Origin: Pirellula staleyi DSM 6068
GTDB lineage: Bacteria > Planctomycetota > Planctomycetia > Pirellulales > Pirellulaceae
Length of the DNA stretch: 64,000 nt
NCBI GenBank assembly: GCA_945875845.1
Contig: CAMCMB010000029.1
Location: 1 to 64,000 of the forward strand
Reading direction: 5' to 3'
Of this stretch, positions 1-64,000 are shown one piece after another. The translations under genes were made by a program, and so were the position numbers. Each line of letters starts with the position of its first letter. Position 1 is the first letter of the stretch. Below the pieces are notes generated by a model. It had not been told where the DNA came from. It made no database searches and was given only the letters and a program-made list of their open reading frames with translations.

Positions 1-3000
1 GTCGTTTCGCCCAACGTGATGACGTCACCGACTCGAATGGGCTGTTCGAACAGCAAGATCAAGCCCGAAACAAAATTGGCAAAAATCTCCTGCAAGCCGA
101 ATCCCAAACCGACGCCCAAGGCGGCAACCAACCATTGAATGCTTGCCCATCGCACGCCGATACTGTTAAACGTCATCGCAATGCCGAGGGTCAGAATTGC
201 ATATCGGGACAAAGTTGATATGGCGTAGCGAACGGCGTTTTCGAGAGGCAAGTGCTGCAATAACGCTATTTCAAGCAGTCCAGGCAAATTGCGAGCAGCG
301 ACGGCGGTCATGATGATCGTGGGTATCGCGATCAGCATGTGCGCCAAGGTGATGGGTGTCCTTTCGCTTGGGGTTGCCCCCTCGACGGTCCAGAGCTTGA
401 TCGACTCCAAGACTCCCACAGCAGGCAAGACGCCCGACCAGATAAACGCAACGGCAGCGATGGCCGCAAACACGAGCGTGCTGCGAACCAAGCGAATGGT
501 CTGTGCATTGATCTGGGCTAAATCGGCAGCCGAATCGACCGCACTTGCCGAAGTGTTCGGGGTATTGGAGGACGCCACACCGGGATCGCGTCGCCGCGCT
601 TCCTCGAGCCGCTGTCTTGCTTGAGATACAACAATCTGGCGTCGTCGCAGCAGCAGCCACCGGCGTATAAAACTCGACAGAAGCAACAAGCCGATCAAGG
701 TAATGAACGTTGTGTGCAAATGCATCGCGAGTCGAAGGGCAGTGTAATGGTAGCCCATCAAGCTCATGGCCATCAAGGCAAGCGGCCCTACCGACAGAAT
801 GCTGTACCATAGGTAGCGTAGGCGATCGATCCAACCACCCGCGTTGCGGCTCAAGAAATTGCTAAACACACCCTTGGTCGGATGCAAAAGGATCGACAAG
901 TAAATAAAGCACAATGACATCAAGAGACTGTATGTCAGTCTGCCAAGCGAGTTCTCCCATTTCGCCTCACCGAACTGCGATATCCCGACAATCATCACCG
1001 CCGGGATGGCCAGATCGATGAACCAACGGAGGTTCTTGCGAAGCGATTGCGTTAGGGAATCAGGCCACAGAAAGTGATTTTCCGCCAAGCCTCCCACTCG
1101 ACTGATTTGTCGGATCATTTCCAACGGGAAAAAATAGCGAGCGCTGACCAACAGCCCCATCGCAATTGATTCGGCAAATGCGTTGGGTTCGGAGGCGCTA
1201 AAAAGTCGCCAACCGATTCCCAGGTGCAAGATCGCAAGGGGAGAACTTAAGAACACACAACTCGCCAATACTTTCGCAGTGGGTGCGAACGATGTGCAAT
1301 TGGGTTTGCTTGCCACTTTGCCTTGCACTTGGATCTGCGTCTTGAAGCGTTTGAGATTTGCCAGCAACAACACGTAGCAACTAATGAAAAAAACATAACC
1401 CCAAGGGTGAGTTTGCAAATCACGAAACAAGATCAGCGGCAAACTTTGCCAGTTTTGAATATCGAAGAGCCATTTGAGCGATGGCCAAAGCTGCATGAAA
1501 TCGCTCTTGCTGATCGGTTCACTGGAGCGGATCCACAATACGTTCTCATCAATGAACGCTCGATAGAGCTTGACCTGATCGATCGTCTGCTGATTCGTAT
1601 CGGCGAGTTTCACTACTCTATCGAAGTAGATTCTCGTGTCCAGAAGAAACTCGTCAACGAGCTTGTTCTCCATGGCCGATAGAATACGCTTTTGTTCGTA
1701 GGGCTGGGCAGATGCAAATTGCTCAACTTGATCATACGTGATCGCCGATCCATCCGTAGGTTCGGCCGCGTTGTCCGACGATGCCTTCCAATCATCGAGT
1801 TCTAGCTTGAGAGTCTCCGTTGCGAGGATACGTGTTTCGTAGTCCCGAAGTTTCAGTTTGAGTTGGCTGATGTCGGGAAGTTCGTTGCGTTGTTTTCGCA
1901 GCATCAAACCAACCCAACTGTTGAAGTTGGAGACGTGTCGCGATCGTTCGGTAGAAAGTTTGTTCGTATCCGGGGCGATCCGATCCTTCATGATTTTGTA
2001 GCGGTCGGTCCAAAGCTTCAGTTCGGTGTTTGCAGCATCGACCTCCATTTGAAGTGCCGCATTTTTTTTGGCCAATTGCAGCCATTCCTCCGACCGCTTG
2101 AGAATGGCTGCCGCTCGGGATTTGATTTCCGGAGTGTCCGTGGTTGATTTCGCGACAAGCGCTTCCAGCTTTCGTTTCTGTTCTTCTATTTGGTTTTCGC
2201 GGCGCTTGCCGAGCTCATCCTTGACTTCCTTCAGTTTGGCGACTTGAAATTTCTCTTCTGCTAACAAGACTTCTTTGCGGGCTGGGAGCATTTCCAACTC
2301 AGCGTCGTAGGTGCGCTGTTCTTGTTCGAGTCTTCGAATGCGCTCATTGAGAGCCAGCAGTTTGGATCGAAGCAAGAGAGTCGTTGCTTCGCGAACCCTC
2401 GGGTCGATTCCTTCGGGTGGTGGTAATGCTAATGCTTCGGTGTTCTTTGCAATGGTGGCTTTATCTTCGGCAATGAGTCGCGGGATTTCTATGCGACGTG
2501 CATCGCGGGAAATCATAGCTGCTTCGAATCGCGTTCTGCCATCGATTGCCGCTTGTGCTGCTCCTTGAATCTCCAATTGATACTTATGCAAGGTCTCGAC
2601 ACTTGAGGATTCGAGAGATCCTTGCATGAAGACGCGTCGAGGCTGTGGATTTTCTTTGCGTTTCTTGGCTTCGAGGGTAGCCGCAGGTGCGGCTTCGTAA
2701 GCGGCCAGGAACTCTTTCGTGACCTTTTCGCTCTCGGCTCGCGATTTCAGTTCCGCCAAGATGGCTTCGTACAGAGTGATCAAAGTTTGCTTAAGCGTTG
2801 CATCAATATCCGTCGCAGCTTGCTGTTGCTGGATGTAATTCATGACCGCTTCTGGCGTTATCGACGAAGCGTCACTGACGGGTGTTGCGACTGGCGGGGC
2901 CGCATTGGCTTGTTGTGACGAGGGTGGTTGCGTGGCCGCGTTCGATTGCAATGGTGCCGGTGCTGTCAACGGAAAATTGCCAATCGGTGGCGGTTGCAGG

Positions 3001-3254
3001 TTTGGTTTGGGCTCTTGGGCTGTACGGAAGTTTGGCTGACTCGATGTGCGAAACTGGGGAGGGGGCACGGATGTCTGCTGAGCGGGACTTACGCTGGTGG
3101 GCTGGCTATTCTGAGGCGGTGGAGACTGCTGGGGCGGGCGATTCGAAGCTCCTGGCAGTAACTCATTGGGTGGATTCAGATTGATCTGCGCCACAAGAGT
3201 TTGAAGTGGCAAGAGTGCCAACATAACCCAGAAAAGCAGAAACAGTCGATGCAT
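1..3254 (-). CDS. Large MscS-family mechanosensitive ion channel, C-terminus cut by window edge
   Basis: The reading frame is open from an ATG at 3254 to base 1, giving about 1,084 residues. It starts with a hydrophobic signal peptide (MHRLFLLFWVMLALLPLQ), then a Pro/Gln-rich linker, a long charged helical region typical of the periplasmic part of MscK/KefA-type channels, and several membrane segments. The best evidence is at about residues 1045-1078, next to the window edge: the MscS pore helix ALGVGLGFGLQEIFANFVSG followed by the FEQPIRVGD signature. The protein would sit in the cytoplasmic membrane and release solutes on osmotic downshock. The cytoplasmic beta and alpha/beta domains lie outside the window. 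Family assignment is firm; gating specificity and ion preference cannot be read. Confidence 0.9.
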   Translation of the reverse strand, partial: MHRLFLLFWVMLALLPLQTLVAQINLNPPNELLPGASNRPPQQSPPPQNSQPTSVSPAQQTSVPPPQFRTSSQPNFRTAQEPKPNLQPPPIGNFPLTAPAPLQSNAATQPPSSQQANAAPPVATPVSDASSITPEAVMNYIQQQQAATDIDATLKQTLITLYEAILAELKSRAESEKVTKEFLAAYEAAPAATLEAKKRKENPQPRRVFMQGSLESSSVETLHKYQLEIQGAAQAAIDGRTRFEAAMISRDARRIEIPRLIAEDKATIAKNTEALALPPPEGIDPRVREATTLLLRSKLLALNERIRRLEQEQRTYDAELEMLPARKEVLLAEEKFQVAKLKEVKDELGKRRENQIEEQKRKLEALVAKSTTDTPEIKSRAAAILKRSEEWLQLAKKNAALQMEVDAANTELKLWTDRYKIMKDRIAPDTNKLSTERSRHVSNFNSWVGLMLRKQRNELPDISQLKLKLRDYETRILATETLKLELDDWKASSDNAAEPTDGSAITYDQVEQFASAQPYEQKRILSAMENKLVDEFLLDTRIYFDRVVKLADTNQQTIDQVKLYRAFIDENVLWIRSSEPISKSDFMQLWPSLKWLFDIQNWQSLPLILFRDLQTHPWGYVFFISCYVLLLANLKRFKTQIQVQGKVASKPNCTSFAPTAKVLASCVFLSSPLAILHLGIGWRLFSASEPNAFAESIAMGLLVSARYFFPLEMIRQISRVGGLAENHFLWPDSLTQSLRKNLRWFIDLAIPAVMIVGISQFGEAKWENSLGRLTYSLLMSLCFIYLSILLHPTKGVFSNFLSRNAGGWIDRLRYLWYSILSVGPLALMAMSLMGYHYTALRLAMHLHTTFITLIGLLLLSSFIRRWLLLRRRQIVVSQARQRLEEARRRDPGVASSNTPNTSASAVDSAADLAQINAQTIRLVRSTLVFAAIAAVAFIWSGVLPAVGVLESIKLWTVEGATPSERTPITLAHMLIAIPTIIMTAVAARNLPGLLEIALLQHLPLENAVRYAISTLSRYAILTLGIAMTFNSIGVRWASIQWLVAALGVGLGFGLQEIFANFVSGLILLFEQPIRVGDVITLGET

Positions 3255-4077
3255 TGCGGCCTTGCCGTACGACACTCCGACGTCCTCCACGGCATGGGTA
3301 AACCCACGCGACACCCAAGCGAGTCGCGGCGACGGGTTTTTGGCGATCGTATTTCTGTTATCCCTATTCATAGGTTGGTGAATAGAGGATTCTCGCTTTG
3401 CAATCAACCCACGCTTTGTGGGACAAGGCAAGCTGGGTGTTTCAGGGGAACTGGGTTTACCGGTGTACTAGGTCATTTGTCATTGCTAGTGGTTAGTGGT
3501 TAGTGGTTAGTCCAGCCCCTTCGCCTTTTCTCCTCCTCGCCCCGGTACTCCGGAGACTGCTGATTTAGTGGATTTGCTGCAAGCAAAGGCTTTATCACAA
3601 CCCGAAGCGTGACGGCTTGTTGATTTAATGAAGTCGTTATTGGTTAAGGGAGGTAAGACGGACTTCCAAGTCCGTCAATGGGGAATTCGACGGACTTGGA
3701 AGTCCGTCGTACCATGAAATCAACAAGCCGGTGAGCGAGGGGCAGACCCGTCCCTCGCTTACCGGCTTGTTGCTTTAGTGAAGTCGTTATTGGGTAAGGT
3801 CGGTAAGACGGACTTCCAAGTCCTTCAATGGGGAATTCGACGGACTAGGAAGTCCGTCGTATCATGAAATCAACAAGCCGCTACGCGTCGGGTTGGGATT
3901 AATGCGGATTAAATCAGCAGCCTCGTACTCCGGGGAGAGGGGGTTGGGGGGTCAGGGGCGAACCCGCGTTTAATACCTCGGCTATAATGGCGATTCCAAC
4001 GCTCTCAGCCCCTAATGCCAGCCCTTCTTCCCGGTGTACCGGGAAGAAGGTAGCAAGAATTTATTCAGAAGTGCAAA
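3255..4077. other. Intergenic region rich in repeats, no gene seen
   Basis: This 823-base gap between two divergent genes shows no convincing coding region. It holds a 7-base unit, TAGTGGT, repeated three times and a bit at 3487-3510, two 117-base nested palindromes (listed separately), and at about 3924-3956 a GTACTCCGGGGAGAGGG-type segment related to the repeat at 54908-55016. A TATAAT at 3983-3988 could be a -10 box for the reductase gene that follows, but no clear -35 box is at the right distance. Confidence 0.6.
3614..3880. repeat. Two 117-base copies of a nested palindromic element
   Basis: Copies lie at 3614-3730 and 3764-3880, offset by exactly 150 bases, with about eight mismatches. 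Each copy begins with GGCTTGTTG and ends with the complement CAACAAGCC, and contains an inner inverted pair GACGGACTTCC / GGAAGTCCGTC. The 33 bases between copies also fold (GTGAGCGAGGG / CCCTCGCTTAC). No open reading frame lies inside. The structure resembles a small non-autonomous (MITE- or REP-like) element that duplicated locally. Confidence 0.8.
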
Positions 4078-4830
4078 ATGATACCTATAGATTTGTCTGG
4101 ACGTGTGGCGGTGATTACAGGCGGTATTCAGGGGCTTGGGAAAGCGACCGCAACCATGTTGCAGCGAGCTGGTGCATCGGTTGCGGTTAACTACTTCGAC
4201 GATGAGAGCGGGATCAGTCGATTGAGAGCAGACGAAGTAGCTATGCAGTGGGGTGATTCTGCGTTGGTTATGGGCGCAGACGTCCGAAGCCGTGATGAGA
4301 TGAAAAGTTTTTTTGATGCTGTTCAATTGAAATTCGGACGAGTAGATTTCCTTGTTAACAATGCGGCAATTCTGCGAGATCGGACGATTAAAAACCTGAC
4401 CGACGAAGAATGGGATAGTGTCGTCGACACCAATCTCTCCTCGGTCTTTCGAGTCTGTCAATCCTCACTCGCCTATCTCCAAGATGGAGGGCGGATCGTC
4501 AATATGGCATCGATATCCGGTGTGGTGGGTTTCTACGGGCAAGCCAATTATGCATCGGCAAAGGCAGGCATCATTGCGTTGACGAAGGTACTGAGCCGCG
4601 AGCTTGCATCGCGACGAATCAACGTTAACGCGGTTGCGCCGGGTGTGGTGCTGACCGACATGGGAGCTTCAATACCTGAGACAGCCCGCCAACAAATGTT
4701 GTCGCAGATTCCGTTGAAGCGATTTGGTGAGCCGGAAGAAATTGCATCCGTGATCCTGTATTTGTGCAGTGAACTTTCGTCGTACGTGACAGGACAGACG
4801 TTGCATGTCAATGGCGGTTGGTGGGCATGA
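4078..4830 (+). CDS. Short-chain dehydrogenase/reductase, FabG-like
   Basis: The 250-residue product has the full classical SDR pattern: nucleotide-binding TGGxxGLG at residues 14-21, NNAA at 94-97, and the catalytic set Asn119, Ser145, Tyr158 and Lys162 (YASAK). The PG motif follows at 188-189. Size and sequence fit 3-oxoacyl-ACP reductases, which reduce beta-ketoacyl-ACP with NADPH, but many FabG-like enzymes act on other substrates. The Gly-Gly pair before the Rossmann turn and the ending VNGGWWA are also typical. The gene stands alone between repeat regions, so context gives no substrate. ATG at 4078 is the only start near the conserved N-terminus. Confidence 0.85.
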   Translation: MIPIDLSGRVAVITGGIQGLGKATATMLQRAGASVAVNYFDDESGISRLRADEVAMQWGDSALVMGADVRSRDEMKSFFDAVQLKFGRVDFLVNNAAILRDRTIKNLTDEEWDSVVDTNLSSVFRVCQSSLAYLQDGGRIVNMASISGVVGFYGQANYASAKAGIIALTKVLSRELASRRINVNAVAPGVVLTDMGASIPETARQQMLSQIPLKRFGEPEEIASVILYLCSELSSYVTGQTLHVNGGWWA

Positions 4831-4875
4831 CGACACCCAGAAAACATGGGCTGCCGCCAAGAGGTTGCCGAGTTG

Positions 4876-4954
4876 TAGCGGAACAGCGCAAGCTGTCCGG
4901 TGACCGTTCGCGAATCAATTGGGAATTCACCGGGCGGCTTGCGTCGCTCCGCTA
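4876..4954. repeat. Dispersed palindromic repeat, family A (two-arm copy)
   Basis: An arm TAGCGGAACAGCGCAAGCTG and its imperfect complement flank a 23-base spacer, so the 79 bases can form a long hairpin just after the reductase gene. Further copies are at 20648-20673 and 21646-21672 (single arms), 30645-30723 (two arms) and 58379-58441 (two arms in swapped order). All are intergenic and next to gene ends. Confidence 0.85.
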
Positions 4955-4995
4955 CTAAGTCCAATAGGCACTCCGAAGTTCAAAATGGATAGAGA

Positions 4996-5123
4996 GGATG
5001 AACAGGATTCCTCGGTACGTATCCTGTGCATCCTGTTCATCCATGTTCAAATCGTAAAGCTAGGGCGAAGGTAATAATCCCCTGGGATTAAACCCAGGGG
5101 CATCTTTGCGCCTACAGCGCAAA
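4996..5123. terminator. Cluster of hairpins between convergent genes
   Basis: Three inverted repeats are stacked here: GGATGAACAGGAT (4996-5008) with its perfect complement at 5030-5042; CCCCTGGG/CCCAGGGG with a six-base loop at 5079-5100; and TTTGCGC/GCGCAAA at 5105-5123, which overlaps the stop of the gene on the minus strand. None is followed by a long T-run, so rho-independent termination is plausible but not proven. Confidence 0.45.
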
Positions 5124-6779
5124 TGCATCTTCCTCGGCTTTGTCGCCGTAGAGCGGCATGTAGCGGTAATAGACTTCCAGCATCATCGTCGCCATGCAGG
5201 TGATGTACAATCGACCGCCAGCATCGGCGCCATGACCATCCGCCCAGTACCAACTGCCTGCCATGTGGCCGGATTTTTCTTGCGATGCGACGAGCTTGTC
5301 GCGCATTTTAACGTTCCATTTCTCCCACTCCGGTCCACCGACTTGTTTCATGATCTGAGTCGCGTAATAATTGTAATAGGTGTTGGTTGGGCTAGGGCCG
5401 TCTTTGCTAAATCGCTCGACAGCAATCTTGATCGATGGGTGTTCTTTTGGCAGGCCAGAATACATTCGGCACAGGACGGCACAGGCGGTTGTGCTTGAAT
5501 TGTATCCCGCATTATCTTTGACGGATTGATGGCTGTAGTGATAAAAACCACCGTATTCGCCCCAAGACATTTGATCCAAGAAAGCGTTGGCTTTTCGGAC
5601 AACGTTCACATCAACGACTAGCCCTCCCATCGCGGCGCTCTTTATCGCCATCATTTGCCAGCCAACCACGGAAGTGTCGCCAAGGCCTTGGGGTGCGTAG
5701 TGCCAACCGCCAGTGGAAGGGTTTTGAGCATAGGCAAGAAAGTTAACACCGTTTTGAGAAGCTTCCAAAAGTGCTGGGTCTCGAGTCATTCCGTAGGCTT
5801 CGCACATAGCGATCGACGCGATGCCATGCGCGTACATGTCATCGTATCCCTGGCCTCCACCGCCAACGTACCAAGAACCAATCCCCTTCTGAAACTTCAT
5901 GTTCTTGATCAAGAAACCCAAGCCCTTGAATACTGCCTGCTTGTACTCGCCCTCCAAATGGGTTTGGCCGGCTCCCAGGAAGCACATGAGAGCAAGTCCT
6001 GTTGCCGCGTTCTGGCTGAAGCGACGTTTGCCTGCGTGGTCGCATTGCCCATTGCAAATGACTGAGTGGGCTAAACTCCAGGCTCCTGTATTGGGATCCT
6101 GGTGAGCCGCCAGCCATTTGAGAGCCATCGCCACCGCCTTCTCCGTATCGCTGGTTCCGCCGTATTTGCTGAGTAGATCCCGTTTCGTTTCTTTGGATCG
6201 ACTACTTAGTGCGGCTCGCATGGCCGCGTTTGCCTGAGCCGACAATCCGCTCTTGGGAATCAAGCTTTGAGTTAGGCTCGTCATCGGAACGGCGGGCATG
6301 TTGGCAGCAACCAAATCGCCGAAATTCATTTCAACCTGCGCTTCAGCGATAGTCGAGTCGACGACCGGGGACGCAGATGCAGTGTCCTGAGTCTCGCTCG
6401 ACTCTAGCTCGGATGCCATTGCCGCATCGGTCGCGAACTCTTCCATTGCTTCGCCATCCGTAATGGACTCCGACGAAACCAGCATCAATTTCAGCTCTCG
6501 TTGGATCGGCTCGATGTTCCACGCGGCGAGGATGAGAATGACTCCAACATGCAATACCGTGCTGACAAACCAACTCGGTACGGCAGCCCACCATCCAACT
6601 CGTCGAATGACGCCTTCGGTCGGTTGCTCTAATCCGAGCGAAGGGGACGCAAGCGGAGCAGTGGATTTGGCGGTCGGATGCGGTAGTGGCGTCTGTAAAT
6701 CCCGTTGCCCGGATTCACTAAATTTGGGAAGCTCGCTTCCAAAGCTGTCGAATTCGTTTGTGCCTACAGACATAACCAT
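5112..6779 (-). CDS. Membrane-anchored protein with squalene-cyclase/prenyltransferase repeats
   Basis: The 555-residue product has a soluble N-terminus of about 65 residues, one membrane segment at about 68-88, an acidic linker, and a C-terminal alpha-alpha barrel-like domain with QW-type motifs (QDPNTGAW at 227-234, QNPSTGGW at 352-359). This is the fold of squalene-hopene cyclases and prenyltransferase beta subunits, but no DxDD cyclase motif is visible, so terpene cyclisation should not be assumed. Proteins of this type are frequent in planctomycetes and mostly uncharacterised. A paralogue lies at 39913-41559. It is transcribed towards the reductase gene across the hairpin cluster. Confidence 0.75.
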   Translation of the reverse strand: MVMSVGTNEFDSFGSELPKFSESGQRDLQTPLPHPTAKSTAPLASPSLGLEQPTEGVIRRVGWWAAVPSWFVSTVLHVGVILILAAWNIEPIQRELKLMLVSSESITDGEAMEEFATDAAMASELESSETQDTASASPVVDSTIAEAQVEMNFGDLVAANMPAVPMTSLTQSLIPKSGLSAQANAAMRAALSSRSKETKRDLLSKYGGTSDTEKAVAMALKWLAAHQDPNTGAWSLAHSVICNGQCDHAGKRRFSQNAATGLALMCFLGAGQTHLEGEYKQAVFKGLGFLIKNMKFQKGIGSWYVGGGGQGYDDMYAHGIASIAMCEAYGMTRDPALLEASQNGVNFLAYAQNPSTGGWHYAPQGLGDTSVVGWQMMAIKSAAMGGLVVDVNVVRKANAFLDQMSWGEYGGFYHYSHQSVKDNAGYNSSTTACAVLCRMYSGLPKEHPSIKIAVERFSKDGPSPTNTYYNYYATQIMKQVGGPEWEKWNVKMRDKLVASQEKSGHMAGSWYWADGHGADAGGRLYITCMATMMLEVYYRYMPLYGDKAEEDAFAL

Positions 6780-6990
6780 CCAAGCTTTTTTCGAGGAGAA
6801 TAGACCTTCGGTTGGACTCGCGAGGAACGTGCGAACGGCCTTCGTATCATCGTAGCAGACAAAAGACTCGACGTGTACTCAATTGTATGCGAGCAGGAGT
6901 TTGAAATCTACCAATAAATGGGGCGAGCGACCCCCCTGAGGAACGAAGGGGGTGTGATGTGTCCACTGACTTGGACTTCGCCCGGCACTT

Positions 6991-8016
6991 TTAAATTGGG
7001 GGATCCACAGGCCGCGAACCCATTCGGAGGGTTTTGGCTAGATTCGACAATTGGACCATCGTGTCACAATGGGCAGAAAAGATCATTTTCTGACGAATCT
7101 CGTCATTAAGCGCCCGCCCGCCAACGAGCAACATGATTCCTTTCGGCAGATTTTTCGCGAACTGGGCATATTCGCTAAGAAAGACTTCGGTGTTTTCGAT
7201 GTGCGTGGTGCTCAGCCAAAAGATCTTTGGCATATGCCTGCGTGCAGCGGAAAGCATGCTGCTAAAAGGAATATTAGAGCCGAGACCGATCGTCCTCCAG
7301 CCATATTCGCGGAAAACAATTTCAATCACTTGCGAGGGGAGTTGAGTTCCGTCCCCCGACGCTGTTCCTCCCATCGCTAGCGGAGCAAACCCTTGTGTCT
7401 CGGGTAACAGCCGACGAAGCTCGTGAAGCAAACGGTAGCAAATATCGCAGGCCCTTCTTTCCTCGTAGATTTCGACTTTTCCGTTCGTCCATTTTTCGCC
7501 GATGGAACGAAACGTTGGGCTCAATAGCTCGTCTGAGACGTTCGCAATTCCGCCGTGCAAGGCGTACCATGCACTCAAAATCCTGCGACAGGTGGACTCG
7601 TCGCCAGCGATCAAAGCGGTCTCAAATCTCGCCTGTAAGCTCTCTCTGTTCAAGGCTCCTGGGTCGTTGATCCGATTCTTCTCATAGGGCTGGTCGAGCC
7701 CTATCGCACCGGGTTGCACGACGTGACGGTTTGTGGTCTCAAGAAACTCGAGGAGGAACTCGAGTGGAATTCGGCGATGTCCTCCAACCGTTCGGTCCGT
7801 TCGAATGACACCTCGGTCGCACCAACGCTTTACGGAAGACTCGCTGACTTGTAACGCCGTAGCAACTTGCCTCGGGGTAAAATTTTCGTCCAATATGCAC
7901 CTAAGTACGAGAAATACGTCCGAAACGGTCACGAGTGTTGAAACGTGGGGGCTGAAACGTTCAAGGGTCAAACCCTCCCGCTCATGAGTATATGCGTCGC
8001 ATGGCGGATAAATCAA
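6991..8016 (-). CDS. MerR-type regulator with CarH/LitR-like cobalamin domain, ligands altered
   Basis: Of 341 residues, about 47-85 form a MerR winged helix (TPRQVATALQVSESSVKRWC, then GGHRRIP). Residues about 125-205 match the helical cap and 215-330 the Rossmann part of B12-binding regulators such as CarH, which repress genes in the dark and release DNA in light. In the cap, Trp176 and Glu186 are kept, but the following CarH His is Arg187. The DxHxxG motif that supplies the lower cobalt ligand reads GDGTQLP (221-227), with Thr at the His position. Cobalamin binding may therefore be lost or different. The listed ATG leaves about 45 residues before the HTH; a GTG start nearer 7927 is possible. 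It is divergent from the sigma factor gene. Confidence 0.7.
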   Translation of the reverse strand: MIYPPCDAYTHEREGLTLERFSPHVSTLVTVSDVFLVLRCILDENFTPRQVATALQVSESSVKRWCDRGVIRTDRTVGGHRRIPLEFLLEFLETTNRHVVQPGAIGLDQPYEKNRINDPGALNRESLQARFETALIAGDESTCRRILSAWYALHGGIANVSDELLSPTFRSIGEKWTNGKVEIYEERRACDICYRLLHELRRLLPETQGFAPLAMGGTASGDGTQLPSQVIEIVFREYGWRTIGLGSNIPFSSMLSAARRHMPKIFWLSTTHIENTEVFLSEYAQFAKNLPKGIMLLVGGRALNDEIRQKMIFSAHCDTMVQLSNLAKTLRMGSRPVDPPI

Positions 8017-8131
8017 GCAATAAAATCACCCATAAATGATACGGTTGTTGGCGGAGTCCACTTCTGAGGGATCTGGCCAAAAACTTTTGAAAACTACTTG
8101 ATCGCCTTTCTCCGAATCGGTACAACCAATG

Positions 8132-8158
8132 GATTGAACGATTTGGACGATTTGAACG
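8132..8158. promoter_or_regulatory. Candidate operator: three tandem 9-base repeats
   Basis: In the 227-base gap between the divergent regulator and sigma genes there are three head-to-tail units: GATTGAACG, ATTTGGACG and ATTTGAACG. CarH-type repressors bind tandem direct repeats, usually spaced about 11 bases, so the place fits but the spacing does not fully. This is inference from position and repetition only. Confidence 0.35.
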
Positions 8159-8243
8159 TTATGGCCGGATCGGGTTCCACGGTTTACGTGTATCTAGTTG
8201 AATTTGAAACAGCCTTCCTCAGGACACCTTACTGGAGACGAAT

Positions 8244-9320
8244 ATGGCCAAAGCATTGGAGCTGACATTATCAAGCCGACCATCAACGGGTTCCATCAAG
8301 CGAAAGTCCTCCAACTCCATGTCGGGGAAGTCATCGAGCGTCAACTCGTTAGTGACGTTCAAGCGGAAAACTTTAGAAGAGCAGTTCAGCCACTTTCTGC
8401 AATTGTCTTGCCCGGAACAAAAATCGGAGAGGGAATTATCGACCGAAGTGAAGCGTTTGCTCAGCGAAAAAGTTGAGTTCATTGTCAGCGAACGCTTTTC
8501 AGAACCTATGGCCGAAGGCGAAATTTTAGGAGATATCTTTCTGGGTACGGGAATCGAACAATCTCCTACCAAGGCATCGAAAGTGGCTGCACTGCCGCCC
8601 CACTTGGCCCGACTTTGCGAAGCAAAGCTCTTGTCGCCGGACGAAGAGAGAAGTTTGTTTCACAGGATGAACTACCTTCGATTTCGTGCGGAACAACTGA
8701 GAACGACGCTGAACATGGACAAGCCGAACTGTTGGAACGTTCGTCGAATTGAGGGGCTGTTAAAGGCGGCGGACTGGTATCGGGATTTCATCGTGAAGTC
8801 GAATATGCGTCTTGTCATCTCCATCGTGAAGAAATTTGTCAATCTCCAAAACGGCTTTGATGACTTGCTGAGCGATGGAATTATCGCTTTGTTGCGGGCA
8901 GTTGATAAGTTCGACGTTGGGCTGGGTTTCCGTTTCAGCACCTATGCTACCCAGGTCGTCCGCCGGAATTCCTATCGACGCGTTATGGAGAAGCAAGCCG
9001 AACGTCAACGAAACATTAGCAGCATTCACGAAAACGGAATCGATGTCGGCGACGATCAAAAGGAATCGTCGATGAGCGAATCGCGTTGGAACGAACTGCG
9101 TTCCAAGTTGTCGACCATGCTAGATGATTTGGACCGCCGAGAGAAATTTATCATTCGTGCGAGATTCTCGCTCGGTGGACACCGCCGCATTCAGACTCTA
9201 CAGCGACTTGCGGATAAGCTAGGCGTGTCGAAAGAACGAATTCGCCAGTTGGAAAAGCGTGCACTTGATAAACTTCGTGGAATGGTTGAGTTGACTCCGC
9301 TTTCAGAACCAGAAGTTTGA
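8244..9320 (+). CDS. RNA polymerase sigma-70 family factor, alternative type
   Basis: The 358-residue product has sigma region 2 at about 186-247 (NMRLVISIVKKF, then FDDLLSDGIIALLRAVDKFD and FRFSTYATQVVRR) and region 4 at about 293-346 with a helix-turn-helix (RLADKLGVSKERIRQLEKRA). Region 2.4 lacks the paired Trp of housekeeping factors, and region 3 is much reduced. The first about 115 residues are a Ser/Lys-rich extension with no clear domain. GGAG about six bases before the ATG supports the start. The next gene begins three bases after the stop, so the two are co-transcribed. The divergent CarH-like gene is the obvious candidate regulator. Confidence 0.88.
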   Translation: MAKALELTLSSRPSTGSIKRKSSNSMSGKSSSVNSLVTFKRKTLEEQFSHFLQLSCPEQKSERELSTEVKRLLSEKVEFIVSERFSEPMAEGEILGDIFLGTGIEQSPTKASKVAALPPHLARLCEAKLLSPDEERSLFHRMNYLRFRAEQLRTTLNMDKPNCWNVRRIEGLLKAADWYRDFIVKSNMRLVISIVKKFVNLQNGFDDLLSDGIIALLRAVDKFDVGLGFRFSTYATQVVRRNSYRRVMEKQAERQRNISSIHENGIDVGDDQKESSMSESRWNELRSKLSTMLDDLDRREKFIIRARFSLGGHRRIQTLQRLADKLGVSKERIRQLEKRALDKLRGMVELTPLSEPEV

Positions 9321-9323
9321 ACC

Positions 9324-10730
9324 ATGCCTCTCTTCGAACGATTCACTTCTATCTCTCAAGAACGTCAAGAGTTGTTCGAGTACCACGCCAATCCAGGCGC
9401 CATTGATCGACTCATCCCACCCTGGGAGAAAGTACGCATCGAACGCCGCAGTGACTCGCTTGCGGTGGGTTCCGAAGTCATCCTTCGGAATTCGATTTTC
9501 GGAGTTCCAATGCGTTGGCACGCCAAACACACTCAATTGGATGCGCCAAAAAGTTTCCAAGATGTTCAGCTATCTGGACCGTTCAAGAGTTGGGTTCACG
9601 ATCATTACTTCGAAAACGGACACCTGCAAAACTCAATCTTGCGAGACCATATTCAATTCGAGGTCAAATTCGGTTCGCTGGGAACACTCGCTCTACCGAT
9701 CATCCGATCTAAACTTGAGTCGATGTTTGCTTATCGTCACTTGACGACTCAAGCGGATCTGACGTTAAAGGATTTTCTTGAACCGCACGTTGTTGGTCGT
9801 AAGCTTCGTATTGGTGTCACGGGTAGTACCGGGATGATTGGTCGGCGATTGGTCGATCTCGTTTCTGTCTTGGGGCATCAAGCCGTGTGCATTCTTCGCA
9901 AAGGCTCACGCGACGATCGGTTTCCCACGTCCTCGTCGTCCGTCATATGGGACCAAGCGGCCGGATTCAGCGATCTCAATGCCATGTCCAATCTAGATGC
10001 AGTGGTGCATCTTGCTGGAAAAGGGATCGCTTCGTCGCGGTGGACCCAATCGACCAAGCAATCGATTCGGGACAGCCGCGTTGCAGGGACGACTGCTCTG
10101 GTCCGCGATCTTTGCCGACTGGAGTCTCCGCCGAAAGCATTCGTTTGCGCGTCTGGCGTTGGATGTTACGGTGAGCGAGGCGATCAAGTCCTCGACGAAA
10201 CGCAACCCTACGGCAATGACTTTTTGGCGTCACTTGCTCGCGACTGGGAGTCTGCAGCTATGGAGTTCAACCGTGGCTCAGGCAACCGTGTTGCGGTTGG
10301 GCGGTTGGGGATCGCTTTGCATCCGCACCAAGGTGCGTTATCAAAAATTCTCTTGCCTTTTCGGCTTGGGATCGGTGGTCCGATTGGAAACGGTCGGCAG
10401 TATTGGAGTTGGATCCATGTCGACGATGCAGCAGCGGCTTTTCTCTTTTTGGCCGTGAATCCCAAAAGCGAAGGGGCATACAATTTGGTCGCGCCCGAGC
10501 AGACGGACAACCAAACCTTTGTGCGGACGTTGGGACACGTTTTACATCGTCCATCGTTACTTCCCGCACCTGCATTTGCACTCAGGATTCTATTGGGGGA
10601 AATGGCGGACGCCATGCTTTTAACGAGTACGCGTGCGGACTGCAAACGACTAACTGAGCAAGGGTTTCCTTTTCGCACACCTAAGCTTGAAGCATGCCTT
10701 CGCCATGTTCTTGGGTGTTTCCCAGAGTAG
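9324..10730 (+). CDS. START/SRPBCC domain fused to TIGR01777-type epimerase (SDR39U1-like)
   Basis: The 468-residue product joins a polyketide-cyclase/START-like domain (about 1-150) to an extended SDR domain with the nucleotide motif GVTGSTGMIG at 164-173. The later stretch PFRLGIGGPIGNG followed by SWIHVDD is typical of the TIGR01777 (YfcH/SDR39U1) group. Its reaction is unknown; homologues in other bacteria are often found in light or singlet-oxygen response clusters with photolyases, which suits the CarH-like regulator nearby. It follows the sigma factor gene after three bases. Its last 50 bases overlap the convergent kinase gene on the other strand. Confidence 0.82.
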   Translation: MPLFERFTSISQERQELFEYHANPGAIDRLIPPWEKVRIERRSDSLAVGSEVILRNSIFGVPMRWHAKHTQLDAPKSFQDVQLSGPFKSWVHDHYFENGHLQNSILRDHIQFEVKFGSLGTLALPIIRSKLESMFAYRHLTTQADLTLKDFLEPHVVGRKLRIGVTGSTGMIGRRLVDLVSVLGHQAVCILRKGSRDDRFPTSSSSVIWDQAAGFSDLNAMSNLDAVVHLAGKGIASSRWTQSTKQSIRDSRVAGTTALVRDLCRLESPPKAFVCASGVGCYGERGDQVLDETQPYGNDFLASLARDWESAAMEFNRGSGNRVAVGRLGIALHPHQGALSKILLPFRLGIGGPIGNGRQYWSWIHVDDAAAAFLFLAVNPKSEGAYNLVAPEQTDNQTFVRTLGHVLHRPSLLPAPAFALRILLGEMADAMLLTSTRADCKRLTEQGFPFRTPKLEACLRHVLGCFPE

Positions 10731-12522
10731 ACCGCTTCAATCGCAATTCAAATGCGCTCCCTTGGCCGAGAACGCTTCGAACTTGGATGTTGGCGGACAT
10801 GGCTTGAACAAGGTGTTTGACGATGGCTAACCCGAGACCGGTCCCACCCAAATCTTGGCTTCTGGCTTTCTCAACACGATAGAAGCGTTCGAAGATCCGA
10901 TCGAGGTCTTCCGGCGGTATTCCGACTCCGTTGTCCTCTACAACTAAGTTGACGAATTGCGTTTCCATTTGCGTCGAGACCTTGATCCAGCCACCGGGGC
11001 GGTTGTATCGGACTGCGTTGCTCAACAAGTTTCCGATGATGGTTCGCAGCGACTCCAGATCTGCTTCGACGAAGCAGTTCTTGTCCACGCCAGAAACATC
11101 GATTGCGACGTTTTTGGAAAGGCCGATGGTGCGATGTTCTTCGATGCATGTTTTGAGCACATCGTCTAGCTGCAAGTTTCTGAGCAAGGGTTTGTCCGGT
11201 TGGGATTGCAGCTTCGTCAAATGGAGTAGATCTCGAATCAAGTTTTCCAGTCGATTGGCCTGCTCGCTGATCCGTTCGACAAATCTGCGACTTGCATCTG
11301 CATCTTCTAGAGCTCCGATGAGAAGCGTTTCTGCATAGGCCTTGATCGCCGATAACGGAGTCTTGAGTTCATGCGAAACGTTCGCCGTAAAATCGCGGCG
11401 GGCGTTCTCAAGTTGTTTCAATCGGGTTTCGTCCGTGATGGTAAGCAACACGCCATTCCCAGCGGAGGGTTCGATCAAAGCATGAGGCTCGTTAAGAGGC
11501 TGTGCTCGCAATCGCAATGTTATTTTGCTCAACGGTAATTCCAACTCAATCTCGTGCGTTTGAGGCTCCTGCGAAGCTTGCTGAATGAGATGGACAACGG
11601 TCGGTTGCCGAACGACTTCCACAAGCGATTGGCCGAATTGCGTCGCCTCAGATAATTTGAGTAGTTCCTGGCCTGCTCGATTAACAAACAGAAGTTTTAA
11701 CGACGAGTCAAACGCCACGACTCCGACGGGCATGGCCGACATGACGCGAGAGGACTGTTCCGCGGACTGCTGGATCATTTCAAGTCGTCCGCGCATCGAT
11801 TGCGAGGCACTTCGAGCGATTTGCGAGAACTGCGGTTCGATCGACTGGAGGGCTGTCGTGTTAGGGAAGGCGTCGGGGGATTGAAGCCATCGATCACTAT
11901 CCGCTGCCCACTCGGCGAGCAACTGCAATAACCGTTGTCGACGATATCGCGAGGTTGTGAACCAAACGCCCGCACCGCAACTCAAGGAACATAAACCGAT
12001 CCCCAGCAACCAATCGATCCATTGCAGACCGTCAATGTCATTCGTTGAAAACCTCCGAATGAGGGTGAGTTGCTTAAAGGGCGAAAACGATGGGTCCAAT
12101 GGTTTGGTTACTTTGAGCCGCTGATAGTTGTTGGGTTCGTTGCTCCAGAGGGTTCGAATCCTTTCGTGTACTTGCACCACTGCCTGGGTCGCATCGGAAA
12201 CATCCAGCGATTCCAGCCAAAGTATCTCGCCATTTTTTCGAAAGGCTTCCATCGATGTTTCTGACGTGGACATAGTCGATTTTGTGGGTTGCGGAGCAGT
12301 TGTCGCCGCAGCTCCCATTCCCAGATGACGCATTGCTTCAATCGCGGTCAAGTCGGCGATCGCCAGAGCTTGTTGAGCGGATTGCCAACGTTGACGATGA
12401 CTCTCTCCTAGAATTGCTAGAACGATGGCTGCCAGGCAGATTCCGGCAACCAAGGAACCCACCAAAACAGGCCAGGAAGCCGAAATGTAGTTCGCGATCG
12501 AGTTAGGTGGGCGAGCAAGCAA
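10681..12522 (-). CDS. Orphan PhoR-like sensor histidine kinase
   Basis: In 613 residues: membrane segments at about 19-38 and 170-190 enclose a periplasmic domain of about 130 residues; a PAS domain (about 260-370, MPVGVVAFDSSLKLLFVNRAG); a HisKA domain with the phospho-accepting His384 in HELKTP; and an ATPase domain with N-box (GNLLSNAVRYN), G1 (DNGVGIPPEDLDRIFERFYR) and G2 (GGTGLGLAIVKH). This is the layout of phosphate-type PhoR kinases. No response regulator lies nearby, so the partner and signal are unknown. The 3' end overlaps the epimerase gene by 50 bases, antisense. Confidence 0.9.
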   Translation of the reverse strand: MLARPPNSIANYISASWPVLVGSLVAGICLAAIVLAILGESHRQRWQSAQQALAIADLTAIEAMRHLGMGAAATTAPQPTKSTMSTSETSMEAFRKNGEILWLESLDVSDATQAVVQVHERIRTLWSNEPNNYQRLKVTKPLDPSFSPFKQLTLIRRFSTNDIDGLQWIDWLLGIGLCSLSCGAGVWFTTSRYRRQRLLQLLAEWAADSDRWLQSPDAFPNTTALQSIEPQFSQIARSASQSMRGRLEMIQQSAEQSSRVMSAMPVGVVAFDSSLKLLFVNRAGQELLKLSEATQFGQSLVEVVRQPTVVHLIQQASQEPQTHEIELELPLSKITLRLRAQPLNEPHALIEPSAGNGVLLTITDETRLKQLENARRDFTANVSHELKTPLSAIKAYAETLLIGALEDADASRRFVERISEQANRLENLIRDLLHLTKLQSQPDKPLLRNLQLDDVLKTCIEEHRTIGLSKNVAIDVSGVDKNCFVEADLESLRTIIGNLLSNAVRYNRPGGWIKVSTQMETQFVNLVVEDNGVGIPPEDLDRIFERFYRVEKARSQDLGGTGLGLAIVKHLVQAMSANIQVRSVLGQGSAFELRLKRSTLGNTQEHGEGMLQA

Positions 12523-12722
12523 TTGGCTAACAACAGCAAATAAAGGGGGTCAGGAATATGCGTGTCATGAGGCGAGCGGTATCTCGCCATGAAGCTGCGA
12601 TCGTTTCAGAGATTTGCAAGAATTGTACCATCACTCTACCCGAAGAACCCCACCTCCAAAATTGTTAGCTATAATTCGAGGCAGTTTGCAAGCTTTGAAA
12701 TTATTTAATAGGTCGTGTAGGA

Positions 12723-15700
12723 ATGAAGAATCTCGTGTATCCGTTAAACGGCATGCCCGTATTGGTTGGTCGTTTTGCAAAAATCCTTTGGTACTGTGCG
12801 TGTTTTGCCCTGATACTTGGGCAAAGTCGAGCATACCCTCAGAGCGACTTCCCCAAGATCTTCAATACCGAAGCGGCCGGCCAGAACCCGCCCGCAGCCG
12901 CTGACATGGTCAGCATGATCGAGCTTCCGCCGGGTTTTAATGCGACCCTATTTGCAGGAGACCCAGATGTTCAGCAGCCTATCTGCATGGACTTCGATGA
13001 TCGCGGCCGTTTATGGGTGGCTGAAAATTACACCTACAGCGGTGGACCCTACGAGACAAAGTTACGAGATCGAATCGTCGTCTTTGAGGATACCGATTTC
13101 GACGGCAAGCACGACACTCGCAAAGTGTTTTGGGACAAGGGCTTCATGCTCACCAGCTTGACCGTGGGGTTTGGTGGTGTTTGGATCCTTCACGACGGGA
13201 CGCTTTCCTTCATCCCCGATAAGAATGGCGACGACGTGCCTGATGGCGAACCGTTGGTAATGCTCGACGGTTGGAGCAAAGAATGCGGACATAACTTTGT
13301 CAGCGGTCTCATCTGGGGTCCGGACGGCTGGCTGTATGGTCGACATGGAATCGTGGATACGTCGTACCCTGGAGTCCCAGGGACCCCACAGTCAGAACGT
13401 CCCGCCATGAACTGTGGCGTGTGGCGTTATCATCCCATCAAGAAAACCGTCGAAGTTGTTTGTAACGGAACGACCAACCCGTGGGGGTTGGACTATAACG
13501 CGGACGGCCAGTTCTTTATGACCAATAACGTGCAAGGGCACCTTTGGCACGCAATGCCGGGCGCGCATTTCAAACGAATGTATGGCCAGGACTCCAATCC
13601 TCATTTCTATGAACTGATGGACATGACGGCGGATCACTACCACTGGGACACGACTCGCAAGTGGAGCGAAAGCCGAGATGGAGCCGCAAGTGATTTAGGA
13701 GGCGGTCATTCCCACGTCGGTGGGTTGATCTACCAAGGGAGCAATTTCCCGGAAGCGTATCGCGGCAAGATTTTCATGTGCAACACGCACGGTCGGCGTT
13801 TGAATGTGAATCGACTTGAGCGTTCTGGCAGCGGATTCGTGGGAAAAAGTGAGCCCGATTTCATGATGGTGAAATCCCTTTGGTTTCGCGGTGTCGACAT
13901 CAAATCGGGCCCCGAGGGTGCTCTCTACGTTTCGGACTGGTCGGACAACGGCGAGTGCCATGACCACGACGGAATTCACCGAACGAGCGGTCGGATCTAT
14001 CGGATTGCTTACGGCAAGCCAAAGCCTTTCCAACCTAGCCCTGCGCTCAATGACCAGACAAACGCAGCATTGCTCGAATTCGCCGTTGGAAACGATGCTT
14101 GGTTTGCTCGCCACGCGACTCGGATTTTGCAAGAAAGGCAACAAGGAGATTCACGGCTTCGCGAACCTCGACTGGGCCCGGAGGGACGTCCACTACCCCT
14201 GTTGCTAGCAGAAGCACTCGGACTAAACAGCCATGACGACTTGCGTCGTGAGCTGAAGTCTTCGAATCTTGAACTGCTTGAGCATGCGGTCCAGATCTCA
14301 TCCTATGATTCCGAACGTCGCAAGGCACTGCTCCCCGATCTCATTGGACTGGCAAGGCAAAAGCCAGCCGCCAATATTTTGTTGGCCTTGGTATCCGTTT
14401 TGCGACGCTTTGAATCAAGCGAACGGCTTGAGTTGGCCAACGCGATTTTATTACAACCGGAAAATACGCGAACGATCGCGAACGATCCGAACCTGACTCT
14501 GATGACTTGGTATGGCATTGAACCGATTGTGAAAAGCGTGAAGGAAGTACGTTTGCTGAACGCGATTCCCAAGCTCCAGCAGTTTGCAGTGCGTCGTTTG
14601 GCTTACGAGATCGACAAAGACATGTCGCTCGCGGACCAAGTATTGACGTTCGTATCAAGTCACGTCGCGCGCGATGATGCGACTGCAGCCCAACTGCTAA
14701 ACGCGTTTCGAGCTGGGCTGGCAGGGAGGGCGCGCGTGAAAGCACCGGACAATTGGACCAGCATCGAGAAAACGCTGAGGTCATCAAAAAATAAAGAGGT
14801 TTTGTTTGCGGTGGATGCGTTGGGTGTCTTGTTTGGGGACGGAACCGCGCTAGCGGACTTGCGAACGTTGGCCGGAAATACGAATTTAGATTCCGTCACG
14901 AGGGAAGACGCGATCAAGGCGTTGGCTCAAGCCAAGGACCAAGAAGCTGTCGAGCTGTTTTACAAACTGCTGGGAGATCGTGCCGTCGCCGATGCTGCCA
15001 TCCGAGGCTTAGCAAGCTTCGACAATCCAAAAACCAGCAAAGAGCTCATCCGTCGCCTCAGCGGATTGAAAGACGGCAATCGAAGTCTAGCTTTGGATAC
15101 ACTCTGCAGTCGGCTGTCCTATGCGCTGGAACTGATCGATGGAATCGACAAGGACAAAGTCGATGCTCGCGAATTGTCGGCAACGCAGGTTCGCCAACTC
15201 CTCGCCTTTGGAAACGAACGCATCCAAAAGGTTCTTGAGTCCAAATGGGGAGTCCTCCAAGAGACACCGCAGGCCAAACTTGCGACGATCGATCGCTGGA
15301 AACAGGAACTCAATGGCCAAACGCTTGCCCAGGGCAATTTGGAAAACGGTTCGATGCTGTTCAAGAAGTCCTGCGCGAACTGCCACAAGCTATATGGTGA
15401 GGGGCAGATGATCGGGCCCGATCTAACGGGTACGAATCGCACGAATCTCGACTACTTGTTAATGAATATTGTCGATCCAAGCGCAGAGGTACCCAAACAG
15501 TTTACGACGTCGATCATCGCCCTCAAGGATGGTCGCGTGATTACGGGAGTGGTTGTAGGGCGAACGGAAAATGCGATGACTGTCCAAACGGACAAAGAGC
15601 AGCTGACAATTGCGAACGACGACATCGAACAGTCTCGCAATTCGGCAAAATCTTTAATGCCGGACGGTATGCTGGACGTGATGACGGCAGATCAAGTTCG

Positions 15701-15734
15701 CGATTTGTTTGCGTTCATGATGCACCGCCGTTAA
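12723..15734 (+). CDS. PVC-type membrane-bound dehydrogenase-like protein with C-terminal CxxCH heme site
   Basis: The 1,003-residue product begins with an export signal (ILWYCACFALILGQSRA), followed by a six-bladed-propeller dehydrogenase-like domain starting at about residue 60 (LPPGFNATLFAGDP, DDRGRLWVAEN). The middle is helical HEAT-like repeat sequence. The C-terminal cytochrome c domain has CANCH at 884-888 followed by GPDLTG. These giant proteins are a hallmark of planctomycetes and are thought to oxidise sugars or related substrates outside the cytoplasm and pass electrons to heme; the substrate is not known. A TATAAT at 12670-12675 may be part of its promoter. A paralogue is at 24798-27812. 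Confidence 0.88.
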   Translation: MKNLVYPLNGMPVLVGRFAKILWYCACFALILGQSRAYPQSDFPKIFNTEAAGQNPPAAADMVSMIELPPGFNATLFAGDPDVQQPICMDFDDRGRLWVAENYTYSGGPYETKLRDRIVVFEDTDFDGKHDTRKVFWDKGFMLTSLTVGFGGVWILHDGTLSFIPDKNGDDVPDGEPLVMLDGWSKECGHNFVSGLIWGPDGWLYGRHGIVDTSYPGVPGTPQSERPAMNCGVWRYHPIKKTVEVVCNGTTNPWGLDYNADGQFFMTNNVQGHLWHAMPGAHFKRMYGQDSNPHFYELMDMTADHYHWDTTRKWSESRDGAASDLGGGHSHVGGLIYQGSNFPEAYRGKIFMCNTHGRRLNVNRLERSGSGFVGKSEPDFMMVKSLWFRGVDIKSGPEGALYVSDWSDNGECHDHDGIHRTSGRIYRIAYGKPKPFQPSPALNDQTNAALLEFAVGNDAWFARHATRILQERQQGDSRLREPRLGPEGRPLPLLLAEALGLNSHDDLRRELKSSNLELLEHAVQISSYDSERRKALLPDLIGLARQKPAANILLALVSVLRRFESSERLELANAILLQPENTRTIANDPNLTLMTWYGIEPIVKSVKEVRLLNAIPKLQQFAVRRLAYEIDKDMSLADQVLTFVSSHVARDDATAAQLLNAFRAGLAGRARVKAPDNWTSIEKTLRSSKNKEVLFAVDALGVLFGDGTALADLRTLAGNTNLDSVTREDAIKALAQAKDQEAVELFYKLLGDRAVADAAIRGLASFDNPKTSKELIRRLSGLKDGNRSLALDTLCSRLSYALELIDGIDKDKVDARELSATQVRQLLAFGNERIQKVLESKWGVLQETPQAKLATIDRWKQELNGQTLAQGNLENGSMLFKKSCANCHKLYGEGQMIGPDLTGTNRTNLDYLLMNIVDPSAEVPKQFTTSIIALKDGRVITGVVVGRTENAMTVQTDKEQLTIANDDIEQSRNSAKSLMPDGMLDVMTADQVRDLFAFMMHRR

Positions 15735-15744
15735 GACAATATGT

Positions 15745-15767
15745 CCATGCGATCTAAGATCGCATGG
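15745..15767. terminator. Perfect 10-base stem hairpin between convergent genes
   Basis: CCATGCGATC and its exact complement GATCGCATGG are separated by three bases, eleven bases after the stop of the heme-protein gene. The hairpin also encodes the last residues of the convergent permease. There is no T-run on either side, so it may act as a weak bidirectional terminator or only as an RNA end-protecting structure. Confidence 0.45.
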
Positions 15768-16890
15768 CCCGCGCCGCTTGTGCCCAGGCGTAGGGTCCAA
15801 AAATCAAGAGAGGAGCCCAAGCGGCGGCGGCTGGCGATAGTAGCGTCTCGTGGGCCCCCAACGTGTTGAGTCCAATGCTAATACCGAAAAAAGCCGAGAA
15901 ACTGAGCATGCAGGACAGGATCATGCTAACCAAATTGCGGTTGCGATTGGATAAGATCATTGGGATCCCGATCAGCAATTGAGTAAAGTCAAGCAATGGC
16001 TGCAAGAAACGCGTGTGAACGGCCACATTGAGCTCGCTACCGTAATAGTGCGACTGGTTCCGCATACGCCAAATAAGGTCGCTCGTGGATGCAAATTGCT
16101 TGGCGCCGCCACCGCGCAGCACATCGAATTCAAGCGAACTCGGAACGAAACACTCGTTTGGCTTCAGCCATGGTGTGTCGGTCGGTAGCAAGAGATAGAC
16201 GCCTGTCTCGGTACGAACAGAGGACTTGCCCCCCAATGGCTCAGAACCTTTTGCTTCCACGATCAAGTAACCCGCCGGATGAGTTTCATCTGCCGGCAGA
16301 AATTTCGCGGAGTAGCCCGTGATTTGCTGCGTTACCTGAACTGCTGGCCCCAAAAATTTAAAGATCGGCTGATTGATCGTCAACGTTGCAGGCTGCAAAT
16401 GCAAACCAGCGATCAAAACACCTTGTTCGAGATCTTCGGTAGGACGAACAGGTCGAATGCTATCTGTAAGTAATTCTTGAGGGGTCTTGCTCAACATGGC
16501 GGAATAGGTGGGGATCAATAATTCTCGTGAAATGGCAGCCAAAACAATAAGTATCGCGGACATAATGAGAATGGGGCGCAGTATCCGTCCTTTGCTGATG
16601 CCGGCTGCCAGCAGAGCAGTCATCTCGTTGGTTCGATAGAGCCAAGCCACGACAAACATCGTTGCCAACAGTGTCATCAGCCCGCACATGCGATCGTAGA
16701 TACTCAACATGTAGGGACTAAAGTACTCAGCAAGTCCGCGAACAAAACCTCCACGCACTTTGCCGAACGCAATCAGCTCCTCCAAGTTGGTGAACACTTG
16801 AACGACGATTAGCAAACCGGACAAAGTCAAAAAGCAAATGACAAAGACTCGAGAGTACAGAAACAACAGATAGCGATCGATCCTCGTCAT
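15754..16890 (-). CDS. LptF/LptG-family permease (YjgP/YjgQ)
   Basis: The 378-residue product has membrane helices near the N-terminus (about 8-32, 60-80, 102-122), a soluble domain of about 150 residues, and three C-terminal helices, matching LptF/LptG. In Gram-negative bacteria these permeases work with the ATPase LptB to extract lipopolysaccharide from the inner membrane. The N-terminal pattern (IDRYLLFLYSRVFVICFL) and the internal RTNEMTALLAAGIS segment, corresponding to the coupling region, are characteristic. LptF and LptG cannot be told apart here. The start overlaps the stop of a possible small gene by ATGA. Confidence 0.85.
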   Translation of the reverse strand: MTRIDRYLLFLYSRVFVICFLTLSGLLIVVQVFTNLEELIAFGKVRGGFVRGLAEYFSPYMLSIYDRMCGLMTLLATMFVVAWLYRTNEMTALLAAGISKGRILRPILIMSAILIVLAAISRELLIPTYSAMLSKTPQELLTDSIRPVRPTEDLEQGVLIAGLHLQPATLTINQPIFKFLGPAVQVTQQITGYSAKFLPADETHPAGYLIVEAKGSEPLGGKSSVRTETGVYLLLPTDTPWLKPNECFVPSSLEFDVLRGGGAKQFASTSDLIWRMRNQSHYYGSELNVAVHTRFLQPLLDFTQLLIGIPMILSNRNRNLVSMILSCMLSFSAFFGISIGLNTLGAHETLLSPAAAAWAPLLIFGPYAWAQAARAMRS

Positions 16891-17048
16891 GCTGATCGAT
16901 CCTCGAGTCGCTTTTGCGTGAAGATCGCACCTCCAGAGGTTGGGTCAAGTTCGTGTTGAGGGTGTTCGAGGTTTGCGTTGAAAATACTGAGCACCTGATG
17001 GTCCGCGGAATCTAGAACTTTTTGATGAGATCGACCGAAATAGTTCAT
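16887..17048 (-). CDS. Possible small gene translationally coupled to the LptF/G permease
   Basis: A 53-codon frame (starting MNYFGRSHQK) ends in TGA that overlaps the ATG of the permease gene as ATGA at 16887-16890, the usual mark of translational coupling. An upstream ATG at 17102 would give 71 residues. The product is polar with no membrane segment and no family that I recognise. The exact stop/start overlap is the main reason to list it; it could be chance. Confidence 0.35.
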   Translation of the reverse strand: MNYFGRSHQKVLDSADHQVLSIFNANLEHPQHELDPTSGGAIFTQKRLEDRSA

Positions 17049-17266
17049 ACCAGACTTTCGTTCTTTCTCGCAACTCGGATCCGTCTGTTCTCGTGGATGC
17101 ATTGCTAGCGAATGTCGACGATTTCCATGTTTGCTTGCATTCGAGTATGTGCCTTTTCGCCTGCATGATCGGGATTTGTTTTTCCGATATTCCTCTTGTC
17201 CGCAAGGACGCGAAATTGCACAATTCGCCCAAAGTTTCGAATGGTTTTGCGGGAAAGGAATCCCCT

Positions 17267-17938
17267 ATGCATCGTCGAGAATGGCTTACCTGTTTTTCCA
17301 TGCTCACTGCCGCCGGTTTCACCGGATGCAGGGGCTATCAGTATGGACACGTTATCAAATCGGGTGCGGAGAATCTTGTTGGTAGCCACGAAGCAGGTGC
17401 GGAGGTCTTCGATCCTTTGGTAGACGAAGCGGTAGCCAAATTCTTGGCAAGGCAACATGTATCCCCAGAGGATTGCATGATCGGGCCAGACGGTTTCCCA
17501 GTCAAGAAAACGGTCTGCTTCATCGGGATCGAGAACAAGAGCGCGGAGGACATCGGCGACTACAAGGACAAACTTTACAATCAAATCGATTCCAAGATTT
17601 TGGAGTCGCAGTCGTTCACCCCGATAAGCCGCCGAATGGTGGATGCTGCGTTACACGAAACACGTATGCGACCAGATGCGTTAATGCTTCCAGATAACAT
17701 GGCGTTATTCACTGCGGTACTCCAGCGCGGTGGTGCCCCGGTCGATTACTTCTTGTACGCGACGCTAACGAGCGGAACAACCAAACGCAACAGTTCGACG
17801 CAACGCGACTATGAGTTAACGCTTGAGTTAACGAACGTGCACACCGGCGAGTACGACAAGCTCTCATCCGAAGTGCGCAAGGGTTATCACAAGTCCGCGA
17901 TGGGCAAGATCTGGAACTACAATCCACTCAAGCGATGA
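17267..17938 (+). CDS. LpoB-like lipoprotein (penicillin-binding protein activator family)
   Basis: The start chosen is ATG 17267, preceded by AAGGAA at a good distance; the frame is open further upstream but that part looks non-coding. The 223 residues begin with an arginine-containing export signal ending in a Cys at position 21, a weak lipobox. The body (KTVCFIGIENKSAEDIGD, KLYNQIDSKILES, FTPISRRMVDAAL) follows the LpoB pattern, in which the lipoprotein contacts and activates a peptidoglycan synthase. The next gene overlaps by ATGA and resembles COG3014 lipoproteins, which accompany LpoB in other bacteria, supporting the call. Confidence 0.65.
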   Translation: MHRREWLTCFSMLTAAGFTGCRGYQYGHVIKSGAENLVGSHEAGAEVFDPLVDEAVAKFLARQHVSPEDCMIGPDGFPVKKTVCFIGIENKSAEDIGDYKDKLYNQIDSKILESQSFTPISRRMVDAALHETRMRPDALMLPDNMALFTAVLQRGGAPVDYFLYATLTSGTTKRNSSTQRDYELTLELTNVHTGEYDKLSSEVRKGYHKSAMGKIWNYNPLKR

Positions 17939-19308
17939 TTCGATGCGATCCGTCCAGTACATCGCCGACTCAACATCGGGCCACAATCCTTTTCGCTATT
18001 GGTTCTCTTTTAGCAGGACTGGTATCGGTGAGCCAGAGTGGCTGTTCCACGCATTCGAAGCGGATTGCCCAACCTCGAAGTCTCTTCTACGATGGCCACC
18101 TCCAGGCCTGCCGCGAAAGTCTTGAGAAGCTCTCCAAAGCCAACCGACATGATCGCGATGTTGTCAATTTGGATTTGGCCATAGTCGATCTTTTGAGCGG
18201 CCAAGCCAAGCAAGCCGAGACGCGGCTCAAAGACGTTCGTGATCGTTTTGATCATCTCGAACAAGACTCGATTGCAGAGAAAACGGTGTCGATGTGGACG
18301 GACGATCAAGTGAGATCCTATTCCGGTGAAGACTACGAGAAAATTTTGCTGCGAGTCTTTCTTTCGCTTTCCAATCTGATGCATGATGGAACCGATGCCG
18401 AGAGCTACACGCTTCAAATCCAAGACAAGCACGAACAGCTTGCGGAGAAATTCGAAACGAGCAGTGGCAAAAAGAAAGACGAATATACGCCGCTGCCCCT
18501 TGGTTTCTATATGCGAGGCATGCTGCGTGAAGCCACCCATCACGACTACGATGATGCGTTACGAAACTATCAGATCGCTTCGACCCTTCTTCCGGATAGC
18601 GAGCCGTTGCGTTGGGATTTTGCTCGTGTTCAGAGCGGAGTGCATTCCCATCCTGGTCACGGCGTAGTCTATGTCTTTGCGATGGTGGGTCGAGGCCCCT
18701 ACAAAGTCGAAGTGGCAGAGCACCCAACCAGCAACGCATTGCTCATAGCCGACCGAATCATCTCTGCGGTCGGGCCCTACAAACTCCCTCCAACCATCGC
18801 GCCGATCAAGATACCCGATATCGTTGTTCCTCCTACCGACGTGGACTCTGTGGGCGTTCAAATCAACGCTCAGCGGATTGGACCCACATCGTCCTTAGCC
18901 AACATCGAGCAGCTCGCCATCTCGACGTACCAAGCAAATCGGAACACGATCATGGCTCGCGCCGTTGCAAGGCGAGTCATCAAGAAGGCGACGATCGTGA
19001 CTGCCAAGAGCTCGATGGACAAGGGTGGTCTCACGGCGATCGGGATGGATTTGGCAGGTATCGCTTGGGAGGCAAGCGAGGGAGCCGATACGCGATGCTG
19101 GGGCTTGCTCCCACGCGACATCCAAGTCCTGCGAGTCGAAGTGCCAACAGGCGATCATCAATTGCAATTGAGCCCATTGTGTGGAAGCCGACCGGTGGGG
19201 CCGAGCCAGCAAACGCCTGTTCGCGTGGTCGACGGTCAAAACACGTATGTGATTTGTTGGTTTCCGGATGCTCGTAGCGTTAGCCAGATCATGTGCAGCA
19301 ACCGCTAA
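17935..19308 (+). CDS. COG3014-like lipoprotein, partner of the LpoB-like gene
   Basis: The 457-residue product has a hydrophobic N-terminal signal (ILFAIGSLLAGLVSVS) with a candidate lipid-modified Cys37. Residues about 48-230 look like paired TPR-type helices (LFYDGHLQACRESLEKLSK, then LRNYQIASTLLPDSEPLRWD). A beta-rich second half (GVVYVFAMVGRGPYKVEV, VARRVIKKATIVTAKSS, DTRCWGLLPRDIQVLR) matches my memory of COG3014 proteins, whose function is unknown. It overlaps the LpoB-like gene as ATGA. Its stop is only three bases from that of the convergent gene. Confidence 0.65.
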   Translation: MIRCDPSSTSPTQHRATILFAIGSLLAGLVSVSQSGCSTHSKRIAQPRSLFYDGHLQACRESLEKLSKANRHDRDVVNLDLAIVDLLSGQAKQAETRLKDVRDRFDHLEQDSIAEKTVSMWTDDQVRSYSGEDYEKILLRVFLSLSNLMHDGTDAESYTLQIQDKHEQLAEKFETSSGKKKDEYTPLPLGFYMRGMLREATHHDYDDALRNYQIASTLLPDSEPLRWDFARVQSGVHSHPGHGVVYVFAMVGRGPYKVEVAEHPTSNALLIADRIISAVGPYKLPPTIAPIKIPDIVVPPTDVDSVGVQINAQRIGPTSSLANIEQLAISTYQANRNTIMARAVARRVIKKATIVTAKSSMDKGGLTAIGMDLAGIAWEASEGADTRCWGLLPRDIQVLRVEVPTGDHQLQLSPLCGSRPVGPSQQTPVRVVDGQNTYVICWFPDARSVSQIMCSNR

Positions 19309-19310
19309 AA

Positions 19311-20303
19311 TCACCATCGCTGCGTGGCCTGCGAGGTGCGCAGCATTTCGCTAGCTTCTTCGCTCATCCCATATGGGCTTGATGTTTGGTTTAGTTCGAG
19401 AAAGAGGATGTACTTCGAATGATCGGCGCCCGCGTAAATGATGGGTGCTGGGGCGATTTGCAGGACGCTTGTCACGCGATTGTTCCATCGAGACGTGAAC
19501 AATTCGCCACCTAAGCTATGCTCGGGTTTCAATTGGTAGAACTGGACCATCAGAGTGGCCAATTGCGTCGGGTCCCCGGTCAGTCCATGCAGATTGATGC
19601 GTTTCAAAGCCTTGGACGCGTCGAAATAATAAGTCAACGAGCCCGCGATATCGTTGGGTTGCGTGCCAGTGATTAGCGGGACTCGCAAGCCGTCCATTTG
19701 GATATTCGAGGTCACCGTGGTCACCCTGGAAAATCGCTGCGGTAACCAGCCTGGAACGATGTCAAAGCGCAGAACTTCCCGGAGGTCATTTACAACTCCA
19801 CCTTCAATCGGGCTGCCTAAATATCCCGATGCATAAGCCTGTGGTATCGCGGGTGGGATTGGTTGGCTCGCTGGAGGGTAAGTCCCTTGTTGGAACGCTC
19901 CCGCGTTTGGAAAGGGAGTATTGGGACCAACAGGATAAACGGTGGTAGGTCCATAGACGGTTGATACCAATTGCCCTGGAGGAGTGGAGCGATCGCTTCT
20001 CCAACCGCTTTCCGTTACAGCACCATTTGTGGCGGAGACTTGTTCGTTCGTTGTCAAAGCACGCTGTGGCACCGAATTGCTTTGGGATACCGAGAGCGAG
20101 TAAGGGTCCGATAGCTCGGGCGATGGGAGCTCGGGCGATGGGAGCTGGGCGTTGCTGTTATTGGTGCTTGCGACGGAACTGGCGTTGACCATCGAGGAGC
20201 GCAACGAGGTCCCAAGATCGGTTTCAAAAGCAGCATAAGGTCCACCCACAGCAGCGGTTAGGACAGTGACGATTCCGATCGGCTTTTGTAGAAAGTTGGT
20301 CAT
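19311..20303 (-). CDS. Hypothetical secreted or membrane-anchored protein
   Basis: The 330 residues start with a hydrophobic segment (IGIVTVLTAAVGGPYAAF), continue with about 140 residues of Ser/Pro/Gln-rich low-complexity sequence containing a duplicated LPSPE unit, and end with a conserved-looking domain from about 155 (LREVLRFDIVPGWLPQRFSRVTT ... LAGSLTYYFDASKALKRI). The last part resembles planctomycete-only proteins of unknown role. I do not recognise a function. It converges tightly on the COG3014-like gene. Confidence 0.7.
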   Translation of the reverse strand: MTNFLQKPIGIVTVLTAAVGGPYAAFETDLGTSLRSSMVNASSVASTNNSNAQLPSPELPSPELSDPYSLSVSQSNSVPQRALTTNEQVSATNGAVTESGWRSDRSTPPGQLVSTVYGPTTVYPVGPNTPFPNAGAFQQGTYPPASQPIPPAIPQAYASGYLGSPIEGGVVNDLREVLRFDIVPGWLPQRFSRVTTVTSNIQMDGLRVPLITGTQPNDIAGSLTYYFDASKALKRINLHGLTGDPTQLATLMVQFYQLKPEHSLGGELFTSRWNNRVTSVLQIAPAPIIYAGADHSKYILFLELNQTSSPYGMSEEASEMLRTSQATQRW

Positions 20304-20702
20304 AGGATAGTGTCTCTATCAAGCGTCTCGCCTGACTCCCGGTTGTTGCGGACCGAGCACATCCATGTGCGTACTGAAAAACGTGTCAACTCCGAATGGA
20401 ATCTTTTCCGCGTATCGAGACGATTGGGTCAATGCTTTAGTCAATGTGCTTTTCCAAGCGAATAAAATCGCAAATGCGAAGGATTGCGAGGGTCATAGCG
20501 TTTGCATGTTGAACCGGCCAAGCGTTCGAGCCCGGGCGAACCAGGTCAACGAACGAACCTCGACGCTACCCTGAGTCTTCGCTATCATGCTTGGAATTGG
20601 GTCCATGCTTGGAATTGGGTCCATGTTGAGTGGCATGCTCCTTTGGCAGCGGAACAGCGCAAGCTGTCCGGTGCTTGTCCTATTCATCCGCAAAGACATT
20701 GC
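20304..20702. other. Intergenic region with short tandem repeat and a family A repeat arm
   Basis: This gap of 399 bases contains an 18-base unit (CATGCTTGGAATTGGGTC) repeated exactly twice at 20586-20621, and a single arm of repeat family A at 20648-20673. The reading frame of the next gene is open through this region, but the repeats argue that it is not coding. Confidence 0.6.
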
Positions 20703-21635
20703 ATGAAAAGCCGACCAAGAGTTCTAGCAAAACGCATTCTCAATCCTTCCATAGAAGAGCTGCTGGAGGAACGTGTCGAGTTGGTGCCTTGGGATGAAAG
20801 CCAGGAATCGGTCGATGCCATCTACTGCTATGGGCATGCACAGGTCGATGCAGAACTCATGGACCGATCTCCCAAGTTGAAGGTCATCTCGAACCACGGT
20901 GTTGGGGTCGACCATATTGACCTTGCCGCCGCGAAGCAACGCGGTGTTCTGGTTGGCAACACACCGCGCGTTTTGGATGGAGCGGTCGCAGATATGGCCA
21001 TGGCCTTGTTATTGGCTGCGGCTCGTCGTTTGGTTGAGGGGGATCGATTTGCTCGTCGATTCGATACAACCGAATTCGACGCCAATCGACGTCACGGACG
21101 CGACGTTCACGGCGCGACATTGGGAATTGTTGGCATGGGAAGCATTGGAACACAGATCGCCAAGCGAGCGACCGGCTTTGACATGCGAATCCTGTATCAC
21201 AATCGAAACCGCCGTATGGCTGCCGAAAGCGTCTATTCTGCTCACTATGTCTCGCTGGACACGCTTCTTCGGGAGAGTGATTTTGTCGTGTTGATGGTTC
21301 CTTTGACTGCTGAGACTGTGGGTATGATCGGCGCTCGGGAACTCGCTTTATTAAAACCAACCGCGACGTTGGTGAATATTTCACGTGGCGGTATCGTCGA
21401 CACCCAAGCCTTGACGGAGACGATGATCGCGAAGCGAATCTTTGCGGCCGCGTTGGACGTGACGGAACCAGAGCCTTTGCCTCGCGAACATCCTCTTCTG
21501 AAGCTCGAAAACGTTACTGTAACGCCCCATGTAGGTAGCGCTACCGTACAGACTCGTCGACGAATGGCCGAATTGTCCGTGGAGAATTTGCTAAACGGAC
21601 TCGCAGGTAAGCCGTTGGCTTGCGAAGTGCAATGA
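20703..21635 (+). CDS. D-2-hydroxyacid dehydrogenase, NAD(P)-dependent
   Basis: From ATG 20703 the product has 310 residues, normal for this family. It shows the Rossmann motif GMGSIG at 144-149 and the catalytic set Arg228 (NISRGG), Glu257 and His276 (TPHVGS). These enzymes reduce 2-keto acids such as glyoxylate, hydroxypyruvate or 2-ketogluconate. There is no ACT domain, so it is not a full-length SerA, although a serB gene follows 155 bases later and a link with serine or hydroxypyruvate metabolism is possible. The longer open frame from 20502 runs over dispersed repeats and is rejected as N-terminus. Confidence 0.87.
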   Translation: MKSRPRVLAKRILNPSIEELLEERVELVPWDESQESVDAIYCYGHAQVDAELMDRSPKLKVISNHGVGVDHIDLAAAKQRGVLVGNTPRVLDGAVADMAMALLLAAARRLVEGDRFARRFDTTEFDANRRHGRDVHGATLGIVGMGSIGTQIAKRATGFDMRILYHNRNRRMAAESVYSAHYVSLDTLLRESDFVVLMVPLTAETVGMIGARELALLKPTATLVNISRGGIVDTQALTETMIAKRIFAAALDVTEPEPLPREHPLLKLENVTVTPHVGSATVQTRRRMAELSVENLLNGLAGKPLACEVQ

Positions 21636-21645
21636 CGTTATTGGT

Positions 21646-21672
21646 TAGCGGAACAGCGCAAGCCGTTCGGTG
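21646..21672. repeat. Single arm of repeat family A
   Basis: TAGCGGAACAGCGCAAGCCG followed by TTCGGTG begins ten bases after the stop of the dehydrogenase gene. It matches the left arm of the copy at 4876-4954, but the right arm is absent. Confidence 0.75.
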
Positions 21673-21789
21673 CAACGTATAGAATCCATTCTCTGCCTCT
21701 CCGCGTTAGGCGAAGAAAAAAACCGAAGAGTACTAAAATCCCATGGGACTTGGCTCGTTGAATCCCAAAGGATTCATTAGAATCCCCGA

Positions 21790-23025
21790 ATGAATGTAAA
21801 ACCGTCCAATCATGATGCGTCTCTCGTCTTACTCCGCTTCACGGGTGAGGATCGTCCCGGCCTGACTGCCTCGCTGTCGGAACTTCTTGCTACCTCCGAT
21901 TGCATGATTATCGATATCAATCAGGCGGTCATTCACCAATCGCTTCTTCTGGGTATTCTGGTTCGAATTCCAGTAGGAAAATGTCCAGAGCCGATTATTC
22001 ACGCGTTGCAGGAACGAGGCCATTTGCTCGGCCTAAAATGCAATACCAAGCGAATTCACGATCACGACTACGATAACTGGGTAGATCGTCAAGGGAAGTC
22101 TCGGTTCATTCTCACGTTATTGTCGCGAGCGATTTCCGCAAAACAGTTCTATGCCGTCAGTCGCATGTTGGCGGAACAAGGATTAAACATCGATGTCATT
22201 ACTAGGCTATCGGGACGACCACCACGTGTCACGACGAACGCGTTGACTCGAGCCTGTGTCGAATTCTCACTTCGCGGTGAGCCCCGCGACTCGACTCAAC
22301 TGAAGGCAAGCCTTCTCGAACTTTCCAGTCAACTAAACCTCGATTTGGCTTGGCAGCGAGACGACGTCTACCGTCGCAATCGACGCGTCGTTGCACTCGA
22401 CATGGATTCGACCCTCTTGCGAGCGGAAGTGATCGACGAGCTTGCGAAGGAGGCTGGTGTTGGTGGTGAAGTCTCCTTGATTACCGAAGCGGCCATGCGC
22501 GGCGAAATGGACTTCGACGAATCGCTTCGACTTCGCGTAGGAAAACTCGCCGGTTTGCCAGAAAGTGTTTTGCCCAAGATCGCCGCCCGACTTGAACTGA
22601 ACGAAGGGGCAGAACGCTTGCTAACCACGCTTCGCCGTTTCGGGTATCGTACGGCTATTCTCTCGGGTGGCTTTACCTACTTCGGCAGGTACTTGCAGGA
22701 GCGTCTTGCTATCGATCATGTCTACGCCAACGAGCTCGAGATCATCAACGGTAGATTGACTGGCCAAGTTCTTGGGCCCATCGTCAATGCACAGCGAAAG
22801 GCAGTCTTGCTAGAGCAACTGGCAGCGAATGAGGGGATTGATCGAAAACAAACAATCGCCATCGGTGATGGCGCCAACGACTTGCCGATGCTAGCTCGAG
22901 CTGGATTGGGAATTGCATTCCATGCAAAGCCCGTCGTTCGTCAGTCCGCAGAAAACCATGTTTCCACGATGGGTCTCGATTCCGTCCTCTACCTCCTCGG
23001 TGTCCGCGACCGGGATTTGACGTGA
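21790..23025 (+). CDS. serB: Phosphoserine phosphatase with N-terminal ACT domains
   Basis: The 411 residues comprise two ACT-like segments (about 9-85 and 105-190) and a HAD phosphatase domain. The HAD motifs are complete: DMDST at 204-208 with nucleophile Asp204 and acid Asp206, SGGF at 292-295, Lys337, and GDGAND at 359-364. The enzyme removes phosphate from O-phosphoserine in the last step of serine synthesis. The length and two ACT regions fit SerB rather than a generic HAD. The ACT domains suggest feedback control by an amino acid. Confidence 0.92.
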   Translation: MNVKPSNHDASLVLLRFTGEDRPGLTASLSELLATSDCMIIDINQAVIHQSLLLGILVRIPVGKCPEPIIHALQERGHLLGLKCNTKRIHDHDYDNWVDRQGKSRFILTLLSRAISAKQFYAVSRMLAEQGLNIDVITRLSGRPPRVTTNALTRACVEFSLRGEPRDSTQLKASLLELSSQLNLDLAWQRDDVYRRNRRVVALDMDSTLLRAEVIDELAKEAGVGGEVSLITEAAMRGEMDFDESLRLRVGKLAGLPESVLPKIAARLELNEGAERLLTTLRRFGYRTAILSGGFTYFGRYLQERLAIDHVYANELEIINGRLTGQVLGPIVNAQRKAVLLEQLAANEGIDRKQTIAIGDGANDLPMLARAGLGIAFHAKPVVRQSAENHVSTMGLDSVLYLLGVRDRDLT

Positions 23026-23369
23026 TCCGAGAATCCCGATGAATCGAATCAGGGGCATTCCGCGATCGCCGGGAATGGCTGGTTAAAAAACGAAAGCCAA
23101 ACGGACAGATCCCAAAACGCATTTTGATGCGTCTGTTTGCAATATATTGGTTGGTGCGGGACTCTCAGTGGGCTACAATGGGGGAAAAAAATTTTAACAT
23201 CTCTTTGATCATCACCAATCGAATCGCGTGGCCAAATAAACCCCGCAGGCTTGTCCTGAAAAGGCTCGACGATCTGCAAGACGAGCCGCTCGGATTTGGT
23301 ATGCGCGATTTTGGTGCCGATCGGCGATATGTCTCTATTTTCCCATTTTTCTCATGTTGCTGAACGATT
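23026..23369. promoter_or_regulatory. Intergenic region with a sigma-70-like promoter
   Basis: TTGGTG at 23151-23156 and TACAAT at 23174-23179 are separated by 17 bases and point at the peptidase gene, leaving an untranslated leader of about 180 bases. No gene is seen in this gap; a short open frame at 23124-23363 has no coding character. Confidence 0.35.
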
Positions 23370-24932
23370 ATGGTAAACATTCGAATTCCAATTTGGCGGT
23401 TTGCGATTGTCGCGATTGCATGCCATCTCATCTCAGACTCCTTCGTCGCCGCGCAGGGGTATAAGACGCAAGTAGGCTTCGACCAACTGAAGAATGAGGT
23501 TGGGCCGACCCTGGCAAATGGTTCAGGCATTACCGTTGGATTGGTCGAAGCCAATGTTGGCGCTCTGGGTACAAACACTTACTTCCCTAATACTTCGAGC
23601 GACGAATTTGTAAATAAAACGTTTGTGGATGAAAGCAATCTGAGCCCAAGAAATACGTCGGGCCACGCGACTACTGTTGGGCAATTTTTCTTCGGTAACT
23701 CAACCAGTATGTCGCCGGGAGTAACCAATATTCGCGTGTACGATGCCAGTAATTTTGTGGGTGTACAACAAGCGCTTGGAACAGCGGGCACGAACCCTGC
23801 GGCAACCTCCTTTTCGGTCATTAATCATTCCTACATTGGGACGGTTAGTGCTGGTTTTTCAGCCGCTGCCGCCGTCGAGGCGAATGCGAGGTTGGATTAC
23901 ACAATCACGCGGGATAATGTTACGTCGGTTGTGGCGCTCAATAACGGCGTTGGATCGTTGCCCGCCATCTATGGGCAGTCGAACAATTCGATCGTCGTTG
24001 GGAGGAGCGATGGTCAACATAGCTTTGGCCTAACCAACTTGGGCGTTGCTGGCCGAACGAAACCCGATATCGTCGCTCCATCCGTTGCGACTAGTTTTGC
24101 AACTCCTATTGTCAGCTCTGCAGCCGCACTGCTTCACTCTGCAGCAAACGACTTTGGGATGACGAACGCTCGCAACAGCGAAGCCATGAAGGCGATCATC
24201 ATGGCCGGTGCGAGCAAAGCCCCCTTCCCAACTTGGTCCAATACAACCACCCAACCTCTCGACAGTAAATTTGGAACAGGTGAACTCAATGTGTACAACA
24301 GTTACAAAATACTCCAAGCAGGGGAGTCCAATGGAGTCATCACCATCCCTGTCGCCGATAGTAACTTAAAAGGATGGGACTATGGCCCTTCCATCGATCC
24401 GACACAACCACTGCATTGGAACATCAACGTCGGACAGACGATCACGGAAGCATCCATTTTGCTCACTTGGAACGCAAAGTATCAGGATGGATCTGGCAAT
24501 TTCAATTCCACGCTGTCGCTTGCAAATATGGACCTCCGACTCTTCGACTCCACAATGAGCTTTCTGGGGACTCAAATTGCGGCAAGCCTCAGCTTGGTTG
24601 ACAACGTCGAACATATTTACCTTAGAAATCTGAATCCCGGCTTGTATACCATTCAAGCTTCCTCGAACGCCAATTCCGCTTTCGGGCTTGCGTGGAATTT
24701 TACGGCTGTACCCGAACCTAGCTGCATTGCATTGCTTAGCGTCTGTTCCCTTTTCTTTTTGGTGCGAGCCCCGTTAGCGAAAAATTTTTTCGCACGTTTA
24801 TTTGCCAATCGTTGCATTCGCGGGGATGTTCTCGGCAGTGTATCGCCAGTTCTTGATGTACCACAGCAAGTCAGCCATGTCGCTTGCGGGGATCTGAGCC
24901 TCGATCCCTTCGGGCATGAGCGAAGTGCCTGA
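23370..24932 (+). CDS. Subtilase-family (S8) protein with PEP-CTERM sorting signal and read-through tail
   Basis: The 520 residues begin with a signal peptide (FAIVAIACHLISDSFVAAQ). Catalytic motifs of S8 peptidases are recognisable but modified: the Asp motif reads TVGLVEANVG with Glu60 in place of Asp, His99 is in SGHATTVG, and Ser242 is in TSFATP. A beta domain follows, then VPEP at 447-450, a hydrophobic segment and basic residues, the PEP-CTERM signal recognised by exosortases. About 45 residues continue past the point where such proteins normally stop; that tail is antisense to the end of the next gene and looks non-native. Activity is uncertain because of Asp to Glu. Confidence 0.78.
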   Translation: MVNIRIPIWRFAIVAIACHLISDSFVAAQGYKTQVGFDQLKNEVGPTLANGSGITVGLVEANVGALGTNTYFPNTSSDEFVNKTFVDESNLSPRNTSGHATTVGQFFFGNSTSMSPGVTNIRVYDASNFVGVQQALGTAGTNPAATSFSVINHSYIGTVSAGFSAAAAVEANARLDYTITRDNVTSVVALNNGVGSLPAIYGQSNNSIVVGRSDGQHSFGLTNLGVAGRTKPDIVAPSVATSFATPIVSSAAALLHSAANDFGMTNARNSEAMKAIIMAGASKAPFPTWSNTTTQPLDSKFGTGELNVYNSYKILQAGESNGVITIPVADSNLKGWDYGPSIDPTQPLHWNINVGQTITEASILLTWNAKYQDGSGNFNSTLSLANMDLRLFDSTMSFLGTQIAASLSLVDNVEHIYLRNLNPGLYTIQASSNANSAFGLAWNFTAVPEPSCIALLSVCSLFFLVRAPLAKNFFARLFANRCIRGDVLGSVSPVLDVPQQVSHVACGDLSLDPFGHERSA

Positions 24933-27812
24933 GCTCTTCAGCTCCTCAATGATCGAGCGTTCCAGAATCGTAGAGCCATTCTGATTTTGGAGCGTAATCG
25001 TGCTCGCGTTGGAGTCTTTCATGACGCCTTCGACCACTTTGCCATCTTCGGTTCGAGCTAGGTACCGGAAATAATTTGCATCGATCGAACGATTGGGATC
25101 AAGGATGGAAACAAGCAATTTGTCATACGCCTGAACTCGCGAATCCGATATATCAGGTCCTACAACCGTACCCACCGAGTCGAGCCTGTGGCATGCCGCG
25201 CAGTTCTTCCCGAAAATAGCCTTGCCTCGATTCGCATGTTCATCAACCTGGATGGACATGAGCTGTTGAGTGTAGTCCTCTATCACTTTCTGGCGATTCG
25301 AGTTGATCGAGGCGGCAAGCACTTTGGTCAGCCTCGTCGCGATCAAAGGATCTTTTATGGCTCTCAAACTTTGCATCTGAGACGCGTCGAATACTCTCGT
25401 AGATATTGCACCTGACTCCAGTCGATCTAGCATCGCAAGGAGTCGACTTGGTTTGCTTTTGACTGCCACGAAGAGTTCTTGCCGAATGTCTGGCATTGCA
25501 GCTGGTAAGCGGTCCAATAGCCAAATGCCAAACTCGGGAGTGTCGTGTGCCGAACAAGTCGCAATTGCCAATTTCACTATTTTGGCGTCGGATCCCTCTA
25601 GTAACTTCATGCAAGTCCGCTTGGCCTCGTCCGACGAGCAAGCAGACAGCATTGCAATCGCGGAGCGCTGATTGATCGGATCCACAATAGACGTGGACGT
25701 TTCTAGGAGTAGCCGCTCGAGCGAGCTGCCGGCAGGAACCCGAACTTTACCGGACCGAACAAAGCCTTCCAAAATGGCAAAGGTACATCGTTGGCTGGAA
25801 GCGTTATTGGAGGTAGCAGAGCGTCGTGTGTAGCGATCGATCCATTCCGCAATTTGCAGTTCGGATCCTTGTTGCGCAACCCGCAGCGCAAGCCTCGCTA
25901 CGGCGTCTCGTGCAACTTCCGGAAAAACATCCTTATTCGCTTCCGAGATCGCCAAGTGATAGTTTTCGATGAGCGAAGACAGCTCACCTTTGCAAGCGGC
26001 GGAAACGGCCATCCAAAGGTGTGCGTCGTCGCCATGCAGGAGCAATCCCTTGGCTGCGTTCTTGGAAAGCAACTCGCGATCGTCATCGGCAGAGCCCTCG
26101 CGTGTACGGACGTGTGATGCGACAAACCATGCCACCGCCCGCAACTCGTCCAGCGTGGCAACCGGGTTGACGATCGCGTCCATTGCACCATCGTACCATC
26201 GGTCCGAAGTCCCACTCGTCGCTTGACGCAAGCAATTCCATGCAAGCGCGCGTTGCTGCGCGTTGGGTGATTGAAGCAGAGAATTTAGGGTAGGTTCATC
26301 CATCGCGCCGCATGAGGCCAACAGAGAGCAAGCACATGCAATCGAACCCTCTCCAAGCATCGGATCCAGCGCGATTGCTCGAACTTTTTCGATCAACGAT
26401 GGGTCGCGTTCTCGATGCATGGCTTCCAAGAACAAGCGCGACGCGATGTTTCGATTCCATGTGTCCTCGTGCTGCATCCACCCCGCAATATTCGGTTGGG
26501 GTGTTCCGTCCTTATTCCCTTTTTTTTCCGCCGATCGTGATACTCGATAGATACGGCCATGCGAATCTCCGAAGCGTTGGTCGGGGCGTGTCTTGAGTTC
26601 GACTGGAACCCACTCGGGATGTTCGATTACGGCCCGGTACATGTCTACGACGTAAATGTCTCCATTCGGACCTTCGCATAGGTCCACGGGGCGAAACCAA
26701 GAATCGCGACTTGCAAGCCACTCTTTCAATGCAGGTTCATCGGAAACCTCCGAGCGTCCGTTCTGCCGAGTTATGGATCGGCGTTGAACCAGCCCCCCAG
26801 TGGGCTCGCAAGTAAGTGCGGTGGCAAATGGTGCGTCACCAAAAATTCGACTGTGAGAAACGAGTACTCCACAAGCAGCCGTAAATTGACCGGCATGCAG
26901 ATTCGATGTCGTCCACGCGTTGACGAGTGGATAAACTTTGGAAGCCGACTCTCCCGGCGATACTTCCGAACTCGCGCCGGCTAGACCAGCCAGCGGACTG
27001 GCGCTTAAGTCCGTTCGCTCGCTTAAGATCTCAAAGCACGGCTGGCGATTCGAACAGCCATAACGGTGCCCGTACTTGTCGAATGAAAGCCCAAACTGGG
27101 TCGGGCCCGCAATGCACTCGACCTTACCTGTAAGCATATGAAGTCGCAAATCACATCCGGACATATCCAAAGGCTCCGTCTCTCGCGATTCAGGATTCGC
27201 AAATGGGACGGATTGCTTGATCGCGCCGCCGCGCAGGCCGCTTGCAATGGTCAGCCAACCATCCGAAGCGATGGTCGGATGGTTGGCTCGCAGTTGCGGA
27301 TTGCCCGATGCAAACCCCTCGAGCCAAACCTCCCGTGTGTCTGCTTGTAAATCACCGTCCGTATCGCGAAGCATCAGCAACTGACCTTGTGCGGTTACCA
27401 ACGCGCCATTTTGCCAAGGCTGCACGCCGGTTGCGAAGAGGAGCTTGTCCGCGAAGACCTTTGAGCTCTCAAAGAACCCATCTTGGTCTTTGTCTTGCAG
27501 AATCACGATGCGGCTTTTGGGTGAATCATCCTCGGACGGATAGTCTCGCATTTCAACCACCCAAATTCGACCTTGCTCATCGATCTGCATCGAAACAGGA
27601 TCGACGATCTGCGGCTCGGAAGCCACAAGCTCGACACGGAAACCAGCCTGTGCCTCCAACCACTTGAGACTTTCGGCTGGACTGACTGGCGACTGCGGCT
27701 GCGTATCTGTCCCTCTCGTTTTTTGAATTCCACCAATCAAACAACACAGAATTGCTGCAAGAAAAAATCGCGGCTGCGTTGATCGTATCCAATTCTTCAT
27801 CAGCAAAAGCAT
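24798..27812 (-). CDS. Second PVC-type dehydrogenase-like protein with C-terminal CxxCH heme site
   Basis: The 1,004 residues have an N-terminal export signal (FFLAAILCCLIGGI), a propeller domain starting at about 55 (EAQAGFRVELVASEPQIVDP, DEQGRIWVVEMRDYP), a helical HEAT-like middle, and a cytochrome c domain with CAACH followed by GPDISDS near the C-terminus. It is a distant paralogue of the gene at 12723-15734 with the same layout. The start could be four codons further in (MKNW, 27800). Its last 135 bases are overlapped by the convergent peptidase frame. Confidence 0.87.
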   Translation of the reverse strand: MLLLMKNWIRSTQPRFFLAAILCCLIGGIQKTRGTDTQPQSPVSPAESLKWLEAQAGFRVELVASEPQIVDPVSMQIDEQGRIWVVEMRDYPSEDDSPKSRIVILQDKDQDGFFESSKVFADKLLFATGVQPWQNGALVTAQGQLLMLRDTDGDLQADTREVWLEGFASGNPQLRANHPTIASDGWLTIASGLRGGAIKQSVPFANPESRETEPLDMSGCDLRLHMLTGKVECIAGPTQFGLSFDKYGHRYGCSNRQPCFEILSERTDLSASPLAGLAGASSEVSPGESASKVYPLVNAWTTSNLHAGQFTAACGVLVSHSRIFGDAPFATALTCEPTGGLVQRRSITRQNGRSEVSDEPALKEWLASRDSWFRPVDLCEGPNGDIYVVDMYRAVIEHPEWVPVELKTRPDQRFGDSHGRIYRVSRSAEKKGNKDGTPQPNIAGWMQHEDTWNRNIASRLFLEAMHRERDPSLIEKVRAIALDPMLGEGSIACACSLLASCGAMDEPTLNSLLQSPNAQQRALAWNCLRQATSGTSDRWYDGAMDAIVNPVATLDELRAVAWFVASHVRTREGSADDDRELLSKNAAKGLLLHGDDAHLWMAVSAACKGELSSLIENYHLAISEANKDVFPEVARDAVARLALRVAQQGSELQIAEWIDRYTRRSATSNNASSQRCTFAILEGFVRSGKVRVPAGSSLERLLLETSTSIVDPINQRSAIAMLSACSSDEAKRTCMKLLEGSDAKIVKLAIATCSAHDTPEFGIWLLDRLPAAMPDIRQELFVAVKSKPSRLLAMLDRLESGAISTRVFDASQMQSLRAIKDPLIATRLTKVLAASINSNRQKVIEDYTQQLMSIQVDEHANRGKAIFGKNCAACHRLDSVGTVVGPDISDSRVQAYDKLLVSILDPNRSIDANYFRYLARTEDGKVVEGVMKDSNASTITLQNQNGSTILERSIIEELKSSGTSLMPEGIEAQIPASDMADLLWYIKNWRYTAENIPANATIGK

Positions 27813-28058
27813 GGTTGGTTCCTAAGGTTGGCGGGATGCAATGCTTAGGTGCAGCCGTTTGTTTTTTGGACGGCTTGCAAATGCTAGCGTTGCTTAAAAT
27901 ATTTTAACGATTCGGAGGTGCAAGTGCTTACCAATTTTATGAGTTTGCTATACTTTGCCTCCAGGTTAAAGATACGGCGGGTAGTCGAGTTAGGGACGAT
28001 CAATGTAGGCTCGTCCATGGCTATCCGCAGCGAGGACTTGCATAAAGGTGAAAATCGA

Positions 28059-28322
28059 ATGACTCGTATTCCCATTAGCCAAGCAGACGAACAAGCACGT
28101 CGATTGAAGGATCGTTTGGACTTGAGTACCGCCGAGATAGGCCTTCAAGTGCGGACGACCAATTGCCTCGAAGAGAAAGGGATCTTCTCGGTACGGGACT
28201 TATTGAACAGCACTCCTGAGACGCTTTTGAGCATCGCAAATTTCGGCGAAAAGACACTCGAAGAGGTCTACGTCGCTCTAGAAAAGATCGGCTACAACCG
28301 ACCTTGGCGAAAGCCGCGATAA
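28059..28322 (+). CDS. Stand-alone RNA polymerase alpha C-terminal domain-like protein
   Basis: From ATG 28059, with AAAGGTG at a good distance, the product has 87 residues. Nearly all of it matches the alpha-CTD: LDLSTAEIGLQVRTTNCLEE, GIFSVRDLL, and FGEKTLEEVYVALEKIGY correspond to the helix-hairpin-helix region that contacts UP-element DNA and regulators. There is no N-terminal assembly domain. It could bind DNA or activators and compete with or modulate RNA polymerase; this role is inference. The frame is open for 47 more codons upstream, but that part has no coding character. Confidence 0.8.
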   Translation: MTRIPISQADEQARRLKDRLDLSTAEIGLQVRTTNCLEEKGIFSVRDLLNSTPETLLSIANFGEKTLEEVYVALEKIGYNRPWRKPR

Positions 28323-28370
28323 ACGCCGAGGATTGCGAGGTTGCAATGCCAAACGGATGGAAAATCCAAG

Positions 28371-28493
28371 GGAGGGTGAGGCCACCCCTCTCAACATGTT
28401 TTCGTCGACTTTGCCCAATCCATTCCTTGCTTGGGAGGGTGAGGCTCCTGCCGAACCATGGCGTCGTAAGCTCGGCAGGAGCCTCGCCCTCCC
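28371..28493. repeat. Dispersed palindromic repeat, family B
   Basis: GGGAGGGTGAGGCTCCTGCC and its complement, with CGAACC and a short spacer between them, form a strong hairpin; a further copy of the GGGAGGGTGAGG start precedes it at 28371. A nearly identical block of about 125 bases is at 49746-49870, a rearranged one at 29559-29658, and a fragment at 43507-43545. It begins about 50 bases after the alpha-CTD gene. Confidence 0.85.
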
Positions 28494-28565
28494 ATTCGTT
28501 TTCAATGCATTTTCCCATTGGTTTTCAATGCATTCGCGATTGCAAAAAGAAATCCGCACGACCTC

Positions 28566-29516
28566 TCACGATGATATGGGTTCTCTGCGGGCTGAATCCG
28601 AGAGGATTACCCAAATGGTCGAGGCGACAACCAGCGACATTCCCAGCATGCTACCCGGTGTAGGAATTCGTCCCTCGATGATGAATTTGGCGATGACTGC
28701 AACCACCACCTGCGATAGCCCGACAACGCTAACACGAGCAGGCGCTCCGGTCGAAAATGCCATCGTCAAGCAAATTTGTCCCAAGGTCGCGGCCAGTCCA
28801 ACTCCCAAGAGACGAAGCACGCTTGCGCGATCTACGACATCGACGGGTGGAGAGACAGGGAGGAAAATCCAAACAAAAAGGCTTAGTACTGTTGCTACGG
28901 CAGAAAAATGAGCGACAACGGCTCGCGTATCGATGTGCTTCACCCGATGCAAATTGATCAATGCGACACCGCTGAGCATGCCTGCCAAAATAGCCATGGG
29001 AATCGCCAGTTGAGGATGATAGGATCGGCTCGTATCGATTGTGTCGAAAGAAATGCTGCTGGCATAGACCAGCCACATACCGACACAACTAACAAACAAT
29101 GCCAACCAAGTCTTCGGCGAAGGCGTCTTGCCCAACAATGGCCATGACAGAATTGCAACCCAAAGCGGATACATGTTGGTCAATGCAAGTACTATTTCGA
29201 CGTCGTAATGAGTGAGCGCATAGAAACCGCAAATCATGCTAGCCCATCCAGAAAGCGACCGGACCCAAAGAGTTACGGGCCGCAGAAAGACAAGCTGAGC
29301 TCCTCCCAACAGTGTTAAGGCAATGGCCAGGGTCGTCGCGATACCAGACCGCACCATGGTGATCCACGGATAAGTGAACTGATCCCTAAGCGACTCTGCC
29401 AATAGCGCCATCATCGCAAAGCAAACCGAACCGATCAGCATCCATAAATACGGCAAAAGGATTTCCTTGCAATGAGGCTTACAGGGACCACTGTGCTCCC
29501 TGTTTCGAGAAGCCAA
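28566..29516 (-). CDS. EamA/DMT-family membrane transporter
   Basis: The 316 residues form about ten membrane helices in two similar halves, the pattern of the drug/metabolite transporter (EamA) family; for example LPYLWMLIGSVCFAMMAL in the first half and LGVGLAATLGQICLTMAFS in the second. Substrates of this family range from amino acids to sugar phosphates and cannot be predicted here. The gene lies between two copies of repeat family B, with no operon partner. Confidence 0.85.
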   Translation of the reverse strand: MASRNREHSGPCKPHCKEILLPYLWMLIGSVCFAMMALLAESLRDQFTYPWITMVRSGIATTLAIALTLLGGAQLVFLRPVTLWVRSLSGWASMICGFYALTHYDVEIVLALTNMYPLWVAILSWPLLGKTPSPKTWLALFVSCVGMWLVYASSISFDTIDTSRSYHPQLAIPMAILAGMLSGVALINLHRVKHIDTRAVVAHFSAVATVLSLFVWIFLPVSPPVDVVDRASVLRLLGVGLAATLGQICLTMAFSTGAPARVSVVGLSQVVVAVIAKFIIEGRIPTPGSMLGMSLVVASTIWVILSDSARREPISS

Positions 29517-29558
29517 GTATACTCAATTGTATTCTGATTTTCGTAGGGCAGGTAACTT

Positions 29559-29658
29559 GGGAGGGTGAGGCTCCTGCCGAACCGTGGTGCTACTCGGGAG
29601 GGTGAGGCTCCTGCCGAACCGTGGTGCGTAAATAGCTCGGCAGGAGGCTCGCTTTCCC
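29559..29658. repeat. Repeat family B, rearranged copy
   Basis: The left arm (GGGAGGGTGAGGCTCCTGCC) occurs twice in direct orientation at about 29559 and 29596, followed by one degenerate right arm ending near 29658. A flanking segment with ATCCATTCGACATTGCAAA, also seen near other copies, follows. Confidence 0.75.
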
Positions 29659-29791
29659 ATTGAGTTTCAATCCATTCGACATTGCAAATAGCACTCCAAG
29701 GGTCGCACCCGGCAGGTGCGACCTACCGTAGGTCACTCTCGCCGAGAGTGACTTTGCACTGTCGATGCGTGGCGAAAGGCAACGCGTAACG

Positions 29792-30553
29792 CTAAACACT
29801 GCAGATGAGGCATTCCCTGTTTTGATGGATTTTACGTCGTGAAAAAGTCATGGACGTAAGATCCATCACTAGCAGCGTCCCGGCCAACGACTCGCCGATG
29901 CCCGTGATCAACTTAATGACTTCAACGGCTGCCAAGCAACCCACGGTACCAGAAACGGCTCCAAAAACGGGAAACTGACGGCGCCATGCCGGCGGCGATT
30001 TCGGCGACAAGCATGCCAAGCAAGGAGTTGTCCCCGGCAAGATTGTTGTCAGGCTCCCTTCAAACTCAAACATCGCGCATTCAACCATCGGTTTGCCTTG
30101 AGCCACAATCGCTCGGTTCATTGCGTATCGTTCTTCAAAGATCGGCGCACAGTCGACCACGATGTCTACTTGAGAAACCAAAGCATCCGCGTTTTCGTCA
30201 TTGATGTTCGCGTCGACGACATCCACTTGAATACGCGGGTTGAGTTGCCGCAGCCGCTCTCTAGCGGTTTCGACTCTTGATTGCCCAATTCGATCGTAGG
30301 TCATGAGCAGTTGTCGGTTCAAGTCGCTGTGCTTAATCGTGCCACCGTGTGCGAGTAGAAGTTTACCGACGCCTGCTGCGGCTAATTCGTAAGCTACTAC
30401 CCCCCCAACTCCACCGACCCGTGATATTAAGACGCGAGCATTCTTGAGCTTTCGCTGCCCCAATTCGCCGACACCATCCGCCCACATCTGCCATTGATAG
30501 ATCGTTTGGTCCAAATCATCAAGAAAAGGGAGTCCCTCAGCGTCGTCGTCCAC
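29792..30553 (-). CDS. ThiF/MoeB/HesA-type adenylyltransferase (E1-like)
   Basis: The 253 residues show the ATP-binding glycine motif RVGGVGG (45-51), the SDLNRQ motif (76-81), and two CxxC zinc pairs (Cys178/Cys181 and Cys248/Cys251). Family members activate the C-terminus of small ubiquitin-like sulphur carriers (ThiS, MoaD) by adenylation. No carrier or sulphur-transfer gene is adjacent, so the pathway is open. The protein is about the size of ThiF/HesA, lacking the rhodanese domain of some MoeB forms. Confidence 0.85.
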   Translation of the reverse strand: MDDDAEGLPFLDDLDQTIYQWQMWADGVGELGQRKLKNARVLISRVGGVGGVVAYELAAAGVGKLLLAHGGTIKHSDLNRQLLMTYDRIGQSRVETARERLRQLNPRIQVDVVDANINDENADALVSQVDIVVDCAPIFEERYAMNRAIVAQGKPMVECAMFEFEGSLTTILPGTTPCLACLSPKSPPAWRRQFPVFGAVSGTVGCLAAVEVIKLITGIGESLAGTLLVMDLTSMTFSRRKIHQNRECLICSV

Positions 30554-30644
30554 TTGAACGTCCTCTGATATAGCGCTTTTGCCGCCTGATTTTGTGATCG
30601 CAATTGTTCCTTACCGAGCGCCCAATAGCACTCACTTTTTAAGC

Positions 30645-30723
30645 GCGCGGAACAGCGCGAGCTGTCCGGTAAGGATTTGCAAATCACTTGGAAATTCACC
30701 GGGCGGCTCGCGCCGCTCCGCTA
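30645..30723. repeat. Repeat family A, two-arm copy
   Basis: GCGCGGAACAGCGCGAGCTG and the complementary arm CTCGCGCCGCTCCGCTA flank a spacer; the layout is the same as in the copy at 4876-4954. It sits between the ends of two genes and could act as a hairpin terminator. Confidence 0.82.
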
Positions 30724-30732
30724 TAAAAAAAC

Positions 30733-31911
30733 CTAGCGGCGAAAGTTGACGTTGACACCCGATGCTTCTTCATTGGGCGGCGTGCTTGATGCGCCGGGAT
30801 TGGACGGGCCGCCCATGTAGGTGGGTACCTGAGCCAAGCCAACCGAATCTGAGGCCACCGGTGGCAATTTCATTTGCGGAGCGGATTGGATTGGAGCCGT
30901 GCTCAATAGTCCTTGAACGTTGCTTCCAATGGCACCGGCCTGTTGATAGATTCCCTGGGCTTGTTGAACCAATGACTGCCCTTGCTGTGCCATTTGCGAA
31001 ATGTTCTGTGCGCCTCCCATGCTGGCCATCAAATCCCGAGCAGGCTTTAGATTTGGATCGATTTGCAAAGCGTTTCCAAGATACTGTTGTGTCGCAGGGA
31101 CGTTTTTGCGAGCGAAATGCAAGTACGCCATTTGGTAATTGGCCATGGCAGGACTATTGACCTGCATCAGCTCCGACATCGCTGCATCGGTGTTGCCTGA
31201 GTCCATCAGCACACCTGCCAATGCAGACCGGTAGGTCGTGTTCTTCGAATCGAGATTCACTGCTTTTTGAAGTTGGTCTTTGGCTGCAACGAGATTGCCA
31301 TTTCGTGCCTGAAGGTTTCCAAGATCCGCAAAAACGGCAGCGGTTGGAGCCGCTTCGGCAGCCTTCTGATAGAACTGGACGGCCTTTTCTTTTTCGTTTT
31401 GACGCTCGTAAAGACGAGCAGTGCTTAACAAGGCCGCAGGGTTCTTCGGTTCGATCTCCAGTGCTTTGCTGAAACTATCAATCGCCTTTGCGTAGTTTCC
31501 TTGCGACTCGTGCAATTGACCGTTCATCACATACAGTTCCGGCCCAATCGTTGGCTTTGCACCCGGTGTTGCCGCGATTGCCGGATCCGAACTTGGGCTA
31601 TCGGACGCACCAAACGGTGAGGTGATAACCGTCTTGGCTTTGCCATATGCCGATGAAACGGCGGTCCCCATGGACGCGAATTGACCTTTGACTGCTTTGG
31701 ACGTGGAAACGATCGTGCCAGTCACTCCCGTTCCAGCACCGGTCGCTGACGCGTCGATCGTTTTCGTTGGCCAAATGGAGGGTCTGGCACCCGGAGTCGT
31801 GCTACAACCCGCAAGGCAACTCACCCCACCCAAAGCAACCGTGGCTAGCAGAACAGATCGAAAAAAATTGCGTACGACGATCTTGGATTCAAGATTCCGG
31901 GAGTTTTTCAT
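30733..31911 (-). CDS. TPR-repeat lipoprotein
   Basis: ATG 31911 is chosen because it places a lipoprotein signal correctly (FFRSVLLATVALGGVSCLAG then Cys); the frame is open to 32118, but that upstream stretch runs into the next gene. The 392 residues contain at least four tetratricopeptide repeats at about 120-260 (ESQGNYAKAIDSFSKALEIE, EKEKAVQFYQKAAEAAP, GNLVAAKDQLQKAVNL), then a Gln-rich C-terminus. It is probably an envelope scaffold or assembly factor; partners are unknown. Confidence 0.8.
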   Translation of the reverse strand: MKNSRNLESKIVVRNFFRSVLLATVALGGVSCLAGCSTTPGARPSIWPTKTIDASATGAGTGVTGTIVSTSKAVKGQFASMGTAVSSAYGKAKTVITSPFGASDSPSSDPAIAATPGAKPTIGPELYVMNGQLHESQGNYAKAIDSFSKALEIEPKNPAALLSTARLYERQNEKEKAVQFYQKAAEAAPTAAVFADLGNLQARNGNLVAAKDQLQKAVNLDSKNTTYRSALAGVLMDSGNTDAAMSELMQVNSPAMANYQMAYLHFARKNVPATQQYLGNALQIDPNLKPARDLMASMGGAQNISQMAQQGQSLVQQAQGIYQQAGAIGSNVQGLLSTAPIQSAPQMKLPPVASDSVGLAQVPTYMGGPSNPGASSTPPNEEASGVNVNFRR

Positions 31912-32038
31912 GGTCGAAATCACTTCTTCTGCACCCATTCGATGAGACGCTAGCAATCTTGATTGATAGAGCGCCGTAAAAATCGGATCTATCATCAAAC
32001 CTTCGGCAGTCCGCACATTGCGTCTTGAATCAATCTCG

Positions 32039-33760
32039 CTAACGAGCCAACCGAATGGCTTCGAGACGAGCGGCCTCGAATTCATCACCTGGAGTCCAAG
32101 ATTGCATGGCATCGGCATTGGCTGCTAACCAACCGACATGAAATAGCAATTGGATATCCAAAATCGCACCCGAGAGATCCCAACTTGGATCATATTCATC
32201 GGAGCGTTGATGGTAGTGTTTTTCCGTCCAGACATCGAGTTGTTCCTTGCCCCATCCCTCCGGCTTGCCCATGACCACATGTCCTGAATGCAAATAAACG
32301 CCTGGGACTCCTACTTTTGCTAATGAAAACTGATCCGACCGATAGTAGTATCCTTTGCTCGGCTCTCGGTCAGGCACAACCACCCGGTTTTGGTATTTTG
32401 CCACGCTTTCGACCAAGCGATCCAATGAGCTTTTGCCTGCTCCGATCACGTTGACATCCTTGGTCTTTCCAAGAAAGTTGATACCATCGATGTTGACCAC
32501 TGCGGATTGTTTTCCGTTTGGAATGGGCGGATGCTCGGCGAAATACTTGGAGCCGAGCAAGCCTTGCTCTTCTCCGCCGACAGCCGCAAAAACAAGGGAT
32601 CGCTTTGGGCGAATGCCGCTCTCCTTGATCGCGGTTGCAATTGCCAGAAGCGCTGCCGTCCCCGATGCATTGTCGATCGCTCCGTTGTAGATGTTGTCGC
32701 CACGTTGATCGCGATCGGCAGCAAGCCCGATGTGATCGTGGTGCGCCATAAACAAAACGTACTCATCCGCAACCTTTGGATCGCTGCCTGGCATGACAGC
32801 GAGCACGTTTGCAGTCTCCTTCTTGCGTACTTCGCAGTTGAGCGACGTATTCAACGAAACGCCGAGCGGCACGGGTTGGAAATCGCGAGATTCCGCCTTG
32901 GATCGCAAGTCGTTCAGATCAAACCCTGCATGGGAAATCAACCTAGCGGTTGCCCCCTCGGTCATCCATGCTTGGATTTCCATTCCCGGTGCCGTGCTAT
33001 CTGGGAGTTCAAACTTTTCGCCCGTCCATGACGTTTGAATGACTGTGAACGGATAGCCGGCCGACGGCGTGGTGTGGATGATGATTGCACCTGCCGCACC
33101 TTGCCGCGCTGCGCTTTCATATTTGTAATCCCAACGACCATAGTACAAACGCCGTGAACCTGCGAAAAGGTTTGGGTCGGACTCAGGGTCATTGTTCATC
33201 ATCAACAAAATCTTCCCCTTGAGATCTTTGCCTTTGAAATCATTCCATTGGAACTCTGGGGCTTCGATACCATAGCCGACAAAAACAATCTCTGCGTCTT
33301 TCACGTTGATGTTGGACTCAGGCTTACCCGCCACGGCAATGAAATCGTCGAAGTAGCGGAACTCGATTTCCGACTTGCTGTTTTTGTTGGGACCGAATTT
33401 CCAAGTCTTCGAAGCGTCCGACGTCAATCCGAGCATTGGAAACTTTTGTCGGTAGGACTTAAGCGAATCGAATGGGAGCAAGCCCATGCTGCGAAACTGC
33501 GTTTCCAGATAAAGCTGAGCTATAGCATCCCCTTTCGATCCAGGTCCTCGACCTTCTAGAAGATCGTCCGCAAGAAACTGGATATGCCCATGCAACGAGT
33601 CCACGGTAATCTTGTCCGCAATGGAAACCGCTTGACTCCACGATTCGGAAGGGTTGACTTGTGCGGTCGCTTGATTGGCCGAATAGGCTAACCAAATCAG
33701 TAGCATCGCGACTGCCAGTGGATGGGAAGTTCGTTTCTTCAATAAACCGGAATGAATCAT
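32039..33760 (-). CDS. Secreted M28-family metallopeptidase with PA-like insert
   Basis: The 573 residues have a signal peptide (AVAMLLIWLAYSANQATAQ), a region at about 130-300 resembling a protease-associated domain, and an M28 aminopeptidase domain with di-zinc ligands His340 (MAHHDH), Asp363 (NGAIDNASG), Glu397/Glu398 (GGEEQG) and Asp425 (NIDG). Enzymes of this family remove N-terminal residues from peptides outside the cytoplasm. ATG 33760 fits the signal peptide. It runs in the same direction as the esterase gene upstream, 53 bases away. Confidence 0.88.
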   Translation of the reverse strand: MIHSGLLKKRTSHPLAVAMLLIWLAYSANQATAQVNPSESWSQAVSIADKITVDSLHGHIQFLADDLLEGRGPGSKGDAIAQLYLETQFRSMGLLPFDSLKSYRQKFPMLGLTSDASKTWKFGPNKNSKSEIEFRYFDDFIAVAGKPESNINVKDAEIVFVGYGIEAPEFQWNDFKGKDLKGKILLMMNNDPESDPNLFAGSRRLYYGRWDYKYESAARQGAAGAIIIHTTPSAGYPFTVIQTSWTGEKFELPDSTAPGMEIQAWMTEGATARLISHAGFDLNDLRSKAESRDFQPVPLGVSLNTSLNCEVRKKETANVLAVMPGSDPKVADEYVLFMAHHDHIGLAADRDQRGDNIYNGAIDNASGTAALLAIATAIKESGIRPKRSLVFAAVGGEEQGLLGSKYFAEHPPIPNGKQSAVVNIDGINFLGKTKDVNVIGAGKSSLDRLVESVAKYQNRVVVPDREPSKGYYYRSDQFSLAKVGVPGVYLHSGHVVMGKPEGWGKEQLDVWTEKHYHQRSDEYDPSWDLSGAILDIQLLFHVGWLAANADAMQSWTPGDEFEAARLEAIRLAR

Positions 33761-33813
33761 AATGCCTTCGGTGTACTTCGATAGTTGAGACGGAACCAGA
33801 ACCAGTGGATGGA

Positions 33814-34725
33814 CTACTTTTCAGATTTCCAATCGCGCCAAAGCCAGCGCATCGCTTCGGGCATAATGGAACCGCCGTGGATGTCGTTGTGACCGCCAGT
33901 GCCATAAACAAACTCAAAGTCGTAGCCGCTAAACTTGAGCGAGGCAGCCATTTCCTGATTGGCGAGTGGCCAATTTCCAAACTTATTATCCAAGTCGCCG
34001 CTGCCATCTTGGAGGAAAACGCGGATCGGCTTCTTCGGAGTTTTTCGAATCATGGGTGCATAGTTGTGACCACCGCGCAGATCCACAAAGCTACCGACGT
34101 GGCTGAGCACCTTTCGAAACATGTCGGGGCGTTCCCACGCGACCGTGAACGCGCAGATACCACCGGAACTGATTCCACAGATAGCCCGCATCTCTGGATT
34201 GTCGGTTAGCTTATAATCCTTGGCGACTTCTGGCAAAATTTCGTTGATGACAAAGCGTGCGTATTGATCGCCGAGCGAGTCGTATTCAAACGATCGGTTC
34301 GCGGGAGTTGGTTCCCAACCTGCTTTTTCTGGCAGGGGTTTCTTGTGCCCTGGGTCGATGAAGATGCCGATGGTGACGGGCATTTCGCCTGCATGAATCA
34401 AATTGTCCATCACAACCGGGGCACGAAACTTGCCATCGCGTTTCACGTAGGTATGCCCATCCTGAAACACCATTACGGCGGCAGGTTTTGTGCCATCGTA
34501 TTGGGCTGGCACATAGACGCTGTAGCGACGATTGGTTCCTTCGAAGATCTGGCTCTGCCAAGTGTGTTCGGTGATTTTTCCTTGAGGGACATCGGGCTTA
34601 ACTTGCGAATCAGGACCAAGTTTGTACTGGCTATCGTCGGCGTACGCGACGATGTCGTTCAACGCGAACAACGCGAACGCAGACAGCGTGACGACGCAAA
34701 TCAAAAATCGGTTGGGTAGTTTCAT
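33814..34725 (-). CDS. Secreted esterase of the D-family (enterochelin esterase-like)
   Basis: From ATG 34725 the product has 303 residues: signal peptide (FLICVVTLSAFALFALNDIVA), then an alpha/beta hydrolase domain with the nucleophile elbow GISSGG and a late His (GTGGHNDIHGG). The pattern YSVYVPAQYDGTKPAAVMVF is typical of the Fes/esterase-D group, which cleaves ester bonds in siderophores, feruloyl sugars and other compounds. An earlier ATG at 34767 would add 14 residues that spoil the signal peptide. Probably co-transcribed with the M28 peptidase. Confidence 0.82.
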   Translation of the reverse strand: MKLPNRFLICVVTLSAFALFALNDIVAYADDSQYKLGPDSQVKPDVPQGKITEHTWQSQIFEGTNRRYSVYVPAQYDGTKPAAVMVFQDGHTYVKRDGKFRAPVVMDNLIHAGEMPVTIGIFIDPGHKKPLPEKAGWEPTPANRSFEYDSLGDQYARFVINEILPEVAKDYKLTDNPEMRAICGISSGGICAFTVAWERPDMFRKVLSHVGSFVDLRGGHNYAPMIRKTPKKPIRVFLQDGSGDLDNKFGNWPLANQEMAASLKFSGYDFEFVYGTGGHNDIHGGSIMPEAMRWLWRDWKSEK

Positions 34726-34785
34726 GGATACGCAATGTTCACAGGAGGAAAGGGGGCAAATATGCACTCTAGGATAGCCTGTTTT

Positions 34786-35007
34786 TCAGGGCATTGATAG
34801 AACGCGTTCAGGACGAAAACCCTGCCGTCGCTTAGTAAAGTGGCGTTCTGACTTGAATTTCCATGGCTCGCACAAGGAGCCTGATTCGGATGCTCGCTGT
34901 AAACGCTTAACCAACTCTGGATCACGCCAAATAAGGAGTGGAGCCCCTGGTTGTCGCAACACTTCGTTGATCTCGAAGATCATCCAGTTTTGAAAAGTAT
35001 CTGTCAC
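34786..35007 (-). pseudogene. Possible 5' fragment of a PglZ-domain gene
   Basis: A 73-codon frame starts with GTG at 35007, overlapping the DUF488 stop as GTGA, so it was translated as part of that operon. Residues 7-34 (NWMIFEINEVLRQPGAPLLI, then WRDPELVKRL) read to me like the N-terminus of PglZ-domain proteins, which continue for several hundred residues; here the frame ends after 73. I infer a gene cut by deletion just before the esterase gene. It may instead be an unrelated small protein. No search could be run. Confidence 0.45.
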
Positions 35008-35450
35008 GTCAAATGCTCCGTTCTAATTTCTCCCCAGTGTTTTGAGAGATATTCAACGACCAATCGTCGATGACAGTGATTTGGTAAGTGCTCGCTGCAA
35101 AGCAAGCAACCGTGATCGATCAAATCCTTTGGCACCGATGTCTCGATCGAGCGCTTCACCATCAGATCAATAAACTCTCGCTCGTAAACACTCCAGTCAC
35201 CGTTATGCTTCTTGTATGCATCAAGAAGGTCCTTCGTTGGTGCTAGCTCGGGGATATGGATGTATTCCACATCGCACAGCCCTTTCAAGAAGTACGCGAG
35301 GTCATCGCGCTTGGCGAATCCCGCTAACTGAGACGAATTGTTGAGACGAACATCTATGACTCGCCGTATCGCTGGGTTCTTCAGCTTTTTGAAGAACTCC
35401 TCAGCCGACTTCTGAGTAAAACCAATGGTGAATGTCGTTAGATTACTCAC
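35004..35450 (-). CDS. DUF488-family protein (second copy)
   Basis: GTG 35450 overlaps the stop of the upstream DUF488 gene, giving 148 residues; the open frame extends further but inside that gene. Motifs match DUF488: FTIGFTQKSAEEFF at the start, RRVIDVRLNNSS, and the C-terminal Cys/His cluster LLCSEHLPNHCHRRLVVEYL. The fold is thought to be Rossmann-like with a possible nucleotide or nucleic-acid role, but the activity is unknown. It diverges strongly from its neighbour, so this is not a recent duplication. Confidence 0.8.
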   Translation of the reverse strand: MSNLTTFTIGFTQKSAEEFFKKLKNPAIRRVIDVRLNNSSQLAGFAKRDDLAYFLKGLCDVEYIHIPELAPTKDLLDAYKKHNGDWSVYEREFIDLMVKRSIETSVPKDLIDHGCLLCSEHLPNHCHRRLVVEYLSKHWGEIRTEHLT

Positions 35451-36057
35451 TGTCCATGCCTTTGGCTGTTGATACCATCGATCTGTACGCAATCTTGTTT
35501 CCCTGCTTCTCATAAGCCTCCGCGAGAACGTCTTCTCGGGATTCGAACAATGTTCGATTGTTCAGTCCGAATAATCGCATTAGACGGTCCTCCGCGTCCT
35601 CATGTCGTTCCAATCCCCCAGGTTCGATAATGTGAGCGATCGAAACGTGCTCTTTCAGGTAGCGGCAAATCAGAATTGTGCGATGGCAAGTTAGAGGATC
35701 TTTTTCGGCACACATCATCGCAATTCGACGCGACTTCACTCCTAATCGGATACGGTCAAGCCCAGCCCGAAACGCCACAGTCACTGCAATCTTCTCATAC
35801 CGCGCGACACCATCCTCGTAGCAGGATTTCTCGTCGCGACGTGCTCCAAGTTCCTTACCAAGAAAAACATAGGCAATGCCATTGCTGCTCAACGTCTGTT
35901 TGAGTATCTCGCGATTGTATTGAGGGTTCATTCCGCTGAAGGGTGATGATCGAACATCCGCGATAGCATCGACACGATTCTCCTTCAGGAGCTCGATAAA
36001 CTTATCTATCGGGCGATTCGAATGTCCTATGGTGTAAAGCATCTGCTCTGTCATCAT
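35443..36057 (-). CDS. DUF488-family protein (first copy)
   Basis: The start is taken at 36057 (MMTEQMLYTIGHSNRPIDKF), four bases after the preceding stop; 204 residues. The three DUF488 motifs are clear: YTIGHSN, IADVRSSPFSGMNPQYN and MMCAEKDPLTCHRTI. The Cys-x-Glu ... Cys-His-Arg cluster is strictly kept in the family and may form an active or metal site. It sits in a packed run with the dual-OB-like gene before it and a second DUF488 gene after it, so the products probably act together. Confidence 0.83.
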   Translation of the reverse strand: MMTEQMLYTIGHSNRPIDKFIELLKENRVDAIADVRSSPFSGMNPQYNREILKQTLSSNGIAYVFLGKELGARRDEKSCYEDGVARYEKIAVTVAFRAGLDRIRLGVKSRRIAMMCAEKDPLTCHRTILICRYLKEHVSIAHIIEPGGLERHEDAEDRLMRLFGLNNRTLFESREDVLAEAYEKQGNKIAYRSMVSTAKGMDSE

Positions 36058-36061
36058 TTTT

Positions 36062-36778
36062 TCATTGTGCTTCGATGATTGTCGCAACCACCTTGTAGTG
36101 ATAGCCGTTAAACTCTGGCGCAAGACTCACACAAAGGCAACAGCCGCCCGGAGGCTCAATATCAAATTCGACCTGCGATTCACCTTGTGTCGGAAAGCGT
36201 TCTCGGTACTTCTCCACAAATACTGGGTCGGTGAGGCCGAGATCGTAGTCAACGCCACAATAGCGAAAGTTGACTCTGCGTTTTCGGCTGTATTCGCCGG
36301 CCCATACTTTCCAAAAGAATTTTACCCTTAGTTTCGTGACCTGGACCAAATACAGGGAAGAGTTGAGTTTAAGTAGTTTTAAAAAGTCAGCAGAGACACG
36401 ATCTGTTTTCTGTTGTGGCTGAAGCCACAAATGTTGTGGTGTCTCCGTCAGAAGTTCAATGCCAGGCTTAGCAAACAAATCGTTGGCAAGTTTCCAGCGT
36501 TCACCAGGTGAAATGAACCAGTTTTCGGGCTGAAGCGAGTTTTTTGCGTGCCCTTCCAACGGAATCTCTAAAAAGTCCATCACTCTTGGTTGACGAAGAG
36601 GACCGAGCTGAGTTTCCGATGGATATAACTCACCTTCTCCATGCCGGGAAATTGGACGCACCCAGCCGCCAATCTGATAATTCTTGCTTCCGGAAATGAT
36701 CTCTCGACCGGCGATGCAAGTGCTAGGTGCGTGTTTTATAGAATTGGCCAATACTATCACGTATTTCAATTCAGCCAT
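36062..36778 (-). CDS. Dual-OB-like protein of the DUF488 operon
   Basis: The 238 residues are beta-rich without membrane segments: KYVIVLANSIKHAPSTCIAG, then IGGWVRPISRHGEGEL, later YLVQVTKLRVKFFW and CVSLAPEFNGYHYKVVATII. From memory this pattern (conserved GGWVRP, closing with a paired beta region and CVSL.xP motif) fits the dual-OB-fold family that accompanies DUF488 genes; OB folds suggest nucleic-acid binding. The family name is from memory and not verified. The gene is 24 bases downstream of the DUF429-like gene and 4 bases before DUF488. Confidence 0.6.
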   Translation of the reverse strand: MAELKYVIVLANSIKHAPSTCIAGREIISGSKNYQIGGWVRPISRHGEGELYPSETQLGPLRQPRVMDFLEIPLEGHAKNSLQPENWFISPGERWKLANDLFAKPGIELLTETPQHLWLQPQQKTDRVSADFLKLLKLNSSLYLVQVTKLRVKFFWKVWAGEYSRKRRVNFRYCGVDYDLGLTDPVFVEKYRERFPTQGESQVEFDIEPPGGCCLCVSLAPEFNGYHYKVVATIIEAQ

Positions 36779-36802
36779 TGGAATTGCCTCCCGCGTTTCG
36801 TT

Positions 36803-37735
36803 TCACTCTTGAGCACCCCATATCCATCCCTCACGTGAAAAGAAATTCAATGCGAGGTGCTGTGGTGCATTCCAAATGGATGCATCTTTATGAAAATGCC
36901 TCAGTGCGGCAGCCGTCAATAGCGCGTCACCACTATTCTCTCCGCCCGGCGGGGCTAGAGCATTTACATTTCCAACCCGGCACAACTGCATCGCGAGCTG
37001 AAAAACAAGAGGGTATCTGTGGGAGCTAGCAGGTACGCCAACCATCTCGTACAGCATTCGAGGCCAGATCTCGACGAATATCGCTTTCGCTTTCACGCTG
37101 GGTGCTACACCGTCAAACGGCCAAACATGCACGTCAGTTCCAAACCGCTCCCGAAAATCTTGGATCATGGCTAAGCCTGATATTGAGCCGCGTCCAACTT
37201 GGTCTCCGCCGATCAACTTGAAGATATTCGCAGGATTCTGGTTCCGTAAGAATTCAGTCTGTTCAGTGATGCGATGACGCGGCGAATACTCAGCACCACG
37301 ACTCCCTTGTAGTAAGAAGAATCGACTGTAAAAATCGTGGGCTATAAATGGGTTGGGATCGAAATCGTTTCCGGTTCGCTTACGAAGAAGCGCAAGTAGG
37401 CTTCTCCAGCTTTCAGTCGGAGTTTCCTCGGCGGGGAAGTATGCTCCAATGTCTGCGAAGGGAAATGACAACGCAAAGTCGAAACCAATGAGCGATGGCT
37501 TGCTGTTTCGCTGTTTCATTTGGAGTCGATCTGCAAGCCAATTGAAGGTAGTCGAACGTGACCACCGATTTTCTTGCCAATTCGGATTGTGCACAGCGTT
37601 TGGTTGATGAAGCGTAAGTTGCCCGCTTTCCGAATCGCAAGTTGCGATTTGAATGGGAAACTCGCCGTCACTACCACGTGCGTAGTCCTGACTCCCTGAC
37701 CAGTCGATACCGATAAACTCTTCGAACTCAAACAT
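36803..37735 (-). CDS. DUF429-like protein, predicted RNase H-fold nuclease
   Basis: The 310 residues carry acidic residues at the positions expected for an RNase H/RuvC-like fold: Asp11 in GIDWSG, Asp86 in LIGFDFALSFP, Glu222 in VEIWPR and Asp270 in GDALLTAAALRH. The same GIDxxG ... FDxxLxxP ... ExxPR ... DAL order is seen in DUF429. A metal-dependent nuclease role is inference. Its ATG overlaps the stop of the methyltransferase fragment upstream (ATGTTTGA), so the two were coupled. It opens the four-gene operon. Confidence 0.6.
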   Translation of the reverse strand: MFEFEEFIGIDWSGSQDYARGSDGEFPIQIATCDSESGQLTLHQPNAVHNPNWQENRWSRSTTFNWLADRLQMKQRNSKPSLIGFDFALSFPFADIGAYFPAEETPTESWRSLLALLRKRTGNDFDPNPFIAHDFYSRFFLLQGSRGAEYSPRHRITEQTEFLRNQNPANIFKLIGGDQVGRGSISGLAMIQDFRERFGTDVHVWPFDGVAPSVKAKAIFVEIWPRMLYEMVGVPASSHRYPLVFQLAMQLCRVGNVNALAPPGGENSGDALLTAAALRHFHKDASIWNAPQHLALNFFSREGWIWGAQE

Positions 37736-38027
37736 TATCTGTCTCCCGCTCCTTCCACCATCCTGACTGGGGCAGCTTGCCTTCGCGGACCCAGCGGCGT
37801 TCGTCGGCTCGCCACTCAGCGCGGTCAGCGATGGCTTTATCGACGTCTTTCGCTGCTAGCACATCAGCTGCCCAGAGCCCAGCCGTCCGCAGAGGTGCAT
37901 TGTTGACACGTACTCCGTCGTTGATGTCGGGAGCGTAGAGTGACTCTTGAGCGATGAATTCAGCAATCGTCTTCCGTGGAACTCGGCGTTCGTCGAGGAG
38001 TCGGTTGTCGACTCTCCCGACGATTCG
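37728..38027 (-). pseudogene. C-terminal fragment of a PglX/Eco57I-type DNA methyltransferase
   Basis: A frame without start codon runs from about 38027 to TGA 37728. It reads RIVGRVDNRLLDERR, then YAPDINDGVRVNNAPLRTAG and ADERRWVREGKLPQSGWW. The Y-x-P-D-x-x-D-G-V-x-V-N-x-A-P-L pattern is what I associate with the tail of large N6-adenine methyltransferases of restriction and BREX systems. Nothing of the catalytic domain remains upstream; another frame there (from 38131) shows no family. The stop overlaps the start of the DUF429-like gene by eight bases, marking it as a lost operon member. Confidence 0.45.
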
Positions 38028-38155
38028 ATATATTCCTTGAGTCGCGTACGGATGTCTTGAATTTCAACATCGCTAGTGATGGTCGCCATTTCAGTAATCA
38101 TTCCTTCACGATAGTCGAAAAACAGATGCAAGGCAAATCGTCATGTGTGCTACGC

Positions 38156-38770
38156 TCAGTCCAAGGCAACCCAGTACTGTTCAACACACGACCAGCGAAT
38201 TGTTATTGGTTTGCCCTCAACGGTTCGCACGAGAACAAATGGGTCATCTAGCATCGTGAAGCTCATTGAGCGGCCGGCAACGTTTTGTTCGCATGCCCAT
38301 ATAGCTGGCTCCGGAAACTGAATCTGGCGAATCGAACCAATGCTGCAGAACTTCCCCGCGTAGCGCAGTGCGAGCCGCGATTGGTAATATTGGTTGAGGA
38401 GATTTTCACCACCCGCTGCAGTCAGGCGATTGACTGCACCCTCGACAACCGAAGTCGCAAGTGATGCCGCGACAACAAAACCGAGATCACCCATAAATCC
38501 CAGGCCAGTCGATTTTGGTGTTAGTTTCTTTGCAGCCTCTTCGTACAATCGCTGAACGTTTTGAGCCACATCCAATGGGACCATGTAGACCGAATCAAAT
38601 TCATGTGCATGACCCGAAGTAAGAACCATTTGACCTGTGTAATCGTTCGAACCATCATGGGCGATGATCTTGCCCGGCTCGGTACATTTTGGGCAACGAC
38701 TGTTCTTACCGATATTCACATCGGGAGTCTTGGTGATTGTCAAACAACTTGAACAGACCAAAGCCGCCAT
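38156..38770 (-). CDS. Hypothetical protein with N-terminal zinc ribbon
   Basis: The 204 residues start with two Cys pairs (CSSC at 6-9, CPKC at 26-29), an apparent zinc ribbon, then a region with GHAHEFDSVYMVPLDVAQ, a Gly-rich hydrophobic stretch at about 108-130 (LGFMGDLGFVVAASLATSVV) that may be a membrane or buried helix, and a beta-rich C-terminus. I do not recognise the family. It lies just upstream of the methyltransferase fragment on the same strand, and divergent from the membrane protein gene that follows. Confidence 0.65.
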   Translation of the reverse strand: MAALVCSSCLTITKTPDVNIGKNSRCPKCTEPGKIIAHDGSNDYTGQMVLTSGHAHEFDSVYMVPLDVAQNVQRLYEEAAKKLTPKSTGLGFMGDLGFVVAASLATSVVEGAVNRLTAAGGENLLNQYYQSRLALRYAGKFCSIGSIRQIQFPEPAIWACEQNVAGRSMSFTMLDDPFVLVRTVEGKPITIRWSCVEQYWVALD

Positions 38771-38849
38771 GGTTACCTAGATCTTTGGATTGGATGTAGA
38801 ATGGCGACATTGATCATGTAGTAACCGTTCAAACGATAGAACAAAACGA

Positions 38850-39443
38850 GTGACCGAACCAAAGAAACCCTGGCAAGATCGTTTCCTGGTCATGTTGGAT
38901 ACACGCTCCCCGGCTTCACTACGATGGTGGTTAGGCTTCGACAATCGAGTCGACAGTTCGCAATTCGCAGAGGAGCTTAAATCGCTGGAGTACGAGGGAC
39001 ACACCAGGGATCTGTTGGAGTACTCTAAGGAACTCCGTAAAGAGTCGCTCGACGGATACAAGCTTGCTAATGAGCGTGCCGAGAAACTCTTGGGAGTAAC
39101 GCTAATCATGTGCGGATGGATCTTCACCACTGCCAAGCCATCAGTGACGTTTCTAGAGAAATCTCTTTGGGTCTTCAGCGCGACAACGTTCTTATTGGTC
39201 ATCGCGACACTGATGCTCGGTCGATGGAAGCTCCAGGCTCGGCAACCCGCAACGTTTCCTAAAATGGCGAGGTATGCCCACGATACTGCCGCTGAAGACG
39301 AGTGGGAGTTCGTCCAAGCACGACAATATGCAGTGGCAGCATTTGAGAATCGCGATCTAACGGGCCAAGTGCATAGAAGGTTACTTCTAGCCATTTCCAT
39401 TCTTCTCGCTGGGCTTACTGCTTTCGCGCTTCGGGGCCTGTGA
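38850..39443 (+). CDS. Hypothetical membrane protein, three predicted helices
   Basis: The 197 residues (GTG start at 38850) have a charged helical N-terminus, two membrane helices at about 81-97 and 105-124 (LLGVTLIMCGWIF, SLWVFSATTFLLVIATLML), a cytoplasmic helical region of about 50 residues, and a third helix at the C-terminus (LLLAISILLAGLTAFAL). The layout recalls small membrane effectors of bacterial conflict systems, but I see no specific family signature. It stands alone, divergent from the zinc-ribbon gene. Confidence 0.6.
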   Translation: MTEPKKPWQDRFLVMLDTRSPASLRWWLGFDNRVDSSQFAEELKSLEYEGHTRDLLEYSKELRKESLDGYKLANERAEKLLGVTLIMCGWIFTTAKPSVTFLEKSLWVFSATTFLLVIATLMLGRWKLQARQPATFPKMARYAHDTAAEDEWEFVQARQYAVAAFENRDLTGQVHRRLLLAISILLAGLTAFALRGL

Positions 39444-39692
39444 CTCAGCGATGCGGCGTCTCTCAGTGGTATTCACCGACTTGTCGATCGATCGCTCACT
39501 CAAGTTATGAGTGTCGGTGTCACTGATGTTTTGATTGGTGGTCTTTCGCTTCTCAGCCATTTTCGGACTCCATTTGTTTAACAACACATGAAAACTGGGT
39601 CCATCCAGCGACTCTGGTTCCATCCAGAGTTCCTACTACTTCTTTTCGAAATCCATTGCATTTCGCAAGGCGAGTGAGTAGGTTTCTAAGAG

Positions 39693-39765
39693 TGGTCAGG
39701 GGCGGGCTCGAACCGCCGACACATGGATTTTCAGTCCATTGCTCTACCAACTGAGCTACCTAACC
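39693..39765 (-). tRNA. tRNA-Phe (GAA)
   Basis: The complement folds into a standard 73-base cloverleaf: acceptor stem GGTTAGG/CCTGACC with discriminator A, D arm with AGCTCAGTTGGTAGAGC, anticodon loop CTGAAAA giving anticodon GAA, and T arm GGCGGTTCGAGCCCGCC. CCA is not encoded. It borders the accessory region; a second copy of its 3' end, as expected for an integrase attachment site, was not seen by eye. Confidence 0.95.
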
Positions 39766-39912
39766 AACCAAAAGGCTCCCGTAATGTATTTCGACGCCTA
39801 GATTTTGTCAATTCGACGTCAATGCATTTGTCACGGCATCGCCAAGCGGATAATCTAGTTAAATAGCTTGGTTCTCCAGAGCATCCACTAAACGTATCAG
39901 GAATTTGGCGCC

Positions 39913-41559
39913 GTGACTTTCCCATTCGCACGCAATTTAGTTACCGCCTTTGTTCTGAGCGCTCTCGGGTCGGTTTTCTGGATGAATGCCGAATCGCCAG
40001 CGTTTGCTCAGAAATACACGCCGGATCACCCGGCTGTTCAGGAGATGGTCAACAGGGGGATGAATTTCCTTGCAAAGGAATCGAGAGGCGTTGATGAAGG
40101 CGAAACGCTGCTCGTTGGCTATTGCGCTTACAAAGTCAACGGCGATCCAAATGACCCGTTAGTGAAGGCGGGAGTGGCTGCGGCACTTAGGTTGGCTCAA
40201 TTGGTTTCCTCTGGCTCAAGCCGGGGAGGTGAGCAATCCATGTATGTGATTGCCCTGGCAGGAATGTTATTGCCATCCGTGGATGTGGACGCATACGGCG
40301 GTCCCACGAAACAAATACGCGACTTCATGTTGAGTGTTCAGAAACAAAATGGCGGTTTTGGCTATCTCACGGGGACAAATGCCGTTTTTGGCGATATTTC
40401 CCAAACCCAGTATGTAATGTTGTCGTTTTGGACAATGAACCAATTGGGGATCGAAGTTCCCCCAGATGCGATTGGCGCCACGATTAATTTTTTGCTCGCA
40501 TCCCAAGAAAATACCGGGGGATGGCCTTATCAGTACAAGAGCCCGGGGGTAACGCAGATGCCACCTTCCAATTCGTTAACCGCTGCTGGACTTTCCGCAC
40601 TCCTCATTGGCGGCGATATGCTTGGGCTGTATCGAAGCAGGCAGCAAGAGAATCAAGAGGAAGAAGGGATCGTTCCGCTCGCTTTCAAACGTGTCCTCTC
40701 CGAAGCACAGCGACCCAAGCTCAATTTTGACAAAAGCCGAGTGGATGCATCGAGCAAACGCAGCGAAGCCTGGTTTGCGGCCAATCCGTATACTCGCGAT
40801 GCCAACTTCCATTATTACTACGTCTACAGTCGCGAGCGATACGAGTCCTTCTTGGAGATCACCAAAGGCAAGCAATCGAAAAGCCCCGACTGGTACAATG
40901 ACGGGGTTCGAATGCTGATGGATGCCCAGGATGAAAAAGGCGCGTGGGGTACCAAGGCGGATGTCTCCACGTTTCTGCCTCCCCCGATTGCAACCTCATT
41001 CGCCATTTTATTCTTGATACGAAGCACCCAGAAGGCGATTGGTGATTTGAGCGAAGCCCTCAACAAAGGCATTGGTGAACTTCCCGATGATGTCAGTTCG
41101 ATCGCCACGAGTGGAGGCAAAATCGTGAATAAGAATTCCGCGACCTCCATCGACGAAGCCTTAAAAATGCTTGAGGATGACAGCAAATCGCAGGGAGAAG
41201 ATGCATTGGCTCCGGAAAAAATGCTCTTGGCAGCCGATCCGAAACAACGTCAAGAACAAATCAATCGATTCGTGCGGTTGCTCAATGCGAAAGACTACAA
41301 GGCAAGGCAGGTTGCAGCCAAGATGCTCGGGCGCGGCGACAGCCTAGACGTCGTTCCTTCCTTGATCTACGCGTTGACCGATCCGGACCCGCGCGTCCCC
41401 TTTTATGCCGAACAATCCTTGCGACTCATCTCACGCCAATTGGATACGTATCACTTACCGAAAAAAGAAAAAATTTCGGAACAAGATAAAAACCGAGCTG
41501 CCACGCAATGGAAGAAGTGGTTCTTGGGGCTCCGACCCGATTATGTTTTTGTCGACTAA
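39913..41559 (+). CDS. Secreted squalene-cyclase-like repeat protein with C-terminal HEAT-like segment
   Basis: Starting with GTG at 39913, the 548 residues have a signal peptide (LVTAFVLSALGSVFW ... AFAQ), an alpha-alpha barrel domain with QW-type motifs (QKQNGGFG, QENTGGW, QDEKGAWG), and a C-terminal HEAT-like repeat (RQVAAKMLGRGDSLDVVPSL). No cyclase DxDD motif is seen. It is a distant paralogue of the protein at 5112-6779. The following gene starts 20 bases downstream and is probably in the same operon. Function unknown. Confidence 0.77.
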   Translation: MTFPFARNLVTAFVLSALGSVFWMNAESPAFAQKYTPDHPAVQEMVNRGMNFLAKESRGVDEGETLLVGYCAYKVNGDPNDPLVKAGVAAALRLAQLVSSGSSRGGEQSMYVIALAGMLLPSVDVDAYGGPTKQIRDFMLSVQKQNGGFGYLTGTNAVFGDISQTQYVMLSFWTMNQLGIEVPPDAIGATINFLLASQENTGGWPYQYKSPGVTQMPPSNSLTAAGLSALLIGGDMLGLYRSRQQENQEEEGIVPLAFKRVLSEAQRPKLNFDKSRVDASSKRSEAWFAANPYTRDANFHYYYVYSRERYESFLEITKGKQSKSPDWYNDGVRMLMDAQDEKGAWGTKADVSTFLPPPIATSFAILFLIRSTQKAIGDLSEALNKGIGELPDDVSSIATSGGKIVNKNSATSIDEALKMLEDDSKSQGEDALAPEKMLLAADPKQRQEQINRFVRLLNAKDYKARQVAAKMLGRGDSLDVVPSLIYALTDPDPRVPFYAEQSLRLISRQLDTYHLPKKEKISEQDKNRAATQWKKWFLGLRPDYVFVD

Positions 41560-41579
41560 CCTTACCACGTACACCTTAT

Positions 41580-42506
41580 ATGTCCTCACCCAATCCGACC
41601 AAGAATATGTTGCACATCGATGAAACGTCGATGCGAACCAACAAAGTGGACCAGACCTCCAGTCTGTTATTGAGCTTGGCACTGCTCATCGGACTGGCTG
41701 TGTTGATGCTTGGATTGCTATTTTTTCTGCGATCCATGTCCTCATCCGCACAAGTCATCATTCTTGAGCCGGAACGCATTGCTGGTCGCGGCGAAAACGC
41801 CGAAGGAACGGAGCGAGACTTTGACCCGCCCGCTGCGGATGAGGTCGAGCAGTTGAATGAACCCGCCATCGAACAGACGCTTCAAATGGTGACTGAAACG
41901 ATCAGCATGATTTCTTCGTCGCTCGAAAGCATGGAATCAACCTTGACCGGCAATGAATCCAACGGCAAAGGCGATAGCCGTCCGCCTGGACCGGAAGGTG
42001 AGGGGGATGACATTATCCCCCGCTTCGATCGCTGGGAATTGAAGTTTACGGCCCGTGATCGCCGCAATTACGCGATCCAACTCGAAGCGTTTAAAATCGA
42101 AGTAGGTGCCATCGGCGGTGGCATCACGACCATCGACACCATCACCAATATCGCAAGTGCTCCCACGAAGAAATCGGTGACACCCAAGGAAGAGAAAACT
42201 CGGAAGCGATTGAAGTTTGTTAGCGTGAACGAAAACGTTTTGTTGCAGTATGAGAAACAATTACTTCAGTCTGCCGGCATTCCAGCTAGCGGTCGTCAGG
42301 TCATCAAATTTGTTCCGAACGACACCGAAGAGGCTCTGGCTCAAGCCGAGGCGGCTTACTACATGGAAAAGCGCGGCAAAGACTTGCGAGTCGCCACCAT
42401 TGCGAAAACAGTTTTCGAATGCCGCCAAAAGAGCAAAGGCGGCGGTTTCGAATTCGTGGTAATCGACCAACGGTATCGAAACGGTATGAACGCTCCGAAG
42501 AAATGA
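41580..42506 (+). CDS. Hypothetical single-span membrane protein
   Basis: ATG 41580 is chosen as the first start after the previous stop; a later ATG (41607) is possible. The 308 residues have one N-terminal membrane helix at about 29-50 (LLLSLALLIGLAVLMLGLLF), an acidic linker, and a periplasmic domain from about 150 (FDRWELKFTARDRRNYAIQL ... KRLKFVSVNENVLLQYEKQL). The family seems planctomycete-specific. Coupling with the squalene-cyclase-like gene suggests a joint envelope role, which is inference. Confidence 0.7.
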   Translation: MSSPNPTKNMLHIDETSMRTNKVDQTSSLLLSLALLIGLAVLMLGLLFFLRSMSSSAQVIILEPERIAGRGENAEGTERDFDPPAADEVEQLNEPAIEQTLQMVTETISMISSSLESMESTLTGNESNGKGDSRPPGPEGEGDDIIPRFDRWELKFTARDRRNYAIQLEAFKIEVGAIGGGITTIDTITNIASAPTKKSVTPKEEKTRKRLKFVSVNENVLLQYEKQLLQSAGIPASGRQVIKFVPNDTEEALAQAEAAYYMEKRGKDLRVATIAKTVFECRQKSKGGGFEFVVIDQRYRNGMNAPKK

Positions 42507-42534
42507 ACTTTTTCAGGTCGCACAGGGTTACCAA

Positions 42535-42582
42535 CATCACGCGGAGCGTGATGGATACGTACTCATCACGCTCCGCGTGATG
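42535..42582. repeat. Perfect inverted repeat CATCACGC..., family E
   Basis: CATCACGCGGAGCGTGATG (42535-42553) and its exact complement (42564-42582) are ten bases apart; each arm is itself nearly palindromic. The hairpin sits 29 bases after a stop codon and may act as a terminator. Related single arms are at 45423-45441 and 45561-45579. Confidence 0.75.
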
Positions 42583-42708
42583 TCGCTTCGGCGATGGCGC
42601 GGGCCATCCTTAGAGTTTGTCAAACCCCCGTTGTGGGTTTTGCTTGGCGATGTCAAAATCCTCGCCGTTTCCTTGACTTGAATCCACGCATTCAGAAGAG
42701 CAACTTGG

Positions 42709-43488
42709 ATGGAAGAGCTGACCGGCAATATTTACGACTACCCTGTCTATTACGACTTGATCTTCGGTAGCGACTGGGTGGCGGAATTCAAGTTTTTGGA
42801 AGCGGCTTTCAAGAAGCATGTGAAAGGAAAAACCAAACGCGTTTTCGAACCGGCCTGCGGTACGGGGCGATTGCTTTTCCGCATGGCCAAGGCAGGATAT
42901 ACCACAGCCGGACTCGACTTGAACGAAAAAGCGATCGCCTATTGCAATGCGCGATTAAAGAAGCATGGGTTTAAAGAAACAGCTTGGGTGGCGGACATGT
43001 GCGACTTTATGGTCAAAAAACCGTTCGATGCAGCCTTCAATACCATTAATTCCTTCCGCCATCTCAATTCGGAAAAAGCGACGGTAGCACACTTTCAAGC
43101 CATGGCCCGCGCGATACGACCAGGCGGGATTTATGCGTTAGGTTTTCATTTGACGCCGTTGGAAGGAATTCCGACGGATGAGGAAAGTTGGTCGGCTCGA
43201 CGCGGCAATTTGCAGATCAACACTCGCATGTGGCCTCGCGACAAAGACCCGAAAACCAGAATTGAGCGTTTTCATTTGCGGTTTGATGTGTACCGGCCCA
43301 CGGGTTCCGTCCGAATTGATGATTGCCTAGTTTTGAGGAGTTACACTTGGAAACAGTTCGCAACGATGATCAAAAAGGTGCCTGAATGGACCATCGAAGA
43401 GGTCTATGATTTCAGCTATGACATCGATGAACCCATCGAAATCGATGCTGGAACCGAGGATGTTCTGTACATATTAAAGCGTAATTGA
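42709..43488 (+). CDS. Class I SAM-dependent methyltransferase
   Basis: The 259 residues have motif I EPACGTGR at 47-54, the acidic residue Asp70 at the end of beta-2 (AGLDLN), and the aromatic/acidic post-motif region (VADMCDFMVKKPFDAAF). The fold binds S-adenosylmethionine and methylates small molecules or lipids more likely than nucleic acid, but the acceptor is not predictable. It runs in the same direction as the ketosynthase and acyl carrier protein genes after a 220-base gap that contains only a fragment of repeat family B (43507-43545). Confidence 0.83.
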   Translation: MEELTGNIYDYPVYYDLIFGSDWVAEFKFLEAAFKKHVKGKTKRVFEPACGTGRLLFRMAKAGYTTAGLDLNEKAIAYCNARLKKHGFKETAWVADMCDFMVKKPFDAAFNTINSFRHLNSEKATVAHFQAMARAIRPGGIYALGFHLTPLEGIPTDEESWSARRGNLQINTRMWPRDKDPKTRIERFHLRFDVYRPTGSVRIDDCLVLRSYTWKQFATMIKKVPEWTIEEVYDFSYDIDEPIEIDAGTEDVLYILKRN

Positions 43489-43708
43489 ATTAGAACCAAT
43501 GGATTGCTCGCCCTCCCATTGGTTTTGGATCCAGTCGACATTGAAAACAGGTTTCCAAGGGGAGCCTTGCCATCCCGCTACAACTTGACCCGTAACTTAA
43601 GCTGTCACAGTGCACTAGACTGTTACAATGCACTAGACTGTGGCCCATTGTTCGCTAATGATGGTAGGGGTTCCCGGTTCGTGCCTATCTCCCTTTTTGA
43701 GTCGTTGA

Positions 43709-44968
43709 ATGAGTTTCGAAGATCGAACTAGCCAATTGCCCGATGATCAACGTGTCGTTATTACCGGCATTGGCTTGACTTCGCCCAACGGTCACAACCT
43801 CGAGATGTTCCGGGATTCGTTGCTTGCTGGCCAAAGCGGGGTTCGCAAATACAATATTCGCTATGTCGGGGACACTTTGGCTGGCGTGTGCGAGTTCGAA
43901 TCGACCAAGTACCAGAGCCGACGCGATATGCGACGTGGAACCCGTGCTGGAACCGTTGGCATCTGGGCAGCCTCCGAAGCCATTCAACGCAGCGGCATAG
44001 ACTGGCCAAATGTCGACAAGTCCAAAGTGGGCATTTACATTGGAGTTACCGAACACGGAAACGTGGAAACCGAAAACGAAATCCACTCCATTAAGGCGTA
44101 CGATTACGATACGACCTATTGGTCTCACCACCATAACCCACGAACGGTCGCCAATAATCCGGCTGGTGAAATCGCCCTGAACATGGGTATCACCGGTCCG
44201 CACTACACCATCGGCGCCGCTTGCGCTGCGGGCAACGCAGGAATCATTCAAGGGGTTCAAATGCTTCGATTGCACGAATGCGATTTGGCCATTTCGGGTG
44301 GTGTCTCCGAGAGTATCCATACGTTCGGCATTTTTGCATCGTTTAAATCCCAGGGTGCGTTGGCTTCCCACGAGGATCCGTCCAAGGCGTCGCGGCCGTT
44401 CGATCAGACCCGCAATGGGATCGTGGTTTCCGAAGGCGCCTGCCTGTACGTTCTGGAACGGCTTTCGGACGCCAAGGCTAGATCGGCCAACATCATTGCA
44501 GAAGTCGTGTCGTACGCGATCAACACCGATGCCACCGACTTCGTTTTGCCCAATCCTGAGCGGCAGGCTCAGTGCGTCAATTTGGCGCTGAGCCGGGGGT
44601 GTTTGACCGCCGATCACATCGATATCGTGAGCACTCACGCCACGGGGACCAGTTCCGGCGACAGTCAAGAATGCATTGCCTTGCGAAATGTTTTTCAAGG
44701 GTGCGAGAACATTCGATTTAATAATACCAAGAGTTTTATCGGGCATGCCATGGGGGCAGCCGGAGCCCTGGAACTGGCAGGAAACTTGCCGTCGTTCCAA
44801 GACAGGGTTTGCCACGCCACGATAAATGTGGACAATCTAGATCCAGAATGTGCGTTGCCGGGGTTGGTGATAAACCAGCCGCAGGAGCTTCCAAAAGTCG
44901 ACTACATTCTTAATAATTCGTTTGGGATGCTGGGAATCAACTCCGTCGTCATTGTGCGACGGTTCTAA
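43709..44968 (+). CDS. Beta-ketoacyl-ACP synthase (FabF-like)
   Basis: The 419 residues show the Cys-His-His catalytic triad of KAS I/II enzymes: Cys172 in GAACAAGNAG, His310 in STHATGTSSGD and His346 in FIGHAMGAAG. The enzyme condenses malonyl-ACP with an acyl chain. Unusual insertions (YDYDTTYWSHHHNP at 131-144) and the lack of other fatty-acid genes suggest a specialised rather than housekeeping synthase. An acyl carrier protein gene follows 101 bases later. Confidence 0.87.
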   Translation: MSFEDRTSQLPDDQRVVITGIGLTSPNGHNLEMFRDSLLAGQSGVRKYNIRYVGDTLAGVCEFESTKYQSRRDMRRGTRAGTVGIWAASEAIQRSGIDWPNVDKSKVGIYIGVTEHGNVETENEIHSIKAYDYDTTYWSHHHNPRTVANNPAGEIALNMGITGPHYTIGAACAAGNAGIIQGVQMLRLHECDLAISGGVSESIHTFGIFASFKSQGALASHEDPSKASRPFDQTRNGIVVSEGACLYVLERLSDAKARSANIIAEVVSYAINTDATDFVLPNPERQAQCVNLALSRGCLTADHIDIVSTHATGTSSGDSQECIALRNVFQGCENIRFNNTKSFIGHAMGAAGALELAGNLPSFQDRVCHATINVDNLDPECALPGLVINQPQELPKVDYILNNSFGMLGINSVVIVRRF

Positions 44969-45069
44969 TTCCTAGCGATCGCATCACTCGACCTTTCCTT
45001 TTTGAGGTCATCGATATGCTTTGCGCGAGGATGCTCGCCTGAGATGGATGACCAGGAGCCTTGGATTCC

Positions 45070-45330
45070 ATGACACCGGCGGAAATCCGTGACGAAATTT
45101 TGGATATTCTCAGTGAGATCACACCGGACGAAGATCTATCCGGCCTCGACGATGATAAATCGTTTCGTGAGCAGCTCGAACTGGATAGCATGGATTTTCT
45201 AGACATCGTAATGGAGTTGCGAAAGAGGCATCGCGTCCAAATTGCGGAAGACGAATACGGGAATCTAGCGAGTATGGCCAGTACGGTCACCTATCTCGAA
45301 CCCAAGATGCGCGATATTGTCAGCGCTTAA
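45070..45330 (+). CDS. Acyl carrier protein
   Basis: ATG 45070 gives 86 residues; a TTG nine bases earlier would add three. Ser40 in the DSM motif (ELDSMDFLDIVMEL) is the phosphopantetheine attachment site, and the acidic helix II is typical. It follows the FabF-like gene and is probably its dedicated carrier. It is more acidic and divergent than a housekeeping AcpP, which would sit in a fab cluster. Confidence 0.88.
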   Translation: MTPAEIRDEILDILSEITPDEDLSGLDDDKSFREQLELDSMDFLDIVMELRKRHRVQIAEDEYGNLASMASTVTYLEPKMRDIVSA

Positions 45331-45581
45331 TTGATCTAGTAATGCTCCCGGGGTGCGCTGCGGGACCGCGGGGTGTGATGTTTGATCGCTTCGGGGTTTA
45401 TCGCTCCGACCCCTTGCGCAGCATCACGCGGAGCGTGATGAGTACTTTTTGGCGTCGATCGTGAATGGGGTTAAACCGCACGCTAACGCATTGCGGCTGA
45501 TTAGCCGATGGGCCTTAGGCTACGGTTTTCGGTTCGGGTTATGATCGACGACTACTTTTTCACCTCGCTCCGCGTGATGAA
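45331..45581. repeat. Intergenic region with family E arms
   Basis: CATCACGCGGAGCGTGATG at 45423-45441 repeats the left arm of the element at 42535, and CACCTCGCTCCGCGTGATG at 45561-45579 is a near match to the right arm, so the pair could fold over a 119-base loop. No gene is seen between the acyl carrier protein gene and the hydrolase relic. Confidence 0.6.
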
Positions 45582-45701
45582 CTATTTCAATTTCTTGTCG
45601 AACCAATCCGCCATGAGTGCGACCTCGATAGGCAGTGTTAGCCAAGGATGCCCGCCTCCCTGTTTCACGATCAATCTCAGCCCCAAACGAGACCCTTTGG
45701 A
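45582..45701 (-). pseudogene. Relic of an alpha/beta-hydrolase gene (C-terminus only)
   Basis: On the minus strand the last 39 codons of an open frame read SKGSRLGLRLIVKQGGGHPW then LTLPIEVALMADWFDKKLK and stop. K-x-G-G-G-H-x-W plus ADWFD at the C-terminus is the usual end of secreted alpha/beta hydrolases (the His is the catalytic one). Upstream, the frame runs antisense to the dihydrouridine synthase gene and has no hydrolase sequence, so the rest of the gene has been lost. Confidence 0.55.
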
Positions 45702-45707
45702 TCCATT

Positions 45708-46817
45708 TTGACGACTGCAATTCCACAAGAACCAATCACGGTTACGTCTGCGAGCAACCAAAAACCACTCTATCGACCGCTCAAAATCGGTGCGGTGGAT
45801 ATTGGCTTTCCAGTCGTGCAAGCAGCTTTGAGCGGGTATAGCGATTGGCCCATGCGATTGATTGCCCGCCGTCATGGAGCGTCCTACTCGCTCTGCGAAG
45901 TCATGCTCGATCAGTTCCTTGTTGCACTCAAAGATCGCAAACGCACTTCGCATTTCCTCCATAATACTGCCGAAGAGCAGCCGGTCGCAGGTCAGTTGAT
46001 GGGTGCTGAGCCTGAGCAGTTTGCGCTCGGGGCCAAGAAACTGGTCGAAGCTGGCTTCGCTGTGATCGACATCAATTTCGGCTGCCCAGTCAAGAAGGTG
46101 CTCGGTCGTTGTCGGGGCGGTTTTCATTTGAGCCAGCCACATGTTGCCTTGGAAATCGTGCGTCAGACGCGGGACATCGTCCCCTCGCATATTCCCGTTA
46201 CGATCAAAATGCGGCGGGGAATCGATGACACTCAGGAAAGTCGTGATCGTTTTTATGAGATTCTCGATGGGGCGTTTGACTATGGGATTGCGGCCATTAC
46301 CGTTCACGGTCGTACGGTCGTCCAACGCTACAATGGGCCGAGTCGATGGGAATTTCTGCGCGAAGTCAAACAGCACGTTGGTCCGAACCGCATTATTTTA
46401 GGTAGCGGCGATTTGTTCACCGCCGACGCTTGTTTGCGAATGATGCAAGAAACAGGGATAGATGGCGTCACGGTTGCGCGGGGCTGCATCGGAAACCCAT
46501 GGATCTTCGAGCAATGCCAAGCCATCTTTCACGGCCGACCGTTGCCGCCCCCCCCCACGTTGCATCGCCAACGTGCCGTCATTTTGGAACATTTTCAATT
46601 GGCTGAGCAATTGTATGGGCGCGAGAAAGCGGGCGTTCCGATGCGGAAGTTCGGTATCAAATACTCGACGATGCACCCCAATGGATTGGAGGTTCGCGAA
46701 GGCTTTGCACGTGTGAAAAATCTTGAGGAGTGGTCGGCTGTACTTGATCGCTGGTATCACCTGGATGGCCCGGGAGTTTATCCGAATTCCGACTTAGTCG
46801 AGACAGAATGTGAATAG
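45708..46817 (+). CDS. tRNA-dihydrouridine synthase (DusB-like)
   Basis: The domain starts at KIGAVDIGFPVVQAALSGYS and includes the catalytic Cys region NFGCPVKKVLGR, the tRNA/FMN segments TIKMRRGIDD, ITVHGRTVVQRYNGP and VARGCIGNPWIF. The enzyme reduces uridine to dihydrouridine in tRNA D-loops with FMN and NADPH. The start is uncertain: the frame is open from ATG 45648, but that stretch overlaps the hydrolase relic, so TTG 45708 is preferred (369 residues). GCRG instead of the usual GxGAx after the Cys is a small oddity. Confidence 0.87.
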   Translation: MTTAIPQEPITVTSASNQKPLYRPLKIGAVDIGFPVVQAALSGYSDWPMRLIARRHGASYSLCEVMLDQFLVALKDRKRTSHFLHNTAEEQPVAGQLMGAEPEQFALGAKKLVEAGFAVIDINFGCPVKKVLGRCRGGFHLSQPHVALEIVRQTRDIVPSHIPVTIKMRRGIDDTQESRDRFYEILDGAFDYGIAAITVHGRTVVQRYNGPSRWEFLREVKQHVGPNRIILGSGDLFTADACLRMMQETGIDGVTVARGCIGNPWIFEQCQAIFHGRPLPPPPTLHRQRAVILEHFQLAEQLYGREKAGVPMRKFGIKYSTMHPNGLEVREGFARVKNLEEWSAVLDRWYHLDGPGVYPNSDLVETECE

Positions 46818-47175
46818 TCCGCATCGTATTGCGCTCAAAACGCAGTGGCACATTTCGACTTGGACCGATTCCGCCGACCCGACGGTTGCTCGCTTGTGTG
46901 CTTCCAGAACCTTTCATCGACCGACAGGTTTGTCCAAGGATCAGGCGATTCATTTCCGATTCCAACCAGCGCACGACGACGTTGCCTTTTTGTTAAACGG
47001 CGATTACTATCCAATAATCACCGCAAATGGTTTGGCTTCAGCCCAAATCACGGATATCATGCGAGAAACCATTCGAGTTGAAATTCGATGGCGTTTTCAC
47101 CCAGATGATGCTTCCTCACTCGGTATTCCTCAATTACCAGAGCACTTCGCAGCATGGTTAGAGATATCACAATAA
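46810..47175 (+). CDS. Hypothetical protein
   Basis: GTG 46810 overlaps the end of the dihydrouridine synthase gene by eight bases, and the stop lies within the start of the next gene, so this 121-residue frame is in a translationally coupled run. The sequence (ALKTQWHISTWTDSADPTVA, RPTGLSKDQAIHFRF, LNGDYYPI, DIMRETIRVEIRW) looks like a compact alpha/beta protein without signal or membrane segments. I do not recognise a family. Confidence 0.6.
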   Translation: MNSPHRIALKTQWHISTWTDSADPTVARLCASRTFHRPTGLSKDQAIHFRFQPAHDDVAFLLNGDYYPIITANGLASAQITDIMRETIRVEIRWRFHPDDASSLGIPQLPEHFAAWLEISQ

Positions 47176-48536
47176 ACGGCCACATATTGAACGCGACCAA
47201 GTTGACTTTGCTTGTTGCCCTATCCATTTCACTGGTTTGCCAATTGGGGTGTGGAGATGCACCTTTGCCGGGAGTTAGGCCGCAAGCCCCGGAATTGGAA
47301 ACCATTGAGATTGTTGCCCAACGCGAAGCGGGTGAAGCGGGTGAAGTGGCCCAAAAGGTGCCAGCCGAGCCTGTTTCACCGCAAGCCGATGCGAAGCCTG
47401 CCGAACCTCCCTTGGATCCGACCGTTGGCGTGGATGCATTGCTTGCAATGCGTTTGCCGAGCGAGGAACTATCAGTGGGCTGGATTCGACTTTTCGACGG
47501 CCAATCCATGATGGGTTGGCGGAATGCGGGAAATGCAAATTGGAAAGTGGAAGACGGCACGCTGCTCGCGAACGAAGGTGACCCTGGGTTGCTTTGCACG
47601 TCGGTTCGATTTTCGGACTACGAATTGATGCTCGAGTACAAGGGTACCGATACGACCAATAGCGGCATCTTTTTGAGAACTCCCACAGTTCCAAAAGATC
47701 CCGAAAAAGACTGCTTTGAACTCAATATCGCCCCGCCCAGCAATCCGTTCCCAACGGGTTCGCTTGTTGGTCGTGCTAAGGTCGGCGAACAAGTTGATGA
47801 GCCTGAGTCGGGCGAATGGCACACTCTGCATGCTTTGGTCGACCGCGATCGCGTTCAGGCTTGGGTGAACGGCCAGCAATCGGTCGATTACAACGACACG
47901 ACTAACTTGACCAACGGATTGATCGGTCTGCAATTTCGCGAAGGTGCGATTCGATTCCGAAACATTCGAATTCGTCCCATTACGTATGCAATCTTGCCCG
48001 CCAAGGATCTCAAGGATTTCAACGAGCCAGCCGGCGAAACCAAGGCCGAGTTGAACGATCAGGGATCGTTGACGTTGACGGGTGGCAAAGGACATTTGGA
48101 GTTGTTGCAACCACACGCGAATTGTTGCATTCAGTTTGCGGCACAAACGCTCGTGGAGAATGTAAACTCCGGTCTGTTCTTTCGATGCATTCCAGGCGAA
48201 GACATGAACGGATATGAATGCCAAATTCACCATGGATTCAAAGAGGATCGCCGTAGACCAGTGGATGCAGGCATGGGTGCGATTTTCCGAAGGCAAAATG
48301 CCAAGGCCGTTCTGTCGGACGCAAGCGAGAAGGCTTATGTCACCATTATTGCGGACGGACCCTTGATAAGCACTTGGGTCAACGGAGTCCAAGTTGTCGA
48401 CTGGGAAGACACCAGGGCCCCGAATGCAAACCCCCGCAAGGGATTACGGCTCGAAGCGGGTACGATCATGCTCCAAGGTCACGACCCAACCTGCAAAGTT
48501 CGATTTGATAGTTTGAGTATTTGCCCATTGCCATAG
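47154..48536 (+). CDS. Lipoprotein with two DUF1080 (3-keto-disaccharide hydrolase-like) domains
   Basis: The 460 residues begin with a lipoprotein signal (LLVALSISLVCQLG then Cys) and a Pro/Glu-rich linker. The first DUF1080 domain covers about 100-275 (WIRLFDGQSMMGWRNAGNAN, GIFLRTP, WHTLHALVDRDRVQAWVNGQ), and a second, more divergent one about 285-460 (GHLELLQPHANCCIQF, YECQIHHGF, ISTWVNGVQVVDWED). The fold is a concanavalin-like jelly roll; some members hydrolyse 3-keto-glycosides. Common in planctomycetes. It overlaps the preceding small gene. Confidence 0.85.
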   Translation: MVRDITINGHILNATKLTLLVALSISLVCQLGCGDAPLPGVRPQAPELETIEIVAQREAGEAGEVAQKVPAEPVSPQADAKPAEPPLDPTVGVDALLAMRLPSEELSVGWIRLFDGQSMMGWRNAGNANWKVEDGTLLANEGDPGLLCTSVRFSDYELMLEYKGTDTTNSGIFLRTPTVPKDPEKDCFELNIAPPSNPFPTGSLVGRAKVGEQVDEPESGEWHTLHALVDRDRVQAWVNGQQSVDYNDTTNLTNGLIGLQFREGAIRFRNIRIRPITYAILPAKDLKDFNEPAGETKAELNDQGSLTLTGGKGHLELLQPHANCCIQFAAQTLVENVNSGLFFRCIPGEDMNGYECQIHHGFKEDRRRPVDAGMGAIFRRQNAKAVLSDASEKAYVTIIADGPLISTWVNGVQVVDWEDTRAPNANPRKGLRLEAGTIMLQGHDPTCKVRFDSLSICPLP

Positions 48537-48546
48537 AGATGTTCCA

Positions 48547-48668
48547 AAGTGGGATAGGCTTCCAGCCTGTCTTTTTGGCCTAACAGGCTGGAAGCCTATC
48601 CCACTTTAGCCTAACAGGCTGGAAGCCTATCCCACTTTGGCCTAACAGACTGGAAGCCTATCCTACTC
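48547..48668. repeat. Repeat family C, four copies including one inverted
   Basis: The 24-base unit ACAGGCTGGAAGCCTATCCC (then ACTT) occurs three times in direct orientation, preceded by one inverted copy, so a strong hairpin forms between convergent genes. A single copy lies at 57081-57104. Spacers are only about 10-13 bases and not variable like CRISPR spacers. Confidence 0.85.
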
Positions 48669-48688
48669 GTCTCTCGATCGATCCTAAA

Positions 48689-49642
48689 CTAAGGCGATTC
48701 TTTGACGTTGCGGATGCCGCGAATGAAGGACTCCATGTCGGGAATTCGTTCGTCAGGGTTGGCTTTCATGCCAGTCATGATGGTCGCGGCCAGGTTGCGA
48801 TCCAGGTTGGGACACAGTTCTTGAATTTCGCGAGGCGGAGACGTGTCGTGGTGCAACGCGGCCTTGCCCGTCGTGTCTGAAATCTGCCAAGGCAAATCCA
48901 AAGTTATCAAGTGATAGCATGTGACCGCAAACGAAAAGATATCGACCCGCTTATCCGTGGCTCTTCGCCGGACAATTTCCGGCGCCATGTAGAGAGGAGT
49001 TCCCGTTCGATTTCCAGGAACCATGAAAGGCGGCGTCGCCGGGAGTGTTAACCCGAAATCGATCAACTTGACCGTCTCTAGGTCCTCGGTACACATGAAG
49101 TTGCGAGGGCATATATCGCGGTGAATAAACTCTTTTCGGTGGACGTAGAGAAGAGCATCGGCCATCTGACGAATCATGCCCAATCGACGACCTTTGAGCA
49201 AATCTTCCTGCTTGGATTGAATCAGAACTTGCAGACCGGGACCGTCGACAAACTCCATGACCAAATAAGGCTGATCCTTGGTGGAGAGGCCATACTCCAG
49301 CGTTCTTGCGATATTCGGGTGGATCATTTGGGAAGCGATTTCACCCTCGAGCGGCTTGTTGAGTCCTTTGAAACGGCTTTCAAAGAAATCGACTTTGTCG
49401 ATATCGCATAACTTGACCCCAACAATGGCGTTATTGTTCATGCGATCCTTGGCAACGAAAAAGTTGCTCATCGTACCGGAAATTGCTGAACGAATACGCT
49501 CAAAACGAAGTTCGATGTCCGCCCGTTTGACGCCTTCTTTTTTTGCAAATAACCTGTCGAAGAATCCCATGCCAAAAGCCATACGAGGAGAGCGAATTCC
49601 AAAAATCCAACGTAGAAAAGTGTTGCTGGACCGCTGCGCCAT
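48689..49642 (-). CDS. Serine/threonine protein kinase
   Basis: From ATG 49642 the protein has 317 residues. Kinase landmarks are present: Lys77 (VGVKL), Glu101, HRD at 174-176 with Asn181, DFG at 195-197 and APE-like APE at 220-222. The glycine loop is poorly kept (RIRSAISGTMSNFFVAKD). There is no transmembrane helix or sensor domain. The frame is open to 49894, but that part is repeat family B and not coding. Substrate unknown. Confidence 0.85.
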   Translation of the reverse strand: MAQRSSNTFLRWIFGIRSPRMAFGMGFFDRLFAKKEGVKRADIELRFERIRSAISGTMSNFFVAKDRMNNNAIVGVKLCDIDKVDFFESRFKGLNKPLEGEIASQMIHPNIARTLEYGLSTKDQPYLVMEFVDGPGLQVLIQSKQEDLLKGRRLGMIRQMADALLYVHRKEFIHRDICPRNFMCTEDLETVKLIDFGLTLPATPPFMVPGNRTGTPLYMAPEIVRRRATDKRVDIFSFAVTCYHLITLDLPWQISDTTGKAALHHDTSPPREIQELCPNLDRNLAATIMTGMKANPDERIPDMESFIRGIRNVKESP

Positions 49643-50059
49643 CCTATTATACACAGAGAATCCCACAGGTCCGCCTGGAATTTTCCCCCGCCTAACACGC
49701 TTGTTAGCAAAGCGATAGAATTGAACTGCCCAACCTTCGTGACATGGGGGGAGGGTGAGGCCACCCCTATACATGTTTTCCTCGACTTTGCCCAATCCAT
49801 TCCTTGCTTGGTAGGGTGAGGCTCCTGCCGAACCATTGCGTCGTAAGCTCGGCAGGAGCCTCGCCCTCCCGATGGTTTCCAATGCATTCGACATTGCAAA
49901 GATGTTTAGAGCGGTGGGTGAGGCTTCTGCTGAACCGTAGCCTCCCTCGTCCTCGCAACCCGTGGATTGCGCAAATTCGGTGACTACCTTCGAAGGAATT
50001 TCCGAATTTCGGCATTTTCCGATGAATAAGCCATCCCCATCGAGCCTCTTTTAATCCAT
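49643..50059. repeat. Intergenic region with a long family B copy
   Basis: Bases 49746-49870 repeat the block at 28371-28493 almost exactly, including the segment CTCGACTTTGCCCAATCCAT; a degenerate piece (GGGTGAGGCTTCTGCTGAACC) follows at about 49915. The rest of this 417-base gap shows no gene. Confidence 0.8.
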
Positions 50060-50590
50060 ATGCCCGAACGCCCGCTCGACTCGGAAACGGTTGCGGATTG
50101 CAATCGAGAATTCAAAGGCCAACTCGAACGATACGCTTGGGCAATCGTTCGGGACTGGTCGTTGGCCTCGGATGCGGTCCAAAACGGCTTTGTCGCATTG
50201 TCGCAGTTCGGCGGTGACGTCGCACCCGAGGCGCGAAAAAGTTGGCTATTCAAAGTAGTCCATCGCGAGGCACTGCGAATTCGCTCCAGTGAAAGCCGTT
50301 ACAAGCAGGCCGCTCATGACGCAGGCGTAGTGCGGGAAACCCAAACGACCTACGAAGTAAGCCAGCTGGAAAATTTGGCGAAGAAGGAACAGATCGCTGG
50401 ATTGGGGCAGCGAATTGAGGCCTTGTCAAACGAACAACAGCAAGTGTTGAAACTTAGAATTTTTGAAGACAGGACGTTCGCCGAAATCGCCGAAACATTG
50501 CAGATTCCGTTGGGCACAGCATTGTCTCGAATGCGGCTCGCGCTGGACCGATTGCGAGCAAACGATACCGAGAAAGATCATGAAAAATAA
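50060..50590 (+). CDS. ECF-type sigma factor
   Basis: The 176 residues consist of region 2 (FKGQLERYAWAIVRDWSLAS, AVQNGFVAL) at about 20-50 and region 4 (EALSNEQQQVLKLRIFEDRT, FAEIAETLQIPLGTALSRMR) at about 117-170. It directs RNA polymerase to a small stress regulon in most bacteria. The next gene overlaps by 11 bases and encodes an anti-sigma-like membrane protein, so control by a membrane-bound anti-sigma factor is likely. Confidence 0.88.
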   Translation: MPERPLDSETVADCNREFKGQLERYAWAIVRDWSLASDAVQNGFVALSQFGGDVAPEARKSWLFKVVHREALRIRSSESRYKQAAHDAGVVRETQTTYEVSQLENLAKKEQIAGLGQRIEALSNEQQQVLKLRIFEDRTFAEIAETLQIPLGTALSRMRLALDRLRANDTEKDHEK

Positions 50591-51122
50591 AATGCCCAAC
50601 AATCCATCCAACCATTTGCTCGAAGCGATGCTATACGTTCTAAACGATCCGTTTCTCGATCGTGATGAATATGAACAACGCCTAGCCAGCGACCCACTTC
50701 TTGGTGAATCGGTCGCCGAAGCGGTTGGTCTTCTTCAAGACATCAAAGCGGTTAGCGCCTCGCACACCAAACCGGTAGTGACGGTTGCGGTCCCTTTGAG
50801 TGCTCAACGGGCGCCGGTAGTCTTTTGGCAGTGGTCCATCTCGATCGCTGCATCGATAGCCATGATCGCCTATGTGGGTTGGCAATCTTTCGTTTTCGAA
50901 CGAAACAATCACAATCAATTGGCCAACGTTGTCAACGCTTGGTCGGACCTGCACCAACTCGATGGGCTCGACAACGTCGAGGATGCAAAACTTAGGTCCG
51001 TGGGATTGGAAAGCGAGCTAATGCTGGAAGCTGACGAAGTTCTCGACGAGGATGTTCCAGATTGGTTAATCTCAGCCACCGTTGCTCCTGTTGCCGTTTC
51101 GGTTGGGGAGACGATTCAGTGA
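50580..51122 (+). CDS. Anti-sigma-factor-like membrane protein
   Basis: ATG 50580 overlaps the sigma gene stop. The 180 residues have a cytoplasmic N-terminus of about 78 residues, one membrane helix at about 81-101 (WQWSISIAASIAMIAYVGWQ), and an acidic periplasmic C-terminus. No zinc-binding HxxxCxxC motif is visible, so it is not the classic ZAS type. Position and topology make anti-sigma function the best guess. Confidence 0.65.
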   Translation: MKNKMPNNPSNHLLEAMLYVLNDPFLDRDEYEQRLASDPLLGESVAEAVGLLQDIKAVSASHTKPVVTVAVPLSAQRAPVVFWQWSISIAASIAMIAYVGWQSFVFERNNHNQLANVVNAWSDLHQLDGLDNVEDAKLRSVGLESELMLEADEVLDEDVPDWLISATVAPVAVSVGETIQ

Positions 51123-51214
51123 GAACTTGCACTTCGACTCGACCTATCATCGTCGCCTTTCGCTCCGCGAAAGTACGCGTCATCAACGTACCTTTTGGTG
51201 AGCAAAAGGCGACT

Positions 51215-51868
51215 ATGTCTCGAAGCGCGCCGCCACTTCAACGGACATTGCTTCTGCTGCTTTTTTGCCTTGGTCCCTTTGTGTGCGGATCGCTGTTTGC
51301 CAACGATGTAACCGACTCCAAAGGTCAACCACCCGGGAAAGCCCATAACGTCGTTCGAGAGGACTCCTTGCAAAGTTTCGGAGAGCAAGAATCCGAGTCG
51401 ATGGAGTTCGTTCAATCGCATCATCCTGAGCTTGTTGCATTGCTACAGCGCCTCAAGTCCATGAAACCCGATGAATATGAAATCGCAATACGCGACGTCA
51501 TGAAGGTGCGAAAGAGACTAGAAACGCTTGAGAAACGCGATACGAAATTACACAGAGTGGAGCTGGATGCATGGAAACTTCAATCCAAGATCGATTTATT
51601 GCTCGCACGGGCAGTAGCGGAAGACAAGGAATTTGACCCGAGTACCCTGCGAACCTTGGTTCAGAAACGGATTGAAAATCAAAAGGAACGACTTGAAGCG
51701 GAACTCGCTAGTTTGCTTGAACGCCAAAAGCAAATTAAGGATTCATTAGGACGATTGGAAGGACAGCAAGAAGAACGCATTTCACAACAACTAAGCGCCC
51801 TGATGAAGCGAGTCGACAGCAAACGAGTGAAGACGGGCAGGAACAAGCCGACTAAGAAAGGTCCTTAG
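51215..51868 (+). CDS. Secreted coiled-coil protein of the ECF sigma operon
   Basis: ATG 51215 has AAAGG at suitable spacing and directly starts a signal peptide (TLLLLLFCLGPFVCGSLFA); the frame is also open from a GTG that overlaps the previous stop at 51119. The remainder is highly charged helix (MKPDEYEIAIRDVMKVRKRL, EAELASLLERQKQIKDSLGR), 217 residues in all. Such proteins could sense envelope stress or metals in front of the anti-sigma factor, as CnrX does, but no sequence similarity is claimed. Confidence 0.6.
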   Translation: MSRSAPPLQRTLLLLLFCLGPFVCGSLFANDVTDSKGQPPGKAHNVVREDSLQSFGEQESESMEFVQSHHPELVALLQRLKSMKPDEYEIAIRDVMKVRKRLETLEKRDTKLHRVELDAWKLQSKIDLLLARAVAEDKEFDPSTLRTLVQKRIENQKERLEAELASLLERQKQIKDSLGRLEGQQEERISQQLSALMKRVDSKRVKTGRNKPTKKGP

Positions 51869-51891
51869 GGGACTTTTCGACAAATCAGACT

Positions 51892-51938
51892 CGTAGGCTC
51901 CCAGCTTGCGAGAAAAAAACGCAAGCTGGAAGCTTACG
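51892..51938. terminator. Long imperfect hairpin after the ECF sigma operon
   Basis: CGTAGGCTCCCAGCTTGCG pairs imperfectly with CGCAAGCTGGAAGCTTACG across a loop containing seven A. It ends the three-gene operon and lies before the DUF1549 gene. It may double as a dispersed repeat. Confidence 0.5.
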
Positions 51939-51994
51939 CCACATTTCAATTCAGTCATTTCAGGATCGAACAGTACTTAAAGCTTAGAAGCCAA

Positions 51995-54877
51995 ATGAAA
52001 TACCTCAGAATGCGATCAACTCCTTGGGTGATGGGAATCGGTTTTCTAGCCCTTGTCCTTTCCACCCATTCCAATGCCTTTGCGAACGATCCCATTCCTT
52101 CGCTGGACGTGCGATTCAAAACGCAGCCCGATGGGAGCGTCGAAACAACCGAAGTTCCGGATTTCCAACGGCATATCTCGCCAATGCTGGGACGCCTAGG
52201 TTGCAATGGGCGTGCGTGCCATGGTTCGTTCCAAGGTCAAGGTGGCTTTATGCTATCTTTGTTTGGATACGATTTTGATGTCGACCACAAAGCGTTGTTG
52301 GATGAAAAGAGCCCGCGAGTCGACCTCAAGTCGCCACTAGAAAGCCTGATCCTGACAAAGCCGGTGGATGCAGAATTGCACGACGGTGGCCAGAGATTCA
52401 AGAAAAACGGATGGGAATACGCAGTCCTGCGAAAGTGGATTGAAGCGGGCGCATTAAAGAAACCGAAAGGCAACTCCGCAGAACAAAAACTGACGTCGCT
52501 GGATGTAACACCTCTAGAGGTTTCGTTTGATGCAGCTGGCAAGACACAAGCGTTGCGAGCGATTGCCGTATGGGAAGATGGTAGCCAGGAGGATGTGACG
52601 ACGCTTTGCCGTTTCTTCAGCAGCGACACGTCCATTGCGACCATCGACGAGAACGGAATAATCACTGGAGGCGAACGCGGCGATACGCACGTTGTAGTAG
52701 CCTATGACAACGCTGTCGTTCCGGTAAGTGTATTGCGGCCATCGGGTCCGAGCGGCGAATTGAAAGTTCAGATTGCAAACGCGAAGTCTGACGTGGACAA
52801 GTTCGTCCTTACGAAATTAGACAAATTGGGCATCAAGCCATCGGAGTTGGCCTCCGACGCAGAGTATTGTCGACGCGTTTCGTTGGACATCGCCGGTACA
52901 CTACCAACGGCGTCTCAAGTGAGGAACTTCTTGGACGACGAGTCACCAGACAAACGTTCGAAGTTTGTCGAATCGTTGTTGAACTCCCCTGGCTATGCGG
53001 CGTTGTGGGCCACTTTCTTGTGCGACATCACAGGAAACAATGACGAACAGCTCAGGAATTTTTCGTACCTCGGCGATTCGCAATCGCAACATTGGTATCA
53101 GTGGATCTACGATCGCGTTTCGCGAAATGTTCCTTACGACCAAATCGTAGAAGGGATCGTAACTGCGGTCTCGAGGGAGCCGGGCGAAAGCTATCGCGAT
53201 TACTGCGAAGCGATGACCAAGATCGCTAACGACAAGACCGGCAAGAGTTTTGCTGAGCGGTCGCACATGATGTACTATTGGGCACGAAACAATCAGAAGA
53301 AAGCCGAAGAACGCGCGATTTCCTTCGCTTACGCCTTTTGCGGAGTGCGCATCCAATGCGCCCAATGCCACAAACATCCGTTCGACCAATGGTCGAAAAA
53401 GGACTTCGAACAGTTCGAGCGACTCTTTGACGGAATCCAAGCCAACCAAGCTAAGCTTCTACCAGATGCTTCGCCGGAATTTGCCAAGATGATTGCGGAC
53501 CTTGGAATTTCCAAGTCGACCAAAGCCAATCAACTCTCCAAGGAGATCAAGGATAAATTCAAGTCCGGCAAATACGACAAGACGATTCCGTTTCCGGAGG
53601 TTTTTGTGGAATCCAGAACAGTGACCAACAAAGGTATTGCTGCCGACAAAAAGAAGAAACAACCCGAGCCCAAAAAAGCTCCAGCGGCTCGACTATTGGG
53701 TGGTGATTTTGTAGATCTTTCGGTGGTCGCCGACCCTAGACAAGCGTTGATGGAATGGTTGCGACGCAAGGACAATCCCTACTTTGCGAAAGCGATCGTC
53801 AATCGAGTATGGGCTCACTACTTTCAAGCCGGCATCGTCAATCCACCGGACGACTTGAATTTGGCCAACGCACCCAGCAACGTCGAGCTGCTCGATTACT
53901 TAGCCAACGGTTTCATAGAACACCAGTACGATCTGAAGTGGCTACATCGAACGATCACAAATTCGGAAACGTATCAGCGCAGTTGGCAAACGAATGCTTC
54001 CAACGAAATGGATCGCCGCAATTTTTCGCATGCTTTGCTGAGACGTTTGCCAGCCGAGACTGCTTACGACGCACTGCGAATCGCATTATCAAGCGACAAA
54101 GCGGCTCTGTCCATTTGCAATCTGGAATCCGAACGTGCGATGACCCTGCCAGGTGCAAGTGTTCAATCGAAAAAGAGCAATAACAAAGACCTGTACGCTT
54201 TGAGCGTATTCGGCAGATCGATTCGCGAAAGCAATTGCGATTGTGATCGAACAAGTGACCCCAGTTTGTTGCAGACTGTCTTCATCCGCAATGACGCCGA
54301 TGTGTTGCGAGCCATGATCGATCCAAAATCCAGTTGGCTGGCACAGGTCGCAAAAGAACACGACTGGGCCCTGCCGAACAATGTAGACAAAGGAATGGAC
54401 AAAGTGGCCAAACCGTTGCCCGCCACGATGAAGGATGTCAATAGCGACAAGGACCGCGTTCTTGCAGACGAACTTGACAAGAAGGTTCGTATCTTCCGGA
54501 CGCAACTGGAAAAGTTTACGGAAGGTAAAGCTCCAGACGCCAAGATTCGAGATGCCAAATCAAGGCTCCTCCTGAATGAAAAACGCCTTGCGGAACAGCT
54601 CGCACTCATTGCCAAGAAAGCGGAAGAGAAAGCGTCGGCTGTGAACTTGGAAGCGGCAAACGCTTCGAAGATTGACACGAACATCGCGGCAATTGCGAGC
54701 GACAAAATGCCTAGCTTGATCGAGGAAGCGTACATGCGAACACTCTCGCGCAAGCCATCCTCAATGGAATCGCAAAGATCTCAACAGGCGATTGCCCAAG
54801 CGGAGTCTCCGATTCAGGGCTTTAGCGATTTGCTATGGGTCTTGATCAATTCCAAAGAGTTTATTTTGAACCACTAA
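51995..54877 (+). CDS. DUF1549/DUF1553 protein with N-terminal cytochrome-like and Ig-like domains
   Basis: The 960 residues have a signal peptide (PWVMGIGFLALVLSTHSNAF), a cytochrome-like motif LGCNGRACHG with Cys70, Cys75 and His76 (PSCyt1-like), a bacterial Ig-like domain (about 165-250, SLDVTPLEVSFDAAGK), DUF1549 (about 268-475, DKFVLTKLDKLGIKP, YCRRVSLDIAGTLP, CAQCHKHPFDQW) and DUF1553 (about 590-955, NPYFAKAIVNRVWAHY, RRLPAETAYDALR). These planctomycete proteins are secreted and paired with DUF1501 proteins; roles in polysaccharide or sulfatase-linked degradation are suspected, not shown. Confidence 0.88.
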   Translation: MKYLRMRSTPWVMGIGFLALVLSTHSNAFANDPIPSLDVRFKTQPDGSVETTEVPDFQRHISPMLGRLGCNGRACHGSFQGQGGFMLSLFGYDFDVDHKALLDEKSPRVDLKSPLESLILTKPVDAELHDGGQRFKKNGWEYAVLRKWIEAGALKKPKGNSAEQKLTSLDVTPLEVSFDAAGKTQALRAIAVWEDGSQEDVTTLCRFFSSDTSIATIDENGIITGGERGDTHVVVAYDNAVVPVSVLRPSGPSGELKVQIANAKSDVDKFVLTKLDKLGIKPSELASDAEYCRRVSLDIAGTLPTASQVRNFLDDESPDKRSKFVESLLNSPGYAALWATFLCDITGNNDEQLRNFSYLGDSQSQHWYQWIYDRVSRNVPYDQIVEGIVTAVSREPGESYRDYCEAMTKIANDKTGKSFAERSHMMYYWARNNQKKAEERAISFAYAFCGVRIQCAQCHKHPFDQWSKKDFEQFERLFDGIQANQAKLLPDASPEFAKMIADLGISKSTKANQLSKEIKDKFKSGKYDKTIPFPEVFVESRTVTNKGIAADKKKKQPEPKKAPAARLLGGDFVDLSVVADPRQALMEWLRRKDNPYFAKAIVNRVWAHYFQAGIVNPPDDLNLANAPSNVELLDYLANGFIEHQYDLKWLHRTITNSETYQRSWQTNASNEMDRRNFSHALLRRLPAETAYDALRIALSSDKAALSICNLESERAMTLPGASVQSKKSNNKDLYALSVFGRSIRESNCDCDRTSDPSLLQTVFIRNDADVLRAMIDPKSSWLAQVAKEHDWALPNNVDKGMDKVAKPLPATMKDVNSDKDRVLADELDKKVRIFRTQLEKFTEGKAPDAKIRDAKSRLLLNEKRLAEQLALIAKKAEEKASAVNLEAANASKIDTNIAAIASDKMPSLIEEAYMRTLSRKPSSMESQRSQQAIAQAESPIQGFSDLLWVLINSKEFILNH

Positions 54878-55060
54878 CTATCGTCCGACAACGCACCAGT
54901 ATTTACACCCTCTCCCACGGTACTCCGGGGGAGAGGGCTGGGGTGAGGGGGCAGAGTACACACTTGCGATTCAGCCCCTCACCCCCAACCCCTCTCCCCG
55001 AGTACAGGGCGAGGGGAGCAAGAACCTGAAATCTGAAACCTTAACCCGAAAACTAAAACC
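54878..55060. repeat. Intergenic repeat family F inside the DUF1549/DUF1501 operon
   Basis: At 54908-55016, GGTACTCCGGGGGAGAGGGC and TGGGGTGAGGG pair with CCCCTCACCCCCAACCCCTC, forming a strong hairpin. A related but incomplete segment is at about 3924-3956. The element separates two genes that normally form one unit. Confidence 0.75.
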
Positions 55061-56365
55061 ATGTCGAACCACAAATATTGCGACGGAATAAAGCGTCGAG
55101 ATTTCATTCGTATCGGGGGCATAACCTCAGGATGTCTAACACTCGCGAATTACTTGCAACTGGCCGAAGCAGGGCAAGTCAAAGAGGGGCATGCAACATC
55201 GGGGATCTTTATCGACCTCAATGGCGGACCTTCGCATATCGACACGTTTGATCCCAAGCCAGATGCGCCCGATGGAATCCGGGGTGACTTCAAAACGATA
55301 CCGACGAACGTTTCGGGCATTCAGATTTCTGAGCACTTGCCCAAGATGGCACAAACACTCGACAAGTATGTGATTGTGCGTGGCGTATCGCATACGCTCG
55401 CGGCGCACCGGTTAGGTAGCGAGTATGTCAACACTGGCTCTCGACCACTCGCTTCGTTGGAGTATCCAGGATACGGGGCAGTGGTTTGCAAAGAGCGAGC
55501 AGTCGAAAATGACATTCCCCCTTTTGTCGCCATCCCAAGCGGTGGCCAACGTTCGGGGTTTTTGGGGATTCAATACGCGCCCATGAACACCGCTGCTTCG
55601 CCGCAACAAGGCCGACCTTTCAACGTCCGTGGAATCTCGTTGGGAGCAGGTGTCACCGTCGAACAGTTGGACCGCAGGCAGAACCTGCTGAAAGACCTGG
55701 ATACGAAATTCGCTTCGATGGAAGGGCAGGATCAATTGCTAACCGGTCTAGATCGATTTAGCGATAAAGCCTTTTCGATGCTTTCCAGCGAGCGAGCAAG
55801 GATTGCATTCGATATCTCGAAGGAGTCACCCTCCTTCGCCGCTCCCTTCGGGCCAGATCCGTTTGAACAAAGCTGTTTGCTGGCCGTCCGATTGATTGAG
55901 TCGGGAGTTCGATTCGTTTCGTTATCGGTCGGTGGATGGGACAATCACACCGACATTTTCAATAACTTGAGCAAGAAATTGCTTCCAAAGCTAGATGGCG
56001 GCGTCTCCGCCTTGCTCAACGGATTAGAGCAGAAGGGGTTGCTGAGCTCGACGTCGGTGATGGTAACAGGCGAGTTTGGACGCACGCCGAAAATCAACAC
56101 GCGAGCAACGCTGGGTGGTCGCGATCACTATCCTCGATGCATGTTCATGTTGATGGCTGGCGGCAAGATCCGCGGCGGCCAAGTGGTTGGCGAGAGTGAC
56201 GCGACGGGAGCCGGGCCGGCCAACGATGCGATCAAGCCCGATGACGTAGCTGCCTCGTTCTATCACAATCTAGGCATCGATCACAAACAAGAGTTCCAAA
56301 CCGAAACAGGTCGCCCCATCACGTTGGTTCGTGAGGGCAATATCATTCCTCAGCTGTTCGCGTAA
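55061..56365 (+). CDS. DUF1501 protein, Tat-exported
   Basis: The 434 residues begin with a twin-arginine motif (KRRDFIRIGG), then DUF1501 landmarks: FIDLNGGPSHIDTFDPKPDA, HTLAAHRLGSEYVNTGSRP, GVRFVSLSVGGWDNHTDIF, and GEFGRTPKINTRATLGGRDH. The fold is alkaline-phosphatase/sulfatase-like, but no enzyme activity has been fixed for the family. It is the usual partner of the upstream DUF1549/DUF1553 protein. Confidence 0.9.
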   Translation: MSNHKYCDGIKRRDFIRIGGITSGCLTLANYLQLAEAGQVKEGHATSGIFIDLNGGPSHIDTFDPKPDAPDGIRGDFKTIPTNVSGIQISEHLPKMAQTLDKYVIVRGVSHTLAAHRLGSEYVNTGSRPLASLEYPGYGAVVCKERAVENDIPPFVAIPSGGQRSGFLGIQYAPMNTAASPQQGRPFNVRGISLGAGVTVEQLDRRQNLLKDLDTKFASMEGQDQLLTGLDRFSDKAFSMLSSERARIAFDISKESPSFAAPFGPDPFEQSCLLAVRLIESGVRFVSLSVGGWDNHTDIFNNLSKKLLPKLDGGVSALLNGLEQKGLLSSTSVMVTGEFGRTPKINTRATLGGRDHYPRCMFMLMAGGKIRGGQVVGESDATGAGPANDAIKPDDVAASFYHNLGIDHKQEFQTETGRPITLVREGNIIPQLFA

Positions 56366-56440
56366 TGTGCGAGAGCCATTCTTTGTTCCAGATGTTTCAT
56401 CCGCGCAAATATTCCACCGTTCTTAGAAAGTTATCAGACC

Positions 56441-56941
56441 ATGCGAAGTTTTGTTTTTTCCACGTTGGCGACGTTGGCTCTTTTCGTCTCGCCACTCTCC
56501 CTTAACGCCCAAGAAAAAGGGCGCAAAGCCGACCCTGCGACGCAGATGGTCAAGCAATTCATGAAGCAACTTGAGAAGGCGGAGCTCAGCGGTGAGCAAA
56601 CGACCAAGGTCACGGAACTGTTCACCAAAGTCGCCAAGGACGTTTCCACCAAGCGAACCGAAGCGGGTATAACCCAAGAGATCATGAGGAAACGCACGGC
56701 AGCAAGCAAGGAAGCCAAAGAGGCTGGCAAAAAGGGTAAGGAAATGCAAGCTGCAGTGGAAGCCGCTGTCGTGCTTACCGAAGCTCAAAAAAAGTTAATG
56801 GTCGAAACCGACGAACTGCTTGCCAAAGCACGCGTTGAAGTTGGCAAGTTGTTAACGCCTGAGCAAATGAAAAAGCTGCCTGAACCCTTCCAAACAAATC
56901 TCAAAGAAAAAGCAGGAAAGAAAAAGAAGGCTGGAGTATAA
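56441..56941 (+). CDS. Hypothetical small secreted Lys/Ala-rich protein
   Basis: The 166 residues have a clean signal peptide (SFVFSTLATLALFVSPLSLN then AQ) and a helical, highly charged mature part (QLEKAELSGEQTTKVTELFT, AAVEAAVVLTEAQKKLMVET). It ends in a Lys-rich tail. Proteins of this kind follow DUF1501 genes in several planctomycetes; function unknown. It may be periplasmic and bind divalent metal or polyanions; this is a guess from charge only. Confidence 0.7.
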   Translation: MRSFVFSTLATLALFVSPLSLNAQEKGRKADPATQMVKQFMKQLEKAELSGEQTTKVTELFTKVAKDVSTKRTEAGITQEIMRKRTAASKEAKEAGKKGKEMQAAVEAAVVLTEAQKKLMVETDELLAKARVEVGKLLTPEQMKKLPEPFQTNLKEKAGKKKKAGV

Positions 56942-56975
56942 GCTCCCTTTCTCAATGCAGATCAGGCATAGACAC

Positions 56976-57063
56976 AGCCGACAAAAGTAGCAGGCACGCT
57001 CCGCCGTGCCGTTCGCAGTAGCCGACAAAAGTAGCAGGCACGCTCCGCCGTGCCGTTCGCAGT
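56976..57063. repeat. Exact tandem duplication of a 44-base unit
   Basis: The unit starting AGCCGACAAAAGTAGCAGGC and containing the palindrome GGCACGCTCCGCCGTGCC is present twice without mismatch (56976-57019 and 57020-57063). Hairpin potential after the small secreted protein gene. Confidence 0.85.
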
Positions 57064-57080
57064 AGCTTAGGAGGAAAATG

Positions 57081-57104
57081 ACAGGCTGGAAGCCTATCCC
57101 ACTT
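57081..57104. repeat. Single copy of repeat family C
   Basis: ACAGGCTGGAAGCCTATCCC then ACTT is identical to the units at 48547-48668, 27 bases before the DinB gene. Confidence 0.85.
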
Positions 57105-57130
57105 GAAACGCAGATGCTACAAAATCGCCA

Positions 57131-58336
57131 ATGACAAATCGCACGAGCATTGGCAATACGATTCTGCATGTCGACATGGATGCTTTCTATGCGTCGGTTG
57201 AACAACGAGAGAATCCCACTCTCGTTGGGAAACCAGTCGTCGTGGGTGGATCAGCGGATGGCCGCGGTGTTGTCGCCGCCGCCAGTTATGAGGCCCGTAC
57301 GTACGGAATTCATAGCGCGATGTCGGCGCGACGCGCCATTCAACTCTGCCCACACGCGGTTTTCATTAAGCCGCGTATCGATTTCTATGCGGACGTTTCC
57401 AGGCAAATCCGCCACATCTTTGAACAGTACTCGCCACTGGTCGAGCCGATCTCGCTCGACGAAGCGTTTCTGGACGTGTCGGGCACCGAAAAACTGCTTG
57501 GCCCAGCGCTCCAAATAGGTCGCGATATCAAACGGCAAATTCGCGACGAACTCGGACTCGTAGCGTCTGTCGGTATAGCGCCAAACAAGTTCCTTGCCAA
57601 GATCGCAAGCGACTTGGAAAAGCCGGATGCGTTAGTCGTAGTTGCCCCAGATCGAATTCAGAGCTTTCTTGACCCGTTGCCTGTGGGACGGATCTGGGGA
57701 GTCGGCAAGGTCAGTGCAGAATCGTTGAGACGCATCTCGATCACCACGATCGGTCAACTGCGGCAACTCCCAAAAGAAACACTCACTCAACTGTTTGGGG
57801 CTTCGGGCGAGCACTATTGGCTGTTAGCCCAAGGAATCGATGAGCGCAGAGTTGTGCCCGATCGCGAGGCGAAATCGATTTCAAGCGAAACAACGTTTGC
57901 CGAGGACATTGTCGAATTGGAGTCTCTCAATGCATGGTTGATAACCCTGGTAGAGCAGGTCTCGCGTCGATTGAGAAACCACAGTCTCAAAGGGAGAACG
58001 GTAGAGCTCAAGGTTCGATTCTCGGACTTTAAATCGCTGACACGTTCCATGACGCTTGAACAATCCACCGATATCACCGCCGAGCTTCTCCAATCCGCAC
58101 AAGAGTTGCTGGAAAAACGTATCCCGGAGAAGCATTTGCCCGTTCGTTTGCTTGGTTTTGGAGTTAGCAATTTCGACCAGTCGAACATGACCCAATTGTT
58201 GCTGTTTGACGAACCAGCTCGCGAACAGCAACGCAGTTTGGATATTGCCACCGACGAGATTGCCAAGAAATTTGGCAAGGGTGCAATCCATCGAGCGGCT
58301 ACGCCCAAGTCGCCTAAGGATCGTTCGATCCAGTAG
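57131..58336 (+). CDS. dinB: DNA polymerase IV (Y-family)
   Basis: The 401 residues match DinB throughout: metal ligands Asp15 and Asp17 in HVDMDAFYASVE, Asp110 and Glu111 in SLDEAFLDV, the SVGIAPNKFLAKIASD segment, and the little-finger domain. QLLLF at about 356-360 fits a beta-clamp-binding motif, followed by a 40-residue tail. The enzyme carries out error-prone bypass synthesis past damaged template bases. No LexA box was recognised upstream, where repeat copies lie. Confidence 0.95.
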   Translation: MTNRTSIGNTILHVDMDAFYASVEQRENPTLVGKPVVVGGSADGRGVVAAASYEARTYGIHSAMSARRAIQLCPHAVFIKPRIDFYADVSRQIRHIFEQYSPLVEPISLDEAFLDVSGTEKLLGPALQIGRDIKRQIRDELGLVASVGIAPNKFLAKIASDLEKPDALVVVAPDRIQSFLDPLPVGRIWGVGKVSAESLRRISITTIGQLRQLPKETLTQLFGASGEHYWLLAQGIDERRVVPDREAKSISSETTFAEDIVELESLNAWLITLVEQVSRRLRNHSLKGRTVELKVRFSDFKSLTRSMTLEQSTDITAELLQSAQELLEKRIPEKHLPVRLLGFGVSNFDQSNMTQLLLFDEPAREQQRSLDIATDEIAKKFGKGAIHRAATPKSPKDRSIQ

Positions 58337-58378
58337 TGTCGTCTTTCGCACCTTGGCATTGAGAAAATGCTTGGGTCA

Positions 58379-58441
58379 TCACCGGAGAGCTCGCGCTCTA
58401 CCGCTATCATTTGGTAGCGGAACGGCGCGAGCCGTCCGGTG
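58379..58441. repeat. Repeat family A with arms in swapped order
   Basis: TCACCGGAGAGCTCGCGCTC precedes TAGCGGAACGGCGCGAGCCG, the reverse of the order at 4876-4954 and 30645-30723; the two arms still pair. It starts 43 bases after the DinB gene stop. The rest of the gap to the proS gene is without visible genes. Confidence 0.8.
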
Positions 58442-58607
58442 AGTCCGACAGAATACATTCACAGCCACTTCGCAAAAGATTGGGGGATCGCTCCTTTGCA
58501 GAGCAAAAGGGAACATTCACGCCACTGGCTGGAAAGTGTGAATGGGATAAACTGGGGGGCCAATTCGAGCTTCGATCGTTTTCCCATTTTCCCAATAAAG
58601 ACCTCCC

Positions 58608-60119
58608 ATGGGTGCTGCTAAGACCGCCATTTCTCCAACTCGTGTTGAAGACTACCCAGAATGGTACCAACAGGTTATCAAAGGAGCGGATCTAGCTGAG
58701 AATTCCGCCGTGAGAGGCTGCATGGTCATCAAGCCATGGGGCTACGCGATTTGGGAAAATATGCAACGCGTCCTCGACCAAATGTTCAAGGACACCGGTC
58801 ATCAGAATGCTTACTTTCCGCTGTTTATTCCAATGAGTTTCTTGGAAAAAGAAGCACAGCACGTCGAAGGTTTTGCCAAGGAATGTGCCGTCGTCACGCA
58901 TCACCGACTCGAGCCAGACGGCAAAGGGGGTCTTCGACCTGCGGGCCTACTAGAAGAACCGCTTATCGTTCGACCGACCAGCGAAACCATTATCGGTGCA
59001 ACCTACGCCAAATGGGTTCAATCCTACCGCGACTTGCCCATCCTGATCAATCAGTGGGCAAACGTAGTCCGTTGGGAAATGCGTACGCGGCTCTTTCTGA
59101 GAACCACCGAGTTTCTTTGGCAGGAAGGGCACACGGTGCATGCGACCTCAGAAGAAGCCATGGAGGAAACGCGCAAGATGCTCGATGTCTATGCGGACTT
59201 CGTCGAAAATTACATGGCTGTGCCCGTGATCAAAGGGGAAAAAACGGCTGGCGAACGCTTCCCCGGCGCGGACATGACCCTTTCGATCGAAGCCATGATG
59301 CAGGATCGCAAGGCCTTGCAAGCAGGCACTTCACACTTCTTGGGTCAAAATTTCTCCAAGGCCCAAGAGATCAAATTCCAAGACAAGAACGGAGAGATTG
59401 CCTACGCCTGGACAACCTCATGGGGTGTTTCGACACGCCTCGTGGGTGCTCTGATCATGACGCACTCGGATGACGATGGCTTGGTGCTCCCGCCGCGTTT
59501 GGCTCCCTCACAGATCGTGCTAATCCCTATCTATCGAGACGAAGCCCAGCACGCCGAAGTGCTCGAATACTGCAAAGCGCTGAAGCAAGAATTGGCGGCA
59601 CAAATGTACTCCGAGCAAAAAATCCGCGTCGACATCGATGATCGAGACGTTCGCAGCGCAGATAAAAAGTGGTATCACATCAAACGAGGGGTTCCAGTTC
59701 GAATCGAAATAGGCCCAAAGGATATCGCGAAAAATGCAGCATTCGTGGGGCGGCGCGACACCAACCAAAGTCAGTCGATGCCTCGCGATGAACTTGTGGG
59801 CGGCATTGTTGCGATGCTAACGGAGATACAAAACAATTTGTTTTCCCGGGCCCTAGCCATGCAAAAGGCAAATACGGTGGAACTAAAATCAGAAGCGGAG
59901 TTTCGTGAGTTCTTCCAACCGGACGATGAGCAAGGTCAGTCGACGGGCGGTGGATTCGCAAAGTGCTGGTTCGCCAGCGAAGCAGAAGTGCAAGGACTGC
60001 TCGACGAATTGAAAGTCACGATTCGCTGCATCCCGCTGGATGCGCCCTCAGGTGAAGGCGTTTGTTTCTTGACTGGCAAGCCCACTGCAACACAAGCGAT
60101 TTTCGCGAAGTCTTATTAA
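58608..60119 (+). CDS. proS: Prolyl-tRNA synthetase, archaeal/eukaryote-like (ProS type 3)
   Basis: The 503 residues fit the short ProS form: class II motif 2 (RWEMRTRLFLRTTEFLWQEG, HT), motif 3 (GALIMTHSDDDGLVLPPRLA), an anticodon-binding domain (VLIPIYRDEA, KKWYHIKRGVPVRIEIGPKD) and the C-terminal ProS-specific domain ending in Tyr. There is no editing (INS) insertion of the long bacterial type. The N-terminus SPTRVEDYPEWYQQVI supports the start at 58608. It charges tRNA-Pro with proline. Confidence 0.94.
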   Translation: MGAAKTAISPTRVEDYPEWYQQVIKGADLAENSAVRGCMVIKPWGYAIWENMQRVLDQMFKDTGHQNAYFPLFIPMSFLEKEAQHVEGFAKECAVVTHHRLEPDGKGGLRPAGLLEEPLIVRPTSETIIGATYAKWVQSYRDLPILINQWANVVRWEMRTRLFLRTTEFLWQEGHTVHATSEEAMEETRKMLDVYADFVENYMAVPVIKGEKTAGERFPGADMTLSIEAMMQDRKALQAGTSHFLGQNFSKAQEIKFQDKNGEIAYAWTTSWGVSTRLVGALIMTHSDDDGLVLPPRLAPSQIVLIPIYRDEAQHAEVLEYCKALKQELAAQMYSEQKIRVDIDDRDVRSADKKWYHIKRGVPVRIEIGPKDIAKNAAFVGRRDTNQSQSMPRDELVGGIVAMLTEIQNNLFSRALAMQKANTVELKSEAEFREFFQPDDEQGQSTGGGFAKCWFASEAEVQGLLDELKVTIRCIPLDAPSGEGVCFLTGKPTATQAIFAKSY

Positions 60120-60140
60120 CGCAAAAAGCGAGAGGTTCCC

Positions 60141-61157
60141 ATGAAATCCCAATCCTCCAACGGTCTTGCAATACACCGCCGCGAAGCGTTGGCCGCTACG
60201 ATTGCAAGTATCGGTCTTTCGGCCATGTCCTTTGAACCCGCCCAAGCTGCAACAACGCTGCAGCCTGACGCAAGGCGCAGCTCGCCAAAGCGTTACTCGA
60301 TGAAGAAATCGATCAATCTTTGGGCTTTCCCTTATCCGCAGCGCATGAACTTGCGTGAGTGCATGCAGCTCGCGAAAGATGCCGGTTTTGACGGCATTGA
60401 ATTGAACTACGATTTGGACAATGACCTTTCGCCAAAAGCATCTCCGAAGGACTGCGCTGCCGTTCGCAAGATGGCCGATGATATCGGCATTGAAATCAGT
60501 GGACTGTGCTCCTTTCTCTTTTGGCCCTACCCGCTCTCTTCCAACGATCCAGTCAAACGCGATCGTGGGCTTGAGCTTGCGGGCAAAATCGGACGAGCCG
60601 CTTTTGATATGGGGGTCGAGAATGTCTTGGTTGTTCCAGGTGCCGTCCATATCCCTTGGCGAGACGACCATGAGCCGGTGGCGAACGACGTTTGCGACGA
60701 ACGAGCCAAGCAAGCGATCGGCAAATTGGTTCGCGATGCCGAAAAGTGGAAGATCTACCTGAACATCGAAAACATCTTCTTCAACGGCTACTTGATGACG
60801 CCGATGGAGATGAACAGCTTCGTAGATAGCTTTAATAGCCCATTCGTTCGGGTTCATTTTGACACCGGCAATATCTCGATGTTTCAGCATGCTGAGCATT
60901 GGGTGAAAATACTTGGTAAGCGCACGAAAAACGTTCATCTCAAGGAATTCACCAAGAAAGGAACGGACTATTCTCTCGAAACATTTCGTCCTCTGTTAGA
61001 CGGCACTACCAATTGGCCAGCGGTAACCGAGGAGTTGGACAAGATCGGGTACGATGGTTTTCTCACTTTCGAATATTTCCACCCTTATATTCATTATCCG
61101 GAAGCGCTCGTGTGGCAAACCTCCGATTCGATGGATCGGATACTCGGTCGCAAGTAG
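60141..61157 (+). CDS. Sugar phosphate isomerase/epimerase-like TIM-barrel protein
   Basis: The 338 residues start with a twin-arginine-type signal (HRREALAATIASIGLSA), then an AP-endonuclease-2-type barrel with glutamates and histidines at metal positions (DGIELNYD, NIENIFFNG, RVHFDTGNI, FEYFHPY). Relatives are hydroxypyruvate isomerases and inositol or 3-keto-sugar catabolic enzymes; export fits planctomycete sugar pathways. It starts 21 bases after the proS stop, but a functional link is not evident. Confidence 0.82.
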   Translation: MKSQSSNGLAIHRREALAATIASIGLSAMSFEPAQAATTLQPDARRSSPKRYSMKKSINLWAFPYPQRMNLRECMQLAKDAGFDGIELNYDLDNDLSPKASPKDCAAVRKMADDIGIEISGLCSFLFWPYPLSSNDPVKRDRGLELAGKIGRAAFDMGVENVLVVPGAVHIPWRDDHEPVANDVCDERAKQAIGKLVRDAEKWKIYLNIENIFFNGYLMTPMEMNSFVDSFNSPFVRVHFDTGNISMFQHAEHWVKILGKRTKNVHLKEFTKKGTDYSLETFRPLLDGTTNWPAVTEELDKIGYDGFLTFEYFHPYIHYPEALVWQTSDSMDRILGRK

Positions 61158-61291
61158 TCAAGCTGGGCTACGCGAAAAACGAGTCTATTGGTAAATTCAT
61201 GGCATCGGCAGTACTGTAGGCTTCGCGAAACCACGAATCCCTTGCAACCGCTCCATTCCACGATTTCATCCAACATTCTAAGTTTCACACA

Positions 61292-64000
61292 ATGAAAACG
61301 GACGAGTTACGCGAAAAATATCTGTCGTTCTTCGAATCCAAAGGCCACCATCGACAGGCCAGCGACGTACTTGTTCCGACTTGGGACCCGTCCGTTTTGT
61401 TTACTCCGGCGGGGATGAACCAGTTCAAAGACCACTTTCTTGGCAAAGTGAAACTCGATTTCACCAGGGCAACGACTTGCCAGAAATGCTTGCGAACAGG
61501 CGACATCGACAACGTTGGTCGCACGTCGTACCACCACACTTTCTTTGAAATGCTCGGCAATTTCAGCTTTGGCGACTACTTCAAGAAAGAAGCGGTTGCG
61601 TGGGCTTGGGAGTTTTTGACGGACAAAAAATGGCTTGGCATCGACCCGGGCCGATTGACGGTGACTGTTTACAAAGACGACGACGAAGCGTTCAAGCTTT
61701 GGAACGAAAATATCGGGCTACCCAGCAGTCGAATCAGCCGCATGGAAGAAGACGAAAACTTTTGGCCCGCCTCTGCCCCTAGCCAAGGTCCAGACGGCGT
61801 GTGTGGACCCTGTAGTGAGATTTATTATACGCTCGACTCAGGCAAAACCGTCGAGATCTGGAACTTGGTGTTCACCCAGTTCAATCGCGTTGGAAATCCA
61901 CCCGATAACTTGCGCCCGTTGCCGAGCAAGAACATCGATACGGGGATGGGCATGGAACGCACGGCGAGTGTTCTTCAAAACGTGACGACGAATTTCCACA
62001 TCGACATTTTGATGCCGATTGTCAATGCCGCTGCGGAAGTTTGCGGGGTCAACTACGAATACGAAAGCGACAATGGTCGCCGCTTGCGCCGAATCACCGA
62101 CCACGTCCGGGCATGCACCTTCGCGATTCATGAAAATGTCTATCCCGGGCCCAAGAAAGCACGTTATGTCATCAAGCGATTGCTTCGACGGGCTGTCCTC
62201 GATGGCCATCAAATGGGCTTGCGGGAGCCGTTTATGCACCAGCTTGTTCCCATCGTGGCTCAGATGATGAAAGCGGTATATCCAGAACTTTCGCAAACAA
62301 GCGAACGCGTGGCTCAAGTCATGAAACGCGAAGAGTCGGACTTCTTTGCAACCATCGATTCCGGATTGGATCGCATTGGTCGCGTATTTGGCGAAATGCA
62401 ATCGTCGGGCCGCGTCATGGTCGATGGACGTGAAGCAGCCAGTTTGTATCAAACGTATGGCGTGCCACCTGAGATGTTTCAGCAGATCGCTGCCGAAAAG
62501 AACTATGGCTTCGACTGGGACGGCTATCGAGCCGCGATGGGCGAACACGGCGAAGTCAGCGGCGGCGGTGGGAAAGAACTCTTCGAAACCGGCCCGATCG
62601 AAACACTCAAAGAAGCACTGCAACACTGCGAGTTTCTTGGCTACGACAAGACCGAGGTCGAGGCTCAAATCAAGGGCCTTATCATTGGCAAACCCAAAGA
62701 CGATCGATTGGTTGGTGTCATCTCCTCAGCCACGCCGGCCGAGATGACCCGGATCGTCCTGGATCGAACATCGTTCTACGGCGAGAGCGGCGGCCAAGTT
62801 GGGGACTCCGGAAAACTGATCACATCCAAAGGGGAGTTCGAGGTTTCGGACACGCAGCGCAGCGGCGACCTGATCATTCATTACGGCAAGATGACCTCGG
62901 GGGAATTCAAAGAAGGAGATATGGTATCGGCCAAAGTCGATATCAACCGTCGCGATGCCATTCGGCGCGCTCACTCGGCGACCCATATTTTGCACCATGC
63001 ACTTCAAACAGTCGTGGGTGGTCACGCGCAACAGCAGGGGAGCAAGGTCGATGCGGATTGGCTTCGCTTTGACTTCAGCAATCAAGAGCCACTGAGCGAA
63101 GAGCAACTCAAGCAAGTGGAGTCGATTTCGAACGAACGCATCCGCGAGGCAGCACCCGTCGATTGGAAATTGGTTCCGCTCGCAACGGCCCGAGAAGCAG
63201 GCGCGATGATGCTCTTTGGCGAAAAGTATCCGGACCCTGTGCGAATGGTTAGCATGGGTGGTTTCTCAAAAGAGCTCTGCGGCGGTATTCATTTAACCAA
63301 CACCAAGGATGTTGGTATGCTCGAGATTCTGGCCGAGGAAAGCGTTTCCTCGGGTACCAGACGGATCACGGCACTGACCGGCAAGCGAGCTGTGGAACAG
63401 CGTCAAAAGGTTGAGGCTTTGGCCATGCATGCGGCGACTTTGTTAGGTTGTCCGATTGCACAGGTGGGCGAAAAAACCATGGAGTTGGTTACGGCCGTTC
63501 GCAAGCTGAAAAAGCTGGTGAGCGGGAGTGGCAACGAAGCGATTCCGGCTCTCCTGGCGACTGGAAAAAGCGTTCCAAAGCTCGAAGCCTACGATAGCAC
63601 GAGAACAGCGTTCAAGCTGGCTGCGCGGGCATTGAATGTCTCGTTCGAAGAAGTGCCTGTCCGGATTGAATCGATGCTGGCGGAGCAGTTGCAATTGCAT
63701 CAGCAGATGCAGCAGATCGCGGCGAGCGGTAGCATCTCGATCGATGACTTGATGGGGATGGCGCAAAGTGTTTCGGGCACCCAGATGATTGTGGCTGAGA
63801 CGCCGCACGCGAATCCAGGCATGATGCGTCAGTGGATCGATCAAATCCGCAAGCGTTCGGCGGATCCCATCGCAATCCTGTTGGCCAACTCGATGGACGA
63901 TAAAGTCACATTGATCGCCGGCATCAGTCAATCGCTGGTCGAACGCGGATTCAGCGCAGGCAAATGGATCACACCGGTGGCGGTAACGGTAGGTGGCGGA
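61292..64000 (+). CDS. alaS: Alanyl-tRNA synthetase, C-terminus cut by window end
   Basis: The frame is open from ATG 61292 to the window end, 903 codons. It carries the class II aminoacylation domain (FFESKGHHRQASDVLVPTWD, TFFEMLGNFSFGDYF, TGMGMERTASV), the editing domain zinc motif HSATHILHHAL with the later CGGIH, and a DHHA1-like C-terminal domain ending at VGGG. Only some tens of residues should be missing. The enzyme charges tRNA-Ala and clears Ser/Gly mischarges. Confidence 0.95.
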   Translation, partial: MKTDELREKYLSFFESKGHHRQASDVLVPTWDPSVLFTPAGMNQFKDHFLGKVKLDFTRATTCQKCLRTGDIDNVGRTSYHHTFFEMLGNFSFGDYFKKEAVAWAWEFLTDKKWLGIDPGRLTVTVYKDDDEAFKLWNENIGLPSSRISRMEEDENFWPASAPSQGPDGVCGPCSEIYYTLDSGKTVEIWNLVFTQFNRVGNPPDNLRPLPSKNIDTGMGMERTASVLQNVTTNFHIDILMPIVNAAAEVCGVNYEYESDNGRRLRRITDHVRACTFAIHENVYPGPKKARYVIKRLLRRAVLDGHQMGLREPFMHQLVPIVAQMMKAVYPELSQTSERVAQVMKREESDFFATIDSGLDRIGRVFGEMQSSGRVMVDGREAASLYQTYGVPPEMFQQIAAEKNYGFDWDGYRAAMGEHGEVSGGGGKELFETGPIETLKEALQHCEFLGYDKTEVEAQIKGLIIGKPKDDRLVGVISSATPAEMTRIVLDRTSFYGESGGQVGDSGKLITSKGEFEVSDTQRSGDLIIHYGKMTSGEFKEGDMVSAKVDINRRDAIRRAHSATHILHHALQTVVGGHAQQQGSKVDADWLRFDFSNQEPLSEEQLKQVESISNERIREAAPVDWKLVPLATAREAGAMMLFGEKYPDPVRMVSMGGFSKELCGGIHLTNTKDVGMLEILAEESVSSGTRRITALTGKRAVEQRQKVEALAMHAATLLGCPIAQVGEKTMELVTAVRKLKKLVSGSGNEAIPALLATGKSVPKLEAYDSTRTAFKLAARALNVSFEEVPVRIESMLAEQLQLHQQMQQIAASGSISIDDLMGMAQSVSGTQMIVAETPHANPGMMRQWIDQIRKRSADPIAILLANSMDDKVTLIAGISQSLVERGFSAGKWITPVAVTVGGG

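Follow-up and report, generated by a model that had tools for sequence, protein, structure and literature searches.

The analysed window, the first 64,000 nucleotides of a Pirellula staleyi DSM 6068 contig (CAMCMB010000029.1), contains four adjoining open reading frames on the minus strand, flanked by two truncated genes and located close to a tRNA gene. In order of transcription, these are gene 1 (310 aa, 36803-37735), gene 2, encoding a dual-OB protein (238 aa, 36062-36778), and genes 3 (204 aa, 35443-36057) and 4, both encoding DUF488 proteins. Gene 4 spans 35004-35450 (148 aa from GTG) and was scanned as 35004-35444 (146 aa). A C-terminal stub of the BREX methyltransferase PglX, at about 37728-37997 on the same strand, overlaps gene 1 by 8 bases (ATGTTTGA, 37728-37735). 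Gaps of 24 and 4 bases separate gene 1 from gene 2 and gene 2 from gene 3, the two DUF488 genes overlap by 8 bases, and gene 4 shares the bases GTGA (35004-35007) with an N-terminal PglZ stub (34819-35007, minus strand). The junctions are hence as described in an earlier note on this DNA, which had reported four adjoining minus-strand genes with small gaps or overlaps.

The borders of the region were defined by blastn to L117, which is colinear with the window on both flanks and breaks at 34818 and 39690. In place of the intervening island (34819-39689), the close relative G405 carries 403 different bases, and the PglZ stub therefore terminates where the island meets the chromosome. On the right, the island is bordered by a tRNA-Phe (gaa) gene identified with ARAGORN (39692-39765, minus strand). 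The span proposed in the earlier note (34786-38027) requires a correction, as the last 33 bases of the reading frame that contains the PglZ stub (34786-34818) are chromosomal flank kept in G405 and not PglZ. A pattern search of the window allowing up to three mismatches found no second copy of the tRNA-Phe 3' end as an att-like repeat, and the GC content of the island is not distinct from that of its surroundings.

Remnants of a BREX operon

The two truncated genes had been attributed to the tail of a PglX-type methyltransferase and to the head of PglZ, and the comparative analysis bore out both attributions. Pfam and NCBIfam profile searches returned no match for either stub, and PADLOC yielded a weak match for the PglX stub only (E=0.005), which covers the final residues of its PglX profile. 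Across 65 aa, this stub presents 77% identity to the tail of a PglX-like protein at L079, and its DNA is 80.6% identical to the end of PglX at L197, a locus from the same genus. The PglZ stub shows 84.9% DNA identity to the M45C/PglZ junction of L197 over 34915-35020, and its score against the PglZ head of L079, with the chromosomal tail excluded, was matched by none of 1000 shuffles. It does not align with the PglZ heads of other BREX lineages, represented by L131, L132 and L100 (265, 540 and 61 of 1000 shuffles as good, respectively), indicating that the lineages differ. Of two tblastn searches of plasmids with the stubs, one returned no match and the other two weak matches (E=0.6). It is the congeneric L197 that settles the identity of the stubs, and both are BREX genes rather than fragments of unrelated families.

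Complete PglX and PglZ are absent at this locus, which retains the C-terminal and N-terminal stubs only, and phmmer searches with BrxC and BrxL queries detected neither protein in positions 33001-42000. A complete, separate BREX system is encoded elsewhere in the same genome, on contig C42. Profile PF08665 found no PglZ in this genome, where phmmer identified a full one; this profile is hence insensitive here, and the lack of a PF08665 match in 13 of 15 genomes does not amount to absence of PglZ.

The PDC-M45 genes within and outside BREX

Genes 2, 3 and 4 constitute the PADLOC candidate system PDC-M45, encompassing M45A, M45B and M45C. All three PADLOC profiles matched strongly (E=1.3e-44, 2.8e-78 and 1.7e-69, respectively), as did the corresponding Pfam families: DuOB (PF22557, E=8e-44) for gene 2 and DUF488 for genes 3 (E=8e-25) and 4 (E=3e-23). 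The window copy differs in lying between BREX stubs and in being preceded by a RuvC-like gene. To our knowledge, PDC-M45 is a PADLOC candidate with no functional test; searches of the open-access literature found no paper naming it and none linking DUF488 with BREX. Residues C116, E118 and C124-H125-R126 are kept in both gene 3 (family alignment) and gene 4 (numbering of the M45C family alignment). Foldseek searches with the AF2 model of gene 3 (pLDDT 93) retrieved the PRL-1 phosphatase with probability 0.99, but at E=0.006 and TM 0.39/0.50, and a baculovirus RNA 5'-phosphatase with probability 0.95, with no match at E<=0.001; the predicted fold is PTP-like. DUF488 profiles, conserved cysteines and this PTP-like model would place the window proteins close to the rhodanese-phosphatase superfamily, for which DNA-end processing in conflict systems has reportedly been predicted.

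The earlier note would have been refuted by a four-gene core that never occurs beside methyltransferase or PglZ genes in other genomes. For the three-gene set this is not the case: examination of gene neighbourhoods located the dual-OB/DUF488/DUF488 genes between PglX and PglZ in three of the 24 other triads. L197 presents in a row PglX (cut by the contig end), a 172-aa protein where the window has gene 1, DuOB, M45B, M45C, PglZ and BrxL, with the identities of PglX, PglZ and BrxL confirmed. Its DNA is 80.4% identical to the window over 34915-36148, and identity of 80-85% runs unbroken from M45B and M45C into PglZ; a flanking gene of L197 has merely 51% identity to its best match in the window's own genome. 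The remaining two loci, on IMG/VR contigs, belong to another BREX lineage. L131 encodes BrxC, PglX, DuOB, M45B, M45C, PglZ and BrxL in a row, and L132 presents PglX (as two ORFs), DuOB, M45B, M45C, PglZ and BrxL; in L132, a helicase-like ORF of 907 aa separates PglX from a BrxC piece. In the M45B tree, the window pairs with L197 with support 100/100, and the BREX label needs two changes, forced by the starred branches, with a single change in 0% of 200 bootstrap trees. The tree accordingly calls for at least two independent associations between M45B and BREX.

The content of the pglX-pglZ slot varies between loci, as seen in L100 and in the host's own BREX on C42. In the BREX system of S. Typhimurium LT2, an ATPase and a DUF4435 protein have been described as accessory genes between pglX and pglZ (PMC9009780), and the main text of a BREX survey makes no mention of DUF488, rhodanese or dual-OB (PMC12839542). 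The locus in the window shares this slot and its flanks with Type 1 BREX systems carrying accessory genes, but has lost BREX itself.

Outside BREX, free-standing triads are common, and some lie beside type III CRISPR or CBASS genes. In L040/L073, an M45B domain is fused to the end of a helicase, at a locus with DUF499 and an HmaB/PglXI-like methyltransferase in which DUF1156 falls just below cut-off. This fusion at a DUF499 (BREX-related) locus is a third link of M45B with BREX-type systems. The DUF499, methyltransferase and helicase are shared with DUF499-centred BREX-related (BR) systems, but the helicase ends in an M45B domain, unlike the described C-terminal REase, which is found on the helicase in 79% of Type-1 BR taxa (PMC12839542). 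SLOG-DUF4326, a predicted ADP-ribose-type sensor/phosphatase, accompanies the DuOB-M45C pair lacking M45B in 25 of 26 loci, and phage-borne versions carry it in place of the first DUF488. PADLOC recognised a single one of ten proteins scanned in the vicinity of M45 loci, a homing endonuclease, and a scan of genome contigs returned one locus. L040 also contains a 376-aa ORF with a weak PglZ match (E=2e-4).

Persistence or decay of the cassette

We consider it probable, if by no means certain, that the locus is a Type 1-like BREX remnant beside tRNA-Phe, in which PDC-M45 occupied the pglX-pglZ slot and outlasted BREX; the triad would act as a nucleic-acid-end-processing effector. In this reading, the interval between pglX and pglZ was an exchangeable position that held the cassette; of the BREX genes, only the PglX tail and the PglZ head escaped loss, and the cassette remained open, with the RuvC-like nuclease gene located between the PglX tail and the dual-OB gene.

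Rather unlikely, in our assessment, is that the cassette is a dead remnant, deprived of its promoter when the BREX genes disappeared and drifting since, its open frames reflecting a recent loss. Both flanking BREX genes are broken, no promoter-like site was found on the coding strand upstream of the cassette, and the BREX system elsewhere in the genome could make the cassette dispensable. The window cassette has moreover evolved faster than that of L197 (64 vs 36 decidable differences, p=0.007), which fits relaxed constraint. Decay is countered by the commonness of free-standing triads and by near-equal departures of window and L197 at outgroup-conserved columns (M45B 2 vs 2, M45C 1 vs 1, DuOB 8 vs 5). 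Pairwise dN/dS for M45B is 0.13, a figure that averages both lineages, and pairwise dN for M45C is 0.058, with synonymous sites saturated. The further points against decay are that all four frames are open and that the residues shared by all members of the family alignments are retained, in agreement with the earlier claim that the core had stayed open; judging from these sequence features, it is plausible that the window cassette may still act.

Gene 1 and the proposed role of the cassette

The label of DUF429-like nuclease previously given to gene 1 found no support. Its product matched no Pfam family at E<=1, and DUF429 (PF04250) matched neither the window protein nor any of the eight family members. 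Acidic residues D11, D86, D208, E222 and D270 are invariant in eight aligned sequences (alignment A1), and are putatively catalytic. Foldseek searches with a poor AF2 model (pLDDT 62) placed RuvC-like resolvases at ranks 1, 3 and 5 in BFVD (probabilities 0.96, 0.90 and 0.85) and the MOC1 resolvase at rank 19 in PDB (probability 0.51), none of them at E<=0.001, and hmmsearch against PDB sequences returned no convincing match. Gene 1 is a predicted RuvC/RNase H-like nuclease, for which the weak model looks RuvC-like. When 391 other genomes from the phylum sample were searched, 15 contained a relative at E<=0.001, and two additional viral scans found no further contigs.

Tight spacing (gene 1 overlaps the PglX stub by 8 bases and lies 24 bases from DuOB) and a gene 1 relative inside an apparent restriction operon (L123) would both be expected if the four genes formed a distinct module with the RuvC-like protein as core subunit. 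We regard such a module as improbable. A single ancestral core of four genes is unsupported because gene 1 lies beside the triad in none of the 24 other triad loci and L197 has the 172-aa protein instead. Of the 15 genomes of the phylum sample with a relative, two (G251 and G259) also hold M45C, not adjacent, and plasmid-borne relatives follow dnaE or rarA. Of the ancestral methyltransferase-to-PglZ operon that was proposed to have lost both ends, the three-gene set in the BREX slot is therefore upheld, and the inclusion of gene 1 is not. Least probable of all is a chance landing of a free-standing M45 between old BREX fragments, never in that operon. Most of the triads found lack BREX flanks, as this reading would have it, but it is largely refuted by the order, orientation, M45C/PglZ GTGA overlap, continuous DNA identity and fully supported M45B pairing shared with L197.

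As for the mechanism, the dual-OB protein would bind either a single strand or the end of a nucleic acid, the two DUF488 proteins, as cysteine enzymes of predicted PTP/rhodanese fold, would modify phosphate or sugar groups at this terminus, and the RuvC-like protein may cut branched or end-bearing DNA. Within BREX, the cassette would operate as an additional effector on BREX-flagged DNA; alone it could constitute a small defence system, as suggested by the many free-standing copies. The triad stranded beside a tRNA after BREX loss points to a movable add-on to BREX, and the PDC-M45 effector cassette is likely swappable into BREX as well as free-standing. A broader proposal, which we advance tentatively and with some doubt, is that M45 might be a swappable end-processing effector that entered the BREX slot at least twice, a DUF499 helicase by fusion, and phages. 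One position would always be taken by a DUF488 protein, and the other would vary between a second DUF488 and SLOG-DUF4326; the window would then represent cargo outliving BREX, with a RuvC-like nuclease alongside.

These results connect PDC-M45, a candidate defence set, with BREX in identified loci, including an operon from the same genus. They raise the question of how paired DUF488 enzymes may act on nucleic-acid ends in phage defence, and the range of possible chemistries is narrowed by the alternation of the first DUF488 with SLOG-DUF4326 beside an unchanged DuOB-DUF488 pair.

A dual-OB/DUF488 cassette between BREX gene remnants

Re-reading of the window sequence bore out the four open minus-strand genes and junctions of the earlier note: gene 1 (36803-37735), gene 2 (36062-36778), gene 3 (35443-36057) and gene 4 (35004-35450). 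In Pfam, gene 2 falls in the dual-OB family PF22557 (E=8e-44), and the products of genes 3 and 4 belong to DUF488 (E=8e-25 and 3e-23); PADLOC assigned all three to its candidate defence set PDC-M45, as M45A (hereafter DuOB), M45B and M45C (E=1e-44, 3e-78 and 2e-69). Gene 1 matched nothing in Pfam, PADLOC or NCBIfam at E<=1, and none of eight aligned members of its family matched DUF429, two unrelated families each giving one weak match among them; the label DUF429-like previously applied to gene 1 is therefore unsupported by sequence.

The flanking stubs had been read as the tail of a PglX/Eco57I-type methyltransferase (~37728-37997) and the head of a PglZ (34819-35007), and this reading held, the decisive relative being L197, a contig from another genome of the genus (G400). 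On one strand, L197 encodes a PglX truncated where the contig ends and a 172-aa protein that has no Pfam match, followed by DuOB, M45B, M45C, PglZ (841 aa) and BrxL; the PglX, PglZ and BrxL identities were confirmed by a further check. DNA identity to L197 is 80.4% across 34915-36148 (PglZ head, M45C, M45B and the end of DuOB), 84.9% at the M45C/PglZ junction (34915-35020) and 80.6% in the PglX tail (37742-37973). The remainder of DuOB is alike at the protein level only (51% over its length), and L197 lacks a gene corresponding to gene 1. For one L197 flank gene, the best match in the genome of the window is only 51% identical, so that flank alone is no proof of the contig's origin.

The PglX stub also matches the extreme end of the PADLOC PglX profile (E=0.005) and shares 77% identity across 65 aa with the C-terminus of a PglX-like protein encoded on L079, a contig that farther along encodes PglZ in two frames and BrxL. 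Against two IMG/VR contigs (L131 and L132) its similarity was weak, with 9 and 15 of 1000 shuffles scoring as well, versus 0 of 1000 for another BREX locus, L100. No PglZ head of L131, L132 or L100 aligned with the PglZ stub, since 265, 540 and 61 of 1000 shuffles, respectively, scored equally well. These three loci are BREX lineages other than that of the stubs. Genome G049 also carries this PglX C-terminus, interrupted by frame breaks (L080 9195-9455). The C-terminal domain of the L197 BrxL (5003-7303; residues ~514-766), which we take to be protein-kinase-like, matches PADLOC PD-T4-6, mad6 and Stk2.

Integrity of the cassette and its island

The cassette frames are open and retain the residues invariant in family alignments. 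Compared with L197, M45B presents a dN/dS of 0.13, while dN is 0.058 for M45C and 0.48 for DuOB, both with saturated synonymous sites. At differences decided by outgroups, the rarer state is found in the window more frequently than in L197 (15 v 5, 7 v 3 and 42 v 28; 64 v 36 in sum, p=0.007, with 65 further differences undecided), but departures at outgroup-conserved columns are about equal (2 v 2, 1 v 1 and 8 v 5), so the cassette appears constrained, though less than that of L197. No promoter-like site was found on the coding strand upstream of the cassette.

Genes around the site are colinear in the close relative G405, at 87-90% DNA identity, with 403 other bases replacing window 34819-39689 between tRNA-Phe and an esterase gene. 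Colinearity breaks at 34818 and 39690, and the PglZ stub was thus cut at the left junction of the island, the final 33 bases of its ORF being chromosome. A pattern search found no repeat of the tRNA end at the left edge; integration through a tRNA-targeting element is therefore suggested by place only. Strong M45B matches occurred in two of the 27 genomes of the genus (this one and G400), and G402 gave a weak match. Between the PglX stub and tRNA-Phe lie two ORFs without convincing family, by eye zinc-ribbon-like (38156-38770, minus strand) and membrane-like (38850-39443, plus strand). A reading frame starting with ATG (37856-38101) enters the PglX stub out of register with it, and may represent the head of a further gene that was lost.

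M45 genes in the pglX-pglZ interval

The pglX-pglZ interval contained other genes in all six loci examined: M45 in L197, L131 and L132, a gene that we take to be YhcG/DUF1016-like in L100, other genes in L079, and an ATPase-like and a 272-aa gene in the separate BREX of this genome on contig C42. According to PMC9009780, an ATPase and DUF4435 pair occupies this interval in S. Typhimurium LT2, and E. coli HS lacks the pair. The Type 1-like C42 locus (L199 4356-18853) comprises open genes matching BrxA, BrxB, BrxC, PglX, PglZ and BrxL of L100, its BrxL also matching PADLOC (E=6e-287). The names BrxA and BrxB in L100 are assumed from gene order. A PF08665 search of the genome left the C42 PglZ undetected, though phmmer recovered it. 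Since this complete BREX matches the stub lineage (L079, L197) far more poorly than L100, the genome has retained one BREX and lost most of a second.

The proposed adjacency of dual-OB/DUF488/DUF488 genes to PglX and PglZ in other genomes was recovered in L197, L131 and L132. Viral-contig scans gave the consecutive order BrxC, PglX, DuOB, M45B, M45C, PglZ and BrxL in L131, and PglX (two ORFs), DuOB, M45B, M45C, PglZ and BrxL in L132, where a 907-aa helicase-like ORF separates PglX from a BrxC piece at the stretch edge. All three M45 genes fell inside one examined stretch in 24 other loci (L003, L034, L037-L045, L065, L066, L102, L125-L127, L129-L132, L135, L136 and L197; L129 and L130 are possibly near-copies, and the L034 contig spans 3,765 bases). 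BREX genes flank three of these 24, and a further one (L040) is linked to a BREX-related locus; the test used phmmer with queries from few loci, and further BREX-flanked triads may therefore be missed. In a tree of 28 M45B proteins, the BREX label needs two changes, forced by well-supported branches, and one-change trees made up 0% of 200 bootstrap trees. M45 has hence associated with BREX separately at least two times.

In the DUF499-type BREX-related locus L040/L073, M45B forms the C-terminus of an SNF2-type, HmaA/BrxHII-like helicase (L040 9750-13172). Beside it, the HmaB/PglXI-like methyltransferase scores 23.5 bits for DUF1156, below the cut-off of 24, and the DUF499 protein 25.5 bits (cut-off 23). 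PMC12839542 reports a helicase fused to an REase in 79% of Type-1 BR taxa, whereas the L040/L073 helicase carries M45B; DUF488, rhodanese, DuOB and DUF429 are absent from its main text.

Free-standing forms and predicted function

Outside BREX, the triad lies near type III CRISPR genes on an Allochromatium plasmid and near CBASS genes on an Agrobacterium plasmid, and two DUF488 genes adjoin cas genes on a Rhodothermus plasmid. ImmA/IrrE-like genes lie beside the triad in L066, L126, L129 and L130, accompanied by XRE-like genes (helix-turn-helix by annotation in L066, presumably XRE-like in L126 and L130). A second form, DuOB and M45C without M45B, was found in 26 loci, comprising 23 viral contigs (L162-L179, L181-L184 and L186, some of them near-copies) and three plasmids (L067, L068 and L070). 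A SLOG-DUF4326 relative adjoins this pair in 25 of the 26 (two examples verified with Pfam, the others called by phmmer), on the opposite side in L162; the one exception, L164, stops 154 bases past M45C. No listed locus with both M45B and M45C has such a relative. Two enzymes of related type hence alternate beside the DuOB-M45C pair, DUF488 and DUF4326 being, we assume, related. In L166, a terminase gene encoded on the opposite strand adjoins the DuOB-M45C-SLOG-DUF4326 set.

The M45B model (pLDDT 93) resembles PTP-type phosphatases (human PRL-1, probability 0.99, E=0.006; baculovirus RNA 5'-phosphatase, probability 0.95), with no structural match at E<=0.001. In the secondary structure of the model, a strand ends at C116 and the next helix begins at R126, which is where PTP enzymes have their catalytic loop. 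For gene 1 (pLDDT 62), the best viral matches include RuvC-like resolvases (probabilities 0.96, 0.90 and 0.85), and PDB searches returned a weak match to the MOC1 resolvase, with unrelated folds also ranking high. Relatives of gene 1 are located after dnaE in Azospirillum, and in Sphingomonas they overlap rarA; such neighbours fit DNA repair. In L123 (1-4044), a NucS_C/DUF5655 protein precedes a relative whose C-terminal tail is zinc-ribbon-like; farther upstream lies what is presumably an HsdS C-terminus.

Gene content, the slot and at least two separate BREX associations are established. The dual-OB protein would bind the end of a nucleic acid, whose terminal phosphate or sugar groups would be the targets of the two DUF488-family cysteine enzymes; the complex would block or kill the DNA or RNA of an invader, either by itself or where BREX holds the DNA. 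DNA-end processing was reportedly predicted by Burroughs and Aravind (2023) for this clade of enzymes in conflict systems. The window holds a PADLOC candidate set that occupies a BREX slot and was left stranded when the BREX genes were lost, and the parts worth testing are, more than the fossil itself, the docking of M45 in BREX and the SLOG-DUF4326 swap.
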